64,000 bases of DNA, taken from an uncultured Lachnospiraceae bacterium. Its GTDB lineage: Bacteria > Bacillota > Clostridia > Lachnospirales > Lachnospiraceae. The translations under genes were made by a program, and so were the position numbers. The stretch is taken from NCBI GenBank assembly GCA_902789555.1, contig CADAOF010000012.1:1-64000 (forward strand). Reading direction: 5' to 3'. The first letter of the stretch is position 1, and the number at the start of each line of letters is the position of its first letter. A model generated the notes under the pieces. That model did not search any database, had not been told where the DNA came from, and saw only the letters and a list, made by a program, of their open reading frames with translations. Positions 1 through 64,000 of this stretch are shown here, one piece after another.

Positions 1-206
1 GTTTTCCCAATACTGGCGATCCCAACACTATAAAAGACTAATGGTACTTAAAAACTTATCAATTAAATATCCATCCTATCAATCCCTTCATTCAATAAAT
101 AATGAAAGTATAAATTGGGTGTGAAAATCACATTTCAGGATGGGATAGGATGTGGATAACTGAAAACAAGGAGCTAAAAGACTCTTATTCTACAGGAGGT
201 GCGGTA
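1..206. other. AT-rich upstream region of the integrative element
   Basis: No gene is visible here. The stretch is clearly more A+T-rich than the rest of the window. It holds a short inverted repeat TTCATT (87-92) / AATGAA (101-106), followed by a TATAAA (109-114) that could serve as a -10 box. A second, wider inverted repeat is CATCCTATC (72-80) / GATAGGATG (144-152). By position these may be the promoter and operator of the small gene and XRE repressor that follow, but no regulator assignment is possible from the sequence. Confidence 0.35.
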
Positions 207-497
207 ATGAGCGATAAAGACTGCAGTAGGCCTCCGGGCAGTGATATCTGGGCGCATTTCGCGGGTTTCCTGGCGGAACTGATCGCCAGGCACGCGGAGG
301 AGCTGGATATCGATTCCTGGCCGGATCCCAAGAAGGTTATCATGCTCCAGGAACTACGGGATATGTATTACCGGTTTATGAAGCTTAGCCTTCAGGCCAG
401 AAAAGAAGCTGATGCGAAACTCCCTCTTGAAAGCAAAGCGGATATATGGTATAGTCCGTATATACAGATATCCGGCTTTGAGGAGAAAGCATCATGA
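207..497 (+). CDS. Hypothetical protein of the integrative element
   Basis: A 96-residue soluble protein with no recognised domain. The start at 207 is preferred over an upstream ATG at 150 because AGGAGGT at 194-200 sits six bases before it, and the protein then begins MSDKDCSRPPGSDIW. The sequence is mostly helical by eye, with an acidic and aromatic centre (FLAELIARHAEELDIDSW) and a basic end. There is no signal peptide or membrane segment. It lies directly before a damaged XRE repressor gene and a large serine recombinase, and overlaps the repressor's original start codon (494). It is therefore likely a small accessory or regulatory protein of the same element. Function unknown. Confidence 0.6.
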   Translation: MSDKDCSRPPGSDIWAHFAGFLAELIARHAEELDIDSWPDPKKVIMLQELRDMYYRFMKLSLQARKEADAKLPLESKADIWYSPYIQISGFEEKAS

Positions 498-816
498 CCA
501 TCAGCGAGCGTATGTTTCAGATAGATTATCAAAGATGACCGGGATCTCCACCAAAACGATCAGCGATTGGCGGAGCAAGAAGACCAATCCCGGGGCAGAT
601 AAGATCATGGTAATCTGTGAAGCCCTTCAGATTTCCCCTGAAATGCTCCTGACCGGAAGGGGTCGGACAGAAACGTCCGGCAGCCTTCCATACATAGATA
701 CTGATATCAATGAAGATGCAGAGGGTCAGTTGGTTGACAGCTTCCGCACCTTCTCCGAAGATAAGAAACGACGTCTCCTCGCCTATATGAATATGCTTGA
801 AAATACGAAAGAATAA
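494..816 (+). pseudogene. XRE-type helix-turn-helix repressor, frameshifted and shortened
   Basis: The ATG at 494 opens MTISERMFQ, the usual beginning of element-borne XRE repressors, but that frame stops after 14 codons. The rest of the HTH (LSKMTGISTKTISDWRSKKTNP, then ADKIMVICEALQISPEMLLTG) lies in another frame and runs to 816. Family members carry roughly 15-20 residues between the MTISERMFQ-like start and the GISTKTISDW recognition helix. Here those residues are missing, so a deletion plus frameshift is the simplest reading. A shorter product could start at the in-frame ATG at 535, but it would lack helix 1 of the HTH. The C-terminal part (DSFRTFSEDKKRRLLAYMNML) is intact. It is probably the inactive former repressor of the element. 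Confidence 0.6.
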
Positions 817-844
817 ACGTTAGGCCGGGTATTGGAGAAACGAT

Positions 845-2614
845 ATGGAGAAAGCAAAAACCAAGGTCTACACATATACCCGGGTATCGACGGCCATGCA
901 GGTTGACGGGTATTCCCTGGACGCGCAAAGAGCCCGTATGAAGGCCTTTGCGGACTTCAACAACTATGAGATCGTCGGCGAATATGAAGATGCAGGAAAG
1001 TCCGGCAGATCCATTGAGGGCCGTGTTCAGTTCAATCAGATGATTGAGGATATCAAGTCGGACAAAGACGGGGTATCCTATGTTCTCGTATTCAAGCTGT
1101 CCCGCTTTGGGCGGAATGCTGCAGATGTCCTCTCTTCCCTGCAGACCATGCAGGATTTCGGTGTCAATCTGATCTGCGTGGAAGACGGGATCGACAGCTC
1201 TAAGGATGCCGGCAAACTGATCATTTCAGTGCTGTCTGCCGTCGCTGAGATTGAAAAGGACAATATCCGTGTCCAGACCCTGGAAGGCCGGATGCAGAAA
1301 GCCCGTGAAGGCCGCTGGGTGGGCGGATTTGCCCCTTACGGGTATAAACTGGTAAACGGAGCCCTGGAGATCAATGAGGACGAAGCAGAGGCAATCAGGA
1401 TCATTTTTGACCGTTATATTCATACCGATATGGGATCCAATGGTATAGCGCGGTATCTTGCCAATCAGGGTATCCACAAGATCGAGAGGCAGAACGGAAA
1501 GAATCCTTTCTTCGACGCCGCTCTGATCCGCCGCATCATTCAGAATCCGGTATATTGCGGCAAGATCGCATACGGGCGCAGGCGGACTGAAAAAGTACAT
1601 GGTACCCGTAATGACTACCATCTGGTCGAGAAAGACGATTATATCCTGGTTGACGGTCGCCATGAAGGCATTGTTTCAGAAGATGACTGGCAGGCAGCCC
1701 AGGTCAAGGTGGAAGCCCAGGCTAAGAAGTACGAGCATGTGAACCGCGGCAAGAATGAGAGGATCCATCTGCTGACTGGAATCGTGAAATGTCCGCTCTG
1801 TGGGGCGGGAATGTACGGAAATAAGAGTGTTAAGCACCGTGATGGAAAGAAATATAAAGACTATTATTTCTATGGCTGTAAACACCGTTTATCGACGCGA
1901 GGACATAAATGTGATTACAAGAAGCAGATCAGCGAGGAGGTCCTGGATAGCGCGGTGGCAGAGGTAATCACTGCGTTGGTTAAGAAACCCAAATTTGCAG
2001 CACTTATGCAGTCGAAGATCGATATGAAGGTGGATACTGCAGCAATCGATCAGGAGATAGGGAATTATGAAAAAGAGCTGCGCCACTTCTATTCTCTGAA
2101 GAACAAGTTGCTGGAAGAGATCGACGGTCTGGATTTTGACGATAAGCATTATTCCCGTAGAAAGTCAGATCTGGAAGATCGCCTGTCAAAGGCATATGAC
2201 CGGATCGATGAACTGGAAGAGCTCCTGCTGGATGCCAGGGCAAAGAAGAGAACGATTGAAGCCGAGAAAATAACAGGTGACAACATCTACAAAATCCTGT
2301 TTTATTTTGATAAAATGTACGCGGTCATGGACGAGGCCGAGCGCCGGCATCTGATGGAGTCCCTGATCGATGAGGTTCAGATCTATGAGGAACGGCAGCC
2401 CAATGGACAGTGGCTGAAATCCATCCGTTTCAAGCTCCCGATAATCGATGAGGATATGTCATTGAGTTTGGACAATGATTCACATATTGAGACGGTTGTT
2501 CAACTTTCCAAGGGAAACATATCGAGTCAGAATGTCAGAGTTGAATTCTCTCTCGAAGACATGGACATGTCCAGGTTTCAGCAAGGGGCTGCCTACGAGC
2601 AGATCCGGGAGTGA
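845..2614 (+). CDS. Large serine recombinase (site-specific integrase)
   Basis: A 589-residue large serine recombinase, which cuts and rejoins DNA at attachment sites through a 5'-phosphoserine intermediate. The N-terminal resolvase domain (about residues 8-150) has the catalytic serine in TYTRVSTAMQVDGYSLDAQ and the LSRFGRNAADV motif. The recombinase domain (about 160-290) includes GGFAPYGYKL. A zinc ribbon follows (GIVKCPLCGAGMYGN, then YYFYGCKHR and HKCDYKK), and a charged coiled coil lies near 395-475. GGAG precedes the start by eight bases. The frame ends at a TGA immediately followed by a 57-codon stretch that reads as the family's usual C-terminal extension (see next entry). Being near the end of the element it should mark one attachment site, but no att core could be identified. 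Confidence 0.93.
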   Translation: MEKAKTKVYTYTRVSTAMQVDGYSLDAQRARMKAFADFNNYEIVGEYEDAGKSGRSIEGRVQFNQMIEDIKSDKDGVSYVLVFKLSRFGRNAADVLSSLQTMQDFGVNLICVEDGIDSSKDAGKLIISVLSAVAEIEKDNIRVQTLEGRMQKAREGRWVGGFAPYGYKLVNGALEINEDEAEAIRIIFDRYIHTDMGSNGIARYLANQGIHKIERQNGKNPFFDAALIRRIIQNPVYCGKIAYGRRRTEKVHGTRNDYHLVEKDDYILVDGRHEGIVSEDDWQAAQVKVEAQAKKYEHVNRGKNERIHLLTGIVKCPLCGAGMYGNKSVKHRDGKKYKDYYFYGCKHRLSTRGHKCDYKKQISEEVLDSAVAEVITALVKKPKFAALMQSKIDMKVDTAAIDQEIGNYEKELRHFYSLKNKLLEEIDGLDFDDKHYSRRKSDLEDRLSKAYDRIDELEELLLDARAKKRTIEAEKITGDNIYKILFYFDKMYAVMDEAERRHLMESLIDEVQIYEERQPNGQWLKSIRFKLPIIDEDMSLSLDNDSHIETVVQLSKGNISSQNVRVEFSLEDMDMSRFQQGAAYEQIRE

Positions 2615-2788
2615 GTGAAGAAGAAGTACGGATTCCATGTGACACACCTGAATATCGCGAAGACAAAGCGGAAATGCAGAATCATTGATAGGCAGAACTA
2701 TAACCTGCCGAAGAGTGAGGGCAGCAGGCCTCCGGAGACACCGAGGGAGAAGGAAGAGGCGATCATTGAAGCCTTCCTGCATTTTTAG
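2615..2788 (+). pseudogene. C-terminal extension of the recombinase, separated by an in-frame TGA
   Basis: In the same frame as the recombinase and directly after its TGA (2612-2614), 57 sense codons starting VKKKYGFHVTHLNIAKTK lead to a TAG at 2786-2788. The motif (K)KYGFHV-x-H-LNIA-x-x-KRK followed by NYNLPKSE is one I associate with the C-terminal ends of element-borne recombinases and small companion proteins of similar elements. The residues before the stop (AAYEQIRE) read smoothly into it. The TGA most simply replaces a TGG or another sense codon. It has no ribosome binding site of its own, and a GTG immediately after the stop could allow weak reinitiation. The name is from memory of the family and not verified. 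Confidence 0.5.
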
Positions 2789-2795
2789 CAGGGCA

Positions 2796-2844
2796 TTGAC
2801 AAGTGACCTTTCGTTCACTATAATAGGTGAACGAAGGGTCACTT
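2796..2844 (+). promoter_or_regulatory. tetR promoter with double GTGA-N8-TCAC operator
   Basis: A consensus sigma-A promoter: TTGACA at 2796-2801, a 17-bp spacer, TATAAT at 2819-2824. An inverted repeat surrounds the -10 box: arm AAGTGACCTTTCGTTCAC (2801-2818) and arm GTGAACGAAGGGTCACTT (2827-2844), with one mismatch over 18 bp. Each arm is itself a GTGA-N8-TCAC pseudo-palindrome (2803-2818 and 2827-2842). Bound repressor would block both -35/-10 recognition and the start site, which fits autoregulation by the TetR protein encoded just downstream. Confidence 0.85.
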
Positions 2845-2865
2845 TGTTATGCGCGGAGGTTGGTT

Positions 2866-3459
2866 ATGGCGAATGACACGAAAGAGAGAATACTGGCTGC
2901 GGCACTGGAGATGTTTTCGCAGAACGGCTATGCGGGAACCAACATTCGTGAACTGAGCGCATCTCTCGGCCTAGTGAAGTCTGGGATCTATAAACACTAT
3001 GAGAGCAAGGAAGCCATCTGGAATGCGCTGTTGGATGAGATGATTGCTTATTATGCAGACCACTTCGGGTCCGCAGACCACCTTCCACCTGTGCCGGATT
3101 CGCTGGAGGCGCTGACCCGGCTGACCATGCAAATGGTGAACATCACCGTTCATGATGAGAAGATCATCATGACGCGCAAGCTGCTGACGCTGGAGCAGTT
3201 CCGGGATAACCGCGCGCGGGAATTGGCAACGAAGCATTTCCTGACCGGACTGACGGAAATATTCACGCACATCTTTGCCGGGATGATGGAAAAGGGGCTG
3301 ATCCGCCGTGATGACCCCGCCATGCTGGCCTTTTCCTATACCACACCGATCTCGGCGCTGATCCACCTGTGCGACCGTGAGCCTGAGAAAACGGAAGGAG
3401 CGACCCGGCAAATCGAAGCGTTCAGCCGGCACTTTATTGCGACCTATGGGGTAAAGTAA
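2866..3459 (+). CDS. TetR/AcrR family transcriptional regulator
   Basis: A 197-residue TetR-family repressor. The N-terminal DNA-binding domain (residues 1-50) contains the recognition element TNIRELSASLGLVKSGIYKHY followed by SKEAIWNALLDEM. The C-terminal two-thirds is the all-helical ligand-binding and dimerisation region, whose ligand cannot be predicted. The start at 2866 is chosen because GGAGGT lies five bases upstream and the N-terminus then matches the family (MANDTKERILAAALEMFSQNGY). It is the first gene of an operon with a nucleotidyltransferase two bases downstream. The double palindrome on its own promoter implies autorepression. A third similar site lies on the minus-strand operon promoter near 8.5 kb, which may also be a target. 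Confidence 0.92.
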   Translation: MANDTKERILAAALEMFSQNGYAGTNIRELSASLGLVKSGIYKHYESKEAIWNALLDEMIAYYADHFGSADHLPPVPDSLEALTRLTMQMVNITVHDEKIIMTRKLLTLEQFRDNRARELATKHFLTGLTEIFTHIFAGMMEKGLIRRDDPAMLAFSYTTPISALIHLCDREPEKTEGATRQIEAFSRHFIATYGVK

Positions 3460-3461
3460 CC

Positions 3462-4151
3462 ATGTTCGATCTGGACAAATACCTGGCTGGTCTGATTACG
3501 AGCTGCCGGTCGGCTTTCGGAGAGCGGTTGCTGTACATGGGGCTGCAGGGAAGCTGGCTGCGCGGTGAAGCCCATGAGAACAGCGATATCGATATCATGG
3601 TGATCCTTGACCGGTTCTCCGTGAGGGATATGGATAAATACCGTGAAATTCTGAAGGAAATCGGTTTTTATGAGAGATCCTGCGGCTTCATCTGCGGGAA
3701 AGACGAGATGAAGCGCTGGAATCCTCTGGAGGTATGTCAGCTGCGTCATACGACGAAAGATCTGGTCGGCGTACTGACGGATCATCTTCCGCCCGCGACG
3801 CGGGAAGACGAGATCAACTATGTCAAACTGAGCCTGGGGAATCTGTATCACGAACTTTGTCACCGCTATATTCACGCGGACAGAGACAAGAACACAGCCA
3901 AATTCCGCGGGACCTGCAAAAGCGTGTTTTACCTGATCCAGAATTTACATTTTCTGGAAAGCGGGCATTTCATCCTCAGCAGGAAGGAGCTGAAGGAAGC
4001 GGTTGCGGAGGAAGACCGGAGAATTCTGGAATTGGCCGACCTGCCGGACGGTTACGATTTTGATCATGCTTTCTCTGTCCTGTTTGCCTGGTGCCAAAAA
4101 GCGTTTGCACGTATCGAACGCCAAAGGGGAACCAACTGCGGCAGTATATAA
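3462..4151 (+). CDS. Nucleotidyltransferase-fold protein
   Basis: A 229-residue protein of the polymerase-beta-like nucleotidyltransferase superfamily. The signature GSWLRGEAHENSDIDIMVIL (about residues 30-49) gives the G-S and D-x-D residues that bind nucleotide and metal. A helical C-terminal region follows, with KSVFYLIQNLHFLESGHF. The architecture resembles aminoglycoside nucleotidyltransferases and related proteins, but no substrate can be assigned. Its start lies two bases after the tetR stop, so translation is probably coupled and expression is under TetR control. Members of this family commonly sit in small regulated operons in Clostridia (family knowledge), but their reaction is not established. 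Confidence 0.8.
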   Translation: MFDLDKYLAGLITSCRSAFGERLLYMGLQGSWLRGEAHENSDIDIMVILDRFSVRDMDKYREILKEIGFYERSCGFICGKDEMKRWNPLEVCQLRHTTKDLVGVLTDHLPPATREDEINYVKLSLGNLYHELCHRYIHADRDKNTAKFRGTCKSVFYLIQNLHFLESGHFILSRKELKEAVAEEDRRILELADLPDGYDFDHAFSVLFAWCQKAFARIERQRGTNCGSI

Positions 4152-4201
4152 AAAACGATGATTCTGTTAAGGATCAGGAAACGAAAAAAGGAGCTGGGCT
4201 T

Positions 4202-4663
4202 ATGGTATTTGCTATTATCGGAGAAAATTGCAGCGGGAAATCCACCCTTGCGGAAAAGGTAAAGGAGACCTTTGGCGGTGAGATCGTCACGGGCAAGGAC
4301 TACCTGCGGATGGCGAAGTCGGAAAGCGAAGCGATTTCTCTTTTCAGGGAGAAACTCCGCAAGGCCGTTTCCGGGGACAATATCATCTATGTGATTGCCG
4401 ATCCCGAGCATGTGAAGCTGCTACCGGACGGGACGGTCCGGATTCTCGTGTCGGCAGATCTGGAGACGATCAAGGAACGCTTCCGGGCAAGAATGCATGG
4501 GAATCTTCCTGCGCCGGTTGCCCTTATGCTGGAGAGAAAGCACGGGATGTTTGATTCCGGGGAATATGATTATCGTTTTGACGGAGTTACAGGAAACGCG
4601 CAATCTTTCTGTGAAGTCCTGAAAGGTGATCGGCGTGAAGGGCAGCACTGCTGTAATGAGTAA
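4202..4663 (+). CDS. Small P-loop nucleotide-binding (kinase-like) protein
   Basis: A 153-residue protein opening with MVFAIIGENCSGKSTLAEKV, a Walker A motif (GENCSGKST) at residues 7-15. Further on it has YVIADPEHVKLLPDGTVRILVSADLETIKERFRARM, which resembles the lid and arginine-containing region of small nucleotide or guanylate-type kinases. The start at 4202 is favoured because GGAG at 4190-4193 precedes it by eight bases and the Walker motif then sits at the N-terminus. An upstream in-frame ATG at 4091 would overlap the nucleotidyltransferase gene. The substrate is unknown. It is co-oriented with tetR and the nucleotidyltransferase and probably in the same operon. Confidence 0.75.
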   Translation: MVFAIIGENCSGKSTLAEKVKETFGGEIVTGKDYLRMAKSESEAISLFREKLRKAVSGDNIIYVIADPEHVKLLPDGTVRILVSADLETIKERFRARMHGNLPAPVALMLERKHGMFDSGEYDYRFDGVTGNAQSFCEVLKGDRREGQHCCNE

Positions 4664-4666
4664 TAA

Positions 4667-4822
4667 AGCACTTACCCAACCAATTTCGTCGTGCATGACG
4701 GCCTGCTCTGGTACGTGGATTATGAGTGCAACGACTACAGCGAGCAGTGGGACTTCGAGCACTGGGGCATTCAGTATTGGCTGCCCAGGGTGAGTTCCCG
4801 CAGCTGCCGGAACGAGGATTAG
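4667..4822 (+). pseudogene. C-terminal gene remnant without a start
   Basis: An open stretch of 51 codons encodes TNFVVHDGLLWYVDYECND, then SEQWDFEHWGIQYW and a short tail to TAG at 4820-4822. There is no start codon or ribosome binding site, and an in-frame stop lies immediately upstream. The pattern (N-F-V-V-x-D-G-x-L-x-Y-V-D-Y-E) looks like the C-terminal metal-binding region of a phosphotransferase-type protein, a tentative resemblance only. It is most simply the tail of a gene whose front was deleted. Confidence 0.4.
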
Positions 4823-4885
4823 TTTCGGCATTTTCAGATGATCATTAAACAGACCGTCACGGCGGGGATAATAAAGGAGGATCGT

Positions 4886-5461
4886 ATGAATCACTGCGGA
4901 ACGGTTCAGCTGGAAACCGACAGATTGATCTTAAGACGCTTTACCGTAAACGACGCTGAATCGTTTTTTTTCAATTGGGCGTCGGATGATGAAGTCACCA
5001 GATACCTTACCTGGCCGACACATCAGAATACGGCTGTATCCCGCGGGTATATGGAGTATTGCGTAAAGGGATATGACGATCCTGCCTTTTATCAGTGGGG
5101 CATTGAATTAAAAGATACGCATGAACTGATCGGCAACATTTCCGTCGTAAAAGTGATCGATGAGATCGGCAGTCTTGAATTTGGCTGGGTAATCGGGAAG
5201 AAATATTGGGGAAACGGGTATACCGCAGAAGCGGGTCTGAAACTGATCGATTTCTTTTTTGATCAGGTCGGCGCAAACCGCATCTGCGCAGGGCATGACG
5301 TGAATAACCCGAATTCAGGACGGGTCATGCAGAAGATTGGAATGAAGTTTGAAGGAATATTACGCCAGAGCGCAAGGAACAATCAGGGAATCGTCGATAT
5401 GGCATATTATTCGATCATAAAATCGGACCGCCTACTCTCTGAGGAAGATGCCTTCCGGTAA
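4886..5461 (+). CDS. GNAT family N-acetyltransferase (RimJ/RimL-like)
   Basis: A 191-residue single-domain GNAT acetyltransferase, expected to transfer acetyl from acetyl-CoA to an amine. It has the RimJ/RimL layout: LETDRLILRRFTVNDAESFF at the N-terminus, the beta-4 segment SLEFGWVIGKKYWGNGYTAEA giving the acetyl-CoA pyrophosphate loop (about residues 95-115), and ANRICAGHDVNNPNSGRVMQKIGM near the C-terminus. Start 4886 follows AAAGGAGG by five bases. The acceptor cannot be predicted. Its last 55 bases overlap the 3' end of the convergent GNAT gene. Confidence 0.9.
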   Translation: MNHCGTVQLETDRLILRRFTVNDAESFFFNWASDDEVTRYLTWPTHQNTAVSRGYMEYCVKGYDDPAFYQWGIELKDTHELIGNISVVKVIDEIGSLEFGWVIGKKYWGNGYTAEAGLKLIDFFFDQVGANRICAGHDVNNPNSGRVMQKIGMKFEGILRQSARNNQGIVDMAYYSIIKSDRLLSEEDAFR

Positions 5462-6324
5462 AACGTGTAAAGCTGGACTGTTTCGAAGCCGAGTTTTTCA
5501 TAAAACGGCAGGTCAGAGATGACGTAGGCCGTCTTCGCGCCGAGTGCCTTCGCCCGGTTAAACGCTTCCGAGAGGAGCGCGGCGGCGATTCCCCTGCCGC
5601 GGTAAGCCGGAACCGTGCAGACCGGCTCCACATACGTATAGTCCGTGGCGGGATGAAACCAGAGGGAGCAGTGAGATACCAGTTCTCCGGAAGGATCCGC
5701 CGCCGAAAGGCATAAGCTCCGGTTGAAATGCTTCCGGACGTGCGGAACGTCGTCTAAAGAGCGTTCAAACGCTTCCCGGTCATCTCCGTGGTCAAAGCCC
5801 TGCCAGAACAGCCACTCAAGCGCTCTCCGGTCCGCGACCTGATCCGTTTCCCGCAGCCGCAGCCCGTCGGGAAGTGCCGCGGAGAAGTTTCTGTCAAGGG
5901 AAAGCGCCATGACCGTTTCCTTCTGATCGGTCCGCTCGAATCCGGCCTCTTCAGCCGCCCTGATCTCTGCGGTGTTTTCTGCATTGATCGCGGCGGCAAG
6001 CCCGGAACCGTCCTTCAGTTCCCGGTACGCGTAGTCCAGGATCTCCGGATACAGCGCCTCGTATTCCGGCATCGTCCCGCAGAAGGCCTCCCCGAAATAC
6101 ATGTCATAGATCGCCGCACCGACGATCTTATCTTCCGACCGCCAGAGCCCTATCGAGGTTCTGGCGCTTTTGTCAAACTCCGGGTGCTCTGCCATCCATT
6201 CAAAGCGTGCCCAGTTCCAGTTGACGTGCGTTTTATCTTGCCGGTTCAGTTCGATCAGAAAGTCACAGACCGCTTCATAGTCTTCGTCCCGGTAATGCTG
6301 AAAGAAAGTCCTGTCTTTTTCCAT
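5407..6324 (-). CDS. GNAT family N-acetyltransferase, two GNAT-like halves
   Basis: A 305-residue protein with a C-terminal GNAT domain whose acetyl-CoA motif is TYVEPVCTVPAYRGRGIAAALLSEA (about residues 215-240), followed by AKTAYVISDLPFYEKLGFE. The N-terminal half looks like a second, degenerate GNAT fold (RDEDYEAVCDFL, then AAEEAGFERTDQKETVMAL). An ATG at 6324 is preferred over GTG at 6330 because GGAG lies seven bases before the ATG. The gene is third in a minus-strand operon after the methyltransferase-GNAT fusion and the flavoprotein, whose stop overlaps this start region. The 3' end overlaps the convergent GNAT gene by 55 bp, with no terminator between them. Confidence 0.87.
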   Translation of the reverse strand: MEKDRTFFQHYRDEDYEAVCDFLIELNRQDKTHVNWNWARFEWMAEHPEFDKSARTSIGLWRSEDKIVGAAIYDMYFGEAFCGTMPEYEALYPEILDYAYRELKDGSGLAAAINAENTAEIRAAEEAGFERTDQKETVMALSLDRNFSAALPDGLRLRETDQVADRRALEWLFWQGFDHGDDREAFERSLDDVPHVRKHFNRSLCLSAADPSGELVSHCSLWFHPATDYTYVEPVCTVPAYRGRGIAAALLSEAFNRAKALGAKTAYVISDLPFYEKLGFETVQLYTFYRKASSSESRRSDFMIE

Positions 6325-6326
6325 GG

Positions 6327-7010
6327 TCACACTCCGCTGTTGACGATGGCAGCGTACTGCTCTTCCGGGATCATGGGAGAGGTGATCTCAGCGAGCAGGG
6401 CAGGGTCGATCTCCCCTTTTTCCGCGTACTGCCGTCCGGCTTCCCTGATCCGTCCGAGCCTCGGCACGGTCACGGGCGCAGCCGGCGGTGCGTTGAACAT
6501 CGGGCTTTCCGGAACGGTGATGACCGTATGATCGCCGCGGAAGCAGAGCTTAAACTGCGCTACGGCGGGTTCAAAATTGTGCCTGCTGTTGGGGAAGCCG
6601 CAGCCGCAAATCATCAGGCTGCGGAGGTGCGAAACGTCCGCCTGGCCGACGTGCTCGTAGCGCTCGCCGACCTTCCGCATGGCCATGCCCGAAAGCGGCA
6701 GCGTGCGGTCGATGATGGCCTTTAACGGCGCAGGCATGCCGTAGCAGTAAAGCGGGAAGCTCAGGATCAGCAGGTCGCTGTCCAGGATCTCCTCCAGAAT
6801 GCCTTTCATGCCGTCATCCAGCATGCAGCTGCCGCCGTTATGCATGCAGGCGAAGCAGCCCGTGCAGTATTTGACGTGCTGCTCGACGGCGTGCAGAATG
6901 TGCACCTCCTGCTCTCCCGCCTCCTGCATCCCCGCGAGGAAGGCGCGGGTGATGTGCATGGTATCGCTCTTCTCTTTCTTGGGACTGCCGTTCAGAACCA
7001 GTATTTTCAT
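6327..7010 (-). CDS. Iron-sulfur flavoprotein / NAD(P)H-dependent FMN reductase-like
   Basis: A 227-residue flavodoxin-fold protein. MKILVLNGSPKKEKSDTMHI is the FMN phosphate-binding start. YCTGCFACMHNGGSC gives a compact cysteine motif (Cys49, 52, 55, 62; C-x2-C-x2-C-x6-C) like that of iron-sulfur flavoproteins, suggesting a 4Fe-4S cluster beside FMN. LILSFPLYCYGMPAPLKAIIDR is the second flavin-contact loop. It probably transfers electrons between NAD(P)H or ferredoxin and an unknown acceptor. Start 7010 is chosen because GGAGG precedes it closely. It is the middle gene of the operon from 8.4 kb and overlaps the downstream GNAT start region. Confidence 0.85.
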   Translation of the reverse strand: MKILVLNGSPKKEKSDTMHITRAFLAGMQEAGEQEVHILHAVEQHVKYCTGCFACMHNGGSCMLDDGMKGILEEILDSDLLILSFPLYCYGMPAPLKAIIDRTLPLSGMAMRKVGERYEHVGQADVSHLRSLMICGCGFPNSRHNFEPAVAQFKLCFRGDHTVITVPESPMFNAPPAAPVTVPRLGRIREAGRQYAEKGEIDPALLAEITSPMIPEEQYAAIVNSGV

Positions 7011-7061
7011 CGATGTTTCCTCCGTAAAATTCATTGGTACGCGCGGGGCAGGTGCGCCGTC

Positions 7062-8399
7062 TCAGTCAAAGATCTGCCCGGGCAGTTTCAGCTTTTCCTT
7101 TGGCGGAAATGCCCTGTCGAATTCTTCCACGTCCGCGTCGGCGACGTAATATCCCTGCGGCGTCTGATACACGCCGGTGATCCCGTCCAGATATCCGGGG
7201 ATCAGTTCCCTGCAGAGGAAAAAGGAATCGTCCGCACCTTCCGGCAGATCGTGGTAGCGGATGCCGAAGTTCCGGGCATAGTCAAAGCCGCTGTGGCCGT
7301 AGAATCCGATATTGCCTTCAAACAGCACCGCGCCGAAGCCCATGGCTGCCGCCTTTTCCAGGGAGTAGTCCAGGATTTTCTTGCCGTAGCCTCTGCGCTT
7401 CAGCTCAGGGATGATGCCTATCGGTCCCATGGTCAGCACGGGCACCGTCCTGCCGTCGTCGGCACCTATCACCGTGCGCATGAACATGTTCTGGCCGATG
7501 AGGCGGCCGTCCTGCTCCATGACGAAGTCCAGTTCCCTGACGAAAGCCGGATCGTCCCGCAGCACGTGGATCACGTAGTGTTCGCTGCAGCCCGGGCGGT
7601 ACACGTTCCAGAATGACTCGCGGATGAGATTTTCCACTTCCCGCTCCTCTTCTTTCCTCTCCGGGCGGATGACGCAGCCGTTTTCCGCGTCACGCTTCTT
7701 CAGGTAAAACAGCCTTCTGGTCTCTGATTTTTCGCCTGGCCAGGCAAAATGCGTGAGCCTTTCAACGGAATACCAGGGTGAAAAGAGCTCCGCCCACTCG
7801 TCATCCGTCCGTGAGACGAGCCGGAGAACGCCGTCCATATAGAGCCGTCTGCCGTCCTTCAGTTCCAGGCCTCTTGCTTCTGCGGCATCCGGTGACAGAT
7901 AATAATTCAGCCCGATGATCACGCCGGCGTCCCGGGTCGTGATCTGCGCTGATTCACGGATGATCTCCAGGGCCGTTTCCTCGGGAACGACGTCCAGGAC
8001 GTTGGAGCAGATGAATCCGTCATACGTATTCTCCGGAATGCTGCCGAGCCACCGGCGGTCCGACCGGACGGCGTGCAGTTCCTGCCCCACGCCGTAAAGA
8101 AAAGCCCTTCGCTCTGCTGCCTGGACAGCCCCCGGAGCTGCGTCGGCCGCCGTCACGTCGGGACATCCGCTTTTTGCCGCAATGATCCCGGCCCACGCAT
8201 CGCCGCAGCCGTAGTCCAGCACTTTTTTCCTCTGCCCCAGTGAGCAGGCTGCTGCAAACAGCTTCTCAGAGGGGGCCAGGTCTTTCCAGCTCTCCGGCTC
8301 CGTTTCCTGCCCTTCCGCCGAAACTTCCTCCGACTGGGAAAAAACCTTATCCCAAAAATCGACCAGGGTCTGATCGTCCCGCTCGGTATCGCTGATCAT
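7062..8399 (-). CDS. Class I SAM methyltransferase fused to a GNAT acetyltransferase
   Basis: A 445-residue two-domain protein. The N-terminal half (about residues 40-215) is a class I methyltransferase: motif I is KVLDYGCGDAWAGIIAAKSG, followed by DVTAADAAPGAVQAA and FICSNVLDVVPEE. The C-terminal half (about 245-445) is a GNAT acetyltransferase with VLTMGPIGIIPELKRRGYGKKILDYS (acetyl-CoA loop) and FEGNIGFYGHSGFD. A protein able to methylate and acetylate could modify one substrate twice, but neither substrate is known. It is the first gene of the minus-strand operon with the Fe-S flavoprotein and a GNAT, about 88 bases downstream of a consensus promoter with a TetR-type operator. The frame is continuous, so the fusion is not an annotation artefact. 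Confidence 0.87.
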   Translation of the reverse strand: MISDTERDDQTLVDFWDKVFSQSEEVSAEGQETEPESWKDLAPSEKLFAAACSLGQRKKVLDYGCGDAWAGIIAAKSGCPDVTAADAAPGAVQAAERRAFLYGVGQELHAVRSDRRWLGSIPENTYDGFICSNVLDVVPEETALEIIRESAQITTRDAGVIIGLNYYLSPDAAEARGLELKDGRRLYMDGVLRLVSRTDDEWAELFSPWYSVERLTHFAWPGEKSETRRLFYLKKRDAENGCVIRPERKEEEREVENLIRESFWNVYRPGCSEHYVIHVLRDDPAFVRELDFVMEQDGRLIGQNMFMRTVIGADDGRTVPVLTMGPIGIIPELKRRGYGKKILDYSLEKAAAMGFGAVLFEGNIGFYGHSGFDYARNFGIRYHDLPEGADDSFFLCRELIPGYLDGITGVYQTPQGYYVADADVEEFDRAFPPKEKLKLPGQIFD

Positions 8400-8486
8400 T
8401 CTTCCCTTCTCTCCTTTTATGCGTGTTCAGCCATATTTCCGGCCGCGGTCTTTTTCCGTCTGCGGTCAACGGCCTTTCCTTCCCTC

Positions 8487-8515
8487 ATTATAGTGACCGT
8501 TCGGTCACCTGTCAA
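8487..8515 (-). promoter_or_regulatory. Promoter of the methyltransferase operon with GTGA-N8-TCAC operator
   Basis: On the minus strand, TTGACA (8515-8510), a 17-bp spacer and TATAAT (8492-8487) make a perfect sigma-A promoter for the operon starting at 8399. The spacer consists almost entirely of a palindrome GTGACCG-N2-CGGTCAC (8493-8508), a typical TetR-family site. It shares the GTGA-N8-TCAC form with the two sites in front of tetR at 2.8 kb. Confidence 0.85.
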
Positions 8516-8550
8516 GCCCGGCTCTGCCTGTTGGAGTTCGCAAGTTGCTC

Positions 8551-8582
8551 TTGACAAAATCGAACGTTTGTTCTAATATAAT
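8551..8582 (+). promoter_or_regulatory. SOS promoter with LexA box for the radical SAM / macrodomain / sirtuin operon
   Basis: TTGACA at 8551-8556 and TAATAT at 8574-8579 (17-bp spacer; an overlapping TATAAT is at 8577-8582) form a plus-strand promoter. The spacer contains CGAACGTTTGTTCT (8561-8574), which has the GAAC-N4-GTTC core of the Firmicute LexA/DinR box. A LexA dimer there would occlude the promoter, so the downstream operon is probably induced by DNA damage. Confidence 0.8.
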
Positions 8583-8644
8583 AATGAAAGGACGCTGTCA
8601 CTCCTCCGCGGCAGACCCTCAAACGACGACAGGAAACGCGCACG

Positions 8645-9523
8645 ATGCACTTTGTACAGGCAAAAGGAATACTGACCGGAAGCGGCGGCCGCTGCGGGAT
8701 GAATATTTACCGCGGATGCAGCCACGGCTGCATTTACTGTGACAGCCGGAGCCGCTGCTATCAGTTCACGCATCCCTTCGAAGACATCGAAGTGAAGCAG
8801 AATGCGCCGGAACTGCTGGAAAAGGCGCTGCGCGGCAAAAGAAAAAAGTGCATGATCGGGACCGGGGCGATGTCTGACCCGTACATGCACTGCGAAGAGC
8901 AGCTGCGGCTCACGCGAAGGTGCCTGGAGATCATCCGGAATTACGGCTTCGGCGCGGCCGTCCAGACCAAGTCGGACCGCATCCTGCAGGACATCGATCT
9001 TCTGGATGAGATCAACCGCAGCGCGAAATGCGTGGTGCAGATGACGCTGACGACCTGGGACGACACGCTCTGCGGCATTCTGGAGCCAAACGTCTGCCGT
9101 ACGAAGCGCCGGATCGAAGTCCTTGAGGAGATGCAGAAACGCGGCATCCCGACCGTCGTCTGGCTCACGCCGATCCTGCCGTTCATCAACGACACCGAAG
9201 AAAACGTCACAGCCATCCTGAACGAATGCGTCCGCGTGGGTGTTAAGGGCGTCATCGATTTCGGAATGGGGCTGACCCTCCGTGACGGCGACCGGGAGTA
9301 TTTTTACGCAGCGCTGGATAAGCACTTTCCGGGGATGAAGGAGCGCTACGTCCGCCGCTACGGCAATGCCTACGTTCTGCCGAGCCCGAATGCCGAGAAG
9401 CTGACGGAGATCTTCCGGAGGATCTGCGGGGAAAACGGCATCCTGTCAACACCGGAGGCGTGCTTTCGCTACCTGAACGAACTGCCGGAAAAATATCCGC
9501 AGATGAGTTTGTTTGATCCGTAA
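8645..9523 (+). CDS. SPL-family radical SAM protein
   Basis: A 292-residue radical SAM enzyme. MNIYRGCSHGCIYCDSRSRCYQF carries the C-x3-C-x2-C motif (Cys25, 29, 32) that binds the 4Fe-4S cluster used to cleave S-adenosylmethionine. The overall layout matches proteins annotated as SPL-family, related to spore photoproduct lyase, which reverses thymine dimer damage by radical chemistry. Many family members are not true SplB, and the substrate here is unknown. AGGAAA precedes the ATG. It is the first gene after a LexA-boxed promoter, with DUF1848 15 bp downstream, which favours a role in the DNA-damage response. It is not a complete match to classical SplB by eye. Confidence 0.85.
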   Translation: MHFVQAKGILTGSGGRCGMNIYRGCSHGCIYCDSRSRCYQFTHPFEDIEVKQNAPELLEKALRGKRKKCMIGTGAMSDPYMHCEEQLRLTRRCLEIIRNYGFGAAVQTKSDRILQDIDLLDEINRSAKCVVQMTLTTWDDTLCGILEPNVCRTKRRIEVLEEMQKRGIPTVVWLTPILPFINDTEENVTAILNECVRVGVKGVIDFGMGLTLRDGDREYFYAALDKHFPGMKERYVRRYGNAYVLPSPNAEKLTEIFRRICGENGILSTPEACFRYLNELPEKYPQMSLFDP

Positions 9524-9538
9524 GGAAAGTGAGACCGC

Positions 9539-10474
9539 ATGATCATCAATACCGGACAGAGAACGGATATCCCGGCCTTCTATGCCGAATGGTTTGCAAA
9601 CCGGCTGAAAGAAGGCTTTGTCTGCGTGCGCAATCCCTACGATCCGCATCAGGTCAGCCGCTACCGCCTGGATCCGTCCGTCGTGGACGTGATCGGTTTC
9701 TGCACCAAGAATCCTGCCCCGATGTTCCCCTACATGGATCTTCTGAAGGATTACGGCCAGTACTGGTTCGTCACCATCACCCCCTACGGACGGGACATCG
9801 AGCCGAATGTCCCGGACAAGCACCGCCTGCTGGACGATTTCCGGAGGCTTTCGGATACGGTCGGCGTGAATGCCGTCGGCTGGCGGTATGACCCCATCTT
9901 TTTTTCGGAGCGCTACACGGCAGAGTACCATCTCCGCGCCTTTGAACGGATCGCAGCGGCATTAGAGAGGTTTACAGAGACCTCCGTCATCAGTTTCATC
10001 GACCTCTACCCGAAGGTCCGGCGGAACTTTCCGGAAGCCCGGGAAGTCGCAAAAGACGAACGCCTGTCGCTCGGCAAAGAACTGATCGGCATCGCTGCTG
10101 CGCACGGGATGACGGTAAAGCCCTGTGCGGAAGGTGACGAGCTTGCTGCCTTCGGCGCCGACTGCGGCGGATGCATGCGGCTCAGCGATTATGAAAAAGC
10201 CATCGGCCGGCGCCTGAACGCCCCGAAAAGAAAGGGCGCGCGGGCAGAATGCGCCTGCTATCTTGCCTGCGACATCGGCGCATACAATACCTGCCGGCAC
10301 CTGTGCCGCTATTGCTACGCCAACGCGGAGCCGGCCGCCGTGATGGCGCAGAGCCGGCTGCACGACCCTGCTTCGCCCTTCCTCATCGGGACTTACCGGG
10401 AAGGCGACGTCATCCATGACGTCCCGCAGAAATCGTGGATCGACGGGCAGATGAGCCTGGATCTGGAGGCGTAA
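9539..10474 (+). CDS. DUF1848 protein with C-terminal cysteine cluster
   Basis: A 311-residue DUF1848 protein. The N-terminal body ([42 protein letters not shown], read in parts) is the family's conserved core. The C-terminus has six cysteines, at 238, 240, 244, 252, 256 and 259. The last three form C-x3-C-x2-C ([12 protein letters not shown]), identical in spacing to a radical SAM cluster motif but at the wrong end of the protein. Function is unknown in the family. Such proteins are frequently found beside SPL-type radical SAM enzymes, as here (15 bp apart), suggesting that the two act together. It lies in the LexA-controlled operon. Confidence 0.85.
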
Positions 10475-10520
10475 GAAGCGCCGGCACCGGAGCAGAAAAA
10501 CGGAAAGGAGGGCGTTCGGC

Positions 10521-11373
10521 ATGAACCAGCAGGAACGTCTTGATTATCTCGTGGAACAGTTTAAGGAAGACTCGGTGCAGTACCGGGATCTGGAAACGCC
10601 GGCGGATGCCGAAGGAAAGAGGCGCTTTCTGCGCTCCCTCATGAACGTCCGGATGTCGAAAGCCCTGCCGCAGCGGGTCCTGGAAATTCAGGACGAGTAT
10701 CTGCGGGAACGCAACCGCGAAAAAGGGATCATAAAACTCAGCGACGTGCCGACGCTCGCCGATACGGGCAGCCGCCGTCCCTTTGCGGACAGGCTTTCCG
10801 TCTGGCAGGGTGATATCACAAGGCTGGCCGTAGACGCTATTGTGAACGCAGCCAATTCACAGATGCTGGGCTGCTTCGTTCCGATGCATACCTGCATAGA
10901 CAACTGCATTCACACCTTTGCCGGAGTCCAGCTTCGAGCAGAATGCAGCTGCCGGAGTCCAGCTTCGAGCAGAATGCAGCAGACAGATGAATCAGCTGCG
11001 AATCAAATACGGCAAAGATTATGAGCAGCCAACAGCCGTCCCGATGCTGACGGATGGCTATAATCTTCCGGCGAAGCATGTGATCCACATCGTCGGACCA
11101 ATCGTTTCCGGAAGGCTTACCGGGGCTCTCGAGGAGGAGCTCGCCGCCTGCTACCGGAACACGCTGGACCTCTGCGCGGCGAACGGCATCCGCTCCGTCG
11201 CCTTCTGCTGCATCTCCACGGGCGTCTTCCGCTTTCCGAACAAGCGGGCAGCAGAGATCGCGGTCCGAACCGTAACGGACTGGCTTACCGCTCATCCGGA
11301 CGGAACGGACCGGGTGATCTTAAACGTTTTCAAGGATGAGGACAGGGAATATTATGAGAAAGAATTATACTGA
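10521..11373 (+). pseudogene. Zinc-dependent macrodomain ADP-ribosyl hydrolase, frameshifted by a 31-bp duplication
   Basis: Without the extra 31-bp unit at 10919-10980 the gene would encode a 273-residue protein-ADP-ribose hydrolase of the zinc-macrodomain type. The 5' part (from 10521, after an excellent AAAGGAGG) has [34 protein letters not shown], with the ADP-ribose-binding NAAN and the Cys/His/Cys zinc residues of GCFxPxHxCIDN. The 3' part has YNLPAKHVIHIVGPIV and SVAFCCISTGVFRFPNKRAAEIA. The two copies of the duplication shift the reading frame by one, so the protein as read ends at 11024. Both halves join exactly at the shared [10 protein letters not shown]. The ORF from 10918 is only the shifted remainder. 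The sirtuin start lies inside the 3' end. Confidence 0.85.
10919..10980 (+). repeat. Exact 31-bp tandem duplication inside the macrodomain gene
   Basis: Bases 10919-10949 and 10950-10980 are identical 31-bp units. Each contains GGAGTCCAGCTTCGAGCAG. Because 31 is not a multiple of three, the second unit shifts the frame. Loss of one unit by slippage or recombination would restore a complete gene. Confidence 0.95.
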
Positions 11374-12274
11374 AACCGAACGGCTGAAAAAAGAACTTGA
11401 AACCGCCGACGCCGTCGTGATCGGTGCAGGCGCCGGGCTGTCCACTTCCGCCGGCTTTATCTACACCGGAGAGCGCTTCGAGAAATATTTCTCAGATTTC
11501 ATCGGCAAATATCAATATCACATCAAAGACATGTACTCCGGCGGCTTTTACGCCATGCAGCGGCCGGCTGAGGAGCTTTGGGCTTACTGGAGCCGGTATA
11601 TCTACATCAACCGCTATATGGATCCGCCGAAACCGGTCTACAGGGATCTGTTTGAACTTGTCAGGAATAAGGACTACTTTGTCCTGACGACCAATGTGGA
11701 TCATTGCTTCCAGAAGGCCGGATTCGATAAGCACAGGCTCTTCTATACGCAGGGTGATTACGGCCTCTGGCAGTGCAGCAAGCCCTGTCATGACAAGACC
11801 TATGACAATGAAGAGACCGTGCGCAAGATGGTCCTTGCCCAGGGATTTGCCATCGCGGAGGACGGCACGCTGGAGGTTCCGGAAGGTGCAGCCCTCAAAA
11901 TGACGGTTCCCACTGAGCTCGTTCCGCACTGCCCGGTCTGCGGTGAGCCGATGAGCATGAACCTCCGTGCAGACGATACGTTCGTGGAAGACGAAGGCTG
12001 GCATATGGCGTCTGCGGCCTACGCTGATTTTCTCAGGCGGCATGAAGGGCTGCACGTCCTCTTTCTGGAGATCGGCGTCGGGATGAACACCCCGGTGATC
12101 ATCAAATATCCCTTCTGGCAGATGACCGCCGGCAATCCCCGGGCTGTCTATGCCTGCCTGAATTACGACGGCGCTTACTGCCCGGCGCAGATCGCAGAGC
12201 GCTCGATCTGCATCGGCGGTGACAGCAGGGAAGTGATCCGCCGGCTCCTGCAGGACATAAAGAAACTTGAATGA
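11354..12274 (+). CDS. Class M sirtuin (SirTM-like NAD-dependent enzyme)
   Basis: A 306-residue SIR2-family protein. VVIGAGAGLSTSAGF (residues 21-35) is the NAD-binding loop and TTNVDHCFQKAG (112-123) carries the catalytic Asn and Asp. Where classical deacetylases have the catalytic His, this protein reads YTQGDYGLWQCSKPC, with Gln133. That substitution is typical of the macrodomain-linked class M sirtuins, which act as protein ADP-ribosyltransferases (family knowledge). Zinc ligands are Cys141, 145, 193 and 196. The start at 11354 lies 20 bp inside the macrodomain gene, so translation is coupled. The pairing with a zinc macrodomain supports a writer-eraser pair for protein ADP-ribosylation. 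No GcvH-L or lipoate ligase partner gene is visible nearby. Confidence 0.88.
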   Translation: MRKNYTETERLKKELETADAVVIGAGAGLSTSAGFIYTGERFEKYFSDFIGKYQYHIKDMYSGGFYAMQRPAEELWAYWSRYIYINRYMDPPKPVYRDLFELVRNKDYFVLTTNVDHCFQKAGFDKHRLFYTQGDYGLWQCSKPCHDKTYDNEETVRKMVLAQGFAIAEDGTLEVPEGAALKMTVPTELVPHCPVCGEPMSMNLRADDTFVEDEGWHMASAAYADFLRRHEGLHVLFLEIGVGMNTPVIIKYPFWQMTAGNPRAVYACLNYDGAYCPAQIAERSICIGGDSREVIRRLLQDIKKLE

Positions 12275-12355
12275 TCCGGCTTGCAGGTGTATGATAGGGT
12301 GCAAGAGGTTTTGCAGGCACTTTTAATCAGCTGTTTCTGTGCGGCGGCAGTTCTC

Positions 12356-13744
12356 ATGAAGAAGCACGATAAACAAGTTTTCAAAACGACACACTATTCG
12401 ACGGTCAGGATCATCATGCTGACGTTTCTTGCCGTCATCATGCTCGGCACCATGCTGCTGATGCTTCCGTTTTCCACGGCATCAGGGGAGTGGTGCCCTT
12501 TGCTTACGGCGCTGTTTACGGCAGCGACCAGCGTCTGCGTGACCGGCCTTGTCGTCGTGGAGACGGCTTCGTACTGGAGTTTCTTCGGGAAGATCGTCAT
12601 TCTGCTGCTGATCCAGATCGGCGGCCTCAGCATCGTGACTCTGTGGGCAAGGATGATGATGCTCCTCCGCAGGCGCTTCAGCCTCCGCTTTCACATGCTG
12701 CTCCGCGACTACTACAACATGGACAGTATGCAGGGCATCTTCCGCTTCATGAAAAGAGCCCTGAAGGGGACGCTCATCGCCGAGGGCGCCGGCGCCGCTT
12801 TGTACGGCTTCGTCCTCATCCCGCGGCACGGTTTTCTGAAGGGCCTGTGGCTTTCGGTCTTCACCTCCGTTTCCGCGTTCTGCAACGCCGGCATCGACAT
12901 TTTCGGACCGGACAGCATGATTCCCTTCCGGAGCGACCTTCCCATGAACCTCATCACCATGCTGCTGATCGTTCTGGGCGGTCTTGGCTTTTTCGTCTGG
13001 TTTGACGCTGCGGAGGCGTTCCGCGAATGTCTGAAGAAAAAGATCGGGATCCGGGGCTTCTTCAGCAGGCTCCACGAGCACACAAAGCTCGTTCTCACGG
13101 TCACGCTCATCCTCATCCTTTCCGGAACCTTCCTCGTTTACGTCGGGGAATGCCGCAATCCGGCTTCTGTCGGCGGCATGCGTTTCGGCGAGGGGATCCT
13201 CGCCAGCCTTTTCCAGTCGGTCACCTTCAGAACGGCCGGTTTTTCGACCCTGCCGCAGCAGGATCTTACCCCGTTCACCTGCTTTGCCGGCCTGTTTTAC
13301 ATGATGATCGGCGGCTCGCCCGCCGGGACGGCCGGCGGCATCAAAACCGTCACGGCGGCCATTCTCATCGTCAGCGCCGTTTCCTATGTCCGGCAGAAGA
13401 ACGAGACGGTCGTCTTCGGGAGAACGGTCTCGCACCAGCTGATCGCAAGGGCGATCGCCATCACGCTCGTCAGCACCTGCATGACCGCTCTCTTCATCGG
13501 GCTCCTGCTTCTGACGAACGACGTGCCGTTCCTCTCCGCCGTCTACGAAGTCTTCAGCGCGACGGGAACGGTCGGCCTGTCAAGAGCCCTGACGCCGTCG
13601 TTAAACCCGGCAGGGCAGCTGATCATCATACTTGCCATGTACAGCGGAAGGATCGCACCGATCTCAATGCTGATGTTTTTCATCACGGGAACCGGAAACG
13701 GAGATGCGCTCCGCTATCCGGACGGAAGGTTCCTGATGGGATGA
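12356..13744 (+). CDS. ktrB: Potassium uptake channel subunit, TrkH/KtrB family
   Basis: A 462-residue integral membrane protein with about eight to ten hydrophobic segments and four pore repeats. The selectivity-filter turns are TSVCVTGLV, SAFCNAGID, TFRTAGFST and SATGTVGLS, one glycine per repeat as in TrkH/KtrB. It takes up potassium together with the cytoplasmic RCK protein encoded 54 bp downstream. The start at 12356 (MKKHDKQVFKTTHYS) fits the family. An upstream ATG at 12281 is in frame but adds an unlikely leader. The length matches KtrB. It follows the sirtuin gene by 81 bp and may be co-transcribed. No c-di-AMP riboswitch was recognised upstream. Confidence 0.92.
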   Translation: MKKHDKQVFKTTHYSTVRIIMLTFLAVIMLGTMLLMLPFSTASGEWCPLLTALFTAATSVCVTGLVVVETASYWSFFGKIVILLLIQIGGLSIVTLWARMMMLLRRRFSLRFHMLLRDYYNMDSMQGIFRFMKRALKGTLIAEGAGAALYGFVLIPRHGFLKGLWLSVFTSVSAFCNAGIDIFGPDSMIPFRSDLPMNLITMLLIVLGGLGFFVWFDAAEAFRECLKKKIGIRGFFSRLHEHTKLVLTVTLILILSGTFLVYVGECRNPASVGGMRFGEGILASLFQSVTFRTAGFSTLPQQDLTPFTCFAGLFYMMIGGSPAGTAGGIKTVTAAILIVSAVSYVRQKNETVVFGRTVSHQLIARAIAITLVSTCMTALFIGLLLLTNDVPFLSAVYEVFSATGTVGLSRALTPSLNPAGQLIIILAMYSGRIAPISMLMFFITGTGNGDALRYPDGRFLMG

Positions 13745-13798
13745 CGGAACCAGGAGGCGCGGCAGCAGGACGCTCCGCGGGCAGAAAGGAATGACGAA

Positions 13799-14449
13799 AT
13801 GAAACAGAAAGCGTTTGCCGTCCTCGGGCTTGGCAGCTTCGGCATGGGCGCGGCGAATGAACTGATGGAAAGAGGTGCCGAAGTCCTGGTCGTCGACCGG
13901 AACGAGCGCCTGATCGAAGAAAACGCGAAACGCTTCACGCAGGCAGTCATCGCAGACCTGACGGATCCCGAAGCCATCGGGCAGCTCGGCCTCGGCAGCA
14001 TGGACGCCGTCATCGTCGACATGTCACAGGACCTGGAAGCAAGCATCATGTGCGTCATGGTCGCTAAGGAAAAGGGCGTCCACCGCGTCATTGCCAAGGC
14101 GGAAAACAAGAGAAAAAGCGATATTCTGAAAAAAGTCGGGGCCGACCAGATCGTCTTTCCCGAGCAGGAAAGCGGCACCCGCACGGCGTTTCAACTGATG
14201 TTCCCCGACATCCTGCGCTTCTTCGACCTTACGAGCGACCTGGTCATCGTGGAGATGCAGCCGCGCGAAGAATGGTGCGGCAGGACGCTTCTCGAACTGG
14301 AACTCCGGAAAAAGCACGGGATCAACGTCATTGCCTTCCGCAGGGGCGATAAGGTATACGACGTCCGCAGCGAGTCCGACATGATCCGAAGCGGCGAATC
14401 GATGCTGATTGTCATGACGAAAGATAATCTCGAAACGCTTGAGGCATGA
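13799..14449 (+). CDS. ktrA: Potassium uptake regulatory subunit, TrkA/KtrA family (RCK)
   Basis: A 216-residue cytoplasmic gating subunit. The RCK-N Rossmann domain starts FAVLGLGSFGMGAANELMERGAEVLVVDRNE, with the nucleotide-binding GLGSFG and an acidic residue ending beta-2. An RCK-C domain (about residues 135-216) ends GESMLIVMTKDNLETLEA and in this family binds regulatory ligands such as c-di-AMP. It forms a ring that gates the KtrB pore. It is transcribed with ktrB. GAAAGGAATGACGA before the ATG supplies the ribosome binding site. Confidence 0.93.
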   Translation: MKQKAFAVLGLGSFGMGAANELMERGAEVLVVDRNERLIEENAKRFTQAVIADLTDPEAIGQLGLGSMDAVIVDMSQDLEASIMCVMVAKEKGVHRVIAKAENKRKSDILKKVGADQIVFPEQESGTRTAFQLMFPDILRFFDLTSDLVIVEMQPREEWCGRTLLELELRKKHGINVIAFRRGDKVYDVRSESDMIRSGESMLIVMTKDNLETLEA

Positions 14450-14485
14450 GCTGAACGGCTTCCGCGCTGACACGTAAAGAAAGGC

Positions 14486-14540
14486 TTGATTTTCTTCTCC
14501 GGGGCAGTTATGATATCTTAGTGGTTAGTTGATGCTAACC
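14486..14540 (+). promoter_or_regulatory. Promoter with DtxR/MntR-like operator before the HMA-ZIP operon
   Basis: TTGATT (14486-14491), 17 bp, TATGAT (14509-14514) form a promoter. Just downstream, GGTTAG (14523-14528)-N6-CTAACC (14535-14540) is a perfect inverted repeat containing the TTAG-N6-CTAA core of DtxR-family metal-repressor boxes. A metal-bound repressor there would block transcript initiation, tying the HMA and ZIP genes to metal status. Confidence 0.65.
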
Positions 14541-14572
14541 GTAAGAAAGCAAAACCCCCGGAGGATGAAACC

Positions 14573-14827
14573 ATGGTCAGAACGGTTCTGAAAATAGACG
14601 GCATGATGTGCGGGATGTGCGAAGCCCATATCTGCGATACGATCCGGAAGGCGGTGCCTTCCGCAAAGAAAGTCTCGGCTTCCCGCAGCAAAAAAGAGGC
14701 TTCGTTCCTTACGGAAGAAGCTGTGGATGCGAATGCGCTGAAGGCTGCGGTCGACGCGACCGGCTATGAATGTCTCGGCATCGAATCGGCGCCTTACGAA
14801 AAGAAAGGGTTGTTCGGAAGGAAATGA
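14573..14827 (+). CDS. HMA-domain heavy-metal-binding protein (chaperone-like)
   Basis: An 84-residue single heavy-metal-associated domain. KIDGMMCGMCEAHICDTIRK contains the metal-binding C-x2-C loop (Cys17 and Cys20 by count) of copper-chaperone-type proteins, in a ferredoxin-like beta-alpha-beta fold. It has a short basic tail (EKKGLFGRK). GGAGG lies shortly before the start. Its stop overlaps the ZIP transporter start by four bases (ATGA), so the two are co-translated. That pairing suggests the domain hands a divalent metal to or from the transporter, an inference. The metal is not determined by the sequence. Confidence 0.87.
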   Translation: MVRTVLKIDGMMCGMCEAHICDTIRKAVPSAKKVSASRSKKEASFLTEEAVDANALKAAVDATGYECLGIESAPYEKKGLFGRK

Positions 14828-15612
14828 AAACGGTCATCTGGGGACTGCTGATCCCCTTCATCGGCACCGCAGCCGGCGCTGCCTGCGTGTTCTTTTTGAA
14901 GAAGGATCTTCAGGCAGGCGTGCAGCGCGCCCTGACCGGTTTTGCGGCAGGCGTCATGGTGGCGGCATCCATCTGGAGCCTCATCGTTCCGGCGATCGAC
15001 CAGTCGGCGGACAAGGGCCGTTTAGCCTTCCTGCCGGCCTTCATCGGCTTCTGGCTGGGCATTCTCTTCCTCCTGCTGCTGGACCACGTCATCCCGCATC
15101 TGCACCGGCGCATCGATCAGGCCGACCAGACCGAAGGCCCGAAAGCGAAACTGGACCGGACGGTCATGATGGTCCTTGCCGTCACGCTCCACAACATCCC
15201 CGAGGGGATGGCCGTCGGCGTGGTCTACGCCGGACTCCTCGCCGGTACGGCCAACATTACGGCAGGCGCGGCGCTTGCCCTGGCCCTCGGCATTGCGATC
15301 CAGAACTTCCCGGAAGGCGCGATCATTTCCATGCCGCTCTTCGCGGAGGGAAAAAACAAGAGGAAAGCCTTCCGGCTGGGCGTGCTGTCAGGCGCCGTGG
15401 AGCCGCTTTTCGGCGGTCTGACGGTGCTGATCGCCGGTCTCGTGATCCCCGCGATGCCCTATCTTCTCTCTTTCGCGGCCGGCGCCATGCTCTACGTGGT
15501 CGTAGAGGAACTGATCCCGGAAATGTCGGCGGGCGAGCACTCCAACATCGGCGTCGTGTTCTTTGCCGTCGGCTTCAGCCTGATGATGGCGCTTGACGTG
15601 GCGCTGGGATAG
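14824..15612 (+). CDS. ZIP family metal transporter
   Basis: A 262-residue membrane protein with about eight segments. The family metal-site helices are VTLHNIPEGMAVGV (HNIPEG) and AIQNFPEGAIISMPL (QNFPEG), with the later SGAVEPLFGGLT and VVVEELIPE. A charged loop (HRRIDQADQTEGPKAKLDR) separates the first helices from the core. ZIP proteins carry zinc, iron or manganese across the membrane, usually inward. The ATG at 14824 overlaps the HMA stop. The operon is preceded by a DtxR-like box and closed by the hairpin at 15645-15680. Confidence 0.92.
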   Translation: MKTVIWGLLIPFIGTAAGAACVFFLKKDLQAGVQRALTGFAAGVMVAASIWSLIVPAIDQSADKGRLAFLPAFIGFWLGILFLLLLDHVIPHLHRRIDQADQTEGPKAKLDRTVMMVLAVTLHNIPEGMAVGVVYAGLLAGTANITAGAALALALGIAIQNFPEGAIISMPLFAEGKNKRKAFRLGVLSGAVEPLFGGLTVLIAGLVIPAMPYLLSFAAGAMLYVVVEELIPEMSAGEHSNIGVVFFAVGFSLMMALDVALG

Positions 15613-15644
15613 CATCTTTATCACTTCGGACCGTCCGCAGTCAA

Positions 15645-15680
15645 AAACCGCGGTGCTGCTTTTCGGCGGCACCGCGGTTT
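15645..15680. terminator. Bidirectional terminator between the ZIP gene and the AlkD-like gene
   Basis: A perfect 12-bp stem AAACCGCGGTGC (15645-15656) / GCACCGCGGTTT (15669-15680) with a 12-base loop lies between two convergent genes. The A-run before the stem serves as a T-run on the minus strand, for the AlkD-like gene. The plus-strand side is less T-rich. Confidence 0.75.
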
Positions 15681-15685
15681 GCTGT

Positions 15686-16357
15686 TTATCTGAGGCTTCT
15701 TAAATATTCTTTATGTTCCTCCGTTACCCGGAAGCTTTCCACTGCCTTCTGAATGGCTTTCCGATGCACCCATTCGTCCAGGCGCCGCTCCTCAAAGTAC
15801 GGGATGACTTCGTCGTAGCGCTTCGCGAGCGCCGTCGCGAAATACCACGCGACCATCATCTTCAGGTAATAATCATCCCCTTTTTTGCCGGCAGCGAGCG
15901 CCGGATACTCCGGCTTGAAATCGTCTCCGAGAAACTCGTTCATCAGCATGCGGATCCCGAATCTGGCCGTGTAAACATGGTCTGACGAGATCCATTTTTT
16001 GATGTACGGCAGCAGTTTCTCATGGTTCTTCCGGAACGCCGCGGGCGTTGCCTGGTCCGATACCGGCCAGCAGTCGACGTAAGGAAGAAAATCCTCCACG
16101 GCCCGGACACAGGCATCAAAGTCCCTGATCATCGCAATCACGAAAAAGTGGATGAGATTCTCCTCGTAGTACCGGTGCGGGAGGCTCCCGAGAAACGCGT
16201 CCCTTTCCGCGCCCTGAAACAGTTCCTTTGCGATTCTCCGCATCTCGGGCGTGCGCACGCCGATGACCGTCTCCGGCGGGATGTTCGGGACCAGTTTCAC
16301 CTGAAAATCCCGGTACGCATCATCTTTTACGGCAATGAGTCTGTCATATAAGGTCAT
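15686..16357 (-). CDS. DNA alkylation repair protein, AlkD-like
   Basis: A 223-residue all-helical HEAT-like repeat protein of the AlkC/AlkD DNA glycosylase family, which excises alkylated bases. Recognisable stretches are VIGVRTPEMRRIAKEL, FLPYVDCWPVSDQ, KWISSDHVYTARFGIRMLMNEFL and YYLKMMVAWYFATALAKRYDEV, including the Trp and Asp positions of the active cleft (VDCWPVSD). The start at 16357 (MTLYDRL) is chosen because GGAGG lies eight bases before it. It is transcribed toward the ZIP gene. The upstream fragment of a ferredoxin-like gene is in the same orientation. Confidence 0.9.
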   Translation of the reverse strand: MTLYDRLIAVKDDAYRDFQVKLVPNIPPETVIGVRTPEMRRIAKELFQGAERDAFLGSLPHRYYEENLIHFFVIAMIRDFDACVRAVEDFLPYVDCWPVSDQATPAAFRKNHEKLLPYIKKWISSDHVYTARFGIRMLMNEFLGDDFKPEYPALAAGKKGDDYYLKMMVAWYFATALAKRYDEVIPYFEERRLDEWVHRKAIQKAVESFRVTEEHKEYLRSLR

Positions 16358-16379
16358 TTCATGCACCTCCGGCGGCTTT

Positions 16380-16697
16380 TCATTTTCCCTGCGCCGCACT
16401 CCTTCGCGTCTTCCGGAACATGAATTTCCGAACCACGTTTATCCCGATCTTATATGGCAGCGGGCGAAGCGCCTTGTCCGCCTCCTTCAGTTTCTCGCGG
16501 ATCGGCAGCTGCTGCGGGCAGTGCGCCTCGCATTTGCCGCAGCCGATGCATTGGGAGGCGAAAGCCGGCTCCTTCGTGAGGCCGACGGTCTGGGCGTACT
16601 GGAAGCGGCCCTGCTTCGGCGATTCGATGAACATGGTGTTGTAGCGAAGGAAGGTGCCCGGGAGCCGTCCCTGTTCATTATCCATCTTAATCGGCAT
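16380..16697 (-). pseudogene. C-terminal fragment of an Fe-S aldo/keto reductase-type protein
   Basis: About 105 residues ending in a ferredoxin-like segment: TKEPAFASQCIGCGKCEAHCPQ, a C-x2-C-x2-C-x3-CP 4Fe-4S motif, then LPIREKLKEADKALRPLPYK. This is what the C-terminus of putative aldo/keto reductases with an Fe-S extension looks like. The approximately 270-residue TIM barrel that should precede it is absent: upstream there is only a terminator and the ABC permease 3' end. No convincing ribosome binding site is seen. It is probably a decayed gene, although a short standalone ferredoxin-like protein cannot be excluded. Confidence 0.6.
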
Positions 16698-16770
16698 TCT
16701 CTCCGCCGTCAACCTGATGTTCGCATCCCCTCTCACGGGGCGGCGGAAACCGCCCGAAAAAGGCAGAAAA

Positions 16771-16797
16771 GACCGGCAGGCACGGGCCCGCCGGTCT
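16771..16797 (-). terminator. Terminator of the TetR-ABC operon
   Basis: On the minus strand GACCGGCGGGC and GCCTGCCGGTC pair into an 11-bp, G+C-rich stem with a short loop, followed by TTTTCT. It lies 18 bases after the ABC permease stop. Confidence 0.8.
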
Positions 16798-16814
16798 CAT
16801 TTTCAGGATGCCGC

Positions 16815-17600
16815 TTAAGCGATGTCTTTCTTCGGATACTTCAGGTATGCGGCAAGGATGCCGAGAGCCTCGAGCGCCATGCCGGCGGCCAGAACCACGC
16901 CGTCCAATTTCCCCTCCGCGGCGATCAGGGCGCCGTCGCAGAAACCGAAGGGCGTCAGGTACTTCAGATCCTTCGCTGATTCGGTGATGTTCGCAATCAG
17001 GTTCATGAAATACATGAGCACCGCGATGCCGAGGCCGATGCTGACGCTTCCTCTTCTGAGGAAAGCGGAGATTCCGAAGCAGATCCCGGCCAGTTCCAGC
17101 TGCATCAGGAAATAGGCGAGATGAAGGAGGTTGATCTCCTTCCAGGGAATCGCCTCTCCGACAGCTGCCATGGAAAGGACGGATATCCCGTAGATCAGCA
17201 GGTTCAGGAGGACGATCCGGATCAGGACCGAGGCCAGTTTTTCCGTCATCACGCGTACGCGCCCGAGCGGGTGGGTGAGGAGAAAGTCGGCGGTGTGCAT
17301 GCGTTCTTCCTTGCTGAGAACATCCGTGGCGATGATCGCCGCATAGAAGGCGCCGCCAAGACCGAGCACGTTGCCGCATTCGATCGCGTAGTAGCCGGTC
17401 AGCGTGCCGAAATTCAGCTTATCCATGCCGAAAGCAGCCGTAAAGACGCCCATCGAAGCGAACATCTCGCTGACCGTATCCATTTCCCCCTTCATCTCGG
17501 GGAAAAGGAAAATGCAGATCCCGAGCAGGGCGGCGATGCATCCGCACCAGATGAGGAAAGCCGTCCTGCCCTGTTTCAATTCATGCCTTACGATGGTCAT
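16815..17600 (-). CDS. ABC-2 type transporter permease
   Basis: A 261-residue integral membrane protein with about six hydrophobic segments (AFLIWCGCIAALLGICIFLF at the N-terminus, AGMALEALGILAAYL at the C-terminus) and a long first extracytoplasmic loop. This is the usual topology of an ABC-2 exporter permease. The cytoplasmic loop DVLSKEERMHTADFLLTHPLGRVRVMTEK is typical of the coupling-helix region. Its start lies one base after the stop of the ATPase gene, with GGAGGAAG overlapping the ATPase end. The exported substrate is unknown, and TetR control points to an inducible efflux function. Confidence 0.88.
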   Translation of the reverse strand: MTIVRHELKQGRTAFLIWCGCIAALLGICIFLFPEMKGEMDTVSEMFASMGVFTAAFGMDKLNFGTLTGYYAIECGNVLGLGGAFYAAIIATDVLSKEERMHTADFLLTHPLGRVRVMTEKLASVLIRIVLLNLLIYGISVLSMAAVGEAIPWKEINLLHLAYFLMQLELAGICFGISAFLRRGSVSIGLGIAVLMYFMNLIANITESAKDLKYLTPFGFCDGALIAAEGKLDGVVLAAGMALEALGILAAYLKYPKKDIA

Positions 17601-17601
17601 T

Positions 17602-18477
17602 TCAGACTTCCTCCTTCCGGTAATAGTGCAGGAAGATTTCTTCCAGTTCCGGTTCAGTCACGCTGAGATCGGAGATCTTCCCTTCTGCAAGGCGGCCGAG
17701 CAGCGCGCCGAGGTCTCCGCCGTAGAGGAAACTCACGCCGTCTCCGGTCTGCTTCAGGTCGCGGATCCCTTCCAGGCCTTCGAGGACCGCCTCCCCGCGG
17801 AGCGAGATCCTCCGCGCGTTGGTCCGGGAAAGCGCCTCCACGCTGTCGCAGGCTATGAGGCTCCCGTCACGCAGGACCGCCGCCCGTCCGCAGTAGCGCC
17901 GGATCTCCGAGAGCACGTGGCTCGACAGAAAGACTGTCGCGCCCTTCCGGTTCCGCTCCCGCAGGATCTCGAAAAACTCATGCTGGATGAGCGGATCGAG
18001 ACCGCCGGTCGGCTCGTCGAGGATGAGGAGCCGCGGCTCGCTCTGCAGGGCGCAGACGATGCCCACCTTCTTGCGGTTGCCGAAGGAGAGCTCATCGATT
18101 TTCCGCGACGGGTCGAGTTTCAGGCGCTCGCACAGCATTTCCGCCGCTGCGCTGCAGTCCTTATTCCGAAGGTCCGCCGAGAGGCGGAGCACTTCCTTCA
18201 CCTTCATTCCGGGATGGAACAGGGCTTCGGAAGGAAGGTAGCCGGTCTCCCTGAGGATCGCCGTCTTCTGCGTCCGGATGTCCTTCCCGAAGATCTTCGC
18301 ATTCCCTCTGTTCGGCGTGATCAGCCCCAGCAGGGTGCGGATGGTGGTGGACTTGCCGGCACCGTTCGGCCCGATGAAGCCGAAGAATTCGCCCTCTTCC
18401 ACCGAAAGGTCCAGGCCTTCGATGCCTCTTGTTTTTCCGTAATATTTCGTCAGTCCTTTTGCCGCGATTGCTTCCAT
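17602..18477 (-). CDS. ABC transporter ATP-binding protein
   Basis: A 291-residue ATPase. Walker A is GPNGAGKSTTIR (about residues 36-47), the Q-loop region is RETGYLPSEALF, the signature motif is ELSFGNRKKVG (family LSGGQ, here LSFGN), Walker B is RLLILDEPTGGLDPL, and the switch His lies in FLSSHVLSEI. A C-terminal domain of about 80 residues follows, as in drug-export ATPases of the CcmA type. It powers the permease encoded one base downstream and follows tetR by four bases. Confidence 0.93.
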   Translation of the reverse strand: MEAIAAKGLTKYYGKTRGIEGLDLSVEEGEFFGFIGPNGAGKSTTIRTLLGLITPNRGNAKIFGKDIRTQKTAILRETGYLPSEALFHPGMKVKEVLRLSADLRNKDCSAAAEMLCERLKLDPSRKIDELSFGNRKKVGIVCALQSEPRLLILDEPTGGLDPLIQHEFFEILRERNRKGATVFLSSHVLSEIRRYCGRAAVLRDGSLIACDSVEALSRTNARRISLRGEAVLEGLEGIRDLKQTGDGVSFLYGGDLGALLGRLAEGKISDLSVTEPELEEIFLHYYRKEEV

Positions 18478-18481
18478 CGCC

Positions 18482-19093
18482 TTACTCCTTCCGCAGATAA
18501 ACGCTCTTCCAGAAAGCCATCAGCTGCGTGAAGACCTTCTCCATCCTGTCGATATCGATATTGCCCTGCTGCACGGCCTCCCAGAGATAGCCCTCTGATG
18601 CCCAGTACATCTCCCGGTACATCATGGCGATGTCGAGCCCCGGAATGAACTGCGACGGGTCCATGTTCAGGCGCACCTTGTCTGCTTTCAGGTTGAAATA
18701 CTTATGATAGCTCTTCTGGATGTCGGCGCAGATGTCTTCATCCTTCTCGTAAAACGCGCGGATGGTGAAATTTCCCATGTTCGGATAAAGGCGGATGATC
18801 TCCATCTTCGCGCGCATCCCGCGCTCCATGCTTTCGAAAAGGTCCGTCTGTTCATAACAGCCGTAACGCGTCAGATAGTCGATCGTCGTCTCCGCGCAGT
18901 GGTCCCAGAGGTAGAGAAAGAACTCTTTTTTATTGTGAAAATAGTGGAACAGCAGTGATTTGCTGATGCCGGCCTCCGCCGCGATCTCGCTCATCGGGCT
19001 GTTCTTGTAGGAATTCTGCGAAAAGACCCGGTAGCCGGCGTTCAGGATCGCCTGCTGCTTTTCCTCCGGCAGGGAAAAGAATTTCTGATTCAT
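18482..19093 (-). CDS. TetR/AcrR family regulator of the ABC exporter
   Basis: A 203-residue TetR-family protein. The HTH is SPMSEIAAEAGISKSLLFHYFHNKKEFFLYLWDH (about residues 30-63). The start at 19093 (MNQKFFSLPEEKQQAIL) follows GGAGG, and an upstream in-frame ATG at 19219 would run through the operator. It is the first gene of the operon with the ABC ATPase and permease. A perfect palindrome lies 20 bp before the start, so it most likely represses its own operon until a toxic or signal molecule binds. The ligand is not predictable. Confidence 0.92.
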   Translation of the reverse strand: MNQKFFSLPEEKQQAILNAGYRVFSQNSYKNSPMSEIAAEAGISKSLLFHYFHNKKEFFLYLWDHCAETTIDYLTRYGCYEQTDLFESMERGMRAKMEIIRLYPNMGNFTIRAFYEKDEDICADIQKSYHKYFNLKADKVRLNMDPSQFIPGLDIAMMYREMYWASEGYLWEAVQQGNIDIDRMEKVFTQLMAFWKSVYLRKE

Positions 19094-19112
19094 GAGAACC
19101 TCCGCTTGCACG

Positions 19113-19129
19113 TTAACCGATTCGGTTAA
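19113..19129 (-). promoter_or_regulatory. Palindromic TetR operator
   Basis: TTAACCGA-T-TCGGTTAA is a perfect 17-bp palindrome 20 bp upstream of the tetR start. A TATCAT further upstream on the minus strand could be the -10 box, with no clear -35. The position suits autorepression. Confidence 0.7.
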
Positions 19130-19259
19130 TGTGATGATAGCCCCGTTGACCGATTTTGAGAAGACCCCCTGCAGATTTTTTTCAGAAAACGTAAAGCGGA
19201 GCCGAAGCCCCGCTTTCATATTTCTTTCCCGTGCCGGATCGGGCGTTTTTCCGTCCGCG

Positions 19260-20030
19260 TCATTCCTCCGGTTTACGGATCTCTGTCCGAATGAGGTCGT
19301 TTTTCACCTTGATGTACGTGCCCTTCATGCCCGAGGAGCGCGATTCGATCACGCCCGCACTCTCGAGTTTCCGCAGCGCGTTCACGATGACCGAGCGGGT
19401 GATGCCCACGCGGTCCGCGATCTTGCTGGCGACCAGGATCCCTTCGCTGCCGGGCAGCTCCTCGAAAATGGCGCCGACTGCTTCGATCTCCGCCGTGCTC
19501 AGGGTCCTGATCGCGGAACGGACGACCTGCTTGCGGCGCAGTTCCTGGGCATTTTCCTCATCCAGGGCGCGCACCATCTCCAGGCCGATGACAGCCGTGC
19601 CGTACTCCGCCAGGATGATGTCGTCGATGCCGTATTCCTTCTCCTTGCGGTAGATGAAGAAGGTGCCGAGCCGTTCGCCGGCGATGTAGATCGGCGTCAC
19701 GATCACGCGGTAGATGCGGTTCGCCTCCGCGTCGAAGCCGAGCGTTTCCAGGTGCACGTCCTCTTTCGTTGAAAGGATGTTCAGCAGGCGTTCGTTGAGG
19801 CTTGGATCAATGAAGATGCCGACGGATGCCTTCGTCCAGTTCGGTTCGATCAGGGCAGGATCGGTATTGCCCATGCCGAGGATCTTGCCCTTACGGCTCA
19901 AAACCATGACATTGGAGCCCATGGCGTCGCTGAGCGCGAGGCAGATATCGTTGAACACGAAAACGTTCGAAGTATTGTTGGACAGCAGTTTATTGACTTT
20001 GCGGATCCGGTCAAGCAGTTCTACGCTCAT
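19260..20030 (-). CDS. codY: GTP-sensing global regulator CodY
   Basis: A 256-residue protein matching CodY in length and order. The N-terminal GAF domain starts MSVELLDRIRKVNKLLSNN and includes the branched-chain amino-acid pocket region. The C-terminal winged HTH includes GILVASKIADRVGITRSVIVNALRKLESAGVIESRSSGMKGTYIKV. CodY represses or activates metabolic genes when GTP and branched-chain amino acids are plentiful. The start at 20030 is chosen because GGAG lies close upstream and MSVELLDR is the family's N-terminus. It lies downstream of topA, dprA and comM on the same strand, the usual order in Clostridia. Confidence 0.97.
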   Translation of the reverse strand: MSVELLDRIRKVNKLLSNNTSNVFVFNDICLALSDAMGSNVMVLSRKGKILGMGNTDPALIEPNWTKASVGIFIDPSLNERLLNILSTKEDVHLETLGFDAEANRIYRVIVTPIYIAGERLGTFFIYRKEKEYGIDDIILAEYGTAVIGLEMVRALDEENAQELRRKQVVRSAIRTLSTAEIEAVGAIFEELPGSEGILVASKIADRVGITRSVIVNALRKLESAGVIESRSSGMKGTYIKVKNDLIRTEIRKPEE

Positions 20031-20238
20031 CGCTTCTCTCCTTGCGGCCGGGCCCGAATGACAAAGCAAAAGCCCGGCTCCATGACATCATCATAGCGTC
20101 GGGCTCTGCAAAAAGCAATGCCGTTTTCAGAATTTTTTCGTGTTTTCAGACGATTTTGCTTTATTTTTCAGGCGGTTTCCCCGCAATTCTTCGGCAAAAG
20201 CCCTGAATACGCGCGAATGATCCGAAGAAACAGTGTTC
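20031..20238 (-). terminator. codY-topA intergenic region with imperfect terminator
   Basis: The 208-bp gap contains an imperfect hairpin, AGCCCG (20071-20076) paired with CGGGCT (20100-20105) plus inner pairing, followed on the minus strand by TTTTGCTTT. This suits termination after topA. The rest is A+T-rich, with T-runs near 20126-20170. No gene is visible. Confidence 0.5.
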
Positions 20239-22215
20239 TTACTTCTTAGCGTCGGTCTTCGGACGGTTCCAGCTCATGAAGTCGCATTCCGGTGCATTCT
20301 CACAGGCGTAGAAGCGTCTGCCCTTTTTGGTCTTGCGGATAATCAGCTCGCCGCCGCATTTCGGGCACTTGCAGCCGGCCTTCTCAAGGAGCGGGCGGGT
20401 GTTCCGGCATTCCGGGAAGCCCGGGCAGGCCAGGAAGCGGCCGTGCGGTCCGAACTTGATCACCATCTTCCGTCCGCAGAGCTCGCAGACTTCGTCGGTC
20501 TCTTCGTCCGCCACTTTGACGCGTTCAAGGTTCTTGGACGCCGTTTCGACCTTATCCAGGAAGGGCGGACAGAAGCTCCGGAGAACTTCCTTCCATTCGG
20601 TATCGCCTTCGGCGACCTTGTCCAGTTCCGTTTCCATCTCCGCCGTAAAATCCTTGTCGGCCAGCATGGGCACGGACTGCAGGATGATGTTGTTGACGGT
20701 CTCACCGAGCTCGGTGACGAAAAGGTTTCTGCCTTCTTTCAGGATGTAGTGCCGGTCGGACAGGGTCGCGATGGTCGGCGCATAGGTGCTCGGACGGCCG
20801 ATCCCGCAGGCTTCCATGGCCTGCACGAGCGAGGCTTCGGTGTAGTGCGGCAGCGGCTGCGTAAAGTGCTGCTTCGGCTCAAAGACGGGATCGCTCAGGC
20901 GGTCTTCTTTGCTGATGCCCTTCAGCACCTTGTCCTTCTTTGCCTTCTCTTCGTCCGCCGAGTAGACCAGACGGAAGCCGTCAAAGACCGGAACGGCAGC
21001 CGTCGCGTGGAAGTCATAGCCGTCGGCGCTGACCGTGACGCGCGTGGAATCGTATTCGTAGTCCGCCATGCGGCTGGCCGCGAAGCGTTCCCAGATCAGC
21101 TTGTACAGGCGGTATTCGTCGCGGCCGAGGTCGTTTCTTACGGCCTGAGGCGTCCTGCGGATGCTGCTCGGCCGGATGGCTTCGTGCGCATCTTGGATGT
21201 GTTCGCCCGCTTTTGCTGCGCCTTCGGAGCGGCCGATGTAGTTTTTCCCATAAGTCTCGCCGATGTATTCGCGCGCGGCAGCGTCCGCCTCCTGCGAAAT
21301 GCGGGTACTGTCGGTACGGAGATAAGTGATGAGACCTACGGTCCCCTCTCCCTCCAGTCGAACGCCCTCATAGAGGTTCTGCGCGATGCGCATCGTCTTC
21401 GACGGGGAGAAGTTAAGGAGATGGGAGGCTTCCTGCTGCAGGGTGCTGGTCGTGAAAGGAAGCGGCGCGTGCGTATGCTTTCTCTGCGTATCTTTTTCGG
21501 TCAGGACGAAATCCTTCCCTTCGAGCGCTTTCAGGACCGCCTTCACCGCTGCTTCGTCCGGGAGCGGATGCTCCTTGGCATCAAGCTGCAGAACGAGCCT
21601 TTCCTTCCGGTCGGAAACCGCGAGGGAAAGCTCCAGGCTCCAGTATTCCTCCGGCACGAAGTCCTCGATCTCCTTCTCGCGTACGCAGATCAGGTTCAGG
21701 GTGGAGGATTGCACGCGTCCGGCGGACAGGCCCCGCTTCACCTTTTTCCACAGCAGGGGGCTCACGGAATAGCCGGTCACACGGTCGAGAGCGCGCCGCG
21801 CCTGCTGCGCGTTCACGAGATTCTCATCGATCGCGCGGGGAGAAGCGATCGCATTCTTCACGGCGTCCTTCGTGATCTCATTAAAGCTGATGCGGCTGCA
21901 CTTCGGCTGCGCGCTCTGCAGCAGCGTCTGCAGATGCCAGGCGATCGCTTCGCCTTCGCGGTCAGGGTCGGTTGCAAGGTAAACTTTTGAGGCCTTTTTG
22001 GCCTTTTCCTTCAGGGTACGGATGGTCTCTCCCTTACCGCGGATCGCAATGTAGCTCGGCTCATAATCATGATCGATATCGATCCCCATCCGGCTCTTCG
22101 GCAGGTCGCGGACATGGCCTCCGGATGCTTCGACATCGTAGCCGGAGCCCAGGAAACGTTTGATGGTCTTAACTTTCGTGGGAGATTCCACGATGATCAA
22201 AGGACGTGCGGACAT
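20239..22215 (-). CDS. topA: DNA topoisomerase I
   Basis: A 658-residue type IA topoisomerase, which relaxes negative supercoils by a single-strand cut. The N-terminal TOPRIM domain has PLIIVESPTKVKTIKRFLG and ATDPDREGEAIAWH. The active-site Tyr298 lies in GLITYLRTDSTRIS. Two C-terminal zinc fingers follow: CELCGRKMVIKFGPHGRFLAC, then CPKCGGELIIRKTKKGRRFYAC. It is slightly shorter than the Bacillus enzyme because it has two zinc fingers and a short basic tail. A consensus promoter lies at 22248-22276. dprA and comM are upstream. Confidence 0.97.
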   Translation of the reverse strand: MSARPLIIVESPTKVKTIKRFLGSGYDVEASGGHVRDLPKSRMGIDIDHDYEPSYIAIRGKGETIRTLKEKAKKASKVYLATDPDREGEAIAWHLQTLLQSAQPKCSRISFNEITKDAVKNAIASPRAIDENLVNAQQARRALDRVTGYSVSPLLWKKVKRGLSAGRVQSSTLNLICVREKEIEDFVPEEYWSLELSLAVSDRKERLVLQLDAKEHPLPDEAAVKAVLKALEGKDFVLTEKDTQRKHTHAPLPFTTSTLQQEASHLLNFSPSKTMRIAQNLYEGVRLEGEGTVGLITYLRTDSTRISQEADAAAREYIGETYGKNYIGRSEGAAKAGEHIQDAHEAIRPSSIRRTPQAVRNDLGRDEYRLYKLIWERFAASRMADYEYDSTRVTVSADGYDFHATAAVPVFDGFRLVYSADEEKAKKDKVLKGISKEDRLSDPVFEPKQHFTQPLPHYTEASLVQAMEACGIGRPSTYAPTIATLSDRHYILKEGRNLFVTELGETVNNIILQSVPMLADKDFTAEMETELDKVAEGDTEWKEVLRSFCPPFLDKVETASKNLERVKVADEETDEVCELCGRKMVIKFGPHGRFLACPGFPECRNTRPLLEKAGCKCPKCGGELIIRKTKKGRRFYACENAPECDFMSWNRPKTDAKK

Positions 22216-22247
22216 ACATTCACTCCTTGGATATAGCAGTGAAAAGC

Positions 22248-22276
22248 ACTATAGCCTATTTAATTAAAGAAAGCAA
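22248..22276 (-). promoter_or_regulatory. topA promoter
   Basis: On the minus strand TTGCTT (22276-22271), a 17-bp A+T-rich spacer and TATAGT (22253-22248) lie 33-61 bp upstream of the topA ATG. The topA gene can therefore be transcribed independently of dprA. Confidence 0.7.
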
Positions 22277-22317
22277 GCAGTTTTTTCACCATCACGCGAG
22301 TGATTTGGCCGCCGTCA

Positions 22318-23397
22318 TCAGATCTTCACATACTGCCCGCCGCTGACCGGGCGCGCCCAGCCGGATTCCTCCAGGGAAAGAAGGATGAGGCTCAGTTCGC
22401 CGAGGCCGTAGCCGGTCTTCATCATGATCTCCTCCAGGTGCTGGGGATCGTGGGAAAGGGCGCGCAGGACATTTTTCTGCGCAGAAGAAAGATTTGCCGC
22501 GGAACGCGCTCCGCGCTTTCCCTTTGTTCCTGCCGCGGGACCTTCGATCTGCAGCAGGGTCAGGACGTCTTCCACGCCGGTCAGGATCCCCGCGCCCTGG
22601 CGGATCAGATCGTTGCAGCCTTCGCTTAAGGGATCGTCCAACCTTCCCGGAAGGGCAAAGACGTCCCGGCCCTGCTCCAGCGCCTGATCCACGGTGATGC
22701 GCGTGCCGCTTACCGCCCGTGCCTCAATGACCAGCAGAACGTCCGCAAGCCCGCTGATGATCCGGTTCCGCATGGGAAAATGGTACGGGAGCGGCGGCGT
22801 TCCCGGCTTGTATTCACTGATGACGCCGCCCTGCGCACAGAGTTTTTCATAGAGCGGCCGGTTGACCGAAGGGTAGGCCTGGTCCACGCCGCAGCCGAGG
22901 ATCCCGAATGATCTTCCGCCGGCAGCAACGGCCGCGGACTGCGCGTAGCCGTCGATGCCCATCGCCATGCCGCTGATGACGTTCACGCTGGCTCCGGCCA
23001 GTTCCCTGCCGAAACGCTCCGCCATGGAGCGACCGTAGAAACTGCAGCGCCGCGCCCCGATGACCGCCGCCGTTTTGCCGTCTTCAGGCGGAAGCCCGCC
23101 CTTCCGAAACAGGACCGCCGGCGGATCCGGGATCGTCAGCAGCCGCTTCGGATAGTCCCCATCCGCGGGACAGCACCAGCTGATCCCCTGCGCGGCAAAG
23201 CCGTCCCGCTCCCGGAGGAGCTCATCCAGCCGGCGTTTTGAGGCATTGAGCGCTTCCTGCTGCCTTTCGCCGACCGGAAGCATATGCTGCCGGAAGATCT
23301 CTTCAGGGGAGCCGTACAGGCCGAGGAGTCTTCTTGCCGCGGAGGCGCTGAAATCCTCCGTGACGCCGAGCCAGTACCAGTAATCTCTTGTTTCCAC
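22318..23397 (-). CDS. dprA: DNA processing protein DprA
   Basis: A 359-residue DprA/Smf protein, which loads RecA on incoming single-stranded DNA during transformation and is also widespread in non-competent species. The SAM-like N-terminus begins METRDYWYWLGVTEDFSASAARRLLGLYG. The Rossmann core carries VIGARRCSFYGRSMAERFG, SGMAMGIDGYAQSAAVAAGG, GCGVDQAYPSVNRPLYEKL and VIEARAVSGTRITVDQALEQGRDVFALPG. The C-terminal winged helix ends EESGWARPVSGGQYVKI. The gene starts three bases after the comM stop. A short A+T-rich gap separates it from topA. Confidence 0.96.
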   Translation of the reverse strand: METRDYWYWLGVTEDFSASAARRLLGLYGSPEEIFRQHMLPVGERQQEALNASKRRLDELLRERDGFAAQGISWCCPADGDYPKRLLTIPDPPAVLFRKGGLPPEDGKTAAVIGARRCSFYGRSMAERFGRELAGASVNVISGMAMGIDGYAQSAAVAAGGRSFGILGCGVDQAYPSVNRPLYEKLCAQGGVISEYKPGTPPLPYHFPMRNRIISGLADVLLVIEARAVSGTRITVDQALEQGRDVFALPGRLDDPLSEGCNDLIRQGAGILTGVEDVLTLLQIEGPAAGTKGKRGARSAANLSSAQKNVLRALSHDPQHLEEIMMKTGYGLGELSLILLSLEESGWARPVSGGQYVKI

Positions 23398-23400
23398 GGC

Positions 23401-24930
23401 TCACATCCAAAACTTTTCCTCTGATCCGCGATATCCTGCGGCCTCAGCAATATCTTCAAGGGAAATATTTTCTCTATCAGCCAGGTCGGCGATGGTGCGC
23501 GCCACCTTCAGGATGCGGTGGTAGGCCCGCGCACTCAGCCCCTTGATCTCGAAGATGCGCTTCAGATAGTTCTCTTTCTCGGTGTCCAGCGGGCAGTAGG
23601 TTCGGACTTCCTTCCCGCTCATGCGGGAATTGAAACGGATGCCGCTGCCGGCAAAGCGCTCAGCCTGCCGCGCCCTTGCGCGCTCCACGCGGGCGCGGAT
23701 CTCGGCCGAGGATTCGTTCTTTCCCCGGTGGACCAGGTCCTTATAGCGAAGGGTCGGCGCCTCCACGCAGAGGTCCAGACGGTCGAGGAGCGGGCGGCTC
23801 ACGCGCTTCAGATAGGCCGAGACCTCCGCGTCCGAGCAGTGGCAGCGGTTCCGGTCCGGATAGTAGCCGCAGCGGCAGGGATTCATGGCCGCGACCAGCA
23901 TTACGTCCGCAGGGAAGCGGAAGGAGCCCTGCACCCTGGCAATGTGGACCTCCCGGTCTTCCAGCGGCTGGCGGAGCGCCTCCAGCGCCGCCTTCTGGAA
24001 CTCCGGCAGTTCGTCCAGAAAGAGAACGCCGCGGTCTGCGAGCGAGATCTCGCCGGGCTTCGGCTTCGATCCGCCGCCAACGAGGGCGTAAGGCGAAACG
24101 GTATGGTGCGGCGAGCGGAAAGGCCGCCGCAGGATCAGCGGATGCTCCTCGCTGAGAAGTCCGCAGACCGAATAGACCTTCGAGACCTCGAGCGCTTCCT
24201 CCAGACTGATCGAAGGCAGGATGGTGGGGATGCGTCTTGCGATCATGGTCTTCCCCGAACCGGGCGTCCCCACGAAGAGCAGGTTGTGCATGCCGGCAGC
24301 CGCGACCTCCGCCGCCCGCCGCATCACGCTCTGCCCGTTCACCTCGGCAAAGTCCACCTCATCGCTTCCCGCGGCTTCCGCAAGCCGTTCCCGGATGCGG
24401 CAGGGAAGCGCCGGGATCTTCCCCTCGGCAAGAAGCGGCAGTTCGCCCAGATTCCGGAGCCCGATGACGTCGATGCCTTCGACGAGTGAGCCTTCGGCCG
24501 CGTTTCCCGCAGGTACCACGCAGCAGCGGAATCCCTCCTCCTTCGCGGCGCCGACCATGGTCAGGATCCCGGAGACCGGGATGAGGCTCCCGTCCAGCCC
24601 CAGTTCCCCGATGAAGACCGCCTCCTCCGGAAGCCGCCCGAGGTCGATCAGTTCCGCCGAAAGAAGGAGCGCTGAGGCCACCGCCAGGTCGAAGCTCGTC
24701 CCTTCCTTCCGGATGTCCGCCGGAGAGAGATTCACGGTCACGTGCCTCGGCGGCAGCGTGAAGCCGGTATTTTTCAGCGCAGTGCGGACGCGGTCCTTCG
24801 CTTCCCGGACTTCTGCCCCCAGAAAGCCGACCATGGACATTTCCGGAAGGCCTGAGGATGCGTCGCACTCCACGCGGATCAGGACCCCCTCCATTCCGAA
24901 GAGGGCCATAGCATTGATCTTGCTGTACAT
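23401..24930 (-). CDS. comM: ComM/YifB family Mg chelatase-like ATPase
   Basis: A 509-residue AAA+ protein of the YifB/ComM family, which in transformation acts as a branch-migration helicase (family knowledge). The N-terminal Lon-like domain begins MYSKINAMALFGMEGVLIRVECD. Walker A is FVGTPGSGKTMIARRIP, and Walker B and sensor are GVLFLDELPEFQKAALEALRQPLE. A zinc-binding stretch has NPCRCGYYPDRNRCHCSD. The C-terminal Mg-chelatase domain is SARAYHRILKVARTIADL. The start at 24930 is chosen over 24948 because AAAGGAAAAC directly precedes it. It shares an operon with dprA. Confidence 0.95.
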   Translation of the reverse strand: MYSKINAMALFGMEGVLIRVECDASSGLPEMSMVGFLGAEVREAKDRVRTALKNTGFTLPPRHVTVNLSPADIRKEGTSFDLAVASALLLSAELIDLGRLPEEAVFIGELGLDGSLIPVSGILTMVGAAKEEGFRCCVVPAGNAAEGSLVEGIDVIGLRNLGELPLLAEGKIPALPCRIRERLAEAAGSDEVDFAEVNGQSVMRRAAEVAAAGMHNLLFVGTPGSGKTMIARRIPTILPSISLEEALEVSKVYSVCGLLSEEHPLILRRPFRSPHHTVSPYALVGGGSKPKPGEISLADRGVLFLDELPEFQKAALEALRQPLEDREVHIARVQGSFRFPADVMLVAAMNPCRCGYYPDRNRCHCSDAEVSAYLKRVSRPLLDRLDLCVEAPTLRYKDLVHRGKNESSAEIRARVERARARQAERFAGSGIRFNSRMSGKEVRTYCPLDTEKENYLKRIFEIKGLSARAYHRILKVARTIADLADRENISLEDIAEAAGYRGSEEKFWM

Positions 24931-25097
24931 GTTTTCCTTTCCGTGCAATGAATCGTTCCCTTTTTGCGCACGAAAAAAGGGAGATGACTCTCCCTCAGAC
25001 CCGGAAACATCATAGCACGGATCTCACTGCGTGTAAAGAGCGGGGCGCCGGCATTCGACAACAGTCCTTTTTTCACCCTCTCCGCACCGTTTTCCGC

Positions 25098-25126
25098 TTG
25101 CCTTGCACCGCATTTCAGGGTACAAT
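25098..25126 (+). promoter_or_regulatory. fbp promoter
   Basis: TTGCCT (25098-25103), a 17-bp spacer and TACAAT (25121-25126) lie 32 bp upstream of the fbp start. The rest of the 227-bp gap to divergent comM shows no gene. Confidence 0.6.
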
Positions 25127-25157
25127 AAGATTATCACAAGTCCCGGGGAGGGCCCAA

Positions 25158-27107
25158 ATGGACAAGAACGACCTGCGCTATCTGGAAGCGCTTTCTTATC
25201 AGTACCCGAGCATTGCCAAAGCCTCGACCGAGGTCATCAACCTGACCTCCATCCTGCATCTGCCGAAGGGAACCGAGCACTTCATCAGCGACGTGCACGG
25301 CGAATACGAGCAGTTCGCCCATATCCTGAAGAACGGCTCCGGCAGCGTCCGCAGCAAGATCGATCTGGAATTCGGCTTCGAACTCAGCCGCGAGGACAAG
25401 ACCGAGCTGGCGACCCTCATCTACTATCCGCAGGAAAAGATGGCGCTTGTCGAGGAATCCGGCACCGATATGAACGAATGGTACCGCATGCAGCTGCTGC
25501 GTCTCATCCGCGTAGCCAGACGCGTGTCGGTCAAATATACCCGCTCAAAGGTCCGCAAGGCCATTTCCGCAGACTTTCGCTACCTCGTCGAGGAGCTGAT
25601 GACCGACAACGACATCCCGGACAAGGCCGGCTACTATGAAGGCATCCTGGAAGCCATCATCAAGACCGGGCAGGCCAGGACCTGCATCATGGCCTTCTCC
25701 GCCATGATCATCCGCCTGACCGTCGACCACCTGCACCTCATCGGAGACATCTACGACCGCGGTCCCGGCCCTCACTTCATCATGGAAGACCTGATGCACT
25801 ATCACTCCCTGGACATTCAGTGGGGCAACCACGACATCATCTGGGTCGGCGCCGCCTGCGGACATCCGCTCTGCGTGGCCACGGTCCTCCGTCTGTCCGC
25901 CCGCTATGCGAACCTGGACATTCTTGAGGACGGCTACGGCATCAACCTGATCCCGCTCATGCGCCTGGCGATCGATGAATACGGCGACTGTGACTGGCAC
26001 GCCTTCACCGTCAAGAGCAGCGCCAACGCCCTCGGCGAGGACCTGACCCTGGACGCGCGCATGCACAAAGCCGCTGCCATCCTTCAGTTCAAGCTGGAAG
26101 GCCAGTGGGTCATGCGCCATCCCGAGTACGAGATGGAACACCGCCTCCTGCTCGACAAGATCGACTACGAAAAAAAGACCGTCACCGTGGACGGCGTGGT
26201 CTGGCCAATGGAGGACGTAGACTTCCCTACCGTCGACCGCGACAACCCGTACGAGCTCACGGTCCGCGAGCAGCTGGTCATCGATCAGATTTGCTTCGCC
26301 TTCAAGAACAGCGAAAAGCTGCAGCGGCACATCCGTTTCCTGCTGAACAAGGGGAGCCTCTACCTCAAGGTCAATGGCAACCTTCTCTACCATGCCTGCA
26401 TCCCGGTCGACCCGGACGGCAGTTTCCACACCATGGTGCTGGACGGGGTGCCCTACAAGGGCAAAGCCCTGATGGACGCCGTCGACAGCTACATCCGCAA
26501 GGCCTATTTCGGCAACGAGGGCGCGGAGAAGGACTACGCCACCGACCTCATCTACTACCTTTGGAGCGGTGAGTGGAGCCCGCTCTTCGGCAAGGAGCGA
26601 ATGACCACCTTCGAGCGGCAGTTCATACTGGACAAGACCACCCACGAGGAGCCGAAGATCCCGTATTACAAGCTGATCGAAAATGAGGAGATGGTGCACC
26701 GGATCTTCGACGAGTTCGGCCTTGACTGGGAGCACGGCAAGATCGTAAGCGGCCACGTTCCCGTGAAGCGCAAGAAGGGCGAAAGCCCCATCAAGTGCGG
26801 CGGCAAGCTCCTGATCATCGACGGCGGCTTTTCCAGAGCCTACCAGTCCACGACGGGCATCGCCGGCTATACCCTGACCTACAATTCCCACGGGATGAAG
26901 CTGGTCGAGCATGAGCCTTTCACCTCCACGGAAGACGCCATCCGCACCGGGACCGACATCCACTCCGAGACCACGCTGATCGACCGCTTTGAGGACCGCG
27001 TGACCGTCGGCGATACCGACAACGGCCAGAAGCTCAAGCAGAACATCATCGACCTCATGTACCTGCTCCAGGCCTACCGCGGCGGCGAGATCCCCGAACG
27101 GGAATGA
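25158..27107 (+). CDS. fbp: Fructose-1,6-bisphosphatase, class III
   Basis: A 649-residue class III fructose-1,6-bisphosphatase, which removes the C1 phosphate in gluconeogenesis. The metallophosphatase motifs appear in order: FISDVHGEYEQFAHIL (about residue 43), IGDIYDRGPGPH, WGNHDIIWVGAA, SGHVPVKRKKGE and IIDGGFSRAYQSTTGIAGYTL. The length matches the Bacillus enzyme (about 670). The start at 25158 follows GGGGAGGG by five bases, and the N-terminus MDKNDLRYLEALSYQYP is the family's. An in-frame ATG at 24948 would lie in the promoter region. It is monocistronic, with a strong terminator at 27191-27221. Confidence 0.96.
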   Translation: MDKNDLRYLEALSYQYPSIAKASTEVINLTSILHLPKGTEHFISDVHGEYEQFAHILKNGSGSVRSKIDLEFGFELSREDKTELATLIYYPQEKMALVEESGTDMNEWYRMQLLRLIRVARRVSVKYTRSKVRKAISADFRYLVEELMTDNDIPDKAGYYEGILEAIIKTGQARTCIMAFSAMIIRLTVDHLHLIGDIYDRGPGPHFIMEDLMHYHSLDIQWGNHDIIWVGAACGHPLCVATVLRLSARYANLDILEDGYGINLIPLMRLAIDEYGDCDWHAFTVKSSANALGEDLTLDARMHKAAAILQFKLEGQWVMRHPEYEMEHRLLLDKIDYEKKTVTVDGVVWPMEDVDFPTVDRDNPYELTVREQLVIDQICFAFKNSEKLQRHIRFLLNKGSLYLKVNGNLLYHACIPVDPDGSFHTMVLDGVPYKGKALMDAVDSYIRKAYFGNEGAEKDYATDLIYYLWSGEWSPLFGKERMTTFERQFILDKTTHEEPKIPYYKLIENEEMVHRIFDEFGLDWEHGKIVSGHVPVKRKKGESPIKCGGKLLIIDGGFSRAYQSTTGIAGYTLTYNSHGMKLVEHEPFTSTEDAIRTGTDIHSETTLIDRFEDRVTVGDTDNGQKLKQNIIDLMYLLQAYRGGEIPERE

Positions 27108-27190
27108 GAGTGCTTCCCCGTGATCGGCAAGCCGCAGGCGCCGCCGGAACGGTTGGAAGCACCTCCGCTGCAGAGCCCGAAAGGCGCAAA

Positions 27191-27221
27191 CCGTGAAAAT
27201 GTCTGCATTTTCACGGCTTTT
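27191..27221 (+). terminator. fbp terminator
   Basis: CCGTGAAAAT (27191-27200) and ATTTTCACGG (27207-27216) form a perfect 10-bp stem with a six-base loop, followed by CTTTTTC. It lies about 85 bp after the fbp stop. Confidence 0.9.
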
Positions 27222-27233
27222 TCTTGTCATTTC

Positions 27234-27264
27234 TGCAACCATACCATCTTATTTTCCGCTATAG
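27234..27264 (+). promoter_or_regulatory. Candidate ECF-type promoter of the sigma factor operon
   Basis: TGCAACC (27234-27240), 16 bp, then CGCTATAG (27257-27264) resembles ECF sigma promoters (AAC in the -35, CG-rich -10) more than a sigma-A promoter. This would give autoregulation with a leader of about 25 bases before the TTG start. It is inferred from position and resemblance only. Confidence 0.4.
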
Positions 27265-27292
27265 AAGGTGAAGAGGAAAGGAGGATCTCGCT

Positions 27293-27853
27293 TTGGATGA
27301 CGACAGAATCATAAAGCTCTACCTGTCCCGAGACGAGTCCGCCATCCGTGAAACGGCAGCAAAGTACGGCGCACGCATCAGGGCTATCGCTTTCGCCATT
27401 CTGGAAAACCGGGAATCTGCAGAAGAATGCGAAAACGACACCTACCTGGAAGCCTGGCAGCGCATCCCGCCGAACGAGCCCTACGGCTTCCTCTTCGAAT
27501 ACCTCGGAAAGATCACCAGACACCTCGCGATCGACGAATGCCGGCGCCGAAACGCACAGAAACGCCAGGCTGTTTACTGCGAGCTCACCCAGGAAATGGC
27601 GGAGTGTCTGCCCGGACCGGAAAACGTGGAAAGCCGGATGGAAGAACAGGATGTCCGGCGGATCCTGACGGCGTACCTCGGCAGATGCACGAAAATGCAG
27701 CGCGCTGTTTTCCTGCGGCGCTACTGGTATTTCGACAGCATTTCCGAGATCGGCAGGCGTTTCGGCTTCAGCGAGGAAAAGGTCAAAAGCATCCTCTTCC
27801 GGATGCGGAGCGCCCTGAAAAAGGAGCTGGAAAAGGAAGGTTATTCGGCATGA
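27293..27853 (+). CDS. ECF-type RNA polymerase sigma factor
   Basis: A 186-residue sigma-70 family protein with only regions 2 and 4. Region 2 is IRAIAFAILENRESAEECENDTYLEAWQRIP followed by YLGKITRHLAIDECRRR. Region 4 is TKMQRAVFLRRYWYFDSISEIGRRFGFSEEKVKSILFRMRSALKKELEKEG, ending in the HTH. It starts with TTG: AAAGGAGG lies eight bases before 27293, and the ATG at 27297 is in another frame. Its stop overlaps the start of the membrane protein gene (ATGA), the typical arrangement of an ECF sigma and its anti-sigma factor. Confidence 0.92.
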   Translation: MDDDRIIKLYLSRDESAIRETAAKYGARIRAIAFAILENRESAEECENDTYLEAWQRIPPNEPYGFLFEYLGKITRHLAIDECRRRNAQKRQAVYCELTQEMAECLPGPENVESRMEEQDVRRILTAYLGRCTKMQRAVFLRRYWYFDSISEIGRRFGFSEEKVKSILFRMRSALKKELEKEGYSA

Positions 27854-29565
27854 AGGCGGATGAATTACTGAACGACATCGGGGATGTTCCCGAAAAATGG
27901 ATAAAAGAAGCAGGGGAAGAATATGCGAAGAAGAGCCGCCGGCTCAGGATCCTGACCAAAGCTGCCGCAGCGGCCGCCTGCTTGGGGCTTGTCATCTTTG
28001 CTGTTTCCCGCATCCCCTGGAAGCAGAAGCCGGCAAACGCCGGCAGCACGGACATCACCGCGGAAAACGCGGGGGAGATAAAAGAATTTATCTCCGTGGC
28101 CGTTCCGGCACTTTCTCCGGATGCCCTGCATCAGCTGGATGAACGGCAGGCGCAGCAGAAAGAGACTGAAAAGAAGGTAAGCGCCTATCTGGATCAGATT
28201 CATGCCAATGCCCAGGATATGTCCCTGCACATGAATCTTCTGCCGGTCGGAAACCGGGTCTGCTGGTTTGACTGCAGCGCCGGCGCCTTCTATGGCAGCA
28301 GCAGTCAGAAAGCGGAAGAACTCAGCAGCCAACTGGAAGAGCTCAAGGGTGATATGTTTTTGCAGCGCACGGAAGAGGTCTGGTACCGCCTGAAGGACAT
28401 GCCGGGTCTGAAATATCTGATTCTGGAAGACGCAAACGGCCTTTCTCTCTGGCAATTCAACAGCTTTTATACCCCGGACAGTCTCCCGCAGGATCCGGAT
28501 CTGTCCTATGATCCGGCAAACGATCCTTTCCGGACCGCATATCCGGAAGCAGACTTCAGTGCGGTCAGCTACGGCGAGCTGTATCAGACCATTTACGGGC
28601 TGAACGGCCCTGAAGACATTCTGCGGATCACCGCGACTCCGCCGACCATGATCGGAGGTTCTCTTGCCGATGACATCCGGGCAAAGATCGGTACGCTGAC
28701 ACTTGCCGACACAGAAACACTTGCTGCTTTTTACGAAGTCATCCGGAACGCGCCATATAACAGCAAAGCCCCGACAAGTATCGACAGCAGCCGCTTTTCC
28801 TACAGTTTTTCAACCCGTGCAAAAGACAAGGACGGAAGCGGTGAATCCGTATGGGGCCAGCGATATCTCTGCATAACGCTGAAAAACGGAATAACGATCG
28901 ACAGTCTTAAGTATGATGCGCTTTCCGGGATCTTCTTTGAGCACGGCAGCGTTCTTCCCTCCTTCCTTTCCGACGGGCAGGCTGCCGTTCTGAACCGCAT
29001 CCTTGAGATCGAACAGGACGCCTCCTCCCTTGAACTTACGGAGAAATATCAGCGAGACTTGCTGCACAACCAGGCAGCTTCCCGTGACGGCGACCGTCTG
29101 CTGGCTTACCTTGACAGCCATCCGGACAGTGAACTGAGCCGGCACTTTGCCGGCTTCTGGATCAGTGACAGCCAGCAGATAACCGTTCTTCTCTCCTGCG
29201 AAGCACCGGGCTGCCTTAAGGAGCTGGAAAGCATTGGTTTTGAACGCGGTGCGGAGATCATACGGGGCAGTTTCGGTTCCTACCGTGAAACGATGAAGCT
29301 GCTGGACGAACTGAACCGCGAGATCTCGCGGATCAATCAAATCGTGCTGAACGGTCAGGGAACGGCAGCAGAAAAAGAGCTGATGACGTATTTCCCCTGC
29401 ACGCACTATGATCATCTGACAAACAGTATCTCCGTCAGCGTCTCAGCGCCGGACAAGGAAAGTGAAGAGCGTGCCGTCGCACTCTTCAGAGAGTTGGTCG
29501 GCGACCACCCGGAAGTGACATACAAAACGCTGGCTAAGGATGAAGTGACCGCAATCGACTACTAA
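27850..29565 (+). CDS. Membrane-anchored partner (putative anti-sigma) of the ECF sigma factor
   Basis: A 571-residue protein. The N-terminal approximately 35 residues are cytoplasmic (MKADELLNDIGDVPEKWIKEAGEEYAKKSRRLRIL), followed by one membrane segment (AAAAAACLGLVIFAVSRI) and about 515 extracytoplasmic residues with no known domain. That topology and the four-base overlap with the sigma gene suggest an anti-sigma or signal-sensing partner. I do not recognise the classical zinc anti-sigma HxxxCxxC motif, so the sequestering mechanism is unknown. Repeated mentions of surface-like segments (SLWQFNSFYTPDSLPQDPD, WISDSQQITVLLS) hint at ligand sensing. The start at 27850 is fixed by GGAAAAGGAAGG just upstream. 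Confidence 0.75.
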   Translation: MKADELLNDIGDVPEKWIKEAGEEYAKKSRRLRILTKAAAAAACLGLVIFAVSRIPWKQKPANAGSTDITAENAGEIKEFISVAVPALSPDALHQLDERQAQQKETEKKVSAYLDQIHANAQDMSLHMNLLPVGNRVCWFDCSAGAFYGSSSQKAEELSSQLEELKGDMFLQRTEEVWYRLKDMPGLKYLILEDANGLSLWQFNSFYTPDSLPQDPDLSYDPANDPFRTAYPEADFSAVSYGELYQTIYGLNGPEDILRITATPPTMIGGSLADDIRAKIGTLTLADTETLAAFYEVIRNAPYNSKAPTSIDSSRFSYSFSTRAKDKDGSGESVWGQRYLCITLKNGITIDSLKYDALSGIFFEHGSVLPSFLSDGQAAVLNRILEIEQDASSLELTEKYQRDLLHNQAASRDGDRLLAYLDSHPDSELSRHFAGFWISDSQQITVLLSCEAPGCLKELESIGFERGAEIIRGSFGSYRETMKLLDELNREISRINQIVLNGQGTAAEKELMTYFPCTHYDHLTNSISVSVSAPDKESEERAVALFRELVGDHPEVTYKTLAKDEVTAIDY

Positions 29566-29596
29566 AGCCGCCGGAGCCGTCACGAAAGCAAAGAAA

Positions 29597-29631
29597 ACCC
29601 CCGTTTTCCTCGGAAAACGGGGTCTTTTTTT
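29597..29631. terminator. Bidirectional terminator between convergent operons
   Basis: Stem ACCCCCGTTTTCC / GGAAAACGGGGT (29597-29623, one bulged C) followed on the plus strand by CTTTTTTT. The A-rich left flank gives a T-tract on the minus strand too. It separates the ECF operon from the DUF4129-like gene. Confidence 0.88.
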
Positions 29632-29650
29632 ACCGCCTGAAAGCCAGGGC

Positions 29651-30970
29651 TCATCCCTTCTTTTTGATTTTGTCCAGCAAGTCCTTCATCCTGCGCGCAT
29701 CCTCTTCAGACGGTATCTCCTCCAGTTGATATCGGGATTCTTCATAAAGCTCCGTAAACGCGGAAAGCTCCGCCGGACCGGCAGCCGCGCTTTTTTCTGC
29801 ATGGTTTTGGATCTCGCCGCAGGTTTCCGTCCTGGCGAACGTGACCCGCAGTTTTCTCAGATACTGCAGGAATTCGCCGTACAGGTAACGCATGCGTTCC
29901 CGCGGGTCCGCGCTTCTTCTCTTCGGTTTTTTCTCGCTCTGCGCCCTTTCTTTCTGCGGAAGCGTCTCACGGACTTCGTCGGGGTAGCCGCTTCCGTATT
30001 TCTGCCCGCGCTCCCGGAGTTTCCGGATCAGTTTGCGGATCTGCCGCACAAGCACCCAAAGCAGGATCAGTACTGCAATGCCGATAAAGATGTAGGCAAT
30101 GACCTGCGAAAGATCCTCGCCTTCGATGTCATAATGTTCCTGTGCCGGTTCCGGGCTCTCGGCATTCGGGATCCCTCCCGGCTCTGCGGTTTCCTCCGTC
30201 GGCTGCGTCTCCCGCTCCCACTCCGGCCTGTCCACGTGCAGGAGCCGCACGATCGCGGCAAGCAGCGCCGTCAGCCCGCGGCCCGCAGGCTTCAGCACGT
30301 CATTGATGAGGAAATGCGCCGCCTGCTGCAGATAGACGAAAGGATCGGCGGCAAATACCAGGGTGACGATCACGGCAAAGATCAGCGTATCCCGCAGCTG
30401 GCGGCGGTTGAACGCGTGCTCGTCGACGATGCCCTCACCCGCGCGCAGGCCGCGCAGAAGAAGAACGCCTGTCACAAGCAGCACGATCACATGCGGTATG
30501 ATGCTGTTGATTGCCAGTTTCAGGACTTCAAGCCGCGATGACGAACTGTCCGCATAGACGCCGGTCATCGTTGCCAATGCAATGAATCCGATCAGGATCA
30601 GCAGCATGATCGCCGAAAACTGGTATTTTGCCATAAAATCGGCGTGCGTCGTTCTGTGCCGCAGAAGCGGTATGAAAGCCGCAGCCGCAGCGGTCCCCAG
30701 AAGATGGACCGCGAAATGGATCAGCGGGCAGTGCCAGAACACAAGCGGAAGAAAGCCAAGCAGCGCCGTCAGCCCGCCCAGTGCATAAAACAGCCCCTCT
30801 TTGCCCGCGAGGCGCCGGGAAACACCGGGCAGCAGGCAAAGCAGCAGCCCGAAATACAAACAGGAAAAAGCCAGGAACGGCATCCTGACGCCGGTAAGCA
30901 ATACCGCAAAGAGGGCGAGGCAAAGATAGACAAGCGCTGAAGAATAGGCCGTGCGGAAAAAGCGGTTCAT
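29651..30970 (-). CDS. Multi-pass membrane protein, DUF4129-like
   Basis: A 439-residue protein. The N-terminal half has about seven membrane segments (starting SSALVYLCLALFAVLLTGV). A charged, Pro/Glu-rich loop (ERETQPTEETAEPGGIP) and one more segment (VIAYIFIGIAVLILLWVLV) precede a cytoplasmic C-terminus. The C-terminus (RMRYLYGEFLQYLRKLRV, then LTELYEESRYQ in spirit: AFTELYEESRYQLEEIPSEED) resembles the DUF4129 tail found beside MoxR/DUF58 genes. The gene overlaps the DUF58 gene by four bases. Function is unknown. The operon type is often linked to envelope assembly or stress in other bacteria. Confidence 0.7.
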   Translation of the reverse strand: MNRFFRTAYSSALVYLCLALFAVLLTGVRMPFLAFSCLYFGLLLCLLPGVSRRLAGKEGLFYALGGLTALLGFLPLVFWHCPLIHFAVHLLGTAAAAAFIPLLRHRTTHADFMAKYQFSAIMLLILIGFIALATMTGVYADSSSSRLEVLKLAINSIIPHVIVLLVTGVLLLRGLRAGEGIVDEHAFNRRQLRDTLIFAVIVTLVFAADPFVYLQQAAHFLINDVLKPAGRGLTALLAAIVRLLHVDRPEWERETQPTEETAEPGGIPNAESPEPAQEHYDIEGEDLSQVIAYIFIGIAVLILLWVLVRQIRKLIRKLRERGQKYGSGYPDEVRETLPQKERAQSEKKPKRRSADPRERMRYLYGEFLQYLRKLRVTFARTETCGEIQNHAEKSAAAGPAELSAFTELYEESRYQLEEIPSEEDARRMKDLLDKIKKKG

Positions 30971-32082
30971 GCGGTCGCCTCCTTTTCCTCCGGCTGGCTG
31001 AAGGACACCGGCATCAGTTCGTCCGCAAAGAGCGTGACGATCCGGCCGCAGCCCGTCTCCCGCGCCATGCCGAGAGCGCTTTCCACCCGTTTTTCGCCGT
31101 GCGTCGAGATCAGGACGATCATTTCGCAGCGTTCGGCACCGTGGCAGACGGCATGCATCAGTTCGTCAACGGAAGCAACACTGCCGAGTCTGGCGCCGCC
31201 GAGCGCATAGAGGATCTTTCGGAAAGCCCCGCCCATGCCTCCGCTGCTGGAAAAGCCCGAAAGCCCTTCCCGGATCACCGCATTCGTCACGAGCTGATAT
31301 CCGACGCCGCGCTGCTCCAGCTGTTCGCAGACGGTCCGGGCGAGCGAAAAGCAGTATTCCTGCTGTGCGATGTACTCATCGAAATCCCCGTGGAGCTGCG
31401 TATCGAGCGCGATCAGAACGGAATGCTGCCAGACAGGGTCGAACTGCTTGACGATCAGGGAACCCCTCGCGGCGCTCTGCTTCCAGCTGATCTGCCGCAT
31501 CGGTTCCCTTCCGGTATAGTCGCGGTATCCGCAGACCGAGATCGGATCCTCCAGCAGCTGCTTTCTCCGCGCAATATCGTCCAGTGCATTGGTGTATGCT
31601 TCCGGGAATGCGGCATCTTCCAGCTTCGCCGGATAAATGACGATCCGGCTGTCATTGTCCATGCGGTAATTGTATTCGCGGAAGCCGAGAAAATCGCCCG
31701 CACAGAAATCGGCATACGAAAAGCGGTACTCTCCCCGCTGCGGGATCGAGGCACGAAGGTTGCGCCTTATCTGCTGATGCCCGCCCAGCAGGACAGTACT
31801 GTAAAAGATCCGGTATCCGCTGACAAAGGTCCTGACGTTGAACTGCTCCGCTTCCAGCACATTCAGGCTCTGCGGGAAGCGCTCCTCGATCCGGATGGAG
31901 GGGGAAGGCCGCAGTCCGAGATTGGCCACATTGCTGTGTACAAGAAACACATCCCCCGGTTCGCAGGCGCGGACCGACGGCTTGCACTCGTAGCGTATGT
32001 TCCGGTGATCGCCGGCGTTCCGCAGAGAGAGCCGCTGCAGGATCAGGGCGACCAGAATGACAATGACAAAGAAGGTCAACAT
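30967..32082 (-). CDS. DUF58 domain-containing protein
   Basis: A 371-residue protein with one N-terminal membrane segment (MLTFFVIVILVALILQRL). The DUF58 core (about residues 185-260) contains DYTGREPMRQISWKQSAARGSLIVKQFDPVWQHSVLIALDTQ, including the family's conserved W-K-A/S-A-R pattern and the start of a vWA-like fold. The region before it (YECKPSVRACEPGDVFLVHSNVANLG) is a beta-sandwich-like segment. DUF58 proteins act with MoxR ATPases, and the gene follows moxR by 16 bp. Its 3' end overlaps the DUF4129-like start. Confidence 0.88.
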   Translation of the reverse strand: MLTFFVIVILVALILQRLSLRNAGDHRNIRYECKPSVRACEPGDVFLVHSNVANLGLRPSPSIRIEERFPQSLNVLEAEQFNVRTFVSGYRIFYSTVLLGGHQQIRRNLRASIPQRGEYRFSYADFCAGDFLGFREYNYRMDNDSRIVIYPAKLEDAAFPEAYTNALDDIARRKQLLEDPISVCGYRDYTGREPMRQISWKQSAARGSLIVKQFDPVWQHSVLIALDTQLHGDFDEYIAQQEYCFSLARTVCEQLEQRGVGYQLVTNAVIREGLSGFSSSGGMGGAFRKILYALGGARLGSVASVDELMHAVCHGAERCEMIVLISTHGEKRVESALGMARETGCGRIVTLFADELMPVSFSQPEEKEATA

Positions 32083-32098
32083 TTGTATGGCATGCGGA

Positions 32099-33040
32099 TC
32101 AGGCCTCCGTCGGCACGCGGATCTCGCTTAACATTTCCGAAAAGAGCGCTTCGGCGCCGGCGCTGTCGACAGCCGTCCTGTAGTACAGGCGGTGCGCCAG
32201 CACATAAGGGGCAAGGTGTTTGACGTCGTCCGGCGTGACATAGGTCCTGCCCTGGAACGCCGCGAAGACGCGGGCCGCCTTCGTGAGCGCGATCGTACCG
32301 CGCGGCGAAGCGCCGATCGTAAAGCGCACGTCGTGTCTCGTCCGATCAACGATGTCCATGAGATAGCCGATCACCGGTTCACTGATCTCGATTTGATCGG
32401 TCATTCCGCGGAGCTTCAGGGTCTCCTCCGCGGAAACGACCGGATGGATATCTTCGATGATGTCCTCCGTGTCGCGGCGCAGGGCGACGCCGATCTCCTC
32501 CTCACGCTGCATGTAGCCGAGCCCCAGCCGCATCATGAAGCGGTCCATCTGGGCTTCGGGCAGCGGGAAGGTGCCGTAGGATTCGATCGGGTTCTGCGTG
32601 GCTGCGACCATGAAGGTCTCGCTCAGCTGCCGCGTTTCGCCGTCCACGGAGACCTGGCGCTCCGCCATGGCTTCCAGCAGGCTCGACTGCGTTCGGGGCG
32701 TTGCACGGTTAATCTCGTCAGCCAGGACCATGTCCGCAAAGACCGGACCGGGACGGAACTCAAAATCGCCCGTCTTCATGTTGTAAAAATGAATGCCTGT
32801 GACATCGCCCGGCATGACGTCCGGCGTGAACTGGATGCGTTTGAAGCTGCCGCCGCAGGCCTTCGCGAACGCGCGGAACAGCATGGTCTTGCCGGTCCCC
32901 GGCACGTCTTCAAGGAGCACGTGTCCGCCGCAGACATGGCAGACGGCAATCAGCGTGATCTCCCGTTTCTTCCCGACAATGGCCTTCGAACAGGCGCTGA
33001 CCAGACGGTCGCGATAGGAAACGAATGCTGAAACATCCAT
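32099..33040 (-). CDS. MoxR family AAA+ ATPase
   Basis: A 313-residue AAA+ chaperone-like ATPase. Walker A is LLEDVPGTGKTMLFRAFA (about residue 40), RIQFTPDVMPGDVTGIHFYN follows, Walker B is MVLADEINRATPRTQSSLLEAMAE, sensor 1 is AATQNPIESYGTFPLPEAQMDRF, and sensor 2 is ASPRGTIALTKAARVFA. MoxR proteins assist maturation or assembly of partner complexes, here probably the DUF58 and DUF4129-like proteins encoded downstream. The upstream opine-type dehydrogenase gene ends 18 bp before, so all four genes may be one transcript. Confidence 0.94.
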   Translation of the reverse strand: MDVSAFVSYRDRLVSACSKAIVGKKREITLIAVCHVCGGHVLLEDVPGTGKTMLFRAFAKACGGSFKRIQFTPDVMPGDVTGIHFYNMKTGDFEFRPGPVFADMVLADEINRATPRTQSSLLEAMAERQVSVDGETRQLSETFMVAATQNPIESYGTFPLPEAQMDRFMMRLGLGYMQREEEIGVALRRDTEDIIEDIHPVVSAEETLKLRGMTDQIEISEPVIGYLMDIVDRTRHDVRFTIGASPRGTIALTKAARVFAAFQGRTYVTPDDVKHLAPYVLAHRLYYRTAVDSAGAEALFSEMLSEIRVPTEA

Positions 33041-33058
33041 GATATTTCCTCTTGACAG

Positions 33059-34111
33059 TTAAATATATTTTTTCACTTCTTCGATCGAATAACCCTGAGC
33101 GCGGTAATCCGCATTCTTAAGGGCAGACGCAATGGTGATCAGAGCAGACGCGATCGGCGTAGGAATGCCCTTTTCTGCCGCCAGCTTTTCCAGCATGCAC
33201 AGTTCCATGGGAACGTCTTCGTAGATATATCTGGTGTTCAGATCTGCCGGTCCCTTCGGGCCGCCGGTGGCTGCGTAGTTTCGGAAGACCTCAAGGCTGT
33301 CAACGGAAAGGTCTTCCTCGTTCCGCCACTTGCAGGCGTCGAGATAACTGATCACGTGTTCCCCGCCGTACGCCCTGATGACCTGTTTCTTTTCCTCGTC
33401 CAGCTTTTCGATGAGACCCCAGACGGAAGGGGAAAAAGCTTCCCGGTACATCCAGAACTCGCCTTTCGCGTTTTCGATGCGGCTGGCCGACATGATGGAG
33501 CCCACCGTATGCACGATCATGTTCGGATTGTGCATCGTGGATTCAACGATGTTGCTTCTCAGATACTTGTGCGTTCCGAAGAGCGAAGTGACGGCGGGGA
33601 GATATTTCTCATCCTCCTTATGCAGGAACGACACGGCGTTTCTGACGTTCTTAAAAAGGATCTCGACCTTGCCGGGCGCGATGATGCGCGCATCGTACGG
33701 CGTCGATTCCCCTTCCACGTAGATGACGTGCTTTCCTTCCGTGTACGCGGCAAACTGCGTGGAGCCCATGTTGCCGGGAATGAGGAAGACGATCTGCCCT
33801 TCTTTCAGAAGCGGTCCGACCCGTTTTGCAAGGTCCCGGTGCTGCAGGCTCTGCGTCAGTACCATGACTGCTTCCGCGCCTTCGAGCCCCTTCTCCAGAT
33901 CTCTCGTGATCATGTCCGGCTTCATCGAAAACTCCCGGTCGCCGTCCGTCGTATCCAGGCAGCTGATCTCACCGGTTTTCAGCAGATACTCAAAATTATC
34001 ATCGTGCAGACTGTGTGATGTCTTGATCAGATTGACGTGATGGCCGTTCTGCATCAGTTTGATCGATTGGGCACATCCCGAATTCCCTGCTCCTATAACG
34101 GCAACTTTCAT
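33059..34111 (-). CDS. NAD/NADP octopine-type (opine) dehydrogenase family protein
   Basis: A 350-residue dehydrogenase. The N-terminal Rossmann domain begins MKVAVIGAGNSGCAQSIKLMQNGHHVNLIKTS (GAGNSG nucleotide loop). Later AVMVLTQSLQHRDLAKRVGP and IVFLIPGNMGSTQFAAY match the family. The C-terminal helical domain includes STMHNPNMIVHTVGSIM, with a candidate catalytic His, and YLDACKWRNEEDLSVDSLEVFRNYAATGGPKGPADLNTRYIYEDVP. Opine-type enzymes couple an amino acid to a keto acid, but the substrate here is unknown. No nearby metallophore synthase is seen. It lies at the head of the MoxR/DUF58 gene group. Confidence 0.85.
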   Translation of the reverse strand: MKVAVIGAGNSGCAQSIKLMQNGHHVNLIKTSHSLHDDNFEYLLKTGEISCLDTTDGDREFSMKPDMITRDLEKGLEGAEAVMVLTQSLQHRDLAKRVGPLLKEGQIVFLIPGNMGSTQFAAYTEGKHVIYVEGESTPYDARIIAPGKVEILFKNVRNAVSFLHKEDEKYLPAVTSLFGTHKYLRSNIVESTMHNPNMIVHTVGSIMSASRIENAKGEFWMYREAFSPSVWGLIEKLDEEKKQVIRAYGGEHVISYLDACKWRNEEDLSVDSLEVFRNYAATGGPKGPADLNTRYIYEDVPMELCMLEKLAAEKGIPTPIASALITIASALKNADYRAQGYSIEEVKKYI

Positions 34112-34145
34112 ATAAAACTCCTTTCAAATCGTCGGTAAGGAACTT

Positions 34146-34169
34146 TTCCGGCTTCACGCAGTGCCGGAA
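34146..34169 (-). terminator. Hairpin after ung
   Basis: TTCCGGC (34146-34152) and GCCGGAA (34163-34169) form a seven-bp stem directly after the ung stop, with only AAAAG following on the minus strand. Termination efficiency is doubtful. Confidence 0.35.
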
Positions 34170-34170
34170 G

Positions 34171-34896
34171 TCAGAACATGGTGCTGTTTTGGCCAAAGAC
34201 CTTCTGTCCGGCGGGCATCGTCCCCAGGTCTTCGATTTGCCAGTCTATCGGTTCAAGGCCGTTCGCTTCCAGGAAGGCGTTTGCCTTGCTGAAATGCCTG
34301 CAGCCGAAAAAGCCGCGGTAAGCCGAGAGCGGACTCGGATGCGGCGCCGTCAGGATCAGATGCTTCGGATTGGTGAGGAGGTCCCGCTTCATCTGCGCGG
34401 GGCGGCCCCAGAGAAGGAAGACGATCGGACGGTCTTCCGCGTTCAGCACCCTGATCGTCGCGTCGGTGAATTCCTCCCAGCCGATCCCGCGGTGCGAATT
34501 GGCCTGATGCGCGCGCACCGTCAGCACGGTATTCAGCAGGAACACGCCCTGCTTTGCCCACTTCATCAGGTAACCGTTGTCGGGGATGTCGCAGCCGAGG
34601 TCATCGTGCAGTTCCTGATAGATATTCTGCAGCGAGGGAGGGATCTCCACGCCGGGCTTTACGGAAAAGCACATGCCGTGCGCCTGGCCGGGTTCATGGT
34701 AGGGGTCCTGGCCGAGGATCACCGCCTTCACGTTCTCGAGCGGCGTCGCTTCATAGGCGGAAAAGAGGTCTTCCGACGGCGGATAGATGATGCGTGTGGC
34801 ATACTCCCGCCTTACGGTCTCATAGAGTTTCCGGTAGTAGGGCTTGCGGAATTCCGGCGCCAGCGCCTCCTGCCATTTTCCCGTGATCGCTCCCAT
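34171..34896 (-). CDS. ung: Uracil-DNA glycosylase, family 1
   Basis: A 241-residue UNG that removes uracil from DNA to start base-excision repair. The water-activating loop is VILGQDPYHEPGQAHG (Asp in QDPYH). The uracil-recognition Asn lies in GVFLLNTVLTVRAHQANSH, and the DNA-intercalation loop is TAPHPSPLSAYRGFFGCRHFSKAN with HPSPLS. The length matches family 1. The start at 34896 is chosen because AAAGGAGATGCG precedes it. An in-frame ATG at 34980 lies across two hairpins. The gene follows the PrsA-like lipoprotein gene. Confidence 0.97.
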   Translation of the reverse strand: MGAITGKWQEALAPEFRKPYYRKLYETVRREYATRIIYPPSEDLFSAYEATPLENVKAVILGQDPYHEPGQAHGMCFSVKPGVEIPPSLQNIYQELHDDLGCDIPDNGYLMKWAKQGVFLLNTVLTVRAHQANSHRGIGWEEFTDATIRVLNAEDRPIVFLLWGRPAQMKRDLLTNPKHLILTAPHPSPLSAYRGFFGCRHFSKANAFLEANGLEPIDWQIEDLGTMPAGQKVFGQNSTMF

Positions 34897-34911
34897 CGCA
34901 TCTCCTTTCCT

Positions 34912-34953
34912 CAGCCGTCCGGACGGCTGCAGCGCCTGCCGGACCATCCGGCA
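34912..34953. other. Two adjacent palindromes before ung
   Basis: CAGCCGTCC/GGACGGCTG (34912-34929) is a perfect 18-bp palindrome, followed by TGCCGGA-N3-TCCGGCA (34937-34953). Together they fill the gap between the lipoprotein stop and the ung ribosome binding site. They could form stem-loops in RNA that separate the two messages. No T-run is present. Confidence 0.45.
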
Positions 34954-34980
34954 CGTTTCCGGAGCCCGGCCTCTTTTCAC

Positions 34981-35964
34981 TCAGTAATCTGCCCGCAAAC
35001 TGTCGGTATGGTCGTAGATGTTTACCGGGGACAGGCCGGCAAAAGCGCTCAGTGACACGTCCTCCCAGGCTGCGGAATTATAGATCATCGTGATGTCTTT
35101 CGCGTACGATGCCACGGCCTCCTGCAGGTCGCGCTCCCGGTTCGCCTTCTCCATCGCAGCCTTGTTGATCGCGGTCGCCGCGGCGTCGCTGACCTCAAGG
35201 CACTGCACCAGCAGATACTCATCCGGCATCGTGATCACCGGGCTCCACTGATCCTTCTTCAGCGCGAAGGCGATCGTATCGAAGTTTCCGCCGTAGGTCC
35301 CTCGGATCACGGTCTCCCTGCGAATCGACACGCCTTCCATGCCCGCGGCAGCTTCGGACGCCGTCTTTTTCTTATCTGCCGTGATCTTATCGAGCAGTTC
35401 CCGCGCCGCGGCGATGCCGCGCGCTTTGTCTACAGCAACGATTTGCAGCACGGTCGCTCTTGCCTCATCCTCGCTGATCTCGCCGGGGTTCCTGCCGAGC
35501 ACCTTGCGGAAAAAGATCTGCGATCGCGCATAGCGGACGCAGGCCTGCAGGCAGAGTTTCCGCGTAAGGCCGGTCTTCTCCTTCGTTTCCTCGCTCAGTC
35601 CCTGCCAGAAAGCGTCAGCGGCCTTTTCTGCCGCGGCATTCTCCGTTATGCTTAAGGCGATCCCGTCTGCCCGCGCAGCGCAGTCCGTAAGGAACAGGCG
35701 CTCCAGGTAGTCCAGCATCGCCTTCTTGACATACGTCTCAAAACTGCCTTCCGACAGCTGTACGTTCCAGATCTCTTCGCCGTACTCGCCGGCATATACG
35801 GTATGCTGAGACAGCAGAAAGACCATGGCCTCCTGCTTCGTAAAAACCTCGTCTCCGATCCGCAGCAGGTCATCGTCACCCATCGCCTTCCGGTTTCCGC
35901 CGCAGCCGCCGAGGATGATGACAAGGAGGAGCAGAAGGCTCAGCACCCGCCTTGCGGACTTCAT
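34981..35964 (-). CDS. PrsA/SurA-like lipoprotein (putative foldase)
   Basis: A 327-residue exported lipoprotein. The signal peptide [24 protein letters not shown] has a lipobox (LGGC), so it should be anchored outside the membrane. The body has a SurA-N-like helical segment ([26 protein letters not shown]) and [30 protein letters not shown], resembling a parvulin (PPIC) domain with [18 protein letters not shown]. This suggests a peptidyl-prolyl isomerase foldase of the PrsA type. The typical catalytic His/Cys pattern was not confirmed by eye. Its start overlaps the rpe stop by four bases. Confidence 0.7.
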
Positions 35965-36623
35965 TTGCCGCCTCCCATCAGGCGCAGAAAGGCCTCGGCA
36001 TTCGCTGCCGCATCGCCCTTAAAGACTGCTGAGCCGGCCACGAGCACGTTGGCCCCGGCCGCAAGGATCTCTTCCGCGTTCGACAGTTTCACGCCGCCGT
36101 CCACTTCCAGATCGATGTCCCTGCCGGTCTTTTCGATCATCTTCCGCGCTTCGCGCAGCTTCTGCAGCGAATAAGGGATGAACGACTGGCCGCCGAAGCC
36201 CGGATTGACACTCATGACGAGCAGAAGGTCGATCTGCGGCAGGACCCACTCCACGGCGGAAAGCGGTGTTGCGGGATTCAGGGCAACGCCGGCTTTTTTT
36301 CCAAGCTCATGGATCTTCTGTACGGTCCTGTCGAGGTGCCGACAGGCTTCCGCATGCACGGTGATGATATCGGCGCCGCAGTCCGCAAATTCCGCGAGAT
36401 ACCGGTCAGGATCCTCAATCATGAGATGCACGTCGAAGATCCTGTCCGTCACCGGACGGAGCGAGCGGATCACCGGCATGCCGAAGGTGATCGACGGAAC
36501 AAAGGCACCGTCCATCACGTCGATATGGACATACTGCGCGCCGGCCCGGTCCACCGCGAGGACGTCATCGGCAAGGTGTGCGAAATCAGCTGACAGAATA
36601 GAGGGGGCAAGGATCTTTTCCAT
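35961..36623 (-). CDS. rpe: Ribulose-phosphate 3-epimerase
   Basis: A 220-residue TIM-barrel epimerase that interconverts ribulose-5-phosphate and xylulose-5-phosphate. Key motifs are [31 protein letters not shown] (metal-binding His and catalytic Asp), [34 protein letters not shown] and [18 protein letters not shown]. The full length matches the family. It lies between rsgA and the PrsA-like gene, downstream of the PASTA kinase block, as in many Firmicutes. Spacing from rsgA is 21 bp. Confidence 0.97.
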
Positions 36624-36644
36624 GGGTTTCCTTTCTTCGCGCGC

Positions 36645-37520
36645 TCAGTACGGCCGGCGGCTGCGAATGTCTTCAAGGTTTCGTTTATAGCTGTCGTAGC
36701 GGCTCCGGACGATCAGGCCTGCGCGAACGGCAGCCTTGACGCCGCAGTCCGGTTCCTTATCGTGCAGGCAGTCCGGGAAGCGGCATGCCTTAGCCGGTTC
36801 GGTAAATTCGGGATAGTATGCGGCGACCTCGTCCGCTTCCAGCTCAGGCGTATCCAGCGAGGTAAATCCGGGGGTATCCAGGACGAAGCTGTCCTTCTCC
36901 AGGAAGAAGATCTCCGAATGGCGGGTCGTGTGCCTGCCGCGGCCGAGCCGCTCGGACAGTTCGCCGGTCTCCATTGCCGCTTCGGGGATCAGACGGTTTA
37001 AGAGCGTCGATTTCCCGACACCGCTCGCGCCGGCGAGCACGGTCGTTTTTCCGACCAGCCGGGCATGCACCGCTTCCAGCCCTTCGCCGGAGAGGGCACT
37101 GAAGATCAGCACCGGAAAGCCCGTTCCCGCGTAGACCGCGGCAATGCGCTTCGCCTCCTCCGGGTCCGTATCGCACTTGCCGATCCCGATCACGACCGGG
37201 ACGTCCTGCATGCCCATCCAGAGCAGGAAATTGTCCAGAAGCAGCGGATGGAAGGCAGGCTTTCCCGCGCTCACGAGGATCAGCGCCTGATCCATGTTGG
37301 CGACGGCCGGGCGGATCAGTTCGTTTTTTCGGGGCAGGAGTTTCTCGATGCGGCCGCTGCCGTCCGCTTCGCCGGTCAGGACAAATTCGACGTTGTCGCC
37401 GACGAGCGGCTTCTCGCCGCGGTCCCGGAAAACGCCTCTCGCGCGGCAGACTGCCGCCATACCTATTCCGTTATGGACGGTGTAAAAACCGCCTACCCCC
37501 TTGATGATCTTGCCCTGCAT
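36645..37520 (-). CDS. rsgA: Ribosome small-subunit-dependent GTPase A
   Basis: A 291-residue circularly permuted GTPase that assists late 30S assembly. An N-terminal OB fold is followed by the GTPase in order G4-G5-G1-G3: VVIGIGKCDTD, LIFSALSG, TVLAGASGVGKSTLLNRL and VLDTPGFTSLD. The zinc knuckle is KACRFPDCLHDKEPDCGVKAAV. The G4 motif reads GKCD where the family normally has NK-x-D, an unusual change at the guanine-recognition Asn. Otherwise the protein is complete. It follows the kinase gene by about 84 bp in the conserved order kinase-rsgA-rpe. Confidence 0.95.
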   Translation of the reverse strand: MQGKIIKGVGGFYTVHNGIGMAAVCRARGVFRDRGEKPLVGDNVEFVLTGEADGSGRIEKLLPRKNELIRPAVANMDQALILVSAGKPAFHPLLLDNFLLWMGMQDVPVVIGIGKCDTDPEEAKRIAAVYAGTGFPVLIFSALSGEGLEAVHARLVGKTTVLAGASGVGKSTLLNRLIPEAAMETGELSERLGRGRHTTRHSEIFFLEKDSFVLDTPGFTSLDTPELEADEVAAYYPEFTEPAKACRFPDCLHDKEPDCGVKAAVRAGLIVRSRYDSYKRNLEDIRSRRPY

Positions 37521-37571
37521 ATGCCTCCTGGAGTACCCGGACCGTTCCGGTCCGTATCGCGGATAAAGAGG

Positions 37572-37592
37572 GGGGAGGGGCCAGCCCTCCCC
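37572..37592 (-). terminator. Hairpin between the kinase and rsgA genes
   Basis: GGGGAGGG-N5-CCCTCCCC forms an eight-bp G+C stem just after the kinase stop. The following minus-strand bases (CCTCTTTAT) are only weakly T-rich, so this may attenuate rather than end transcription. Confidence 0.4.
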
Positions 37593-37604
37593 GAGATCAG
37601 CTAT

Positions 37605-40103
37605 TTACGGTGCTGTTTCTTCCTTAGTGCTGTAGTGGAGCCAGACCGTCGAGCCCTTCGGCAGCGGCGTGCTGGCTGTGATGTCGCCGCCGAACTCTTC
37701 CGTCGTCAGCCAGCAGATCTGACCGTAGGGGAATGTCGAGAGCGGTTCGCCCTTCCTGTGGACCACAAGTCCGAGGGCTTCGAGTTCCGCAGCCGCCGCG
37801 TCAATGTCAGAACGTCCCTGATAGTAGTTCGGATCGATCTTGACGGTATCGTCGGGATCCGCAGGTCCGGGCGCCTCCGTCGTTTCCTCTTCCGTCACCG
37901 TCGGCTGAGTGGGCTGCGTCGGCTGGGTCGGTTCCGTACGCGTACTGAAATGCAGATAGATGGTATCGCCTTTATTGAAGACGTGGTCGGCTGTCACGTC
38001 CCCGGAATCGGGCTCCAGCGTCAGCCAGCAGATCTGGCCGTTCGGGAAACTCGAATTCGGCTCCGGAACCGTCCGAACCACAAGCCCCATCAGCTGCAGT
38101 GTCTTGATCGCTTCTTCAATGTCAGACTGGCCGAGGTACGGGGCAGGATCCACGAAGAAAGTGGCCCCCCGGCTGATCGCCAGATAGATGTCCGTCGTAA
38201 ACGTGACCTTGTCGCCGGTCTTCAGTTCGCCGTCGAAGGTATAGATGCTCGCAACTTTTCCGTCGGGATAGGTATCGGAGTAGATCTTCTCCGCATCCAC
38301 GATGATCCGGCTTTCGCTGAAACCGGCTTTCTTCAGGGCATCCTTGGCTTCCGCCTCGCTGAGACCCAGAACATTCGGGACGGTGCCCGTCTCCGGTCCG
38401 AGACTGATCACGATCTTTACAAGGGTGCCTTTCTGCACGACCTGGCCCATGCCCGGGACCGTATCGCAGACAAGTCCTCTTTCGATGCGGTTATAGGCAT
38501 TCTCGTACTGTTCCGAGACCTGGAGGCCGGCCTGGATCAGAGCCTTGGTCGCATCTGCGATCGTCATTCCGGCAACGGAGTTCGGGATCAGGACGTCGGT
38601 ATCGACAGGGACCGCGACCCAAAGCATGACCGTCGTGCCGCGCGGGACCGTCGTGCCCTCTTCATAGGATTGCTTGAAGACCGTGTAGCCCGGATGGTCC
38701 GCGTTGTCCTGCGTTTCAAATCTGACGGACAGACCGCGGGCTTCCAGCATCTGCTGCGCCGCCGTATATTCCTGTCCGATCACGTTGGGCATGACCACAT
38801 TTGCGGAAGTCGTGATCTCCTCTTCGGCCGTGGACGTCTGTTCCGTCCCGGACGGTGCCGTCGTCCGCGGTTCCGCTCCCGTGGAAACGGGTGCCGCTGC
38901 CGTCGTTTTGTCCGGCTTTTTCAGGATGCCGCAGGCGCGGAAAAAGATGGCGATCGCAAGGATCAGGATCAGCATGCCGATGCCGATCATAATGTAATTC
39001 AGGATCTTTTCGGTCTTCTGCGCTTTCGCTTCCGCTTCAAGTTCTTCTTCCGTAAGCAGGCTGTTTTTCTTCTTCAGGACCGGCTTCGGTTGTTTCGGCG
39101 TTTCCTTTTTCCGCTCCGGTGCAGGGGATCCGCCTGTCATCAGCGCCGCAGCCGCAATTGCATCCGTGCCGGCTTTCCTGTCGGTCTCGGCAGCCGCGAG
39201 ACGGATCTCCTCCGCCTCCTCGCGGTTCATGATCTTGGTCGCTCCGGCTTCGGAGATCGCCGGCATGATCACGAAATCTTCGTACGGCGTCGCCAGGAGG
39301 CGCTTCAGGTCATCGAGCAGCGCCACCATCGAACGGTAGCGATAATCGGGCTTTTTCTGGGTGCATTTCAGAATGATCTTCTCCAGGTTCGGAAGAAGGT
39401 CCGGTTCATATTCGCTCGGCGGCGTGATCGGCTCCTTGATATGCTTGAGCGCCACGTCCACCGTGGATTCGCCGTCAAAAGGCACTCTGCCGGTAACCAT
39501 CTCGTAAAGCGTAATCCCCAGCGAATAGATGTCGCTGCGCTCGTCGCAGACGCCGCCCCTCGCCTGTTCCGGCGAAATGTAATGGACGCTGCCCATGGTG
39601 TTCACGCCGCTGATCTGCGTGTCGTTGATGCGTGCAATGCCGAAGTCGGTGACCTTGATTTTGCCTTCCTTCGACACCATGATGTTCTGCGGCTTGACGT
39701 CGCGGTGGATGATGCCCTGCTCGTGAGCGGCATTCAGGCCCCGCGCCACCTGCATGGTCACCTGGACCGCGTCGTGCTGCGAAAGCTTGCCTTTTTTCTC
39801 GATGTATTTCTTGAGGGTAAAGCCCTCGACCAGTTCCATGATGATATAGTAGGTGCCGAACTGCTCGCCGACGTCGTAAACGCTGACCACGTTCGGATGG
39901 GACAGGCCGCCGGCCGCTTCCGCCTCGCGCGCAAACTTGGCCACGATATTGGCATCCCGGCTGTATTCCTCTTTCAGGACTTTTACGGCAACAAGACGCT
40001 TAAGCGTCACGTCCTTCGCCTTGTAGACGTAAGACATGCCGCCCGAGCCGATTGCGCTGATGATCTCATAGCGACCGCTTAGGATCGTTCCTACCCTTAA
40101 CAT
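37605..40103 (-). CDS. PASTA-domain serine/threonine protein kinase (PknB/PrkC/StkP family)
   Basis: An 832-residue membrane kinase. The kinase domain (about residues 10-275) has GSGGMSYVYKAKD, the catalytic loop GIIHRDVKPQNIMV, DFGIARIND and GSVHYISPEQARG. One membrane segment (YIMIGIGMLILILAIAIFFRACG) follows a basic linker. The outer part carries five PASTA repeats starting at VVMPNVIGQEYTAAQQML, VLIPNSVAGMTIADATKAL, GTVPNVLGLSEAEAKDAL, FVDPAPYLGQSDIEEAI and IDPNYYQGRSDIDAAAAEL. The last two are divergent and resemble each other, separated by a TQP-rich linker. PASTA repeats bind muropeptides, so the kinase senses cell-wall state. It is paired with the PP2C phosphatase upstream. Confidence 0.96.
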   Translation of the reverse strand: MLRVGTILSGRYEIISAIGSGGMSYVYKAKDVTLKRLVAVKVLKEEYSRDANIVAKFAREAEAAGGLSHPNVVSVYDVGEQFGTYYIIMELVEGFTLKKYIEKKGKLSQHDAVQVTMQVARGLNAAHEQGIIHRDVKPQNIMVSKEGKIKVTDFGIARINDTQISGVNTMGSVHYISPEQARGGVCDERSDIYSLGITLYEMVTGRVPFDGESTVDVALKHIKEPITPPSEYEPDLLPNLEKIILKCTQKKPDYRYRSMVALLDDLKRLLATPYEDFVIMPAISEAGATKIMNREEAEEIRLAAAETDRKAGTDAIAAAALMTGGSPAPERKKETPKQPKPVLKKKNSLLTEEELEAEAKAQKTEKILNYIMIGIGMLILILAIAIFFRACGILKKPDKTTAAAPVSTGAEPRTTAPSGTEQTSTAEEEITTSANVVMPNVIGQEYTAAQQMLEARGLSVRFETQDNADHPGYTVFKQSYEEGTTVPRGTTVMLWVAVPVDTDVLIPNSVAGMTIADATKALIQAGLQVSEQYENAYNRIERGLVCDTVPGMGQVVQKGTLVKIVISLGPETGTVPNVLGLSEAEAKDALKKAGFSESRIIVDAEKIYSDTYPDGKVASIYTFDGELKTGDKVTFTTDIYLAISRGATFFVDPAPYLGQSDIEEAIKTLQLMGLVVRTVPEPNSSFPNGQICWLTLEPDSGDVTADHVFNKGDTIYLHFSTRTEPTQPTQPTQPTVTEEETTEAPGPADPDDTVKIDPNYYQGRSDIDAAAAELEALGLVVHRKGEPLSTFPYGQICWLTTEEFGGDITASTPLPKGSTVWLHYSTKEETAP

Positions 40104-40155
40104 GTTTCACCTCATATATCGTAAAACCGTGCTGCACACGGTGAAAGACCTTTTG

Positions 40156-40896
40156 TCAGTTGTTCTCTGCGTCCGGATCGATAAGAATGACGCTGATATT
40201 GTCCCTGCCGCCGTTTTCTTTTGCCAGTTCCATAAGTTTTTCCGCCGCAGCCGCCGTATCCGCTTCACCGGCAAGCACGCCGGCGATCGTTTCGTCGTCC
40301 ACCATGCCGGACAGACCGTCCGAACAGAGGAGCAGGCGGTCGCCCTCTTTCAGGGGCACACGGAAATAATCCGGCTCCACATAGGCGCTGACCCCCATGG
40401 CGCGGGTGATCACGTTCTTGTTCGCCGCATAAAACGGATCGTCCTTCGTCAGTTTTCCCTTGGCAACCATCTCGTCGACAAGTGAGTGGTCGTTCGTGAT
40501 CTGCGTCAGCGTCCCGTCAAAGCGGTACAGCCGCGAGTCGCCTACGTTGATCACATGGGCTTCGCCGTCTTCGATGCTGGTCATCACGAGCGTCGATCCC
40601 ATGCCCTGCAGCCGCTTGTCATTGCGGCTCAGCTGGTAGAGTGCCTTATTGGTACGGTCCGTGACGATGCGGAGGGTATCTTCGAGGCTCTCTTCCTGCG
40701 GTTTCCGCTTTTCCAGAAGATCCGGAATTTTGGATACCACAAAAGCGGAGGCATACTCTCCTCCGACATGGCCGCCCATTCCATCGGCGACAATGAATAA
40801 GTTGCTCAGTCGGCCGACCGCAGAGTCCCCGGCATACAGGGAATCCTCGTTGTTGCTGCGTACGAGGCCGAGATCTGTCAGTGCGGAATAACGCAT
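40156..40896 (-). CDS. PP2C-type serine/threonine phosphatase (PrpC/Stp)
   Basis: A 246-residue PP2C phosphatase that reverses phosphorylation by the adjacent PASTA kinase. Metal-binding motifs are VRSNNEDSL, FIVADGMGGHVGGEYAS, INVGDSRLYRF, RLLLCSDGLSGMVDDETI and GGRDNISVILI. The start at 40896 (MRYSALTDLGLV) is chosen because AAGGAG, embedded in the last codons of rlmN, precedes it. An upstream ATG at 40947 lies inside rlmN. The rlmN stop is only one base before this start, so translation is probably coupled. Confidence 0.96.
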   Translation of the reverse strand: MRYSALTDLGLVRSNNEDSLYAGDSAVGRLSNLFIVADGMGGHVGGEYASAFVVSKIPDLLEKRKPQEESLEDTLRIVTDRTNKALYQLSRNDKRLQGMGSTLVMTSIEDGEAHVINVGDSRLYRFDGTLTQITNDHSLVDEMVAKGKLTKDDPFYAANKNVITRAMGVSAYVEPDYFRVPLKEGDRLLLCSDGLSGMVDDETIAGVLAGEADTAAAAEKLMELAKENGGRDNISVILIDPDAENN

Positions 40897-40897
40897 G

Positions 40898-41935
40898 TTA
40901 CTCTCCTTGTTCGGCTTTTGCACGTAAACGAAGCTGGCCGCATGCACTGTCGATATCCGCGCCCATCTTCCTTCTTATAGTAGCATTTATCCCCAGATTT
41001 TCAAGCCTTTTTTGGAAGCGCAGGGCGGCGGCGCGGTCCGGCGCTTTGTAATCGCGCTCCCGGATCGGATTCACCGGGATCAGATTCACGTGCGCATTTT
41101 TGCCGTGAAGCAGGGCGGCAAGTTCCTTCGCACAGGCTTCCGAGTCGTTCACGCCCTCGATCAGGCTGTACTCGTAGCTCATGCGGCGGCCGGTCGCGGT
41201 GAAATACGCATCGCAGGCAGCAACGGTCTCCTGTACCGTATAGGCCTGCGCGATCGGCATCATCGTGCGGCGCAGGGCGTCGTTCGGCGCGTGCAGGGAC
41301 AGAGCCAGCGTGATCTGCAGGTGTTCGCCCGCAAGCCTTCCGATCTGCGGGACGAGGCCGCAGGTCGAGACGGTGATGTTCCGTTCACTCAGGTTCTTGC
41401 CCTTTTCATCCGTGATCAGGCGGATGAAGCGGAGAAGGTTGTCATAGTTGTCCAGCGGCTCGCCGCTGCCCATCACGACGACGTGCGAGATCCGCTCGCC
41501 GGTATCCTCCTCCATGCGGAAGATCTGCTCCAGCATCTCGCCGGGAAGCAGGTTCCGCGCGAGGCCTTCCAGCGTCGAAGCGCAGAAACGGCAGCCCATG
41601 CGGCATCCGGCCTGCGAGGATATGCAGGCGGTATTCCCGTAGTCGTAGGGCATGAAAACGGATTCGATGAGGAGGCCGTCCGGCAGGGCATACACGTATT
41701 TGCGCGTGCCGTCCTCCTGCGAAACGAGACGCTTGTCGACGGTCAGCAGGGAGAGTGCAAATTCCGCGGCAAGGCGCTCGCGGAGCGCTTTCGGCAGGTT
41801 CGTCATTTCACTGAAGGTCCGCACCTTCTTCGCCTGCACCCAGTCGAAGATCTGCGCGCCGCGGAAAGCGGGCTCCCCCATTTCCTTAAGGGCAGCCCTG
41901 ATCTCGTCCGCAGTCATCGATCGAAGGTCATTCAT
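40898..41935 (-). CDS. rlmN: Dual-specificity RNA methyltransferase RlmN
   Basis: A 345-residue radical SAM enzyme that methylates C2 of A2503 in 23S rRNA and A37 in some tRNAs. The cluster motif is SSQAGCRMGCRFCASTLEGLARN (C-x3-C-x2-C). VVVMGSGEPLDNYDNLLRF binds SAM. ITVSTCGLVPQI follows, and the C-terminal DIDSACGQLR holds the methyl-carrier Cys. The length is normal. Its 5' end overlaps rsmB by eight bases, and its 3' end carries the phosphatase ribosome binding site. Confidence 0.97.
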   Translation of the reverse strand: MNDLRSMTADEIRAALKEMGEPAFRGAQIFDWVQAKKVRTFSEMTNLPKALRERLAAEFALSLLTVDKRLVSQEDGTRKYVYALPDGLLIESVFMPYDYGNTACISSQAGCRMGCRFCASTLEGLARNLLPGEMLEQIFRMEEDTGERISHVVVMGSGEPLDNYDNLLRFIRLITDEKGKNLSERNITVSTCGLVPQIGRLAGEHLQITLALSLHAPNDALRRTMMPIAQAYTVQETVAACDAYFTATGRRMSYEYSLIEGVNDSEACAKELAALLHGKNAHVNLIPVNPIRERDYKAPDRAAALRFQKRLENLGINATIRRKMGADIDSACGQLRLRAKAEQGE

Positions 41936-43259
41936 TGCTTTTCTCCCAGATACTGATGAAGAAGCCGTCTGACAGCGCGGACGGCAGCAACTGCAGGCAG
42001 TTCGCGCCGATCACGCCGTCCCGGAACACTTCCGGAACCTCTTCCCGAATGTCCGCAGGCTTCAGCGCGGCTTCGTTCATGAGCCAGAGCGCATTCGCCC
42101 GGTTCTCCTCTTCCGTCATGGTACAGGTAGAAAAAAGGAGTTTTCCGCCGGGCTTCACGTAACGCACGGCGTTCCCCAGGATCTCACGCTGCAGCGCGGC
42201 AAGTTCCCGAATCTCCTCTTCGCTCACGCGGTAGCGGATCTCAGGCTTCCGGCCCATCACACCGAGGCCCGAGCAGGGCAGGTCGGCGATCACCAGGTCG
42301 TACTTTTCTTCCTTTTTCGGGTCGAAAACGCGGGCGTCGGCGATCTGCGCGCGCATGTTCTCAAACCCGCAGCGGGTGATGTTCTCCTCCAGCAGACGGA
42401 TCTTGTTTTCCGTCAGGTCACAGGCAAGAACGCTGCCCTCAGGGCCCGTGAGGTCCGCCGCGTGCATGGATTTTCCGCCGGGCGCGGCGCAGAGGTCAAG
42501 GACTGCGTCACCCGGTTTCGGTGCGGCCAGCGCGACCGAGAGGATCGCGGCAAGATCCTGCACGACGGCAAGGCCGGCCGAGATCACAGCCGTCTTCTCA
42601 AGCGGCACGGCTGTTTCGCCGCGGGTGAGCCTGAGTGCCCCCGGAAGTTCCGCCGGCTCCGCCTGCCAGCCATCTTCCGCCAGAAAACGGATCACGTTCT
42701 CCGGCGTGGCCTTCGAGCGGTTCACCCGAAGGGTCAGCGGGCTTCTTCCGTTCAACGCCCGGATCATGTCCCTTGTCCGTCTCTTTCCGAACTCCTGCAG
42801 CAGGCGGGCATGCAGCCAGTCGGGAAGATTGGCCGCGACAACTGCCGGCGGTTTTTTCCAGTCCGTCTTTTTCGCCGCGGTGCGCAGCACGCCGTTCACG
42901 AAGCCCGTCAGACCTTCATAGCCGGCCTTCCGCACCAGTTCCACGCTGTCGCGGATGGCTGCGCTCTCCGAAGTCCGGTCCAGGAAAAGAAGCTGATAAA
43001 AGCCGAGACGGACCGCGCAGCGGACCTTTGGTTTCATCTTGCCGGCAGGGAGCTTCGCGACTTCATCGATCCGGTAATCGATCAGCCGCAGGTTCTCCAG
43101 CGTCCCGTGCACCAGATTGGTGATGACGGCGCGGTCCCGCACTGTCAGATCCTTTCGGGCAGCGAAGGTATCGGCCAGGCGCAGGTGGCTCTTCGCCCCC
43201 TCCTCGCAGACCGCGTAAATGATTTCAAAGGCCAGTTTCCGGGTCTTCGCTATCCCCAC
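41928..43259 (-). CDS. rsmB: 16S rRNA cytosine-967 C5-methyltransferase
   Basis: A 443-residue protein with an N-terminal NusB-like RNA-binding domain (LAFEIIYAVCEEGAKSHLRLAD, then GFYQLLFLDRTSESAAIRDSVELVRK) and a C-terminal methyltransferase. The SAM site is VLDLCAAPGGKSMHAADL, and the two active-site cysteines lie in DLPCSGLGVMGRKPEIRY and LLFSTCTMTEEEN. It is complete. It overlaps fmt by ten bases and rlmN by eight, in the conserved fmt-rsmB-rlmN order. Confidence 0.96.
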   Translation of the reverse strand: MGIAKTRKLAFEIIYAVCEEGAKSHLRLADTFAARKDLTVRDRAVITNLVHGTLENLRLIDYRIDEVAKLPAGKMKPKVRCAVRLGFYQLLFLDRTSESAAIRDSVELVRKAGYEGLTGFVNGVLRTAAKKTDWKKPPAVVAANLPDWLHARLLQEFGKRRTRDMIRALNGRSPLTLRVNRSKATPENVIRFLAEDGWQAEPAELPGALRLTRGETAVPLEKTAVISAGLAVVQDLAAILSVALAAPKPGDAVLDLCAAPGGKSMHAADLTGPEGSVLACDLTENKIRLLEENITRCGFENMRAQIADARVFDPKKEEKYDLVIADLPCSGLGVMGRKPEIRYRVSEEEIRELAALQREILGNAVRYVKPGGKLLFSTCTMTEEENRANALWLMNEAALKPADIREEVPEVFRDGVIGANCLQLLPSALSDGFFISIWEKSNE

Positions 43260-44182
43260 AGTTCACCTTCCTTCACGCGGCTTCCGTTCAGAAACGACTT
43301 CGCGTCCATCATTTTCTTCCCTTCGGGCTGGAGCTGCAGAATGCGCAGCGCCCCTTCGCCGGTCTGCAGAAGCAGGCCGCTCTTATCCGCTTCCAGGACG
43401 GCGCCCGGGATCAGGTTGGGCGGGACCTCCTGCGCCAGCGCCTTCGCTGCGCCGACGGTCAGTTTCCTTCCCTCCCGGAAAGTATACGTCCCGGGCCAGG
43501 GAAGAAGGCCTCTCACCTGCCGTTCGATCGTTTCCGCCGGCAGTTTCCAGTCGATGAGCCCCATCTCCTTCTTCAGCATGCCTGCATAGCAGGTATCACC
43601 TTCCTGCGGCGTGTGCGTGAGCGTACCGTCTTCGAGGGCTTCGACCGCGCGGACGATCAGCCGTGCGCCGAGGGCAGACAGTTTCTCTGCGAGGGTCTCC
43701 GCCGTCTCGTCCTCTTCGATCGGAACGGCTTCCTGCAGCAGGATGTCGCCGGTGTCGATCCCGGCATCCATCTGCATGATCGTGACGCCGCTCTCCTTTT
43801 CTCCCGCCAGGATCACGTGATTGATGGGCGAAGCGCCGCGGTACATCGGAAGGAGCGAGGCGTGCACGTTGAAGCAGCCGTGGGACGGCAGGTCCAGCAG
43901 CGCCTGCGGCAGGATCTGCCCGAAGGCGACGACCACGCCGAGGTCCGCTTCGACCTTTCCCAGTTCCGCCATCGCTTCGGGGCGGCGGACCCGCTCCGGC
44001 TGGAAGACAGGGATCCCGTGCGCCTGCGCGCAGACCTTCACCGGCGGCGGTACAAGGGCCTTGCTGCGGCCTGCGGCCTTGTCGGGCTGCGTCACCGCGA
44101 GCACGACTTCATGGCCGGCGGCGATGAGCGCCTCCAGCACCGGTACGGCAAAGTCCGGCGTTCCCATAAATAATATCTTCAT
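43250..44182 (-). CDS. fmt: Methionyl-tRNA formyltransferase
   Basis: A 310-residue enzyme that formylates the initiator tRNA. MKILFMGTPDFAVPVLEAL opens the formyltransferase domain. The catalytic region has CFNVHASLLPMYRGASPINHVIL (Asn, His and the SLLP motif) and IMQMDAGIDTGDIL. The C-terminal domain has KKEMGLIDWKLPAETIERQVRGLLPWPGTYT. The start at 44182 follows GGAGG by six bases. The def gene that often precedes fmt is absent: upstream lies ackA behind a terminator. A promoter was not identified. Confidence 0.96.
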   Translation of the reverse strand: MKILFMGTPDFAVPVLEALIAAGHEVVLAVTQPDKAAGRSKALVPPPVKVCAQAHGIPVFQPERVRRPEAMAELGKVEADLGVVVAFGQILPQALLDLPSHGCFNVHASLLPMYRGASPINHVILAGEKESGVTIMQMDAGIDTGDILLQEAVPIEEDETAETLAEKLSALGARLIVRAVEALEDGTLTHTPQEGDTCYAGMLKKEMGLIDWKLPAETIERQVRGLLPWPGTYTFREGRKLTVGAAKALAQEVPPNLIPGAVLEADKSGLLLQTGEGALRILQLQPEGKKMMDAKSFLNGSRVKEGELWG

Positions 44183-44202
44183 GCAATTCCTCCGGAAACA
44201 AA

Positions 44203-44230
44203 CGGGTCCGCGGCCTAAGCCCCGGACCCG
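44203..44230 (-). terminator. ackA terminator
   Basis: CGGGTCCG / CGGACCCG stem (44203-44210 with 44223-44230) followed on the minus strand by TTTGTTT, located 19 bases after the ackA stop and just before the fmt ribosome binding site. Confidence 0.8.
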
Positions 44231-44248
44231 CTTCAAGTCACCTCTTGC

Positions 44249-45442
44249 TTATTTGTTCACGATCGCCACGGTCTCGCGGGCAATGGCCAGTTCTTCGTTG
44301 GTCGGAACGACCATGACCGTCACCTTGGAATCCGGCGTGGAGATGATGCGTTCCTCGCCGTGGGTGTTGTTGGCCTTCTCATCCAGCGTGATGCCGAGGA
44401 AGCCGAGGTAGGACAGGATGGTCGCACGGACGGCCGCGTCGTTCTCGCCGATGCCGGCGGTGAAGCAGATCACGTCCACGCCGTTCATGGCGGCGGTGTA
44501 GTAGCCGATGAACTTCGCCACGCGGTAGGTGAAGACGTCCAGAGCGGTCTGCGCGCGCTCATTGCCTTCCTTCGCCGCCGCTTCCAGATCGCGGAAGTCG
44601 GAGGAGACGCCGGAGAGGCCCAGCATACCGGAGCGCTTGTTCAGGATGACCATGAGTTCTTCGATGGTCAGGCCTTCCTTCTTGCTGAGGAATTCCAGGA
44701 TGGCCGGATCGAGACCGCCGGAGCGGGTACCCATGGACACGCCGTCCAGAGGGGTGAAGCCCATGGAGGTGTCGATGGATTCGCCGTACTTCACAGCCGA
44801 AAGGCTGGCGCCGTTGCCGAGGTGGCAGACGATGGTCTTCAGCTCCTTCACGTCCCTGCCCAGGATCTCGGCCGCGCGTTTGGAAACGTAGCTGTGGGAA
44901 GTGCCGTGGAAGCCGTAGCGGCGGACCTTGTATTTTTCATAGTAATCGTAAGGGATGCTGTAGAGATAGGCCTTCTTCGGCATGGTCTGATGGAAGGCGG
45001 TATCGAACACGCCGACCATGGGGACGCCAGGCATCAGCTTCTGGCAGGCACGAATGCCGATCAGGTTGGCCGGGTTGTGAAGAGGAGCCAGCTCGCTGCA
45101 CTTGTCGATCTCGGCAAGGGCTTCTTCGGTCAGCAGGGTCGCAGCCTTGAACTTTTCGCCGCCGTGCACGATGCGGTGGCCGACCGCGCCGATCTCGGAC
45201 AGATCCTTGATGACGCCGACTTCGGGATCGGTCAGCTTGGCTAAAACGGCCGAGACCGCTTCCACGTGGGTGGGCAGCGGATCATTGTATTCATATTTTC
45301 CGCCGGAAGCAGGCTTGTGGGTAAGTCTCCCGTCGATGCCGATGCGTTCGCACAGGCCTTTCGCCATGACCTCTTCGGTCTCGCTGTCGATCAGCTGATA
45401 CTTCAGAGACGAGCTTCCGCAGTTGATGACTAAAACTTTCAT
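44249..45442 (-). CDS. ackA: Acetate kinase
   Basis: A 397-residue acetate kinase of full length, which makes ATP from acetyl phosphate and ADP during fermentation. Motifs are VLVINCGSSSLKYQLID, GHRIVHGGEKF, MVGVFDTAFHQTMP, RRYGFHGTSHSYVSKRAAE, TIVCHLGNGASLSAVK and TAGIGENDAAVR. It suggests acetogenic fermentation. The phosphotransacetylase gene that often precedes ackA is not here. It has its own promoter at 45501-45528 and terminator. Confidence 0.98.
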   Translation of the reverse strand: MKVLVINCGSSSLKYQLIDSETEEVMAKGLCERIGIDGRLTHKPASGGKYEYNDPLPTHVEAVSAVLAKLTDPEVGVIKDLSEIGAVGHRIVHGGEKFKAATLLTEEALAEIDKCSELAPLHNPANLIGIRACQKLMPGVPMVGVFDTAFHQTMPKKAYLYSIPYDYYEKYKVRRYGFHGTSHSYVSKRAAEILGRDVKELKTIVCHLGNGASLSAVKYGESIDTSMGFTPLDGVSMGTRSGGLDPAILEFLSKKEGLTIEELMVILNKRSGMLGLSGVSSDFRDLEAAAKEGNERAQTALDVFTYRVAKFIGYYTAAMNGVDVICFTAGIGENDAAVRATILSYLGFLGITLDEKANNTHGEERIISTPDSKVTVMVVPTNEELAIARETVAIVNK

Positions 45443-45500
45443 GTATTTTCCTCCTTAAGCCGTCCGGTGTTCGGATACCGGCACAGATAATCGCATTATC

Positions 45501-45528
45501 AGTATAACACAGCCCCGCGGAAAAACAA
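45501..45528 (-). promoter_or_regulatory. ackA promoter
   Basis: On the minus strand TTGTTT (45528-45523), a 16-bp spacer and TATACT (45506-45501), about 60 bp before the ackA start. It matches a sigma-A promoter moderately well. Confidence 0.6.
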
Positions 45529-45577
45529 GGGATTTATGCACTGATTCCCTGCTGCTTTATACACGAATTCCGCCTGC

Positions 45578-46282
45578 TTATGCGTAGAATTCCTCTCCGG
45601 TCTCCAGGCAGACGGCCGCAAGCCTTCCGTCCGGAAAGCCGGCGCCGCAGTCAAGGGCGAGGTGCCCGTTTCCGCGGTAAATGCGGCCGGGCTCCGGGTT
45701 TTCCGCTATGTTCTGCGTCGGCGTATGGCCGGTGACGAGGATCCTGTCCGGGAAGACCCGTCTTCCGTAATCCGCCCGCTGCCAGATCAGATCGAAGAGT
45801 GAATAATCCTCTATCTTCTTTTCCGGGGAGTAGCCGTTTAGGCCGGCGTGAACAAGAAAATAACGCTCCCCGCCTGCGTCCAGTTCCACGTAGAGCAGCA
45901 GGTCGCGCAGGTACTCGAGCACCTCCTCCTGCATCTCGCGGTCCAGGCCCCTGAATTCCTCAAGGGTCGTTTCGCAGCCGTTCCGCAGCCAGGAAGCGAG
46001 GGCTTTCATTTCTTCCTCCCCGAACGAGGCCGCGGATTCCTCGGTGACCTCTTTCATCAGGAACGGCAGGCATTCGAGCGCCATCTGCTCGTGATTGCCG
46101 AGCAGGCAGAACGCGTTCGGCATCTCCATCAGCTTCAGCAGCACCTTCACGGGATGCTGCCCGCGGTCCAGCACGTCGCCCATCAGATAGAGCGTGTCTT
46201 CGTCCCGCAGGCCGATCTGCTCAAGCAGACTCATGAACTTATCATATTCGCCGTGAACGTCTCCCATGACGTAAGTGGCCAT
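45578..46282 (-). CDS. Metallophosphoesterase / serine-threonine phosphatase-like protein
   Basis: A 234-residue calcineurin-like phosphoesterase. The metal-site motifs are complete: VMGDVHGEYDKF, LMGDVLDRGQHP, LLGNHEQMAL, FLVHAGLNGYS, LVTGHTPTQNI and LALDCGAGF. This pattern matches bacterial PPP-type phosphatases and diadenosine tetraphosphatases (ApaH-like). The natural substrate cannot be told from sequence. It lies 10 bp after pyrR and is probably the last gene of the uraA-pyrR transcript. Confidence 0.88.
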   Translation of the reverse strand: MATYVMGDVHGEYDKFMSLLEQIGLRDEDTLYLMGDVLDRGQHPVKVLLKLMEMPNAFCLLGNHEQMALECLPFLMKEVTEESAASFGEEEMKALASWLRNGCETTLEEFRGLDREMQEEVLEYLRDLLLYVELDAGGERYFLVHAGLNGYSPEKKIEDYSLFDLIWQRADYGRRVFPDRILVTGHTPTQNIAENPEPGRIYRGNGHLALDCGAGFPDGRLAAVCLETGEEFYA

Positions 46283-46292
46283 CTTATCTCCT

Positions 46293-46924
<632 letters not shown>

Positions 46925-46944
46925 CGAATCGTTGCGTTAAGAGA

Positions 46945-48303
46945 TCAATACTTGCCCAGGGAACCGGACAGCTTGTCGTTGTGATCCAGATCGGTGCGTC
47001 TGCCCGGCAGGATCGCATTCAGCAGGATGCCGACGATGGAGGCAACAGCCAGGCCGGACAGGGAGATGTTCATGGCGCCGATGGAGAAGCTGATGGAGCC
47101 GGCGGCGGAGAAGTTCACGCCGATCGCCAGGCCGATGATCAGAGCAGCGATGATGATGTTGCGGGATTTCTGGAAGTCGGTATGGTTCTCGACCATGTTG
47201 CGGATACCGATCGCGGAGATCATGCCGTACAGGATCAGGGAAACGCCGCCGATGGTCGCGGTAGGCATCACGCGGATGATTGCGGCGAACTTCGGGCAGA
47301 AGGAAAGCAGGATCGCAAAGTAGGCAGCCAGACGGACCACGAAGGGATCGTAGACCTTGGTCAGGGCAAGTACGCCGGTGTTCTCACCGTAAGTGGTGTT
47401 GGCCGGGGCGCCGAACAGGGCTGCGATGGTGGTGCCGATGCCGTCGCCGATCAGGGTGCGGTGCAGGCCGGGATCTTCAATGAAATTCTTGCCGACAGTG
47501 GAGCCGATGGCGGAGATGTCGCCGACGTGTTCCATCATGGTGGCGAAAGCGATCGGGACGATGGTGATGACCGCGGAAAGCAGCAGTCCGCTGTCAACGT
47601 TGCCGCTGCCGAACAGGCCGAAGACGGTATCTTTCATCTGGAAAGGCAGGCCGATCCAGGCCGCTTCCTTGACCATGGTGAAGTCCACGTTGCCGGTGAC
47701 GGCTGCGACCAGGTAGGAGGCAACGACGCCGAGCAGGATCGGGATGATCTTGATCATGCCCTTGCCCCACAGATTGGCAACGATGACGACAACGATGGCG
47801 ACCAGGGCGATCCACCAGTTCTGGGAGCAGTTATTGATGGCCGAAGGGGCCAGGTTCATGCCGATGGCAATGATGATGGGGCCGGTCACGACGGGCGGGA
47901 AGAACTGCATGATCTTCTTGCTGCCGACAGCCTTGCAGATGAGGGACAGGACCAGATACAGCAGACCTGCGCAGGCCACGCCGAAGCAGGCATAGGGAAG
48001 CAGGCGGGGAAGATCCGGGTTCGGGGTCACGTTATCCGCCAGTGTGGTCGGAGCGATGGCTGCATAGCCGCCCAGGAAGGCGAAGGAAGAGCCCAGGAAG
48101 ACCGGGATCTTTCTGCCGGTCACGAAATGGCAGAACAGGGTCGCAAGCCCGGCAAAGAGCAGGGTCGCGGAAACGGAAAGACCGGTCAGCAGCGGAACCA
48201 GGACGGTCGCGCCGAACATGGCGAACAGATGCTGTACGCCGAGCACCAGGGTCTTGCCGGTGCCGAGTTCCTTGGCATTGTAGATGGCTTGGTTTTCGTT
48301 CAT
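46945..48303 (-). CDS. uraA: Uracil permease, NCS2 family
   Basis: A 452-residue uracil:proton symporter-type permease with about 14 membrane segments. The start is LVLGVQHLFAMFGATVLVPLLTGL, which is highly characteristic of UraA. PVFLGSSFAFLGGYAAI forms the substrate half-helix, and FGAPANTTYGENTGVLALTKVYDP carries the Glu of the NCS2 signature. The start at 48303 (MNENQAIYN) follows GGAGG by five bases. It is preceded by a PyrR attenuator and followed by pyrR and a phosphatase gene, forming one pyrimidine-salvage operon. Confidence 0.96.
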   Translation of the reverse strand: MNENQAIYNAKELGTGKTLVLGVQHLFAMFGATVLVPLLTGLSVSATLLFAGLATLFCHFVTGRKIPVFLGSSFAFLGGYAAIAPTTLADNVTPNPDLPRLLPYACFGVACAGLLYLVLSLICKAVGSKKIMQFFPPVVTGPIIIAIGMNLAPSAINNCSQNWWIALVAIVVVIVANLWGKGMIKIIPILLGVVASYLVAAVTGNVDFTMVKEAAWIGLPFQMKDTVFGLFGSGNVDSGLLLSAVITIVPIAFATMMEHVGDISAIGSTVGKNFIEDPGLHRTLIGDGIGTTIAALFGAPANTTYGENTGVLALTKVYDPFVVRLAAYFAILLSFCPKFAAIIRVMPTATIGGVSLILYGMISAIGIRNMVENHTDFQKSRNIIIAALIIGLAIGVNFSAAGSISFSIGAMNISLSGLAVASIVGILLNAILPGRRTDLDHNDKLSGSLGKY

Positions 48304-48406
48304 GATTGCCTCCAAAAATGTTTTTCATAAACCGGAGAGCTTACGGACGGTAGTCGGCGGGTCCCTGTCGTTCGGAACACTGCCCTGACATCCCGAGAGT
48401 CTCAAC

Positions 48407-48434
48407 TGTTATCCTGAGCAAAGCGACGGATCTT
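48407..48434. repeat. REP-like intergenic repeat (TATCCTGAGCAAAGCGACGG type)
   Basis: This 28-bp stretch resembles a motif I recall as widely repeated between genes in gut Firmicutes and other bacteria (TCATCCTGAGCGAAGCGAAG form), with about three differences. It sits between the PyrR attenuator and the uraA ribosome binding site. The identity of the motif is from memory. Confidence 0.35.
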
Positions 48435-48455
48435 TCCGGCCTTTCGGTCCGGCAT

Positions 48456-48582
48456 AAAAAAACGATCCCGCCTGCTCAGCAAGATCATCCCTCATCGGCG
48501 CGCTTCGCGCACCCTGTCCGTATGACATGCCTCTTGCTGGTCTCTCTGTACCAGGCTTAAAGATTTATGTTCGCTCATTATA
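48456..48582 (-). promoter_or_regulatory. uraA leader: promoter, PyrR-binding loop and attenuator terminator
   Basis: On the minus strand a TATAAT (48582-48577) is followed by a stem-loop (48559-48529) containing ACAGAGAGACCAGCAAG, the hallmark of a PyrR-binding loop. A terminator hairpin comes next (48487-48463, GATCTTGCTG with CAGGCGGGATC) with TTTTTTT (48462-48456). PyrR-UMP binding would favour termination, so uraA is expected to fall when pyrimidines are plentiful. The -35 box is poorly defined. Confidence 0.82.
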
Positions 48583-48725
48583 CTAACCGAGGCAGGCGAA
48601 AAAAGCAAGCGCTATTTCGGTATTTTTCAAAGATTTTTTTCGCCAGATATCGTGCAGGACCGGAGACGCCGGACCAGATATGGTGTCCTGCGCCATGGAC
48701 GCCTCTTCACGGGAACCGCCACAGC
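48583..48725. other. Non-coding spacer between divergent-looking units
   Basis: Together with the uraA leader this is part of a 480-bp stretch without a gene (48304-48786). No convincing coding frame is visible here; a 60-codon plus-strand frame at 48567 has no supporting ribosome binding site. Confidence 0.5.
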
Positions 48726-48765
48726 AAAAACTGCCGCAGCGGCGGTTAAGCGCTGCGACAGTTTT
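48726..48765 (-). terminator. Terminator of the large secreted protein gene
   Basis: On the minus strand AAAACTGTCGCAGCG pairs with CGCTGCGGCAGTTTTT over a 15-bp stem with one mismatch, ending in the T-run. It lies about 20 bp after the stop codon at 48787. Confidence 0.88.
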
Positions 48766-48786
48766 CTGATGATCATTCGCCGCGGG

Positions 48787-51700
48787 TCAGCGTTCCTGCA
48801 GCTGGTCCTTGGCAATGTAGGCGTAACCTTCCTTGCAGGGATAGGCGACCTTGTAATAACTGCCCTCCGAGCTTAGGTGCAGGAAGAGTTCGACCTGTTT
48901 GACGTCGCGGTAAACAGTTCCTTTCTTATACTTCGGCTCGCTGCGGATCGCCATATCCTCCTTGCGGTCTCCTTTCGCCTCCATGATATTGCCGGCCGCG
49001 AGATACCGTGTCTGGACCCAGCCGCTCACGCCGTCATGAGTGACCCAGGCAAAGAGGCCTTTCTTGCTCTCCTTCCGCACGATGACCGTTTCACCGGCCT
49101 TTACGCAGCCGAGGATCTTGCCTTCGGACGAGCTGCAGCGGTCGAAGATCGGCGCTTCTTCCGTAGCTGCCCGGTAATCGTCGTACAGATGTTTGTAATG
49201 TGCGTAAACCGTCAGACTCTCCGTGACCGGCGTATTGGCATCGAACCACTTGCCGAGCACCGGATCGGTATACCAGCCATCGAATTCATAGCCGGACAGG
49301 CAGGGGATCGGGAACGCGCCGCCCTGCGAGGCGATGGAGCTCCCCAGCTTTACGTCCACGGAATCCAGCCAGCAGATGCCCTCACCGGCACAGAAATTCA
49401 CGCGGCCATAGGTACTATACGCCATCCAGGAATTGCAGACCCAGCCTACGCCTGCGCCGAGCGATACGTCTTTGTTCCTTATGGCATTGGGAACAGCGAC
49501 CTTCTGCCATTTTCCCCCCCGCCGGCCGATCACATAGAACAGGGTTCCCCACTGTCCCTTATAGTACACGTCGCCAAGATATGCGTATACGGCATCATCG
49601 TCCATATACTCGTCGTCGGGGTCGCCACCCTCCAGCGAAAATTTCCACCGGCCGATCCTGGCCGTATTGAAGATCACTTCGAAGTCCGTCTCGATGAATC
49701 TCTTCTCCACCCAGACGATCGTGTGGTCGCTTCGCAGGCACTGATACATCTCCCTGGTCTGACCGATCACCTGTACTTCCTCGCAGACCGGCAGGGGGAT
49801 CTGCTTCGTGGAACCAGGCGTTTCAAAGCCGTAAGGCTTCGTCTGCTCTTCGAACGGAACGGCGCCGAGAGAAATCGTAAGGCCCTGTTTTACTTCCTGT
49901 CCAGTGTATTTGATCCAATTTGCCTTCAGCTTCACGCTGTCCGTGAATTCATAGCCCGGCGTTACGACATTGCCAGTCTTATCCGTCCAACCCGCGAAAT
50001 AATATCCGCTGCGGGTCGCGGCCGGATATTGTGTCAGCGTGGGATAAGGATACCCTTTCTGATAGGTGGCTTTCAGCCAGGCGACAGGGCAATAACCGCC
50101 GTCCGGGTCAAAGTAGATATTCCACGATTTCGCGCCGTTCTGGCCGTCCAGCAGCTCGGCGAAGATAAAGCCTTCCTTCCCCAGCCGCTTGACGCCGACT
50201 TTATACATCTTGGCGAAGTTTCCGATCCTGTTATCGCAGTCCGTGATCGTCAGAATGTCGCCCTCCTGCAGACGGCCGAGCGGCTTATTGTTCACGTCAT
50301 ACAGATACAGCAGTTCCTCCCGACGCCCTGTCAGTGTCTGTTTCCCGAGCGTTATCTCCTGGCCTTTCCTCTCGTACATGAAGACGGTGGTCATCTTTGC
50401 GGTAAACGGCGTCTCATCGGTGACCTCCATGTAGTAATCGCCGTCCCAGCACCGCCAGCCCGGGACATAGGCATCTCCGCCGCCGGTCTGGATGCGGAAG
50501 GTGCTGCCGATACGGATGGGGATCTCCTTATCCGTCAGTTTTCCATCCGGGCCATATACCCTGGCTGATTCTCCCTGCGCGTTTTTGCAGAAGCGGACAA
50601 ATACGTAATCGGGATCTTTCTCCCAAACGGCTTCGAAGGTGTCTCCGGGCGAAAGGACCCGGTTCAGATCCAGTTCGCCGGTCCCGCTTCCTCCTGTCTG
50701 CTTCAGGGCGGTCAGCCGCCAGCCTTTCTTCTGCACCTTATTCTCCAGGTCGGTCTGATCGATCGTTCCGTCGGGATTCGTAAAGACCTCGGCGCTGTTT
50801 CCCTCGCCCATGTCCACGTGCGCCGAGAAAAGCTTCGGGATGAACCAGGCGGCGCAGCTCGAAAGGACATAGCCGGTCTGTCCCTTATAATTCACCACAT
50901 AATAGATTCCGTCGGCGCCGGCCACGGTTTCGTAGCAAATGAAATAGTCGCCGCGGCTATAGCCGCCGATGCGCTCATAGTTCTTTCCGGGCCCGCTGCG
51001 GACGTTGACCGTGCAGAGAACGCGGTAAAAACTCGGAATCGTTAATTTTTCTGCCGTGGAGAAAGCTTGTTCACTGTCCTTGAACTTTCCGCCCGCATCC
51101 CGGGCAACGATCGCGGCCTGAACGCCCTGAGGATCGACGCCCTTGGCCACCATTTCCATGAAGACGGCAGTCAGATCCAGCCAGGTATCGGACGTATCCG
51201 TTTCGTAATAGATTTCTTCCCCTTCATTCATGGTCAGAAGGGCGACGTGGAAGAGCGGATTCGTGTATTCAAAACCGTAGTCCCAGCTTGCCACGCCGTT
51301 TTTCAGGATGACGTTCTGCGGCGCCGGCATGGTGTCGCTTTGTACGCCGAAATACAGGAGCGTGGGGTCGGAAATGGCCTTGCCGTCCTTATCCTTTGCC
51401 TGTACTGCGGCGCCGTATTTCCCCGGCTCCAGCTGCGGAAGGTCGAAGAAGCTGTTTTCCGTATGATCTTCCAGCAGGAGCGTTTCGGAATCGTCATCCC
51501 CGAGTTTTACGAGCCACACGTCATACGTCTGCGCTCCGGAGAAGCCGTACCAGGTCAGGCTGTTCCATGCTTCGTAACACAGGCCGTCAACAAGCGGCAG
51601 CCCCGATTTTTCCAGCTCATCAAGGAAGCCGATGTAAAGGACCATACCGCCGTCGAAGATCTCCGAAAAATCCTTCAGTTCCGCTATGGCGAACTGTAGT

Positions 51701-53253
51701 TCCTCTTTATAGCCGCACTCGCACATCATGTACTCATTCACGGTCCGGCAGGGCTCGATATAGGAGGCCTGCTCGTACTCATCTTCATAGAATTCGTACT
51801 CACAGACTTCGTCCTTCCAGTCGTAAGCGAAACCGATCATGAACGACATTACTGTGTGCGTACCGTTTTCGTTGCTTTTGTAGCCGCATCTGCGCAGCGC
51901 GTCGACTTCGAGCCCGGACTCCGGAAAGATGTAAAGGGTGCACTCTCCGGTCGGCGCCTCCTGCTGCAGCAGAGACCACAAACGCTCCGAGAGCATCTGC
52001 AGCGTATCGGCGTAAATTGCTCCGGTCACCGACAGGCCGACCATCTTCTCATAAGTCTTAAGCGCTGCGGACAGGTCTTCCCGGAAAATGCCGTCGCAGG
52101 GCCCGTTGTAATCGCCGCATATCTTCAACAGTTCCTGTGCGATGACAACGCAGATGCCTTCATCGCCGACCTTGGCAACAGGAGGATAAGGATCGGTCTC
52201 GCGGAACTCCACGGCATAGCACTCTTCGCACATCCGCCCTTCCTGTATGGGCTCCCCGTGACCGCCGGGAATCCCGTGCACCGTCCAGGGTCCCCATTTA
52301 TGCGGCAGTTTGGCGATGGTACGGGTCTCCGTCTTGCTGCAGCGGGAGCAGGTGCGGGTCTCCTCGCCTTCTTCGGCGCAGCTCGCTGCTTTCGTGACCT
52401 TCCACTCACCCCAGCTGTGGCCGAGGGCGGCTCCCGCTGTGCGGGTCTCCTTGCTGCCGCAGCGGGAGCAGGTGCGGGTCTCCTCGCCTGCCGTTTCGCA
52501 GCCTGCCTGTTTCGTGACCGTCCAGCTGCTCCAGCTGTGGCCGGTTGCTGCGATGGCGCGGGACTCTGTCTTGCCGCAGCGGGAACATTTGCGCGTTTCC
52601 GTGCCCTGCTGCGTACAGGTCGCTTTCGTACTCGTCTGCCATTTTCCCCAGTTGTGGCCGAGTTTCGCGATCGCGCGGCTTTCGGTCTTGTTGCAGATGG
52701 AGCAGGTGCGGGACTCCTTCCCGTCCTTCTCGCAGGTCGCGCTCGCGGTCGTCTTCCAGGCGCTCCAGGCAGATTTCCCCGTAGGGTCAATATGTTTGCA
52801 TTCCCCGGGTGCAAATATGGTGAATTTGATCACCGGCGTACGTGCGATGAACTTCCTATCCCCGTTTTCAAAAACGACTGCCGCCCCATATTTGCCGTAT
52901 TCCAGTTCTGAAAGGGGATAAGCGGCGTGAATACCATCATCCGGGGAATGATACAAAGAAGTTGTGATGTCCAAGGTGCGCTTCATCACCAGATCGCCGT
53001 AATCTCCGCTGCTCGTAAGGCGCCACACATAGATCACCATAATGCTCGCCTTATCATACACCGAAGTGTTTTTGCCCTTCCATTGCAGCATATTGGACAA
53101 GGCATCATAATGAAACTCGAGGTCCGTTTGTGCGGGGCCGAGACTCGTAATATCCTGCGGACGACTTCCGCTTGCCTGAGCCTCTTTCCCGAATGCCGCC
53201 GCCATCAGGATGAAGACAAGCAGCAGTACGATCAGTTTTCTGTACTTTTTCAT
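48787..53253 (-). CDS. Very large secreted repeat protein with Cys-rich repeats, PG-binding, SH3 and InlB-like repeats
   Basis: A 1488-residue exported protein. A signal peptide (MKKYRKLIVLLLVFILMAAAFG) is followed by an Ig-like segment (about 30-150). About five tandem repeats of roughly 40 residues follow (about 160-350), each of form GHxWGxWxxxxxATC-x6-ETRxCSRCGKTE. A peptidoglycan-binding-like helix bundle comes next (about 358-425, ICVVIAQELLKICGDYNG). SH3-like modules follow (CTVNVRSGPGKNYERIGGYSRGDYFICYE, and a C-terminal one). Listeria-Bacteroides repeats are also present (FAGWTDKTGNVVTPGYEF and YEFDGWYTDPVLGKWFD). No sortase motif or transmembrane anchor is seen at the C-terminus, so retention may be through wall binding. 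It is probably a cell-surface or adhesion protein. Function is not known. Confidence 0.85.
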   Translation of the reverse strand: MKKYRKLIVLLLVFILMAAAFGKEAQASGSRPQDITSLGPAQTDLEFHYDALSNMLQWKGKNTSVYDKASIMVIYVWRLTSSGDYGDLVMKRTLDITTSLYHSPDDGIHAAYPLSELEYGKYGAAVVFENGDRKFIARTPVIKFTIFAPGECKHIDPTGKSAWSAWKTTASATCEKDGKESRTCSICNKTESRAIAKLGHNWGKWQTSTKATCTQQGTETRKCSRCGKTESRAIAATGHSWSSWTVTKQAGCETAGEETRTCSRCGSKETRTAGAALGHSWGEWKVTKAASCAEEGEETRTCSRCSKTETRTIAKLPHKWGPWTVHGIPGGHGEPIQEGRMCEECYAVEFRETDPYPPVAKVGDEGICVVIAQELLKICGDYNGPCDGIFREDLSAALKTYEKMVGLSVTGAIYADTLQMLSERLWSLLQQEAPTGECTLYIFPESGLEVDALRRCGYKSNENGTHTVMSFMIGFAYDWKDEVCEYEFYEDEYEQASYIEPCRTVNEYMMCECGYKEELQFAIAELKDFSEIFDGGMVLYIGFLDELEKSGLPLVDGLCYEAWNSLTWYGFSGAQTYDVWLVKLGDDDSETLLLEDHTENSFFDLPQLEPGKYGAAVQAKDKDGKAISDPTLLYFGVQSDTMPAPQNVILKNGVASWDYGFEYTNPLFHVALLTMNEGEEIYYETDTSDTWLDLTAVFMEMVAKGVDPQGVQAAIVARDAGGKFKDSEQAFSTAEKLTIPSFYRVLCTVNVRSGPGKNYERIGGYSRGDYFICYETVAGADGIYYVVNYKGQTGYVLSSCAAWFIPKLFSAHVDMGEGNSAEVFTNPDGTIDQTDLENKVQKKGWRLTALKQTGGSGTGELDLNRVLSPGDTFEAVWEKDPDYVFVRFCKNAQGESARVYGPDGKLTDKEIPIRIGSTFRIQTGGGDAYVPGWRCWDGDYYMEVTDETPFTAKMTTVFMYERKGQEITLGKQTLTGRREELLYLYDVNNKPLGRLQEGDILTITDCDNRIGNFAKMYKVGVKRLGKEGFIFAELLDGQNGAKSWNIYFDPDGGYCPVAWLKATYQKGYPYPTLTQYPAATRSGYYFAGWTDKTGNVVTPGYEFTDSVKLKANWIKYTGQEVKQGLTISLGAVPFEEQTKPYGFETPGSTKQIPLPVCEEVQVIGQTREMYQCLRSDHTIVWVEKRFIETDFEVIFNTARIGRWKFSLEGGDPDDEYMDDDAVYAYLGDVYYKGQWGTLFYVIGRRGGKWQKVAVPNAIRNKDVSLGAGVGWVCNSWMAYSTYGRVNFCAGEGICWLDSVDVKLGSSIASQGGAFPIPCLSGYEFDGWYTDPVLGKWFDANTPVTESLTVYAHYKHLYDDYRAATEEAPIFDRCSSSEGKILGCVKAGETVIVRKESKKGLFAWVTHDGVSGWVQTRYLAAGNIMEAKGDRKEDMAIRSEPKYKKGTVYRDVKQVELFLHLSSEGSYYKVAYPCKEGYAYIAKDQLQER

Positions 53254-53265
53254 CTTCGGCCTCCT

Positions 53266-53985
53266 TTAGCGGATCTCCAGCGAGGAGAACCACGCCTTCA
53301 TAAGATCCGTGAGCGTCGGCTCGGCATCGTCTCCGATACCGGCTCCGCGAAGCACTGCCGCCGCGTTCACGTAGACAAGCACTCCGCCTTCCTCGCTCCA
53401 CGCGATGAGATCATAAACGACGAAGCCGTCCGCCGCTTCGTTCTGGCAGAAAGTGCGTACGGTCCAGACGGTCTTTCCGACCGTCAGCATCTCTTCCTTC
53501 GCTTCCGGGAGAAGCGCCTTTACCTGCTCCGCCAGAAAGCCTTCGGCGAGCGGATTAAACTCCGCTTCCTCAGGAATGTCAAAGAGGACCGAAGCGTCTT
53601 TGCCAAGAACCAGGCTGCCGCTCAGCGTCCTGCCGGGATGCTTTTCGGCGCTGTCCGCAAAGGAAAAGCTGTACGAGGCACAGTCCGCATCCTCTTCGTC
53701 CGCGGCTTTGACGTCCAGGGTCATAAAGCCCTGCTGGCCGGCCCACTTCGCGCCGTATCCGGACAGGGTCTTCCCGCCCCAGGACAGCAGCGTTTCCGGC
53801 TCCGCGGGCGCTTCGGTCGGCGCCTCAGTCGAAGCCTCGGCCGACGTGTTCACCGGCGCGGTCGTGGGCGCTACCGTCGTTGCGGTGCTTTCCGTCGGCT
53901 GCGCGGTCGATTCCGTCTGTTTTCCGCATCCCGCCGACCAGACGGCAAGGGAAAGCAGCAGCAACAGACAAAGCAATCGTTTCAT
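53266..53985 (-). CDS. Putative lipoprotein of unknown function
   Basis: A 239-residue lipoprotein. The signal peptide MKRLLCLLLLLSLAVWSAGCGKQ has a lipobox (SAGC). A Thr/Pro/Ala-rich linker of about 45 residues (TESTATTVAPTTAPVNTSAEASTEAPTE, read in parts) precedes a compact domain of about 165 residues starting LLSWGGKTLSGYGAKWAGQQGF. No family is recognised. Linkers of this type are common on clostridial surface lipoproteins. It lies 12 bp upstream of the 1488-residue protein gene in the same orientation, so the two are probably co-expressed. Confidence 0.72.
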   Translation of the reverse strand: MKRLLCLLLLLSLAVWSAGCGKQTESTAQPTESTATTVAPTTAPVNTSAEASTEAPTEAPAEPETLLSWGGKTLSGYGAKWAGQQGFMTLDVKAADEEDADCASYSFSFADSAEKHPGRTLSGSLVLGKDASVLFDIPEEAEFNPLAEGFLAEQVKALLPEAKEEMLTVGKTVWTVRTFCQNEAADGFVVYDLIAWSEEGGVLVYVNAAAVLRGAGIGDDAEPTLTDLMKAWFSSLEIR

Positions 53986-54096
53986 TAAAAAGCCCTCCTT
54001 TTCCGTGAAAATATCCGTATTTTACGAAACCGATACCATTTTCAGTATAAGAGCCGCCAAATCAAAGCGCCCCCTCAGAAATGACAGTTTTACAAC

Positions 54097-54120
54097 AAAA
54101 AACTCTCCCGGGAGGGAGAG
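54097..54120 (-). terminator. Terminator of the signalling operon
   Basis: CTCTCCC-N4-GGGAGAG stem (54103-54109 with 54114-54120), followed on the minus strand by TTTTTT, about 30 bp after the response regulator stop. Confidence 0.82.
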
Positions 54121-54148
54121 AAAGGCAGAAACGATATAAGGGCAGCCA

Positions 54149-54778
54149 TCATTTTATTCCCGGCGTCGTTATCCCGCTCAGGACCGCACCCACCGCAAGT
54201 TCAGTCCTGGAGCTGAGGCCTGTCTTGCTGATCAGATTTCCGATATGATAACGTACCGTGGTAACGCTTAAGCACGCGGCGTCCGCAATTTCCCGATCGG
54301 TCAGGCCTTCCGCGAGCAGCCGCAGGACCTCCTGTTCCCGCTCCGTCAGATCCGTGCTTTTCGCAAGCCCCAGCTCGGTCACCGGCGCCGCATCGGGGAA
54401 GATATGCTCGCCCGCCATCGTGCGGTCCATCACTTCCAGCATCGGGACCGCCTGCACCTCCTTGTACCAGAAGGAATCCACGCCGATCTCCCGCGCCCGT
54501 TTAAGGAACAGCGCATCCGGAAGCGACGTCACTATGACGATCTTGATTCCGGGGTAGGACTGCTTGATCCGCGCAGCAGAGTCCAGGCCGTTAGAGCCGT
54601 CGCTCATCACGACGTCCATGAGGACCAGATCGACTCCTCCTCTGGCACACCAGGCGTCGGCGACTCTGGCAGTCTCTATGGATGCCGCCAGCCGGTAGCG
54701 GTCGGATGAAGCGATGATCGTTTCAAAAAGCTGTCTGGAGACCGTCTGATCATCCACGATCAATACATTTATAGGCAT
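54149..54778 (-). CDS. LuxR/NarL-type response regulator
   Basis: A 209-residue two-domain regulator. The receiver domain has VLIVDDQTVSR (acidic pair), the phosphoacceptor Asp in VDLVLMDVVMSDGSNG, IVTSLPDA (Thr/Ser switch) and FWYKEV (Lys). The C-terminal LuxR HTH is LTEREQEVLRLLAEGLTDREIADAACLSVTTVRYHIGNLISKTGLSSRTELAV. The gene overlaps the histidine kinase gene by 29 bp, with AAGGAGGTGCCGC before its ATG. It should be phosphorylated by that kinase. Target genes are unknown, and the neighbouring lipoprotein and large secreted protein are candidates by position. Confidence 0.94.
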   Translation of the reverse strand: MPINVLIVDDQTVSRQLFETIIASSDRYRLAASIETARVADAWCARGGVDLVLMDVVMSDGSNGLDSAARIKQSYPGIKIVIVTSLPDALFLKRAREIGVDSFWYKEVQAVPMLEVMDRTMAGEHIFPDAAPVTELGLAKSTDLTEREQEVLRLLAEGLTDREIADAACLSVTTVRYHIGNLISKTGLSSRTELAVGAVLSGITTPGIK

Positions 54779-56051
54779 GCGGCACCTCCTTCGGCAGGAT
54801 CAGTGTAACGGTATAGACCGGGGAATACGAAAGTTCCATGGTTCCTCCGATATATTCCGTAAGTTCACGCAGGGACTTTAGGCCGCCGGTCTCCCGTATG
54901 GGGCCGGCCGGCTGTTCCCCGTTGCTCGTCAGGCAGATAAGATAGCGGTCACCTTGCTCCTCCGAGGAGATCCGCAGCTCATCACCGTGCGCATGACGCA
55001 GCGTATTGGTAAAGCATTCATGTATCGCTGTCGCGGCCGCATGCTTCTGCGGCTCTGCCTGAGGCAGGCTGCCCTGTACGGTCACCTTAACGCCCAGCTG
55101 CGCAGCGGTCTTCTTCAGCAGGACGTATTCATCTTCTGCCGCCGGTACGTCGCCCGTCAGCAGGAAAGAGACGTTCCGCCGCAGGCGCCTGCGGATATCT
55201 TCCCGGTCTTTCTCACTGCCGCCTCTTTCAAGGCAGCGCCTGATGGTCAGAAGGTCCTCCCCAAATTCATCATGCAGGCGCACCCGAGCACTCAGTTTTT
55301 CTTTTTCGGCAGTGAGCGAAACGATCTCCCGGTTATACTCCGTAAGCCGCTCATTCAGCTCCGACAGTTTTTCTTCCCGTCTCCGCAGCAGCACTGTCTT
55401 CTGATACAGCTCCGTCACGTCTGTCGCAATCACACTGTGCACCGCTTTTCCGTCAATGCTGCCGTTCCTTTTTTCAAGGCTCCACACCGTTCCGTCCGGC
55501 GCGGCGATCAGTACCGTATCTTCGAGCGCCGTGACGCGGTACCCTGAGACCAGCATCCCCGAAAAAAGACCTTCCCGGATCTCTTTTCCACTGAGTGGGA
55601 GTCTCCCCAAGGCTTTGCAAAGATCCTGCATCGCTGTATTGATCATCAGGATCCGCCCGTCCGTCAGGAAGCAGCAGATCCCGCTGGGCAGGCTGTCAAC
55701 AGCCTCTCTTACTGACATTGGGGTGATCTGGTTCTTTCCGTAACGGATAAGCGACCGGTAAAGCGTGCCGATCACAGATCCGATTCCGGCAAGGAGCAGG
55801 AAATGGAGCAGATGCGGCAGCGCGGCAAAGCTTACCGCGATCTCGAGTGTCCGGGGATCATTGGCGATTGGTTCCGTATAATAACTGATGAACTGGACAA
55901 GGTAATATGTTCCCGCCATCAGGATGATCCCGCACAGCAGAAAACCATGCCTCTTCCTGCGGAGGCTGAGGACCGCGAGTCCCGCGGATGCCCAAAACAA
56001 GCAGATGCTTAACGGGCCGGCAAATAACCAGAAAACGGAAAAATCGTTCAC
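54750..56051 (-). CDS. Sensor histidine kinase with multi-TM input domain
   Basis: A 433-residue kinase starting with GTG; AAAGGAGGGG precedes it. Three to four N-terminal membrane segments (starting FWLFAGPLSICLFWASAGLAVL) are followed by a PAS-like segment (SLPSGICCFLTDGRILMINTAMQDLCKAL), a coiled coil with a candidate phospho-His in RLHDEFGEDLLTIRRCLERGG, and a HATPase domain with N-box HECFTNTLRHAHGDEL and GGLKSLRELTEYIGGTMEL. The pattern fits the NarX/DesK-like (HisKA_3-type) family that partners LuxR regulators. It is preceded by, and overlaps by four bases, a related protein without an obvious kinase core. Confidence 0.88.
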   Translation of the reverse strand: MNDFSVFWLFAGPLSICLFWASAGLAVLSLRRKRHGFLLCGIILMAGTYYLVQFISYYTEPIANDPRTLEIAVSFAALPHLLHFLLLAGIGSVIGTLYRSLIRYGKNQITPMSVREAVDSLPSGICCFLTDGRILMINTAMQDLCKALGRLPLSGKEIREGLFSGMLVSGYRVTALEDTVLIAAPDGTVWSLEKRNGSIDGKAVHSVIATDVTELYQKTVLLRRREEKLSELNERLTEYNREIVSLTAEKEKLSARVRLHDEFGEDLLTIRRCLERGGSEKDREDIRRRLRRNVSFLLTGDVPAAEDEYVLLKKTAAQLGVKVTVQGSLPQAEPQKHAAATAIHECFTNTLRHAHGDELRISSEEQGDRYLICLTSNGEQPAGPIRETGGLKSLRELTEYIGGTMELSYSPVYTVTLILPKEVPHAYKCIDRG

Positions 56052-57658
56052 GGCTCCCCTCCTTTCCGGAAGATGCAGTGAAAGATAAGATCCTGTCCTT
56101 CCTTGGTAACGGAGACATCCTGAGGGCGTCCCTCACCGGAAGCGGAAATACTCTCCGGCGGAAGCGTAAACGAAGCGGCGCTCACGAGCACGCGCATGCT
56201 CAGTGCCCCTGGCTCTGCCTTCAGCGAGACTACGAGCGCGGTCAAGGTCTCCAGCGCCGCCTCAATGATCCTCTCCAGCAATTCATAAGCGCCAATCAGC
56301 CGCGCTGCCGGGCAGCTTCCGGTTCCCGACGCCGAAAGGGCTGTTCTTATCCCCTTCAGTCTCAAACAGTTCAGGGATTCGGATACCGCCAGAGACAGCT
56401 CCTCAAAGGGAAGGCGGCCGTCCTCAGCCATCAGCTCCATATTGCTGCGCCGTTTGATATACGCACTGAGAACGGCGATATCCGGAAGGCATTTGTCAAA
56501 AGCCTCCTCCGGTCCTTCTGCCATTGCGCTGAGACGGTCAAGCTGCGGCCGGAGCGCCCGGCTGATGCTGTCGCAGATCCGGCTGCGGGCTTCTGTCTCC
56601 GCCATCTCCTTTTCGACCTGCGTTCTGGAGGCAAGATAAGCGTTTCTGGCTTCGATCCGTCTTGTTGTTTCCTCTAACCTCCGGTTCAGACGCCGCAGTT
56701 TCCCCACATCTGCCTGCCATACGATCTTCCCGCCGGAAACGGGATGCTCGCACACGAGCGTATCCGCATCGTCCGCAAAAGGATATTCCGCCTCCGAGCT
56801 CACATATCGGACCGTACCCTCTTTATCCAGAATGACAGCGCGGCTGCCGATCAGCGAGAAAGCTTCCCCATAACCGGTATTGGCCGGGATCAAGCCATAA
56901 TCGATGCACATTTCCAGAAAAGCGATCACGCAAAAGCAGAAGACTTCTCCGGTCTGCCACACCTTGACGCCGCCAACCCGCAGCGTACGGTTCAGGGTAT
57001 CGAGAATAAATAAGAGGGTCATGATAAGAAGCGGCAGCGGAAGCAGGAAAAGACTCTTACTTCTCCGGATCGCCCTGTGTTTTCTGACGAAGATCATTAC
57101 AGCCGCAAAGCACAGGAAAAAGAGAAGGAAAAAGAACAGATAATAAAACGGACCGAAGTGTTTCGGACTGCCCGGAAGTCTGACTTCCGTTGTAAAGGAG
57201 AAGGCTAAGGAGTGAAGATCATTTGTCTGAATGCCCAGACAGGCTGCCGTGCCGGCAGCCGGAAGCAAGTGTGATAAAGTCCCGGCCTTCTTTTCCGGCT
57301 CTCTGCCGCAGAAGACGGCAGCATAGTAGAATAGAACGGCGGCCGCCATCTCACAAACGTAATAGCCGTACCAGGCGTAACGGCGCAGGGCTTCCTGATT
57401 CTGCGCAAAGCGGTAGTTGACCGTCTGCATCAGCAGAATCAGAAGAAGAAATGCCGAAAGGCCAGTCAAGAGTCTTCTCAGGCGTCTGTCCGTGACCCGT
57501 CCCAGAACAAATATCCCCCAGACAAGGATCACGGCTCCGGTGAAAAGCTGGCTGATCAAATCCGCCAGATCAACTCCGTATAAGCAGACTCTCAGCACTC
57601 CGTACAGAAGAAAGGCCGCTGTGATCGCCGCCGTATTTCTGATCCCTGTTTTCAGCAT
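56048..57658 (-). CDS. 7TM-type sensor protein with degenerate kinase-like C-terminus
   Basis: A 536-residue protein. The N-terminal half has about seven membrane segments, from TAAITAAFLLYGVLRVCLYGV to LFLLPLPLLIMTLLFIL and VFCFCVIAFLEMCI. It is followed by a PAS-like segment (GEAFSLIGSRAVILDKEGTVRYVSSEAEY), a long coiled coil (RRLNRRLEETTRRIEARNAYLASRTQVEKE, read in parts) and a region laid out like a kinase dimerisation helix (ICDSISRALRPQLDRLSAM). No phospho-His or intact N-box/G-box is visible, so it probably senses and signals to the adjacent kinase rather than phosphorylating. The start at 57658 follows AAGGAGGGCAGGC. It heads the operon with the kinase and regulator. Confidence 0.8.
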   Translation of the reverse strand: MLKTGIRNTAAITAAFLLYGVLRVCLYGVDLADLISQLFTGAVILVWGIFVLGRVTDRRLRRLLTGLSAFLLLILLMQTVNYRFAQNQEALRRYAWYGYYVCEMAAAVLFYYAAVFCGREPEKKAGTLSHLLPAAGTAACLGIQTNDLHSLAFSFTTEVRLPGSPKHFGPFYYLFFFLLFFLCFAAVMIFVRKHRAIRRSKSLFLLPLPLLIMTLLFILDTLNRTLRVGGVKVWQTGEVFCFCVIAFLEMCIDYGLIPANTGYGEAFSLIGSRAVILDKEGTVRYVSSEAEYPFADDADTLVCEHPVSGGKIVWQADVGKLRRLNRRLEETTRRIEARNAYLASRTQVEKEMAETEARSRICDSISRALRPQLDRLSAMAEGPEEAFDKCLPDIAVLSAYIKRRSNMELMAEDGRLPFEELSLAVSESLNCLRLKGIRTALSASGTGSCPAARLIGAYELLERIIEAALETLTALVVSLKAEPGALSMRVLVSAASFTLPPESISASGEGRPQDVSVTKEGQDLIFHCIFRKGGEP

Positions 57659-57766
57659 GCCTGCCCTCCTTCCGTCATCCGTTTTCACGATTTCCCTCTG
57701 AGACCAGTATAGCGAAGGACTGCCCTTTTGTCTCCCCTCAATAACAACAGTTTTGTCTGAACATAC

Positions 57767-57794
57767 AAAAAACGGGCCCTGCTGGACCCGTTTT
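57767..57794 (-). terminator. Terminator after rplL
   Basis: On the minus strand AAAACGGGTCC pairs with GGCCCGTTTT around a short loop, ending in TTTTTTG, 20 bp after the rplL stop. It closes the ribosomal-protein operon before any rpoB gene. Confidence 0.88.
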
Positions 57795-57812
57795 CCGTAT
57801 ACTCTTCTGAAA

Positions 57813-58187
57813 TTATTTCAGGGTGACCTTCGCGCCGGCCTTTTCCAGCTCGGCCTTCATGTTTTCGGCTTCTTCCTTGGTCGCACCGGCCTTGATCACG
57901 CTGGGGGCCTTGTCGAGCATATCCTTGACTTCCTTCAGGCCGGCACCGGTAAGGGTACGCAGGGCTTTCAGGACGGCCATTCTTTCGGCACCGACTTCAG
58001 TCAGTTCGACGTCGAATTCGGTCTTTTCTTCAACTTCTTCGACAGGGCCGGCAGCGGCAGCGACGACAACGCCGGCAGCGGCGGAAACGCCGAATTCGGC
58101 TTCGCAGGCCTGAACAAGTTCGTTCAGTTCAAGCACGGAGAGTTCCTTAAGGGCTTCGATAAATTCAGCAGTAGTAAGTTTTGCCAT
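57813..58187 (-). CDS. rplL: 50S ribosomal protein L7/L12
   Basis: A 124-residue L7/L12, the stalk protein that recruits translation factors. The N-terminal dimerisation segment is MAKLTTAEFIEALKELSVLELNELVQACEAEFGV. An Ala/Val/Gly-rich hinge (SAAAGVVVAAAAGPVEEVEE) follows, and the C-terminal domain ends DMLDKAPSVIKAGATKEEAENMKAELEKAGAKVTLK. The start at 58187 follows GGAGG. It is the last gene of the operon. Confidence 0.98.
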   Translation of the reverse strand: MAKLTTAEFIEALKELSVLELNELVQACEAEFGVSAAAGVVVAAAAGPVEEVEEKTEFDVELTEVGAERMAVLKALRTLTGAGLKEVKDMLDKAPSVIKAGATKEEAENMKAELEKAGAKVTLK

Positions 58188-58264
58188 TGTAATTTCCTCC
58201 AAAAGATTTTGATGTTGGGGCTTTGGCCCCGTGCGGCCTCATGCCGCGTCTGGTGTCGGGAGCC

Positions 58265-58756
58265 TTACGCTTCCTTCTTTTCGGCCATCTGCTTCAGCAC
58301 GCGGGCGAAGTTCGTGATCGGGGACTTCATGCTGCCGAACAGTCTGCCCAGCAGGATCTCGCGGCTCGGGATCAGCGCTACGGCGTTGATCTTATCGGGG
58401 CCGTAGTAGGTGCCTTCGATGACGCCGGCCTTCAGCGCCACCATGTCGCCCTTCTTGTCGAAGTTGGCGATGATCCGGGCGGGCGCAGTGGCGTCAGCCT
58501 TGGTAACGGCGATAGCGGTACGTCCGGACAGATTGTCGGCCAGAGGCGCGAACACGGTGTCCTTCACGGCGCGGTTTAACAGGGTGTTCTTGTAGACACG
58601 GTAGGTCACGTTGTTCGTGCGCAGTTCTTTACGAAGGTTCGTATCCTGCTCCACGGTAATGCCCTTGTAGTCAACAAGCACGGCTGCAGTGGCGCCGGAA
58701 AGCAGTTCCGAGATCTCCTGGACGATCGGTGCTTTCAGCTGTTCACCTTTTGACAT
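58265..58756 (-). CDS. rplJ: 50S ribosomal protein L10
   Basis: A 163-residue L10 that anchors the L7/L12 stalk. AAVLVDYKGITVEQDTNLRKELRTNNVTYRVYKNTLLNRAV is the conserved rRNA-binding part, and ILLGRLFGSMKSPITNFARVLKQMAEKKEA is the L7/L12-binding end. It is regulated by its own leader (58835-58986). GGAGGAAAACCAC precedes the start. Confidence 0.98.
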   Translation of the reverse strand: MSKGEQLKAPIVQEISELLSGATAAVLVDYKGITVEQDTNLRKELRTNNVTYRVYKNTLLNRAVKDTVFAPLADNLSGRTAIAVTKADATAPARIIANFDKKGDMVALKAGVIEGTYYGPDKINAVALIPSREILLGRLFGSMKSPITNFARVLKQMAEKKEA

Positions 58757-58834
58757 GTGGTTTTCCTCCTTTGTTTCGTAGCAGGCGCCTTTCAGGCCTG
58801 CCCTGGCGGTAAACCGGCTGCTTCTTCAAAAGAA

Positions 58835-58986
58835 GATCCCCCGGCCGTGGAGACAGGGGGATCGGATGATTCTCATCTTCCTCTTCCTCGGCAGGCGCTC
58901 TCGCTTACACTCCCTCATTCGGGAGTACCTGCTGTCTTCGGCAGCGGTTACGCATATTTACTACCACAGCAAGCTGCGGAAGTCAA
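58835..58986 (-). promoter_or_regulatory. rplJL promoter and L10 autoregulatory leader
   Basis: TTGACT (58986-58981), 17 bp, TAGTAA (58963-58958) gives a promoter. The transcript then contains a structure with GAAGACAGCAGGTACTCCC, TGTAAGCGAGAGCGCCTGCC and GAGGAAGATGAGAA, typical of the L10-L12 leader RNA that binds the L10(L12)4 complex. A terminator-like stem GATCCCCC / GGGGGATC (58863-58856 with 58842-58835) follows. This explains most of the 419-bp gap to rplA. Assigned by resemblance. Confidence 0.7.
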
Positions 58987-59107
58987 GTGTTTTTGTTTTT
59001 TACGCCCTTTCCGTCCTCATTCGCAAAAATCCGAATTTGAAAAACATAGATGAAATCGAATTTTTGCTCATGTGGGACGGCGCCTGTTTCACAGGCTTTG
59101 TCTGATC

Positions 59108-59144
59108 TTTCAGAAAAGACTGTGCAGGCACATCTTTTCTGAAA
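59108..59144 (-). terminator. Hairpin after rplA
   Basis: TTTCAGAAAAGA (59108-59119) and TCTTTTCTGAAA (59133-59144) form a 12-bp stem about 32 bp after the rplA stop. It separates rplKA from rplJL, which have their own promoter. There is no strong T-run beyond the stem. Confidence 0.6.
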
Positions 59145-59175
59145 CATTCAGACAGGTCGTAAAACGTACCGTTTA

Positions 59176-59874
59176 TTACATGTTCAGCAGCTTCACGGTG
59201 TTGATCTTGACGCCAGGGCCCATGGTGGAGCTCACGACGACGCTCTTCAGGAAAGCGCCCTTCACGGCGGCAGGGCGGGCCTTGATGATGGCGCCCATGA
59301 CAGCGTTGAAGTTCTCGGTCAGCTGCTCTTCGGTGAAGGAAACCTTGCCGACGGGCACGTGAATGATGTTGGACTTGTCGAGACGGTACTCGATCTTACC
59401 GGCTTTGATCTCCTTCAGGGCGCGGGTCACGTCCATGGTGACGGTACCGGCCTTCGGGTTCGGCATGAGGCCCTTCGGGCCCAGGACACGGCCGAGACGT
59501 CCGACGACGCCCATCATGTCAGGGGTCGCGACGACAACGTCGAAATCAAGCCAGCCTTCGTTCTGGATCTTCGGGATCAGCTCTTCCGCGCCGACGTAAT
59601 CGGCGCCGGCGGCCTGCGCTTCGTCAGCCTTCACGCCCTTCGCGAAAACGAGGACGCGGACGGTCTTGCCCGTTCCGTTCGGCAGAACGACGGCGCCGCG
59701 GATCTGCTGATCGGCATGACGGCCGTCGCAGCCCGTGCGGATGTGCGCTTCCACGGTCTCATTGAACTTGGCGGTAGCCATGTTCTTGACGAGGCCAAGG
59801 GCTTCCTGAGGATCGTACTGCTGCATGCGATCGTATTTAGCTACTGCTTCCAGATACTTTTTGCTTCTCTTCAT
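59176..59874 (-). CDS. rplA: 50S ribosomal protein L1
   Basis: A 232-residue L1, which shapes the E-site stalk and represses its own operon. Conserved blocks are [97 protein letters not shown] and [30 protein letters not shown] (each read in parts). It follows rplK by 12 bp. Confidence 0.98.
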
Positions 59875-59886
59875 CGCTGGGCCTCC

Positions 59887-60312
59887 TTAGTCTTCGACCA
59901 CGATGCCCATGCTGCGGGCAGTGCCGGCGATCATGCTGGTCGCGGCTTCAATGCTGCCGGCGTTCAGGTCGGGCATCTTCTGTTCGGCGATCTTCTGAAC
60001 TTCGGCGCGCTTGATGGTCGCAACCTTGGTCTTGTTGGGAGTGCCGGAACCGGACTGGAGCTTGCAGGCCTTCTTCAGCAGAACGGCTGCAGGCGGGGTC
60101 TTGGTGATGAACGAGTAGGTGCGGTCCGCGTAAACGGTGATGACGACGGGGATGATCACGTCGCCCATCTGAGCGGTGCGCGCATTGAATTCCTTCGTGA
60201 ACTGCACGATGTTCAGACCATGCTGACCAAGGGCAGGACCGACGGGCGGTGCCGGCGTAGCTTTGCCGGCAGGAATCTGGAGTTTTACATAACCCGTGAT
60301 TTTCTTTGCCAT
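59887..60312 (-). CDS. rplK: 50S ribosomal protein L11
   Basis: A 141-residue L11 that binds the GTPase-associated centre of 23S r[44 protein letters not shown] is the N-terminal factor-binding domain, and the C-terminal rRNA-binding domain ends [22 protein letters not shown] precedes the start. It lies downstream of nusG in the usual order. Confidence 0.98.
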
Positions 60313-60386
60313 TGTGGCTCCTCCTTAATTTACCGGAAATGTTCCGGGGGTGGTGTCGCGGGGAGAAGAGTCCCCCTTCCACCTTG

Positions 60387-60908
60387 TTACATCCGCTTAA
60401 CTTCCGCGAATGCGAGCTCGACCGGCGTTTCGCGGCCGAACATATCAACGTGAATGGTAACGCTCTGCTTACCTTCGTTGATCGATCTGATGACGCCTGC
60501 GGTGCCTTCCCAGACGCCGGAGATGACGGTAACGGCATCGCCAACCTTGAAATCCATGGTGATCTCGGTGTTGTGGATGCCCATCCGGTCGATCTCAGCA
60601 TCGTCCAGCGGTACAGGCTTGCTTCCCGGTCCGACGAAGCCGGTGACGCCGCGGGTGTTGCGGACGACGTACCAGGTGTCATCGTTCATGACCATGTGGA
60701 TGATCACATAGCCGGGGAACATTTTTTTCTGCGTGACCTTCTTGACACCGTTCTTCAGCTCAACAACGTCCTGCATCGGCACGGCCACTTCCAGGATCAC
60801 GTCCTGAAGCTTGCGGTTTTCAATGGTCTTGTCCAGGTCGGCCTTGACTTTGTTTTCATAGCCGGAATACGTATGGACGACGTACCACTTTGCTTCTGTT
60901 TCTGCCAT
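60387..60908 (-). CDS. nusG: Transcription termination/antitermination protein NusG
   Basis: A 173-residue NusG with NGN domain (KWYVVHTYSGYENKVKADLDKTI, MFPGYVIIHMVMNDDTWYVVRNTRGVTGFVG) and C-terminal KOW domain (FKVGDAVTVISGVWEGTAGVIRSINEGKQSVTIHVDMFGRETPVEL), read in parts. It binds RNA polymerase and couples it to the ribosome or Rho. It is 12 bp downstream of secE. Confidence 0.98.
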   Translation of the reverse strand: MAETEAKWYVVHTYSGYENKVKADLDKTIENRKLQDVILEVAVPMQDVVELKNGVKKVTQKKMFPGYVIIHMVMNDDTWYVVRNTRGVTGFVGPGSKPVPLDDAEIDRMGIHNTEITMDFKVGDAVTVISGVWEGTAGVIRSINEGKQSVTIHVDMFGRETPVELAFAEVKRM

Positions 60909-60920
60909 TCTTCAGTCCTC

Positions 60921-61142
60921 TCAGATAACGAGCTGGAGGCCGGCCTTGACGATCGCGTCGATGATCGCAATCAGCACGCCGAGGACGACACCGAAGAAAA
61001 TGACGGCACCGGTTTCCTTGGCAACCGTTTCTTTCGACGGCCAGATGATCTTCTTGAATTCAGCCTTGACACCCTTGAAAAAGCTGTTCTTTTTCTTTTC
61101 AGGCTGCTTCGCGGCGGCTTCTTTTTTCAGTTCTTCTGCCAT
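60921..61142 (-). CDS. secE: Preprotein translocase subunit SecE
   Basis: A 73-residue SecE with one membrane segment. KAEFKKIIWPSKETVAKETGAVIFFGVVLGVLIAIIDAIVKAGLQLVI carries the conserved amphipathic WPSKE-type helix and the single TM. It stabilises SecY. It lies between rpmG (15 bp) and nusG (12 bp). Confidence 0.96.
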   Translation of the reverse strand: MAEELKKEAAAKQPEKKKNSFFKGVKAEFKKIIWPSKETVAKETGAVIFFGVVLGVLIAIIDAIVKAGLQLVI

Positions 61143-61157
61143 GGCTGATCCTCTCGC

Positions 61158-61307
61158 TTACTTGCTCTCTCTGTGGATGGTGTGCTTCTTGCAGAACGGG
61201 CAGTACTTCTTGGTCTCCATACGATCGGGATGATTTTTCTTTTCCTTCGTCGTATTGTAGTTTCTCTGCTTGCATTCGGTGCAGGCTAAGGTGATCCTGG
61301 TACGCAT
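61158..61307 (-). CDS. rpmG: 50S ribosomal protein L33
   Basis: A 49-residue L33 of the zinc-binding (C+) type: [18 protein letters not shown] with one C-x2-C pair and [10 protein letters not shown] with the second, ending HRESK. The frame on the minus strand runs from ATG at 61307 to TAA at 61158-61160, with GGGAGG upstream. It is the first gene of the operon, followed by secE, the usual order in Firmicutes. Confidence 0.96.
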
Positions 61308-61427
61308 TACATGCATCCTCCCTTAATGTCTTTCACTCGTTTCGAGGCAGGCGACTCTTCGCGAGGGCTTCATCCCCCGTGCCTCGGGGCACGAAAAAAA
61401 AAGACCCGAAAAATCGACGGCTTATGT

Positions 61428-61456
61428 ACTATAGCAAAAGCCGCCGATCTTGTCAA
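61428..61456 (-). promoter_or_regulatory. Promoter of the rpmG-secE-nusG-rplKA operon
   Basis: On the minus strand TTGACA (61456-61451), a 17-bp spacer and TATAGT (61433-61428) lie about 120 bp upstream of rpmG. The leader between contains a T-run and the hairpin GTGCCCCGAGGCAC region near 61379-61393. Near-consensus, as expected for a ribosomal operon. Confidence 0.88.
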
Positions 61457-61525
61457 CAAAAAAATGAAGTATTTTGCAAATTATTTTATGGTAGAAAACA
61501 TGACTTCGGGCGCGCGCGCAAATGT

Positions 61526-62107
61526 TTATATTCCTAAGATCCTCGCCGCCTTGAGCAGCGCGGTCTGGGTCTTCGAATCGGGGATGCGGCCGTCCATGAC
61601 CGCCTGCACGGCGTCCTTAAGCGGCATGCGGAAGACGTCCAGGAATTCGTCGTCATCCAGCTGCTGCGCGCCCTGGTGCAGGTCTTCGGCCAGGTACATG
61701 CGGATGGTCTCGGCGCAGTAGGCCGCGGCCGGTACGAAGAGGCCGAGGTCGGTCCATTTATCTGCAGTGAGACCGGTCTCCTCGCGGAGCTCGCGCATCG
61801 CGCCTTCGAGCGGGTCTTCGCCTGCCTTATCCAGCTTGCCGGCGGGGATCTCGGTGATGACCGCGTCGACCGGATAGCGGTACTGGCGTTCCAGGATGAC
61901 GTTTCCGTCCGCGTCCACGGGGACGACGCAGACCGCCTCCACGTGCGCAATCACTTCCCGCACGGACGTGTTGCCGTTCGGCAGGGCGACGCCGTCGCGG
62001 AAAACGTGCAGGATCACGCCGTCAAAGATCTCTTCGCTCGTGACCTGTCTTTCGCGCAGGCGCTCATATTCTTCTTCGTTGTAATCGATCTCACGGATGT
62101 TGAACAT
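61526..62107 (-). CDS. Nudix hydrolase, probable ADP-ribose pyrophosphatase
   Basis: A 193-residue Nudix protein. The Nudix box is GKLDKAGEDPLEGAMRELREETGL (positions of G, E, RE and EE residues correct). The preceding VVPVDADGNVILERQYRYPVDAVITEIPAG is typical of ADP-ribose pyrophosphatases (NudF/YqkG type), where ADP-ribose is split to AMP and ribose-5-phosphate. The start at 62107 (MFNIREIDYNEEEYER) fits. An in-frame ATG further upstream would overlap the next gene. It follows the YcxB-like gene by 13 bp under one promoter. Confidence 0.9.
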   Translation of the reverse strand: MFNIREIDYNEEEYERLRERQVTSEEIFDGVILHVFRDGVALPNGNTSVREVIAHVEAVCVVPVDADGNVILERQYRYPVDAVITEIPAGKLDKAGEDPLEGAMRELREETGLTADKWTDLGLFVPAAAYCAETIRMYLAEDLHQGAQQLDDDEFLDVFRMPLKDAVQAVMDGRIPDSKTQTALLKAARILGI

Positions 62108-62120
62108 GAGGATCCCTTTC

Positions 62121-62660
62121 TTACGCTGCGTCCGTTCCCGGCCAGTTCTCACGGACCCAGTCCAAGATCTCGTCCGCATACTTCTTATTGACGCTGATGA
62201 TGACGCCCGCGCCGGCCGCCGGGATGAAGCAAAGGCTTTCCTTAAACGTCCGGATCACAGCAATGTTTCCCTTTGCGATGCGCACGGTCTGAGTGTTCTC
62301 ATTCTTCAGCTCGACGCCGTCGTCATCCAGCGTGAGCACCGACTTGTCCGAATTGCGAGGGTTCGTCATCATGGTTTTATATGCTTTTTTCAGAGAGGCC
62401 AGGTAGACGACGCTCATGAGAGCGGCAATGAGCAGGGCCGCCGATACCGCGACCTGATAGGTTTCCGCACCCCAGAGGATCATCAGCGCGGCGTTGACCG
62501 CAAACACTGCAAGGCTCGCGATGACAAGCGTGCGGAACTGTGAGAAATAATCCTTCAGTTTGTAGTTTCTGTTCTTCAGCAGATAGCGGTACTGCGCAGC
62601 GGCGTTGACGGTTTCCTTATAAAACGCTTCGCTTCCCTTTTCGTTGATCTCGATCGTCAT
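62121..62660 (-). CDS. Two-TM YcxB-like membrane protein
   Basis: A 179-residue protein with two adjacent membrane segments (TLVIASLAVFAVNAALMILWG and AVSAALLIAALMSVVYLASL) between a cytoplasmic N-terminus (SEAFYKETVNAAAQYRYLLKNRNY) and a C-terminal domain (VLTLDDDGVELKNENTQTVRI, then SLCFIPAAGAGVIISVNKKYADEIL). This is the layout of YcxB-like proteins, with no known function. It has a promoter at 62725-62753 and shares a transcript with the Nudix gene. Confidence 0.72.
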   Translation of the reverse strand: MTIEINEKGSEAFYKETVNAAAQYRYLLKNRNYKLKDYFSQFRTLVIASLAVFAVNAALMILWGAETYQVAVSAALLIAALMSVVYLASLKKAYKTMMTNPRNSDKSVLTLDDDGVELKNENTQTVRIAKGNIAVIRTFKESLCFIPAAGAGVIISVNKKYADEILDWVRENWPGTDAA

Positions 62661-62724
62661 TTTCTCTCATTCTCCGATACCTAAAGGTTTTCAGGCTGCG
62701 GAAAGAAGCCGCCGCAGTCCCCTC

Positions 62725-62753
62725 ATTGTAGCCCGCGTCTTCCTCTTCGTCAA
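62725..62753 (-). promoter_or_regulatory. Promoter of the YcxB-like/Nudix operon
   Basis: On the minus strand TTGACG (62753-62748), a 17-bp spacer and TACAAT (62730-62725), 65 bp before the YcxB-like start. Confidence 0.7.
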
Positions 62754-62822
62754 GGACTTTGCACGACGGAAAAGATGCCCCGGCAAGTCTAAAATAATCT
62801 TGTTTAAGTTTTTAGAAATTAT

Positions 62823-62865
62823 TTAGCACTCACCTCTTGCGAGTGCTAACAATTCGTGCTATACT
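62823..62865 (+). promoter_or_regulatory. CIRCE element overlapping the hsp20 promoter
   Basis: TTAGCACTC-N9-GAGTGCTAA (62823-62849) is a perfect CIRCE inverted repeat, the binding site of the heat-shock repressor HrcA. A promoter TTGCGA (62837-62842), 17 bp, TATACT (62860-62865) overlaps its right arm. HrcA would block this promoter at normal temperature. The 108-bp leader to hsp20 shows no gene. Together with 62661-62822 this accounts for the 313-bp gap. Confidence 0.95.
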
Positions 62866-62973
62866 ACGGGCAGATCGAAGGAAAAAGGTCCTGAAAGGTC
62901 CTGAGGGGCCTCCGGAGATCCCAAAACGACCACTCCCGGCCAAGGCCGGAACAACTTACAGGAGGATAAAGCA

Positions 62974-63408
62974 ATGTTACTGCCCAGTATTTTCGGAAAT
63001 GATTTCTTTGATGATTTTGAAAAGAGCTTCCCGCTCCGCATGAACTGGGGCCGGGAAAGCGACACCCTCGGCGGTCTGATGAGGGCTGACGTGAAAGAAA
63101 GCAAGGACGGCTACGAAGTCCATCTGGATCTTCCGGGCTTCAAGAAGGAAGACGTGAAGGTGCAGCTGAAGGACGGTTACCTGACCGTCACCGCGACGAG
63201 GCAGTCCAGCCTGGACAACGACAAGAACGAGAAGTTCATCCGCCGCGAGCGTTACATGGGCTCCGTCTCCAGAAGCTTCTACGTCGGCAAGACCCTCAGC
63301 GAGGAAGACATCAAGGCGAAGTTCGACAACGGCACGCTGATCCTGAGCCTGCCGAAGGTCCCTGAGAAAAAGGTCGAAGAGGACCGCTACATCGCCATCG
63401 AAGGCTGA
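62974..63408 (+). CDS. Small heat-shock protein, Hsp20 family
   Basis: A 144-residue alpha-crystallin-type chaperone that holds unfolding proteins. The N-terminal arm is MLLPSIFGNDFFDDFEK. The alpha-crystallin domain (about residues 35-130) has KDGYEVHLDLPGFKKEDVKVQLKDGYLTVTA (read in parts) and FDNGTLILSLPKVPEKKVE, the latter with the conserved G-x-L-x-L-x-x-P. AGGAGG lies eight bases before the ATG. It is under HrcA/CIRCE control and monocistronic. Confidence 0.97.
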   Translation: MLLPSIFGNDFFDDFEKSFPLRMNWGRESDTLGGLMRADVKESKDGYEVHLDLPGFKKEDVKVQLKDGYLTVTATRQSSLDNDKNEKFIRRERYMGSVSRSFYVGKTLSEEDIKAKFDNGTLILSLPKVPEKKVEEDRYIAIEG

Positions 63409-63459
63409 TCCCCGACGGATGGCCCGCCATCCGAAGTTTTCCCCTTTCTCCTCTTTACG

Positions 63460-63489
63460 CCCTCCGGGTCCCCGACCGGAGGGTTTTTT
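63460..63489 (+). terminator. hsp20 terminator
   Basis: CCCTCCGG (63460-63467) and CCGGAGGG (63476-63483) form an eight-bp stem, followed by TTTTTT. It lies between convergent hsp20 and tsaD. Confidence 0.9.
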
Positions 63490-63537
63490 CATGAAAGAAG
63501 CGCAGCTCTGCAGCCGCGCTTCTTTTCTCCGTGCTTA

Positions 63538-64000
63538 TTACAGTTCCAGTCCGGGGACCGCATTTAGGGACAGGTCCGAACGCTCCCCTTTGATGTAGTG
63601 ATAATAGGCCGCGGCGCCGATCATCGCGGCGTTGTCCGTGCAGAACACGGGGCTCGGGACGATCAGTTCGGCATGCACCTTTTTCAGAGCTTTCGCGAGG
63701 CCTTCGCGAAGTGCACCGTTCGCCGCGACACCGCCGGCAAGCACCAGTTTCTTCTCGCCGAACTCCTTCACCGCACGCACGGCGCGGTCGCAGAGGACAT
63801 CCACGACGGCCGCCTGGAAGGAAGCTGCCATGTCTTCCTGCCGCACGGTCTCCCCGGTCATTTCCGCGTGGTTGAGCAGGTTCAGGACCGCGGATTTCAT
63901 GCCGCTGAAGCTGAAATCGTAGGCGTTGTCGTCTACCTTGCCGCGGGGCACGGGGTAAGCGTTCGGATCACCGCATCTTGCTGCTTTTTCAATCTTCGGA
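63538..64000 (-). CDS. tsaD: tRNA N6-adenosine threonylcarbamoyltransferase TsaD (C-terminal part)
   Basis: The frame is open to the window edge and the N-terminus lies beyond it. The visible approximately 153 residues include PKIEKAARCGDPNAYPVP, YDFSFSGMKSAVLNLL (the FSFSGLK motif), VRAVKEFGEKKLVLAGGVAANGALREGL and PVFCTDNAAMIGAAAYYHY, all typical of TsaD/Gcp. The protein helps install t6A on ANN-decoding tRNAs. A GTG at 63951 is internal, not the start. Confidence 0.95.
   Translation of the reverse strand, partial: PKIEKAARCGDPNAYPVPRGKVDDNAYDFSFSGMKSAVLNLLNHAEMTGETVRQEDMAASFQAAVVDVLCDRAVRAVKEFGEKKLVLAGGVAANGALREGLAKALKKVHAELIVPSPVFCTDNAAMIGAAAYYHYIKGERSDLSLNAVPGLEL

What the first reader, a model, noticed from the sequence alone, without database searches (positions are those of the whole stretch)
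8551..12274. LexA-controlled operon joining an SPL radical SAM enzyme, DUF1848, a zinc macrodomain and a class M sirtuin
Seen: a LexA-type box (GAAC-N4-GTTC) inside a consensus promoter, then four tightly spaced genes. Known: class M sirtuins with zinc macrodomains form a reversible protein ADP-ribosylation pair, usually tied to a lipoylated GcvH-L carrier and an oxidative-stress role, and SPL-type radical SAM enzymes are linked to DNA lesion repair. Inference: here the ADP-ribosylation pair is recruited to the SOS response together with a radical SAM/DUF1848 module and without GcvH-L or LplA. That suggests a damage-inducible modification system with a different target, possibly DUF1848 or the SPL protein.
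Basis: partly seen in the sequence, partly recalled or inferred. Interest (0 to 1): 0.82.

Follow-up and report, generated by a model that had tools for sequence, protein, structure and literature searches.

The report
DUF1848-linked ADP-ribosylation gene pair, partly broken
In a probable gut bacterium, a known kind of protein-tagging sirtuin and its (here broken) tag remover sit beside an uncharacterised protein, DUF1848, that recurs next to such sirtuins elsewhere and so is a candidate for their unknown target, while the DNA-damage switch in front is probably real but local.

Summary
The four genes and an exact LexA-type box (8562-8573, inside a 17-bp promoter spacer) are present, but the macrodomain gene is not intact: a perfect 31-bp tandem duplication (10919-10980) shifts its frame. 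The sirtuin is a class M sirtuin (SirTM).

The box is probably functional: the genome encodes LexA, lexA has an exact box upstream, and similar promoters occur elsewhere in this genome and genus. It is local, though: no exact box at 27 fetched SPL-gene homologues or at 149 fetched SirTM loci. Among those loci SPL adjoins the module only here and in one sister genome, which has lost the macrodomain and half the sirtuin.

What recurs is DUF1848 beside the sirtuin or macrodomain gene: 5 of 69 and 10 of 80 fetched loci, with no hit elsewhere in their flanks, on either side of the pair and scattered over the sirtuin tree. DUF1848 ends in an invariant CX3CX2C motif, as radical SAM enzymes have. Targets of stand-alone SirTM/Zn-Macro pairs are unknown (PMC11490716), so DUF1848 is a concrete candidate. 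Evolved SOS recruitment is not supported; an ADP-ribosylation pair tied to a radical-SAM-like protein is plausible, unproven.

The parts
8551..8579 (+). Promoter (TTGACA - 17 - TAATAT) with exact LexA-type box GAACGTTTGTTC at 8562-8573
   Evidence: similar layout at own C23 and, 93% over 28 bp, at G159:C12 and G154:C9
8645..9523 (+). SPL-like radical SAM protein, 292 aa (PA0069/Rv2578c-like; invariant CX3CX2C at C25, C29, C32)
   Evidence: Pfam Radical_SAM 3.1e-13; NCBIfam rSAM_PA0069 1.8e-40, below its cut-off; alignment A3, 11 rows
9539..10474 (+). DUF1848 protein, 311 aa; seven invariant Cys incl. C-terminal CX3CX2C (C252, C256, C259)
   Evidence: Pfam 1.4e-98; alignment A2, 18 rows; model pLDDT 90.3; PADLOC RTasDUF1848 5.7e-34
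10521..11024 (+). N-terminal piece of broken zinc macrodomain; zinc loop GCFVPMHTC kept, out of frame after the duplication
10919..10980 (+). Perfect 2 x 31-bp tandem duplication that breaks the macrodomain frame
   Evidence: Tandem Repeats Finder, 100% match
10918..11373 (+). C-terminal piece of the broken macrodomain (separate frame, TTG start only)
11354..12274 (+). Class M sirtuin (SirTM), 306 aa, open; catalytic His position replaced by QG (FYTQGDYG)
   Evidence: Profile hit 5a3a 1.1e-81; alignment A1; motif as described in PMC4518038 (passage)

Best explanation
The locus is a local composite. Its core is a recurrent association of DUF1848 with a SirTM and its Zn-Macro. Most likely (inferred) SirTM puts one ADP-ribose from NAD+ on the neighbouring DUF1848 protein, or on a carrier or substrate of it, and the Zn-Macro takes it off, so that a radical-SAM-like Fe-S enzyme is held off or released under redox stress, as proposed for GcvH-L in the extended operons. 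In this lineage the association came to lie behind an SPL-like radical SAM gene and (in this genome) a LexA-type promoter, and the reversible switch is now failing: the eraser is frameshifted here, and the eraser plus half of the writer are deleted in the sister genome, while SPL and DUF1848 stay under purifying selection. Shown: gene identities, the break, recurrence of DUF1848 beside SirTM, non-conservation of the box and of SPL linkage in the loci examined. Inferred: DUF1848 as target or partner, Fe-S/radical SAM chemistry, LexA control here.
For: DUF1848 lies within 600 bp and on the same strand of a sirtuin or macrodomain gene in 5 of 69 and 10 of 80 fetched SirTM loci, with 0 hits elsewhere in their 0.72 and 1.0 Mb. 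A macrodomain hit is directly next to the sirtuin in 11 of these 15, and 7 have near-full-length DUF1848, macrodomain and sirtuin together (L183, L232, L238, L244, L250, L252, L254). DUF1848 occurs before the pair (L198, L250, L252, L254) and after it (L183, L232, L238). On a quick 147-row sirtuin tree the label needs 14 changes for 16 rows, 8 forced by supported branches: repeated joining or loss. DUF1848 has 7 invariant Cys in 18 sequences with CX3CX2C at the C-terminus. Substitution ratios window against G159: SPL 0.08, DUF1848 0.10, sirtuin C-half 0.28, downstream TrkH 0.07. Break; G159 deletion. Targets of stand-alone pairs unknown: PMC11490716 (passages).
Against: Most fetched SirTM loci lack DUF1848 (64 of 69; 70 of 80), so it cannot be the general target, and PNPOx-ferredoxin-type genes are commoner neighbours (19 of 69 and 23 of 80). 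Of the 15 linked loci, 4 have no macrodomain directly at that sirtuin, L198's macrodomain and L197's DUF1848 are internally deleted, and L059's DUF1848 is split. On the DUF1848 tree (24 rows; unlinked rows are a biased sample of near relatives) linkage needs only 3 changes and no shuffle of 500 is as low, so few DUF1848 lineages are involved. DUF1848's relation to radical SAM rests on the Cys motif and a weak profile match to SPL (47% probability); Pfam shows no Radical_SAM hit and Foldseek's best matches are generic barrels with TM about 0.3. Here the eraser is broken, so the switch may not work in this strain.
Confidence: 0.4

Rival explanations
1. One reading: a damage-inducible ADP-ribosylation system, in which LexA controls all four genes as one SOS operon acting on DNA-lesion chemistry.
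For: Exact box in the promoter spacer; LexA present with an exact box upstream of lexA and one 14 bp before an ORF that I recognise from memory as recA; a 28-bp stretch of the promoter recurs at 93% in G159 and G154, differing within the N4 of the box; tight gene spacing.
Against: No exact box at 27 other fetched SPL homologues or 69 + 80 SirTM loci; SPL beside the module only here and in G159 among fetched loci; in G159 this upstream region was not found and a repeated sequence lies there; eraser broken; no spore photoproduct lyase model among the family hits of the SPL-like protein.
Confidence: 0.15
2. Pile-up: at this locus the genes are neighbours by accident in a decaying region and do no joint job; the DUF1848/Macro/SirTM association is real elsewhere but vestigial here.
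For: Macrodomain frameshift; sister genome has a deletion through macrodomain and sirtuin; higher substitution ratio in the sirtuin C-half (0.28, only 14 changes); repeated sequence next to SPL in G159; internal deletions in L197 and L198 too.
Against: The sirtuin itself is open here and SPL and DUF1848 are constrained; DUF1848 80% identical to this one stands in the same order with near-full-length macrodomain and sirtuin in L252 and L254.
Confidence: 0.3
3. Conflict system: SirTM is a toxin-like ADP-ribosyltransferase and the macrodomain its antidote (DarT/DarG-like logic), DUF1848 an accessory of defence, as in DRT systems.
For: PADLOC names DUF1848 as an accessory of defence reverse transcriptases, and in G004 a UG26-type RT overlaps a DUF1848 gene (L066); the association is patchy among genomes.
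Against: Eraser broken while writer stays open here; no macrodomain hit in the flanks of 16 of 69 and 18 of 80 SirTM loci and only a short one in 6 and 7 more (contig ends explain some), which an antidote of a potent toxin should not allow; no PADLOC hit for sirtuin or macrodomain pieces; published SirTM is target-specific and tied to redox stress (PMC4518038 passages).
Confidence: 0.07

Closest known systems
Stand-alone SirTM/Zn-Macro pair ('minimal operon'; PMC4518038, PMC11490716)
   Same: Class M sirtuin with QG in place of the catalytic His; adjacent macrodomain with C-x4-H-x-C zinc loop; no GcvH-L or LplA2; SirTMs are reported from Lachnospiraceae, probably this family
   Different: DUF1848 (and here an SPL-like radical SAM gene) in the same run of genes; macrodomain frame broken; LexA-type promoter
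Extended SirTM operon of S. aureus and S. pyogenes (GcvH-L, LplA2, OYE, LLM)
   Same: Writer/eraser pair; redox-type neighbours are common beside the relatives' pairs (PNPOx-ferredoxin type, nitroreductase)
   Different: No GcvH-L or LplA2 here; the genome's single GcvH lies with apparent glycine cleavage genes
DRT reverse transcriptases with DUF1848 (PADLOC RTasDUF1848)
   Same: DUF1848 as accessory next to another enzyme; the window protein matches the model at 5.7e-34
   Different: No reverse transcriptase among the genes here; partner is SirTM/Zn-Macro
PA0069/Rv2578c-type (SPL-like) radical SAM proteins
   Same: CX3CX2C, radical SAM domain
   Different: Below both family cut-offs; in the other fetched loci this gene is not beside SirTM

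Membership tests
Class M sirtuin (SirTM) | Catalytic His replaced by QG | tested here: met
   FYTQGDYG in window, T-Q-G invariant in 14 aligned rows; TQG in 140 of 147 rows; definition from PMC4518038 passage
Class M sirtuin (SirTM) | Adjacent macrodomain gene | tested here: met
   Macrodomain directly upstream, though frameshifted
Class M sirtuin (SirTM) | ADP-ribosyltransferase activity, no deacylation | not testable with these tools
   Biochemistry needed
Zinc macrodomain (Zn-Macro) | Short zinc loop Cys/His/Cys instead of the glycine-rich loop | tested here: met
   [11 protein letters not shown] before the break; N piece best PDB matches 8rsi, 5kiv, 8rsl
Zinc macrodomain (Zn-Macro) | Complete reading frame of about 260 aa | tested here: not met
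   Two frames, 31-bp duplication; neither piece reaches the PRK04143 cut-off
Extended SirTM operon | GcvH-L and LplA2 in the operon | tested here: not met
   Not among the proteins scanned around the locus; single GcvH elsewhere
LexA (SOS) regulon | GAAC-N4-GTTC operator in the promoter | tested here: met
LexA (SOS) regulon | Operator conserved in relatives of the same gene or operon | tested here: not met
   No exact box at 27 SPL homologues (one-mismatch sites at 4 of them) or at 69 + 80 SirTM loci
LexA (SOS) regulon | LexA binding and induction by damage | not testable with these tools
   Experiment needed
Radical SAM superfamily (for DUF1848) | CX3CX2C motif | tested here: met
   C252, C256, C259 invariant in 18 sequences, at the C-terminal end
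Radical SAM superfamily (for DUF1848) | Homologous barrel by profile or fold | tested here: inconclusive
   hhalign to SPL 47% probability, E 0.0002; Foldseek generic barrels (50 best of 1552 rows seen); no Pfam Radical_SAM hit
Spore photoproduct lyase proper (for the SPL gene) | Match to a curated SPL model | tested here: not met
   The four NCBIfam hits are rSAM_PA0069, rSAM_Rv2578c, its intein variant and rSAM_mob_pairB, all below cut-off

The most novel reading that the evidence does not exclude
Stand-alone SirTM/Zn-Macro pairs of gut Firmicutes are switches for radical-SAM-like, cysteine-cluster proteins: such a protein has repeatedly become the neighbour of the sirtuin (DUF1848; DUF5131 in 3 of 69 family/genus loci; an SPL-like protein beside tandem sirtuins in L174; SPL here), and ADP-ribosylation of that protein or of its substrate is the missing target of these pairs.
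Probability: 0.25. Interest if true: 0.75.

Novelty: new variant of a known kind. Interest (0 to 1): 0.45.

Why it matters
GcvH-L is the only published target of a SirTM, and PMC11490716 says that the targets of other SirTM/Zn-Macro systems are unknown (passages). A gene that repeatedly becomes the neighbour of such sirtuins gives a named protein to test, and a possible role for DUF1848, a name that no paper of the searched library contains. The genome and its sister also offer a natural experiment: writer without eraser, and neither.

Tried and rejected
Rejected: that the LexA box is mere chance (promoter layout and similar promoters speak for function) and that it is an ancestral feature of the genes (not found in the relatives examined). 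Rejected as likely: GcvH-L elsewhere in the genome as target (one GcvH, with apparent glycine cleavage genes). Rejected: another zinc macrodomain in the genome replacing the broken one; the only other Macro hit (C13:28954) lacks the Cys-His-Cys loop. Not supported: homology of DUF1848 and DUF5131 by profile (probability 0.1%; the DUF5131 alignment had 3 rows, one of them lacking the N-terminal Cys region). A solved relative of DUF1848 by sequence: none convincing (best E 0.098). Papers: DUF1848, 0; SirTM, macrodomain, radical SAM, two of three terms: 17 papers, 15 listed, none of these 15 with SirTM and radical SAM together; Rv2578c/SPL/LexA/SOS/radical SAM, four of five terms: 1 paper listed, not read; LexA + SOS regulon + Lachnospiraceae: 1 paper listed, not read; UG26 + reverse transcriptase: 3 listed, not read.

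Open: whether the 31-bp duplication is in all cells or an assembly fault; no reads were available.

I therefore lowered the main mechanism from 0.45 to 0.40, the toxin/antidote rival from 0.10 to 0.07 and the novel case from 0.28 to 0.25.
Full report
What is there. The promoter, box and genes are at the stated place. Gene 1 is a radical SAM protein of the PA0069/Rv2578c kind; 'SPL-type' is loosely right, but no spore photoproduct lyase model is among its hits. Gene 2 is DUF1848. Gene 3 is a zinc macrodomain whose frame is broken by a perfect 31-bp tandem duplication; its zinc loop lies before the break and its N piece best matches solved protein-ADP-ribose hydrolases of the zinc kind, 8rsi first. 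Gene 4 is an open class M sirtuin. The macrodomain's last frame and the sirtuin overlap by 20 bases.

The LexA box. Exact GAAC-N4-GTTC occurs at 46 places in the 2.26-Mb genome against 35 for the reversed pattern, so most copies are chance; I looked at the surroundings of a part of them, about 30. But LexA is encoded and has an exact box about 170 bp upstream, an ORF that I recognise from memory as RecA has one 14 bp from its start, and contig C23 has TTGACAATATC-GAACACATGTTC-TATTCT, the same layout as here, in front of a sigma-region-4 ORF and a VapE-like ORF, so probably a mobile element. A 28-bp stretch of the window promoter has 93% matches at G159:C12 and G154:C9, the differences falling in the N4 of the box. 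I therefore think that the site binds LexA. It does not look ancestral: there is no exact box within 300 bp of the start at 27 of 27 other fetched SPL homologues (for L051 only 123 bp exist; one-mismatch sites at 4 of the 27), nor within 300 bp upstream of the first recognised gene of the sirtuin's run at 69 of 69 and 80 of 80 fetched SirTM loci (about 0.4 expected by chance in the 80). Operon starts there are judged only from my query genes, so an unrecognised first gene could hide a box. The 27 SPL homologues are 20 chosen from the family listing, L059, 5 of the genus, and G159; the weak match in G155 (32%) was left out.

The sister genome. G159 has SPL and DUF1848 98% identical, then a deletion that joins the first codons of the macrodomain to the second half of the sirtuin. 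Its DNA upstream of SPL is a repeated sequence, 99 bp of it identical to a second place in G159, and 94% like a place on C10 of the window's genome over 72 bp. Apart from the 28-bp promoter match, the window's 286-bp upstream stretch was not found in the 8 genus genomes searched. Substitution ratios between the two genomes are 0.08 (SPL), 0.10 (DUF1848), 0.28 (sirtuin C-half, 14 changes only) and 0.07 (TrkH, downstream). So SPL and DUF1848 are kept while the ADP-ribosylation pair seems to decay.

What recurs. In 150 genomes of the family (probably Lachnospiraceae: same-family locus L128 shares its sirtuin and contig length with the Lachnospiraceae-titled record of L225) sirtuin matches at E 0.001, many of them weak, occur in 97, DUF1848 in 72, SPL in 88. 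In the genus, 4 of 16 genomes have a sirtuin match and 8 of 16 an SPL match. I fetched wide flanks for 69 sirtuin loci: 66 chosen from the family listing (fragments, weak matches and some full-length ones left out) and 3 from the genus search. SPL is beside the sirtuin or macrodomain in 0 of 69; DUF1848 in 5 (4 of 66 and 1 of 3), DUF5131 in 3 (1 of 66 and 2 of 3), a more distant SPL-like radical SAM gene in 1 (L174). No DUF1848 hit lies elsewhere in the 1.7 Mb of these loci.

How complete the linked loci are. Of the 15, 11 have a macrodomain hit directly at the sirtuin; L056 and L059 have none, L053's lies 4 kb off, L190's belongs to a second sirtuin. L198's macrodomain and L197's DUF1848 are internally deleted, L190's DUF1848 is cut by the contig end, L058 matches only part of DUF1848, L059's is split. 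Seven have all three near full length: L183, L232, L238, L244, L250, L252, L254. The window's order (DUF1848, macrodomain, sirtuin) is found complete in L250, L252 and L254, with DUF1848 57, 80 and 80% identical to the window's. Loss of the eraser is not special to the window: no macrodomain hit is seen in the flanks of 16 of 69 and 18 of 80 loci, and only a short one in 6 and 7 (contig ends explain some).

Independence. On a quick 147-row sirtuin tree (L166 and L260 dropped as short or with stops, duplicate L225 removed) the DUF1848 label needs 14 changes for 16 rows, 8 of them forced by supported branches, close to shuffled labels (mean 15.4; 65 of 500 as low). On the DUF1848 tree of 24 rows it needs 3 changes and is clustered (0 of 500 shuffles as low), but the unlinked rows there were only near relatives of the window's protein. 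My reading: certain DUF1848 lineages have been joined to different sirtuins several times, before or after the pair; repeated loss is not excluded.

DUF1848. Seven cysteines are invariant in 18 sequences, with CX3CX2C at the C-terminal end. The model is confident (pLDDT 90.3) but Foldseek's best matches are generic barrels. A profile match to SPL is weak. PADLOC lists DUF1848 as an accessory of defence reverse transcriptases, and G004 shows a UG26-type RT overlapping a DUF1848 gene. I infer a radical-SAM-like Fe-S protein with the motif at the other end of the chain; this is not shown.

Known ground. PMC4518038 (passages) describes SirTMs, their QG motif, stand-alone pairs, and their presence in Lachnospiraceae. 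PMC11490716 (abstract, outline and passages) shows that a minimal-operon Zn-Macro does not act on GcvH-L and states that targets of such systems are unknown. PMC4234289 (passages) gives GAACN4GTTC as the B. subtilis SOS box. No paper of the library mentions DUF1848.

Verdict. SOS control, if real, is a local feature of this genome; the DUF1848 link is the part worth following.

Noticed in passing
L066:5806-7927: UG26-type reverse transcriptase gene overlapping a DUF1848 gene in same-family genome G004: an association that PADLOC already names.
   Followed up: partly
L052:7804-9743, L055:1832-3789, L171:4959-6792: DUF5131 (PF07505 for the L055 protein) directly downstream of a sirtuin gene; two of the three are in the window's genus. 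N-terminal cluster GCKKCSEGCQNCY in L055, GCKKISEGCDHCY in L171; the L052 frame as called lacks that part.
   Followed up: partly
L174, L176-L180: Tandem pairs or triplets of divergent sirtuins (about 31-39% identical to the window's over full length), without a zinc macrodomain beside the tandem copies; in L174 directly after an SPL-like radical SAM gene.
   Followed up: no
L056:4057-6380, L242, L251, L256, L258: Radical SAM/SPASM-type gene with a PNPOx-ferredoxin protein (and, in L056, a nitroreductase-like ORF) upstream of SirTM genes; of the families queried, PNPOx-type is the commonest neighbour on the same strand.
   Followed up: partly
window 8487-8515 (minus strand): Divergent gene 7062-8399 (methyltransferase + GNAT domains) has a 12-of-12 TTGACA-17-TATAAT promoter whose spacer holds the palindrome GTGACCG-AA-CGGTCAC, which resembles a TetR-type operator (from memory).
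   Followed up: no
L105:158-2345 (own genome C23): LexA-box promoter before a sigma-region-4 ORF and a VapE-like ORF: probable SOS-controlled mobile element.
   Followed up: partly
L266 (own genome C13:28954-29292): Macrodomain protein with a C-terminal extension of over 200 aa and no zinc loop.
   Followed up: no
L059:6690-7609 and 14119-14998: In G072 both the DUF1848 gene next to the sirtuin and an SPL gene about 5 kb away are split into two frames.
   Followed up: no
L197:2382-2540, L198:7723-7984: Internally deleted DUF1848 (L197) and internally deleted macrodomain (L198) beside intact-looking partners: the association seems to lose parts repeatedly.
   Followed up: partly
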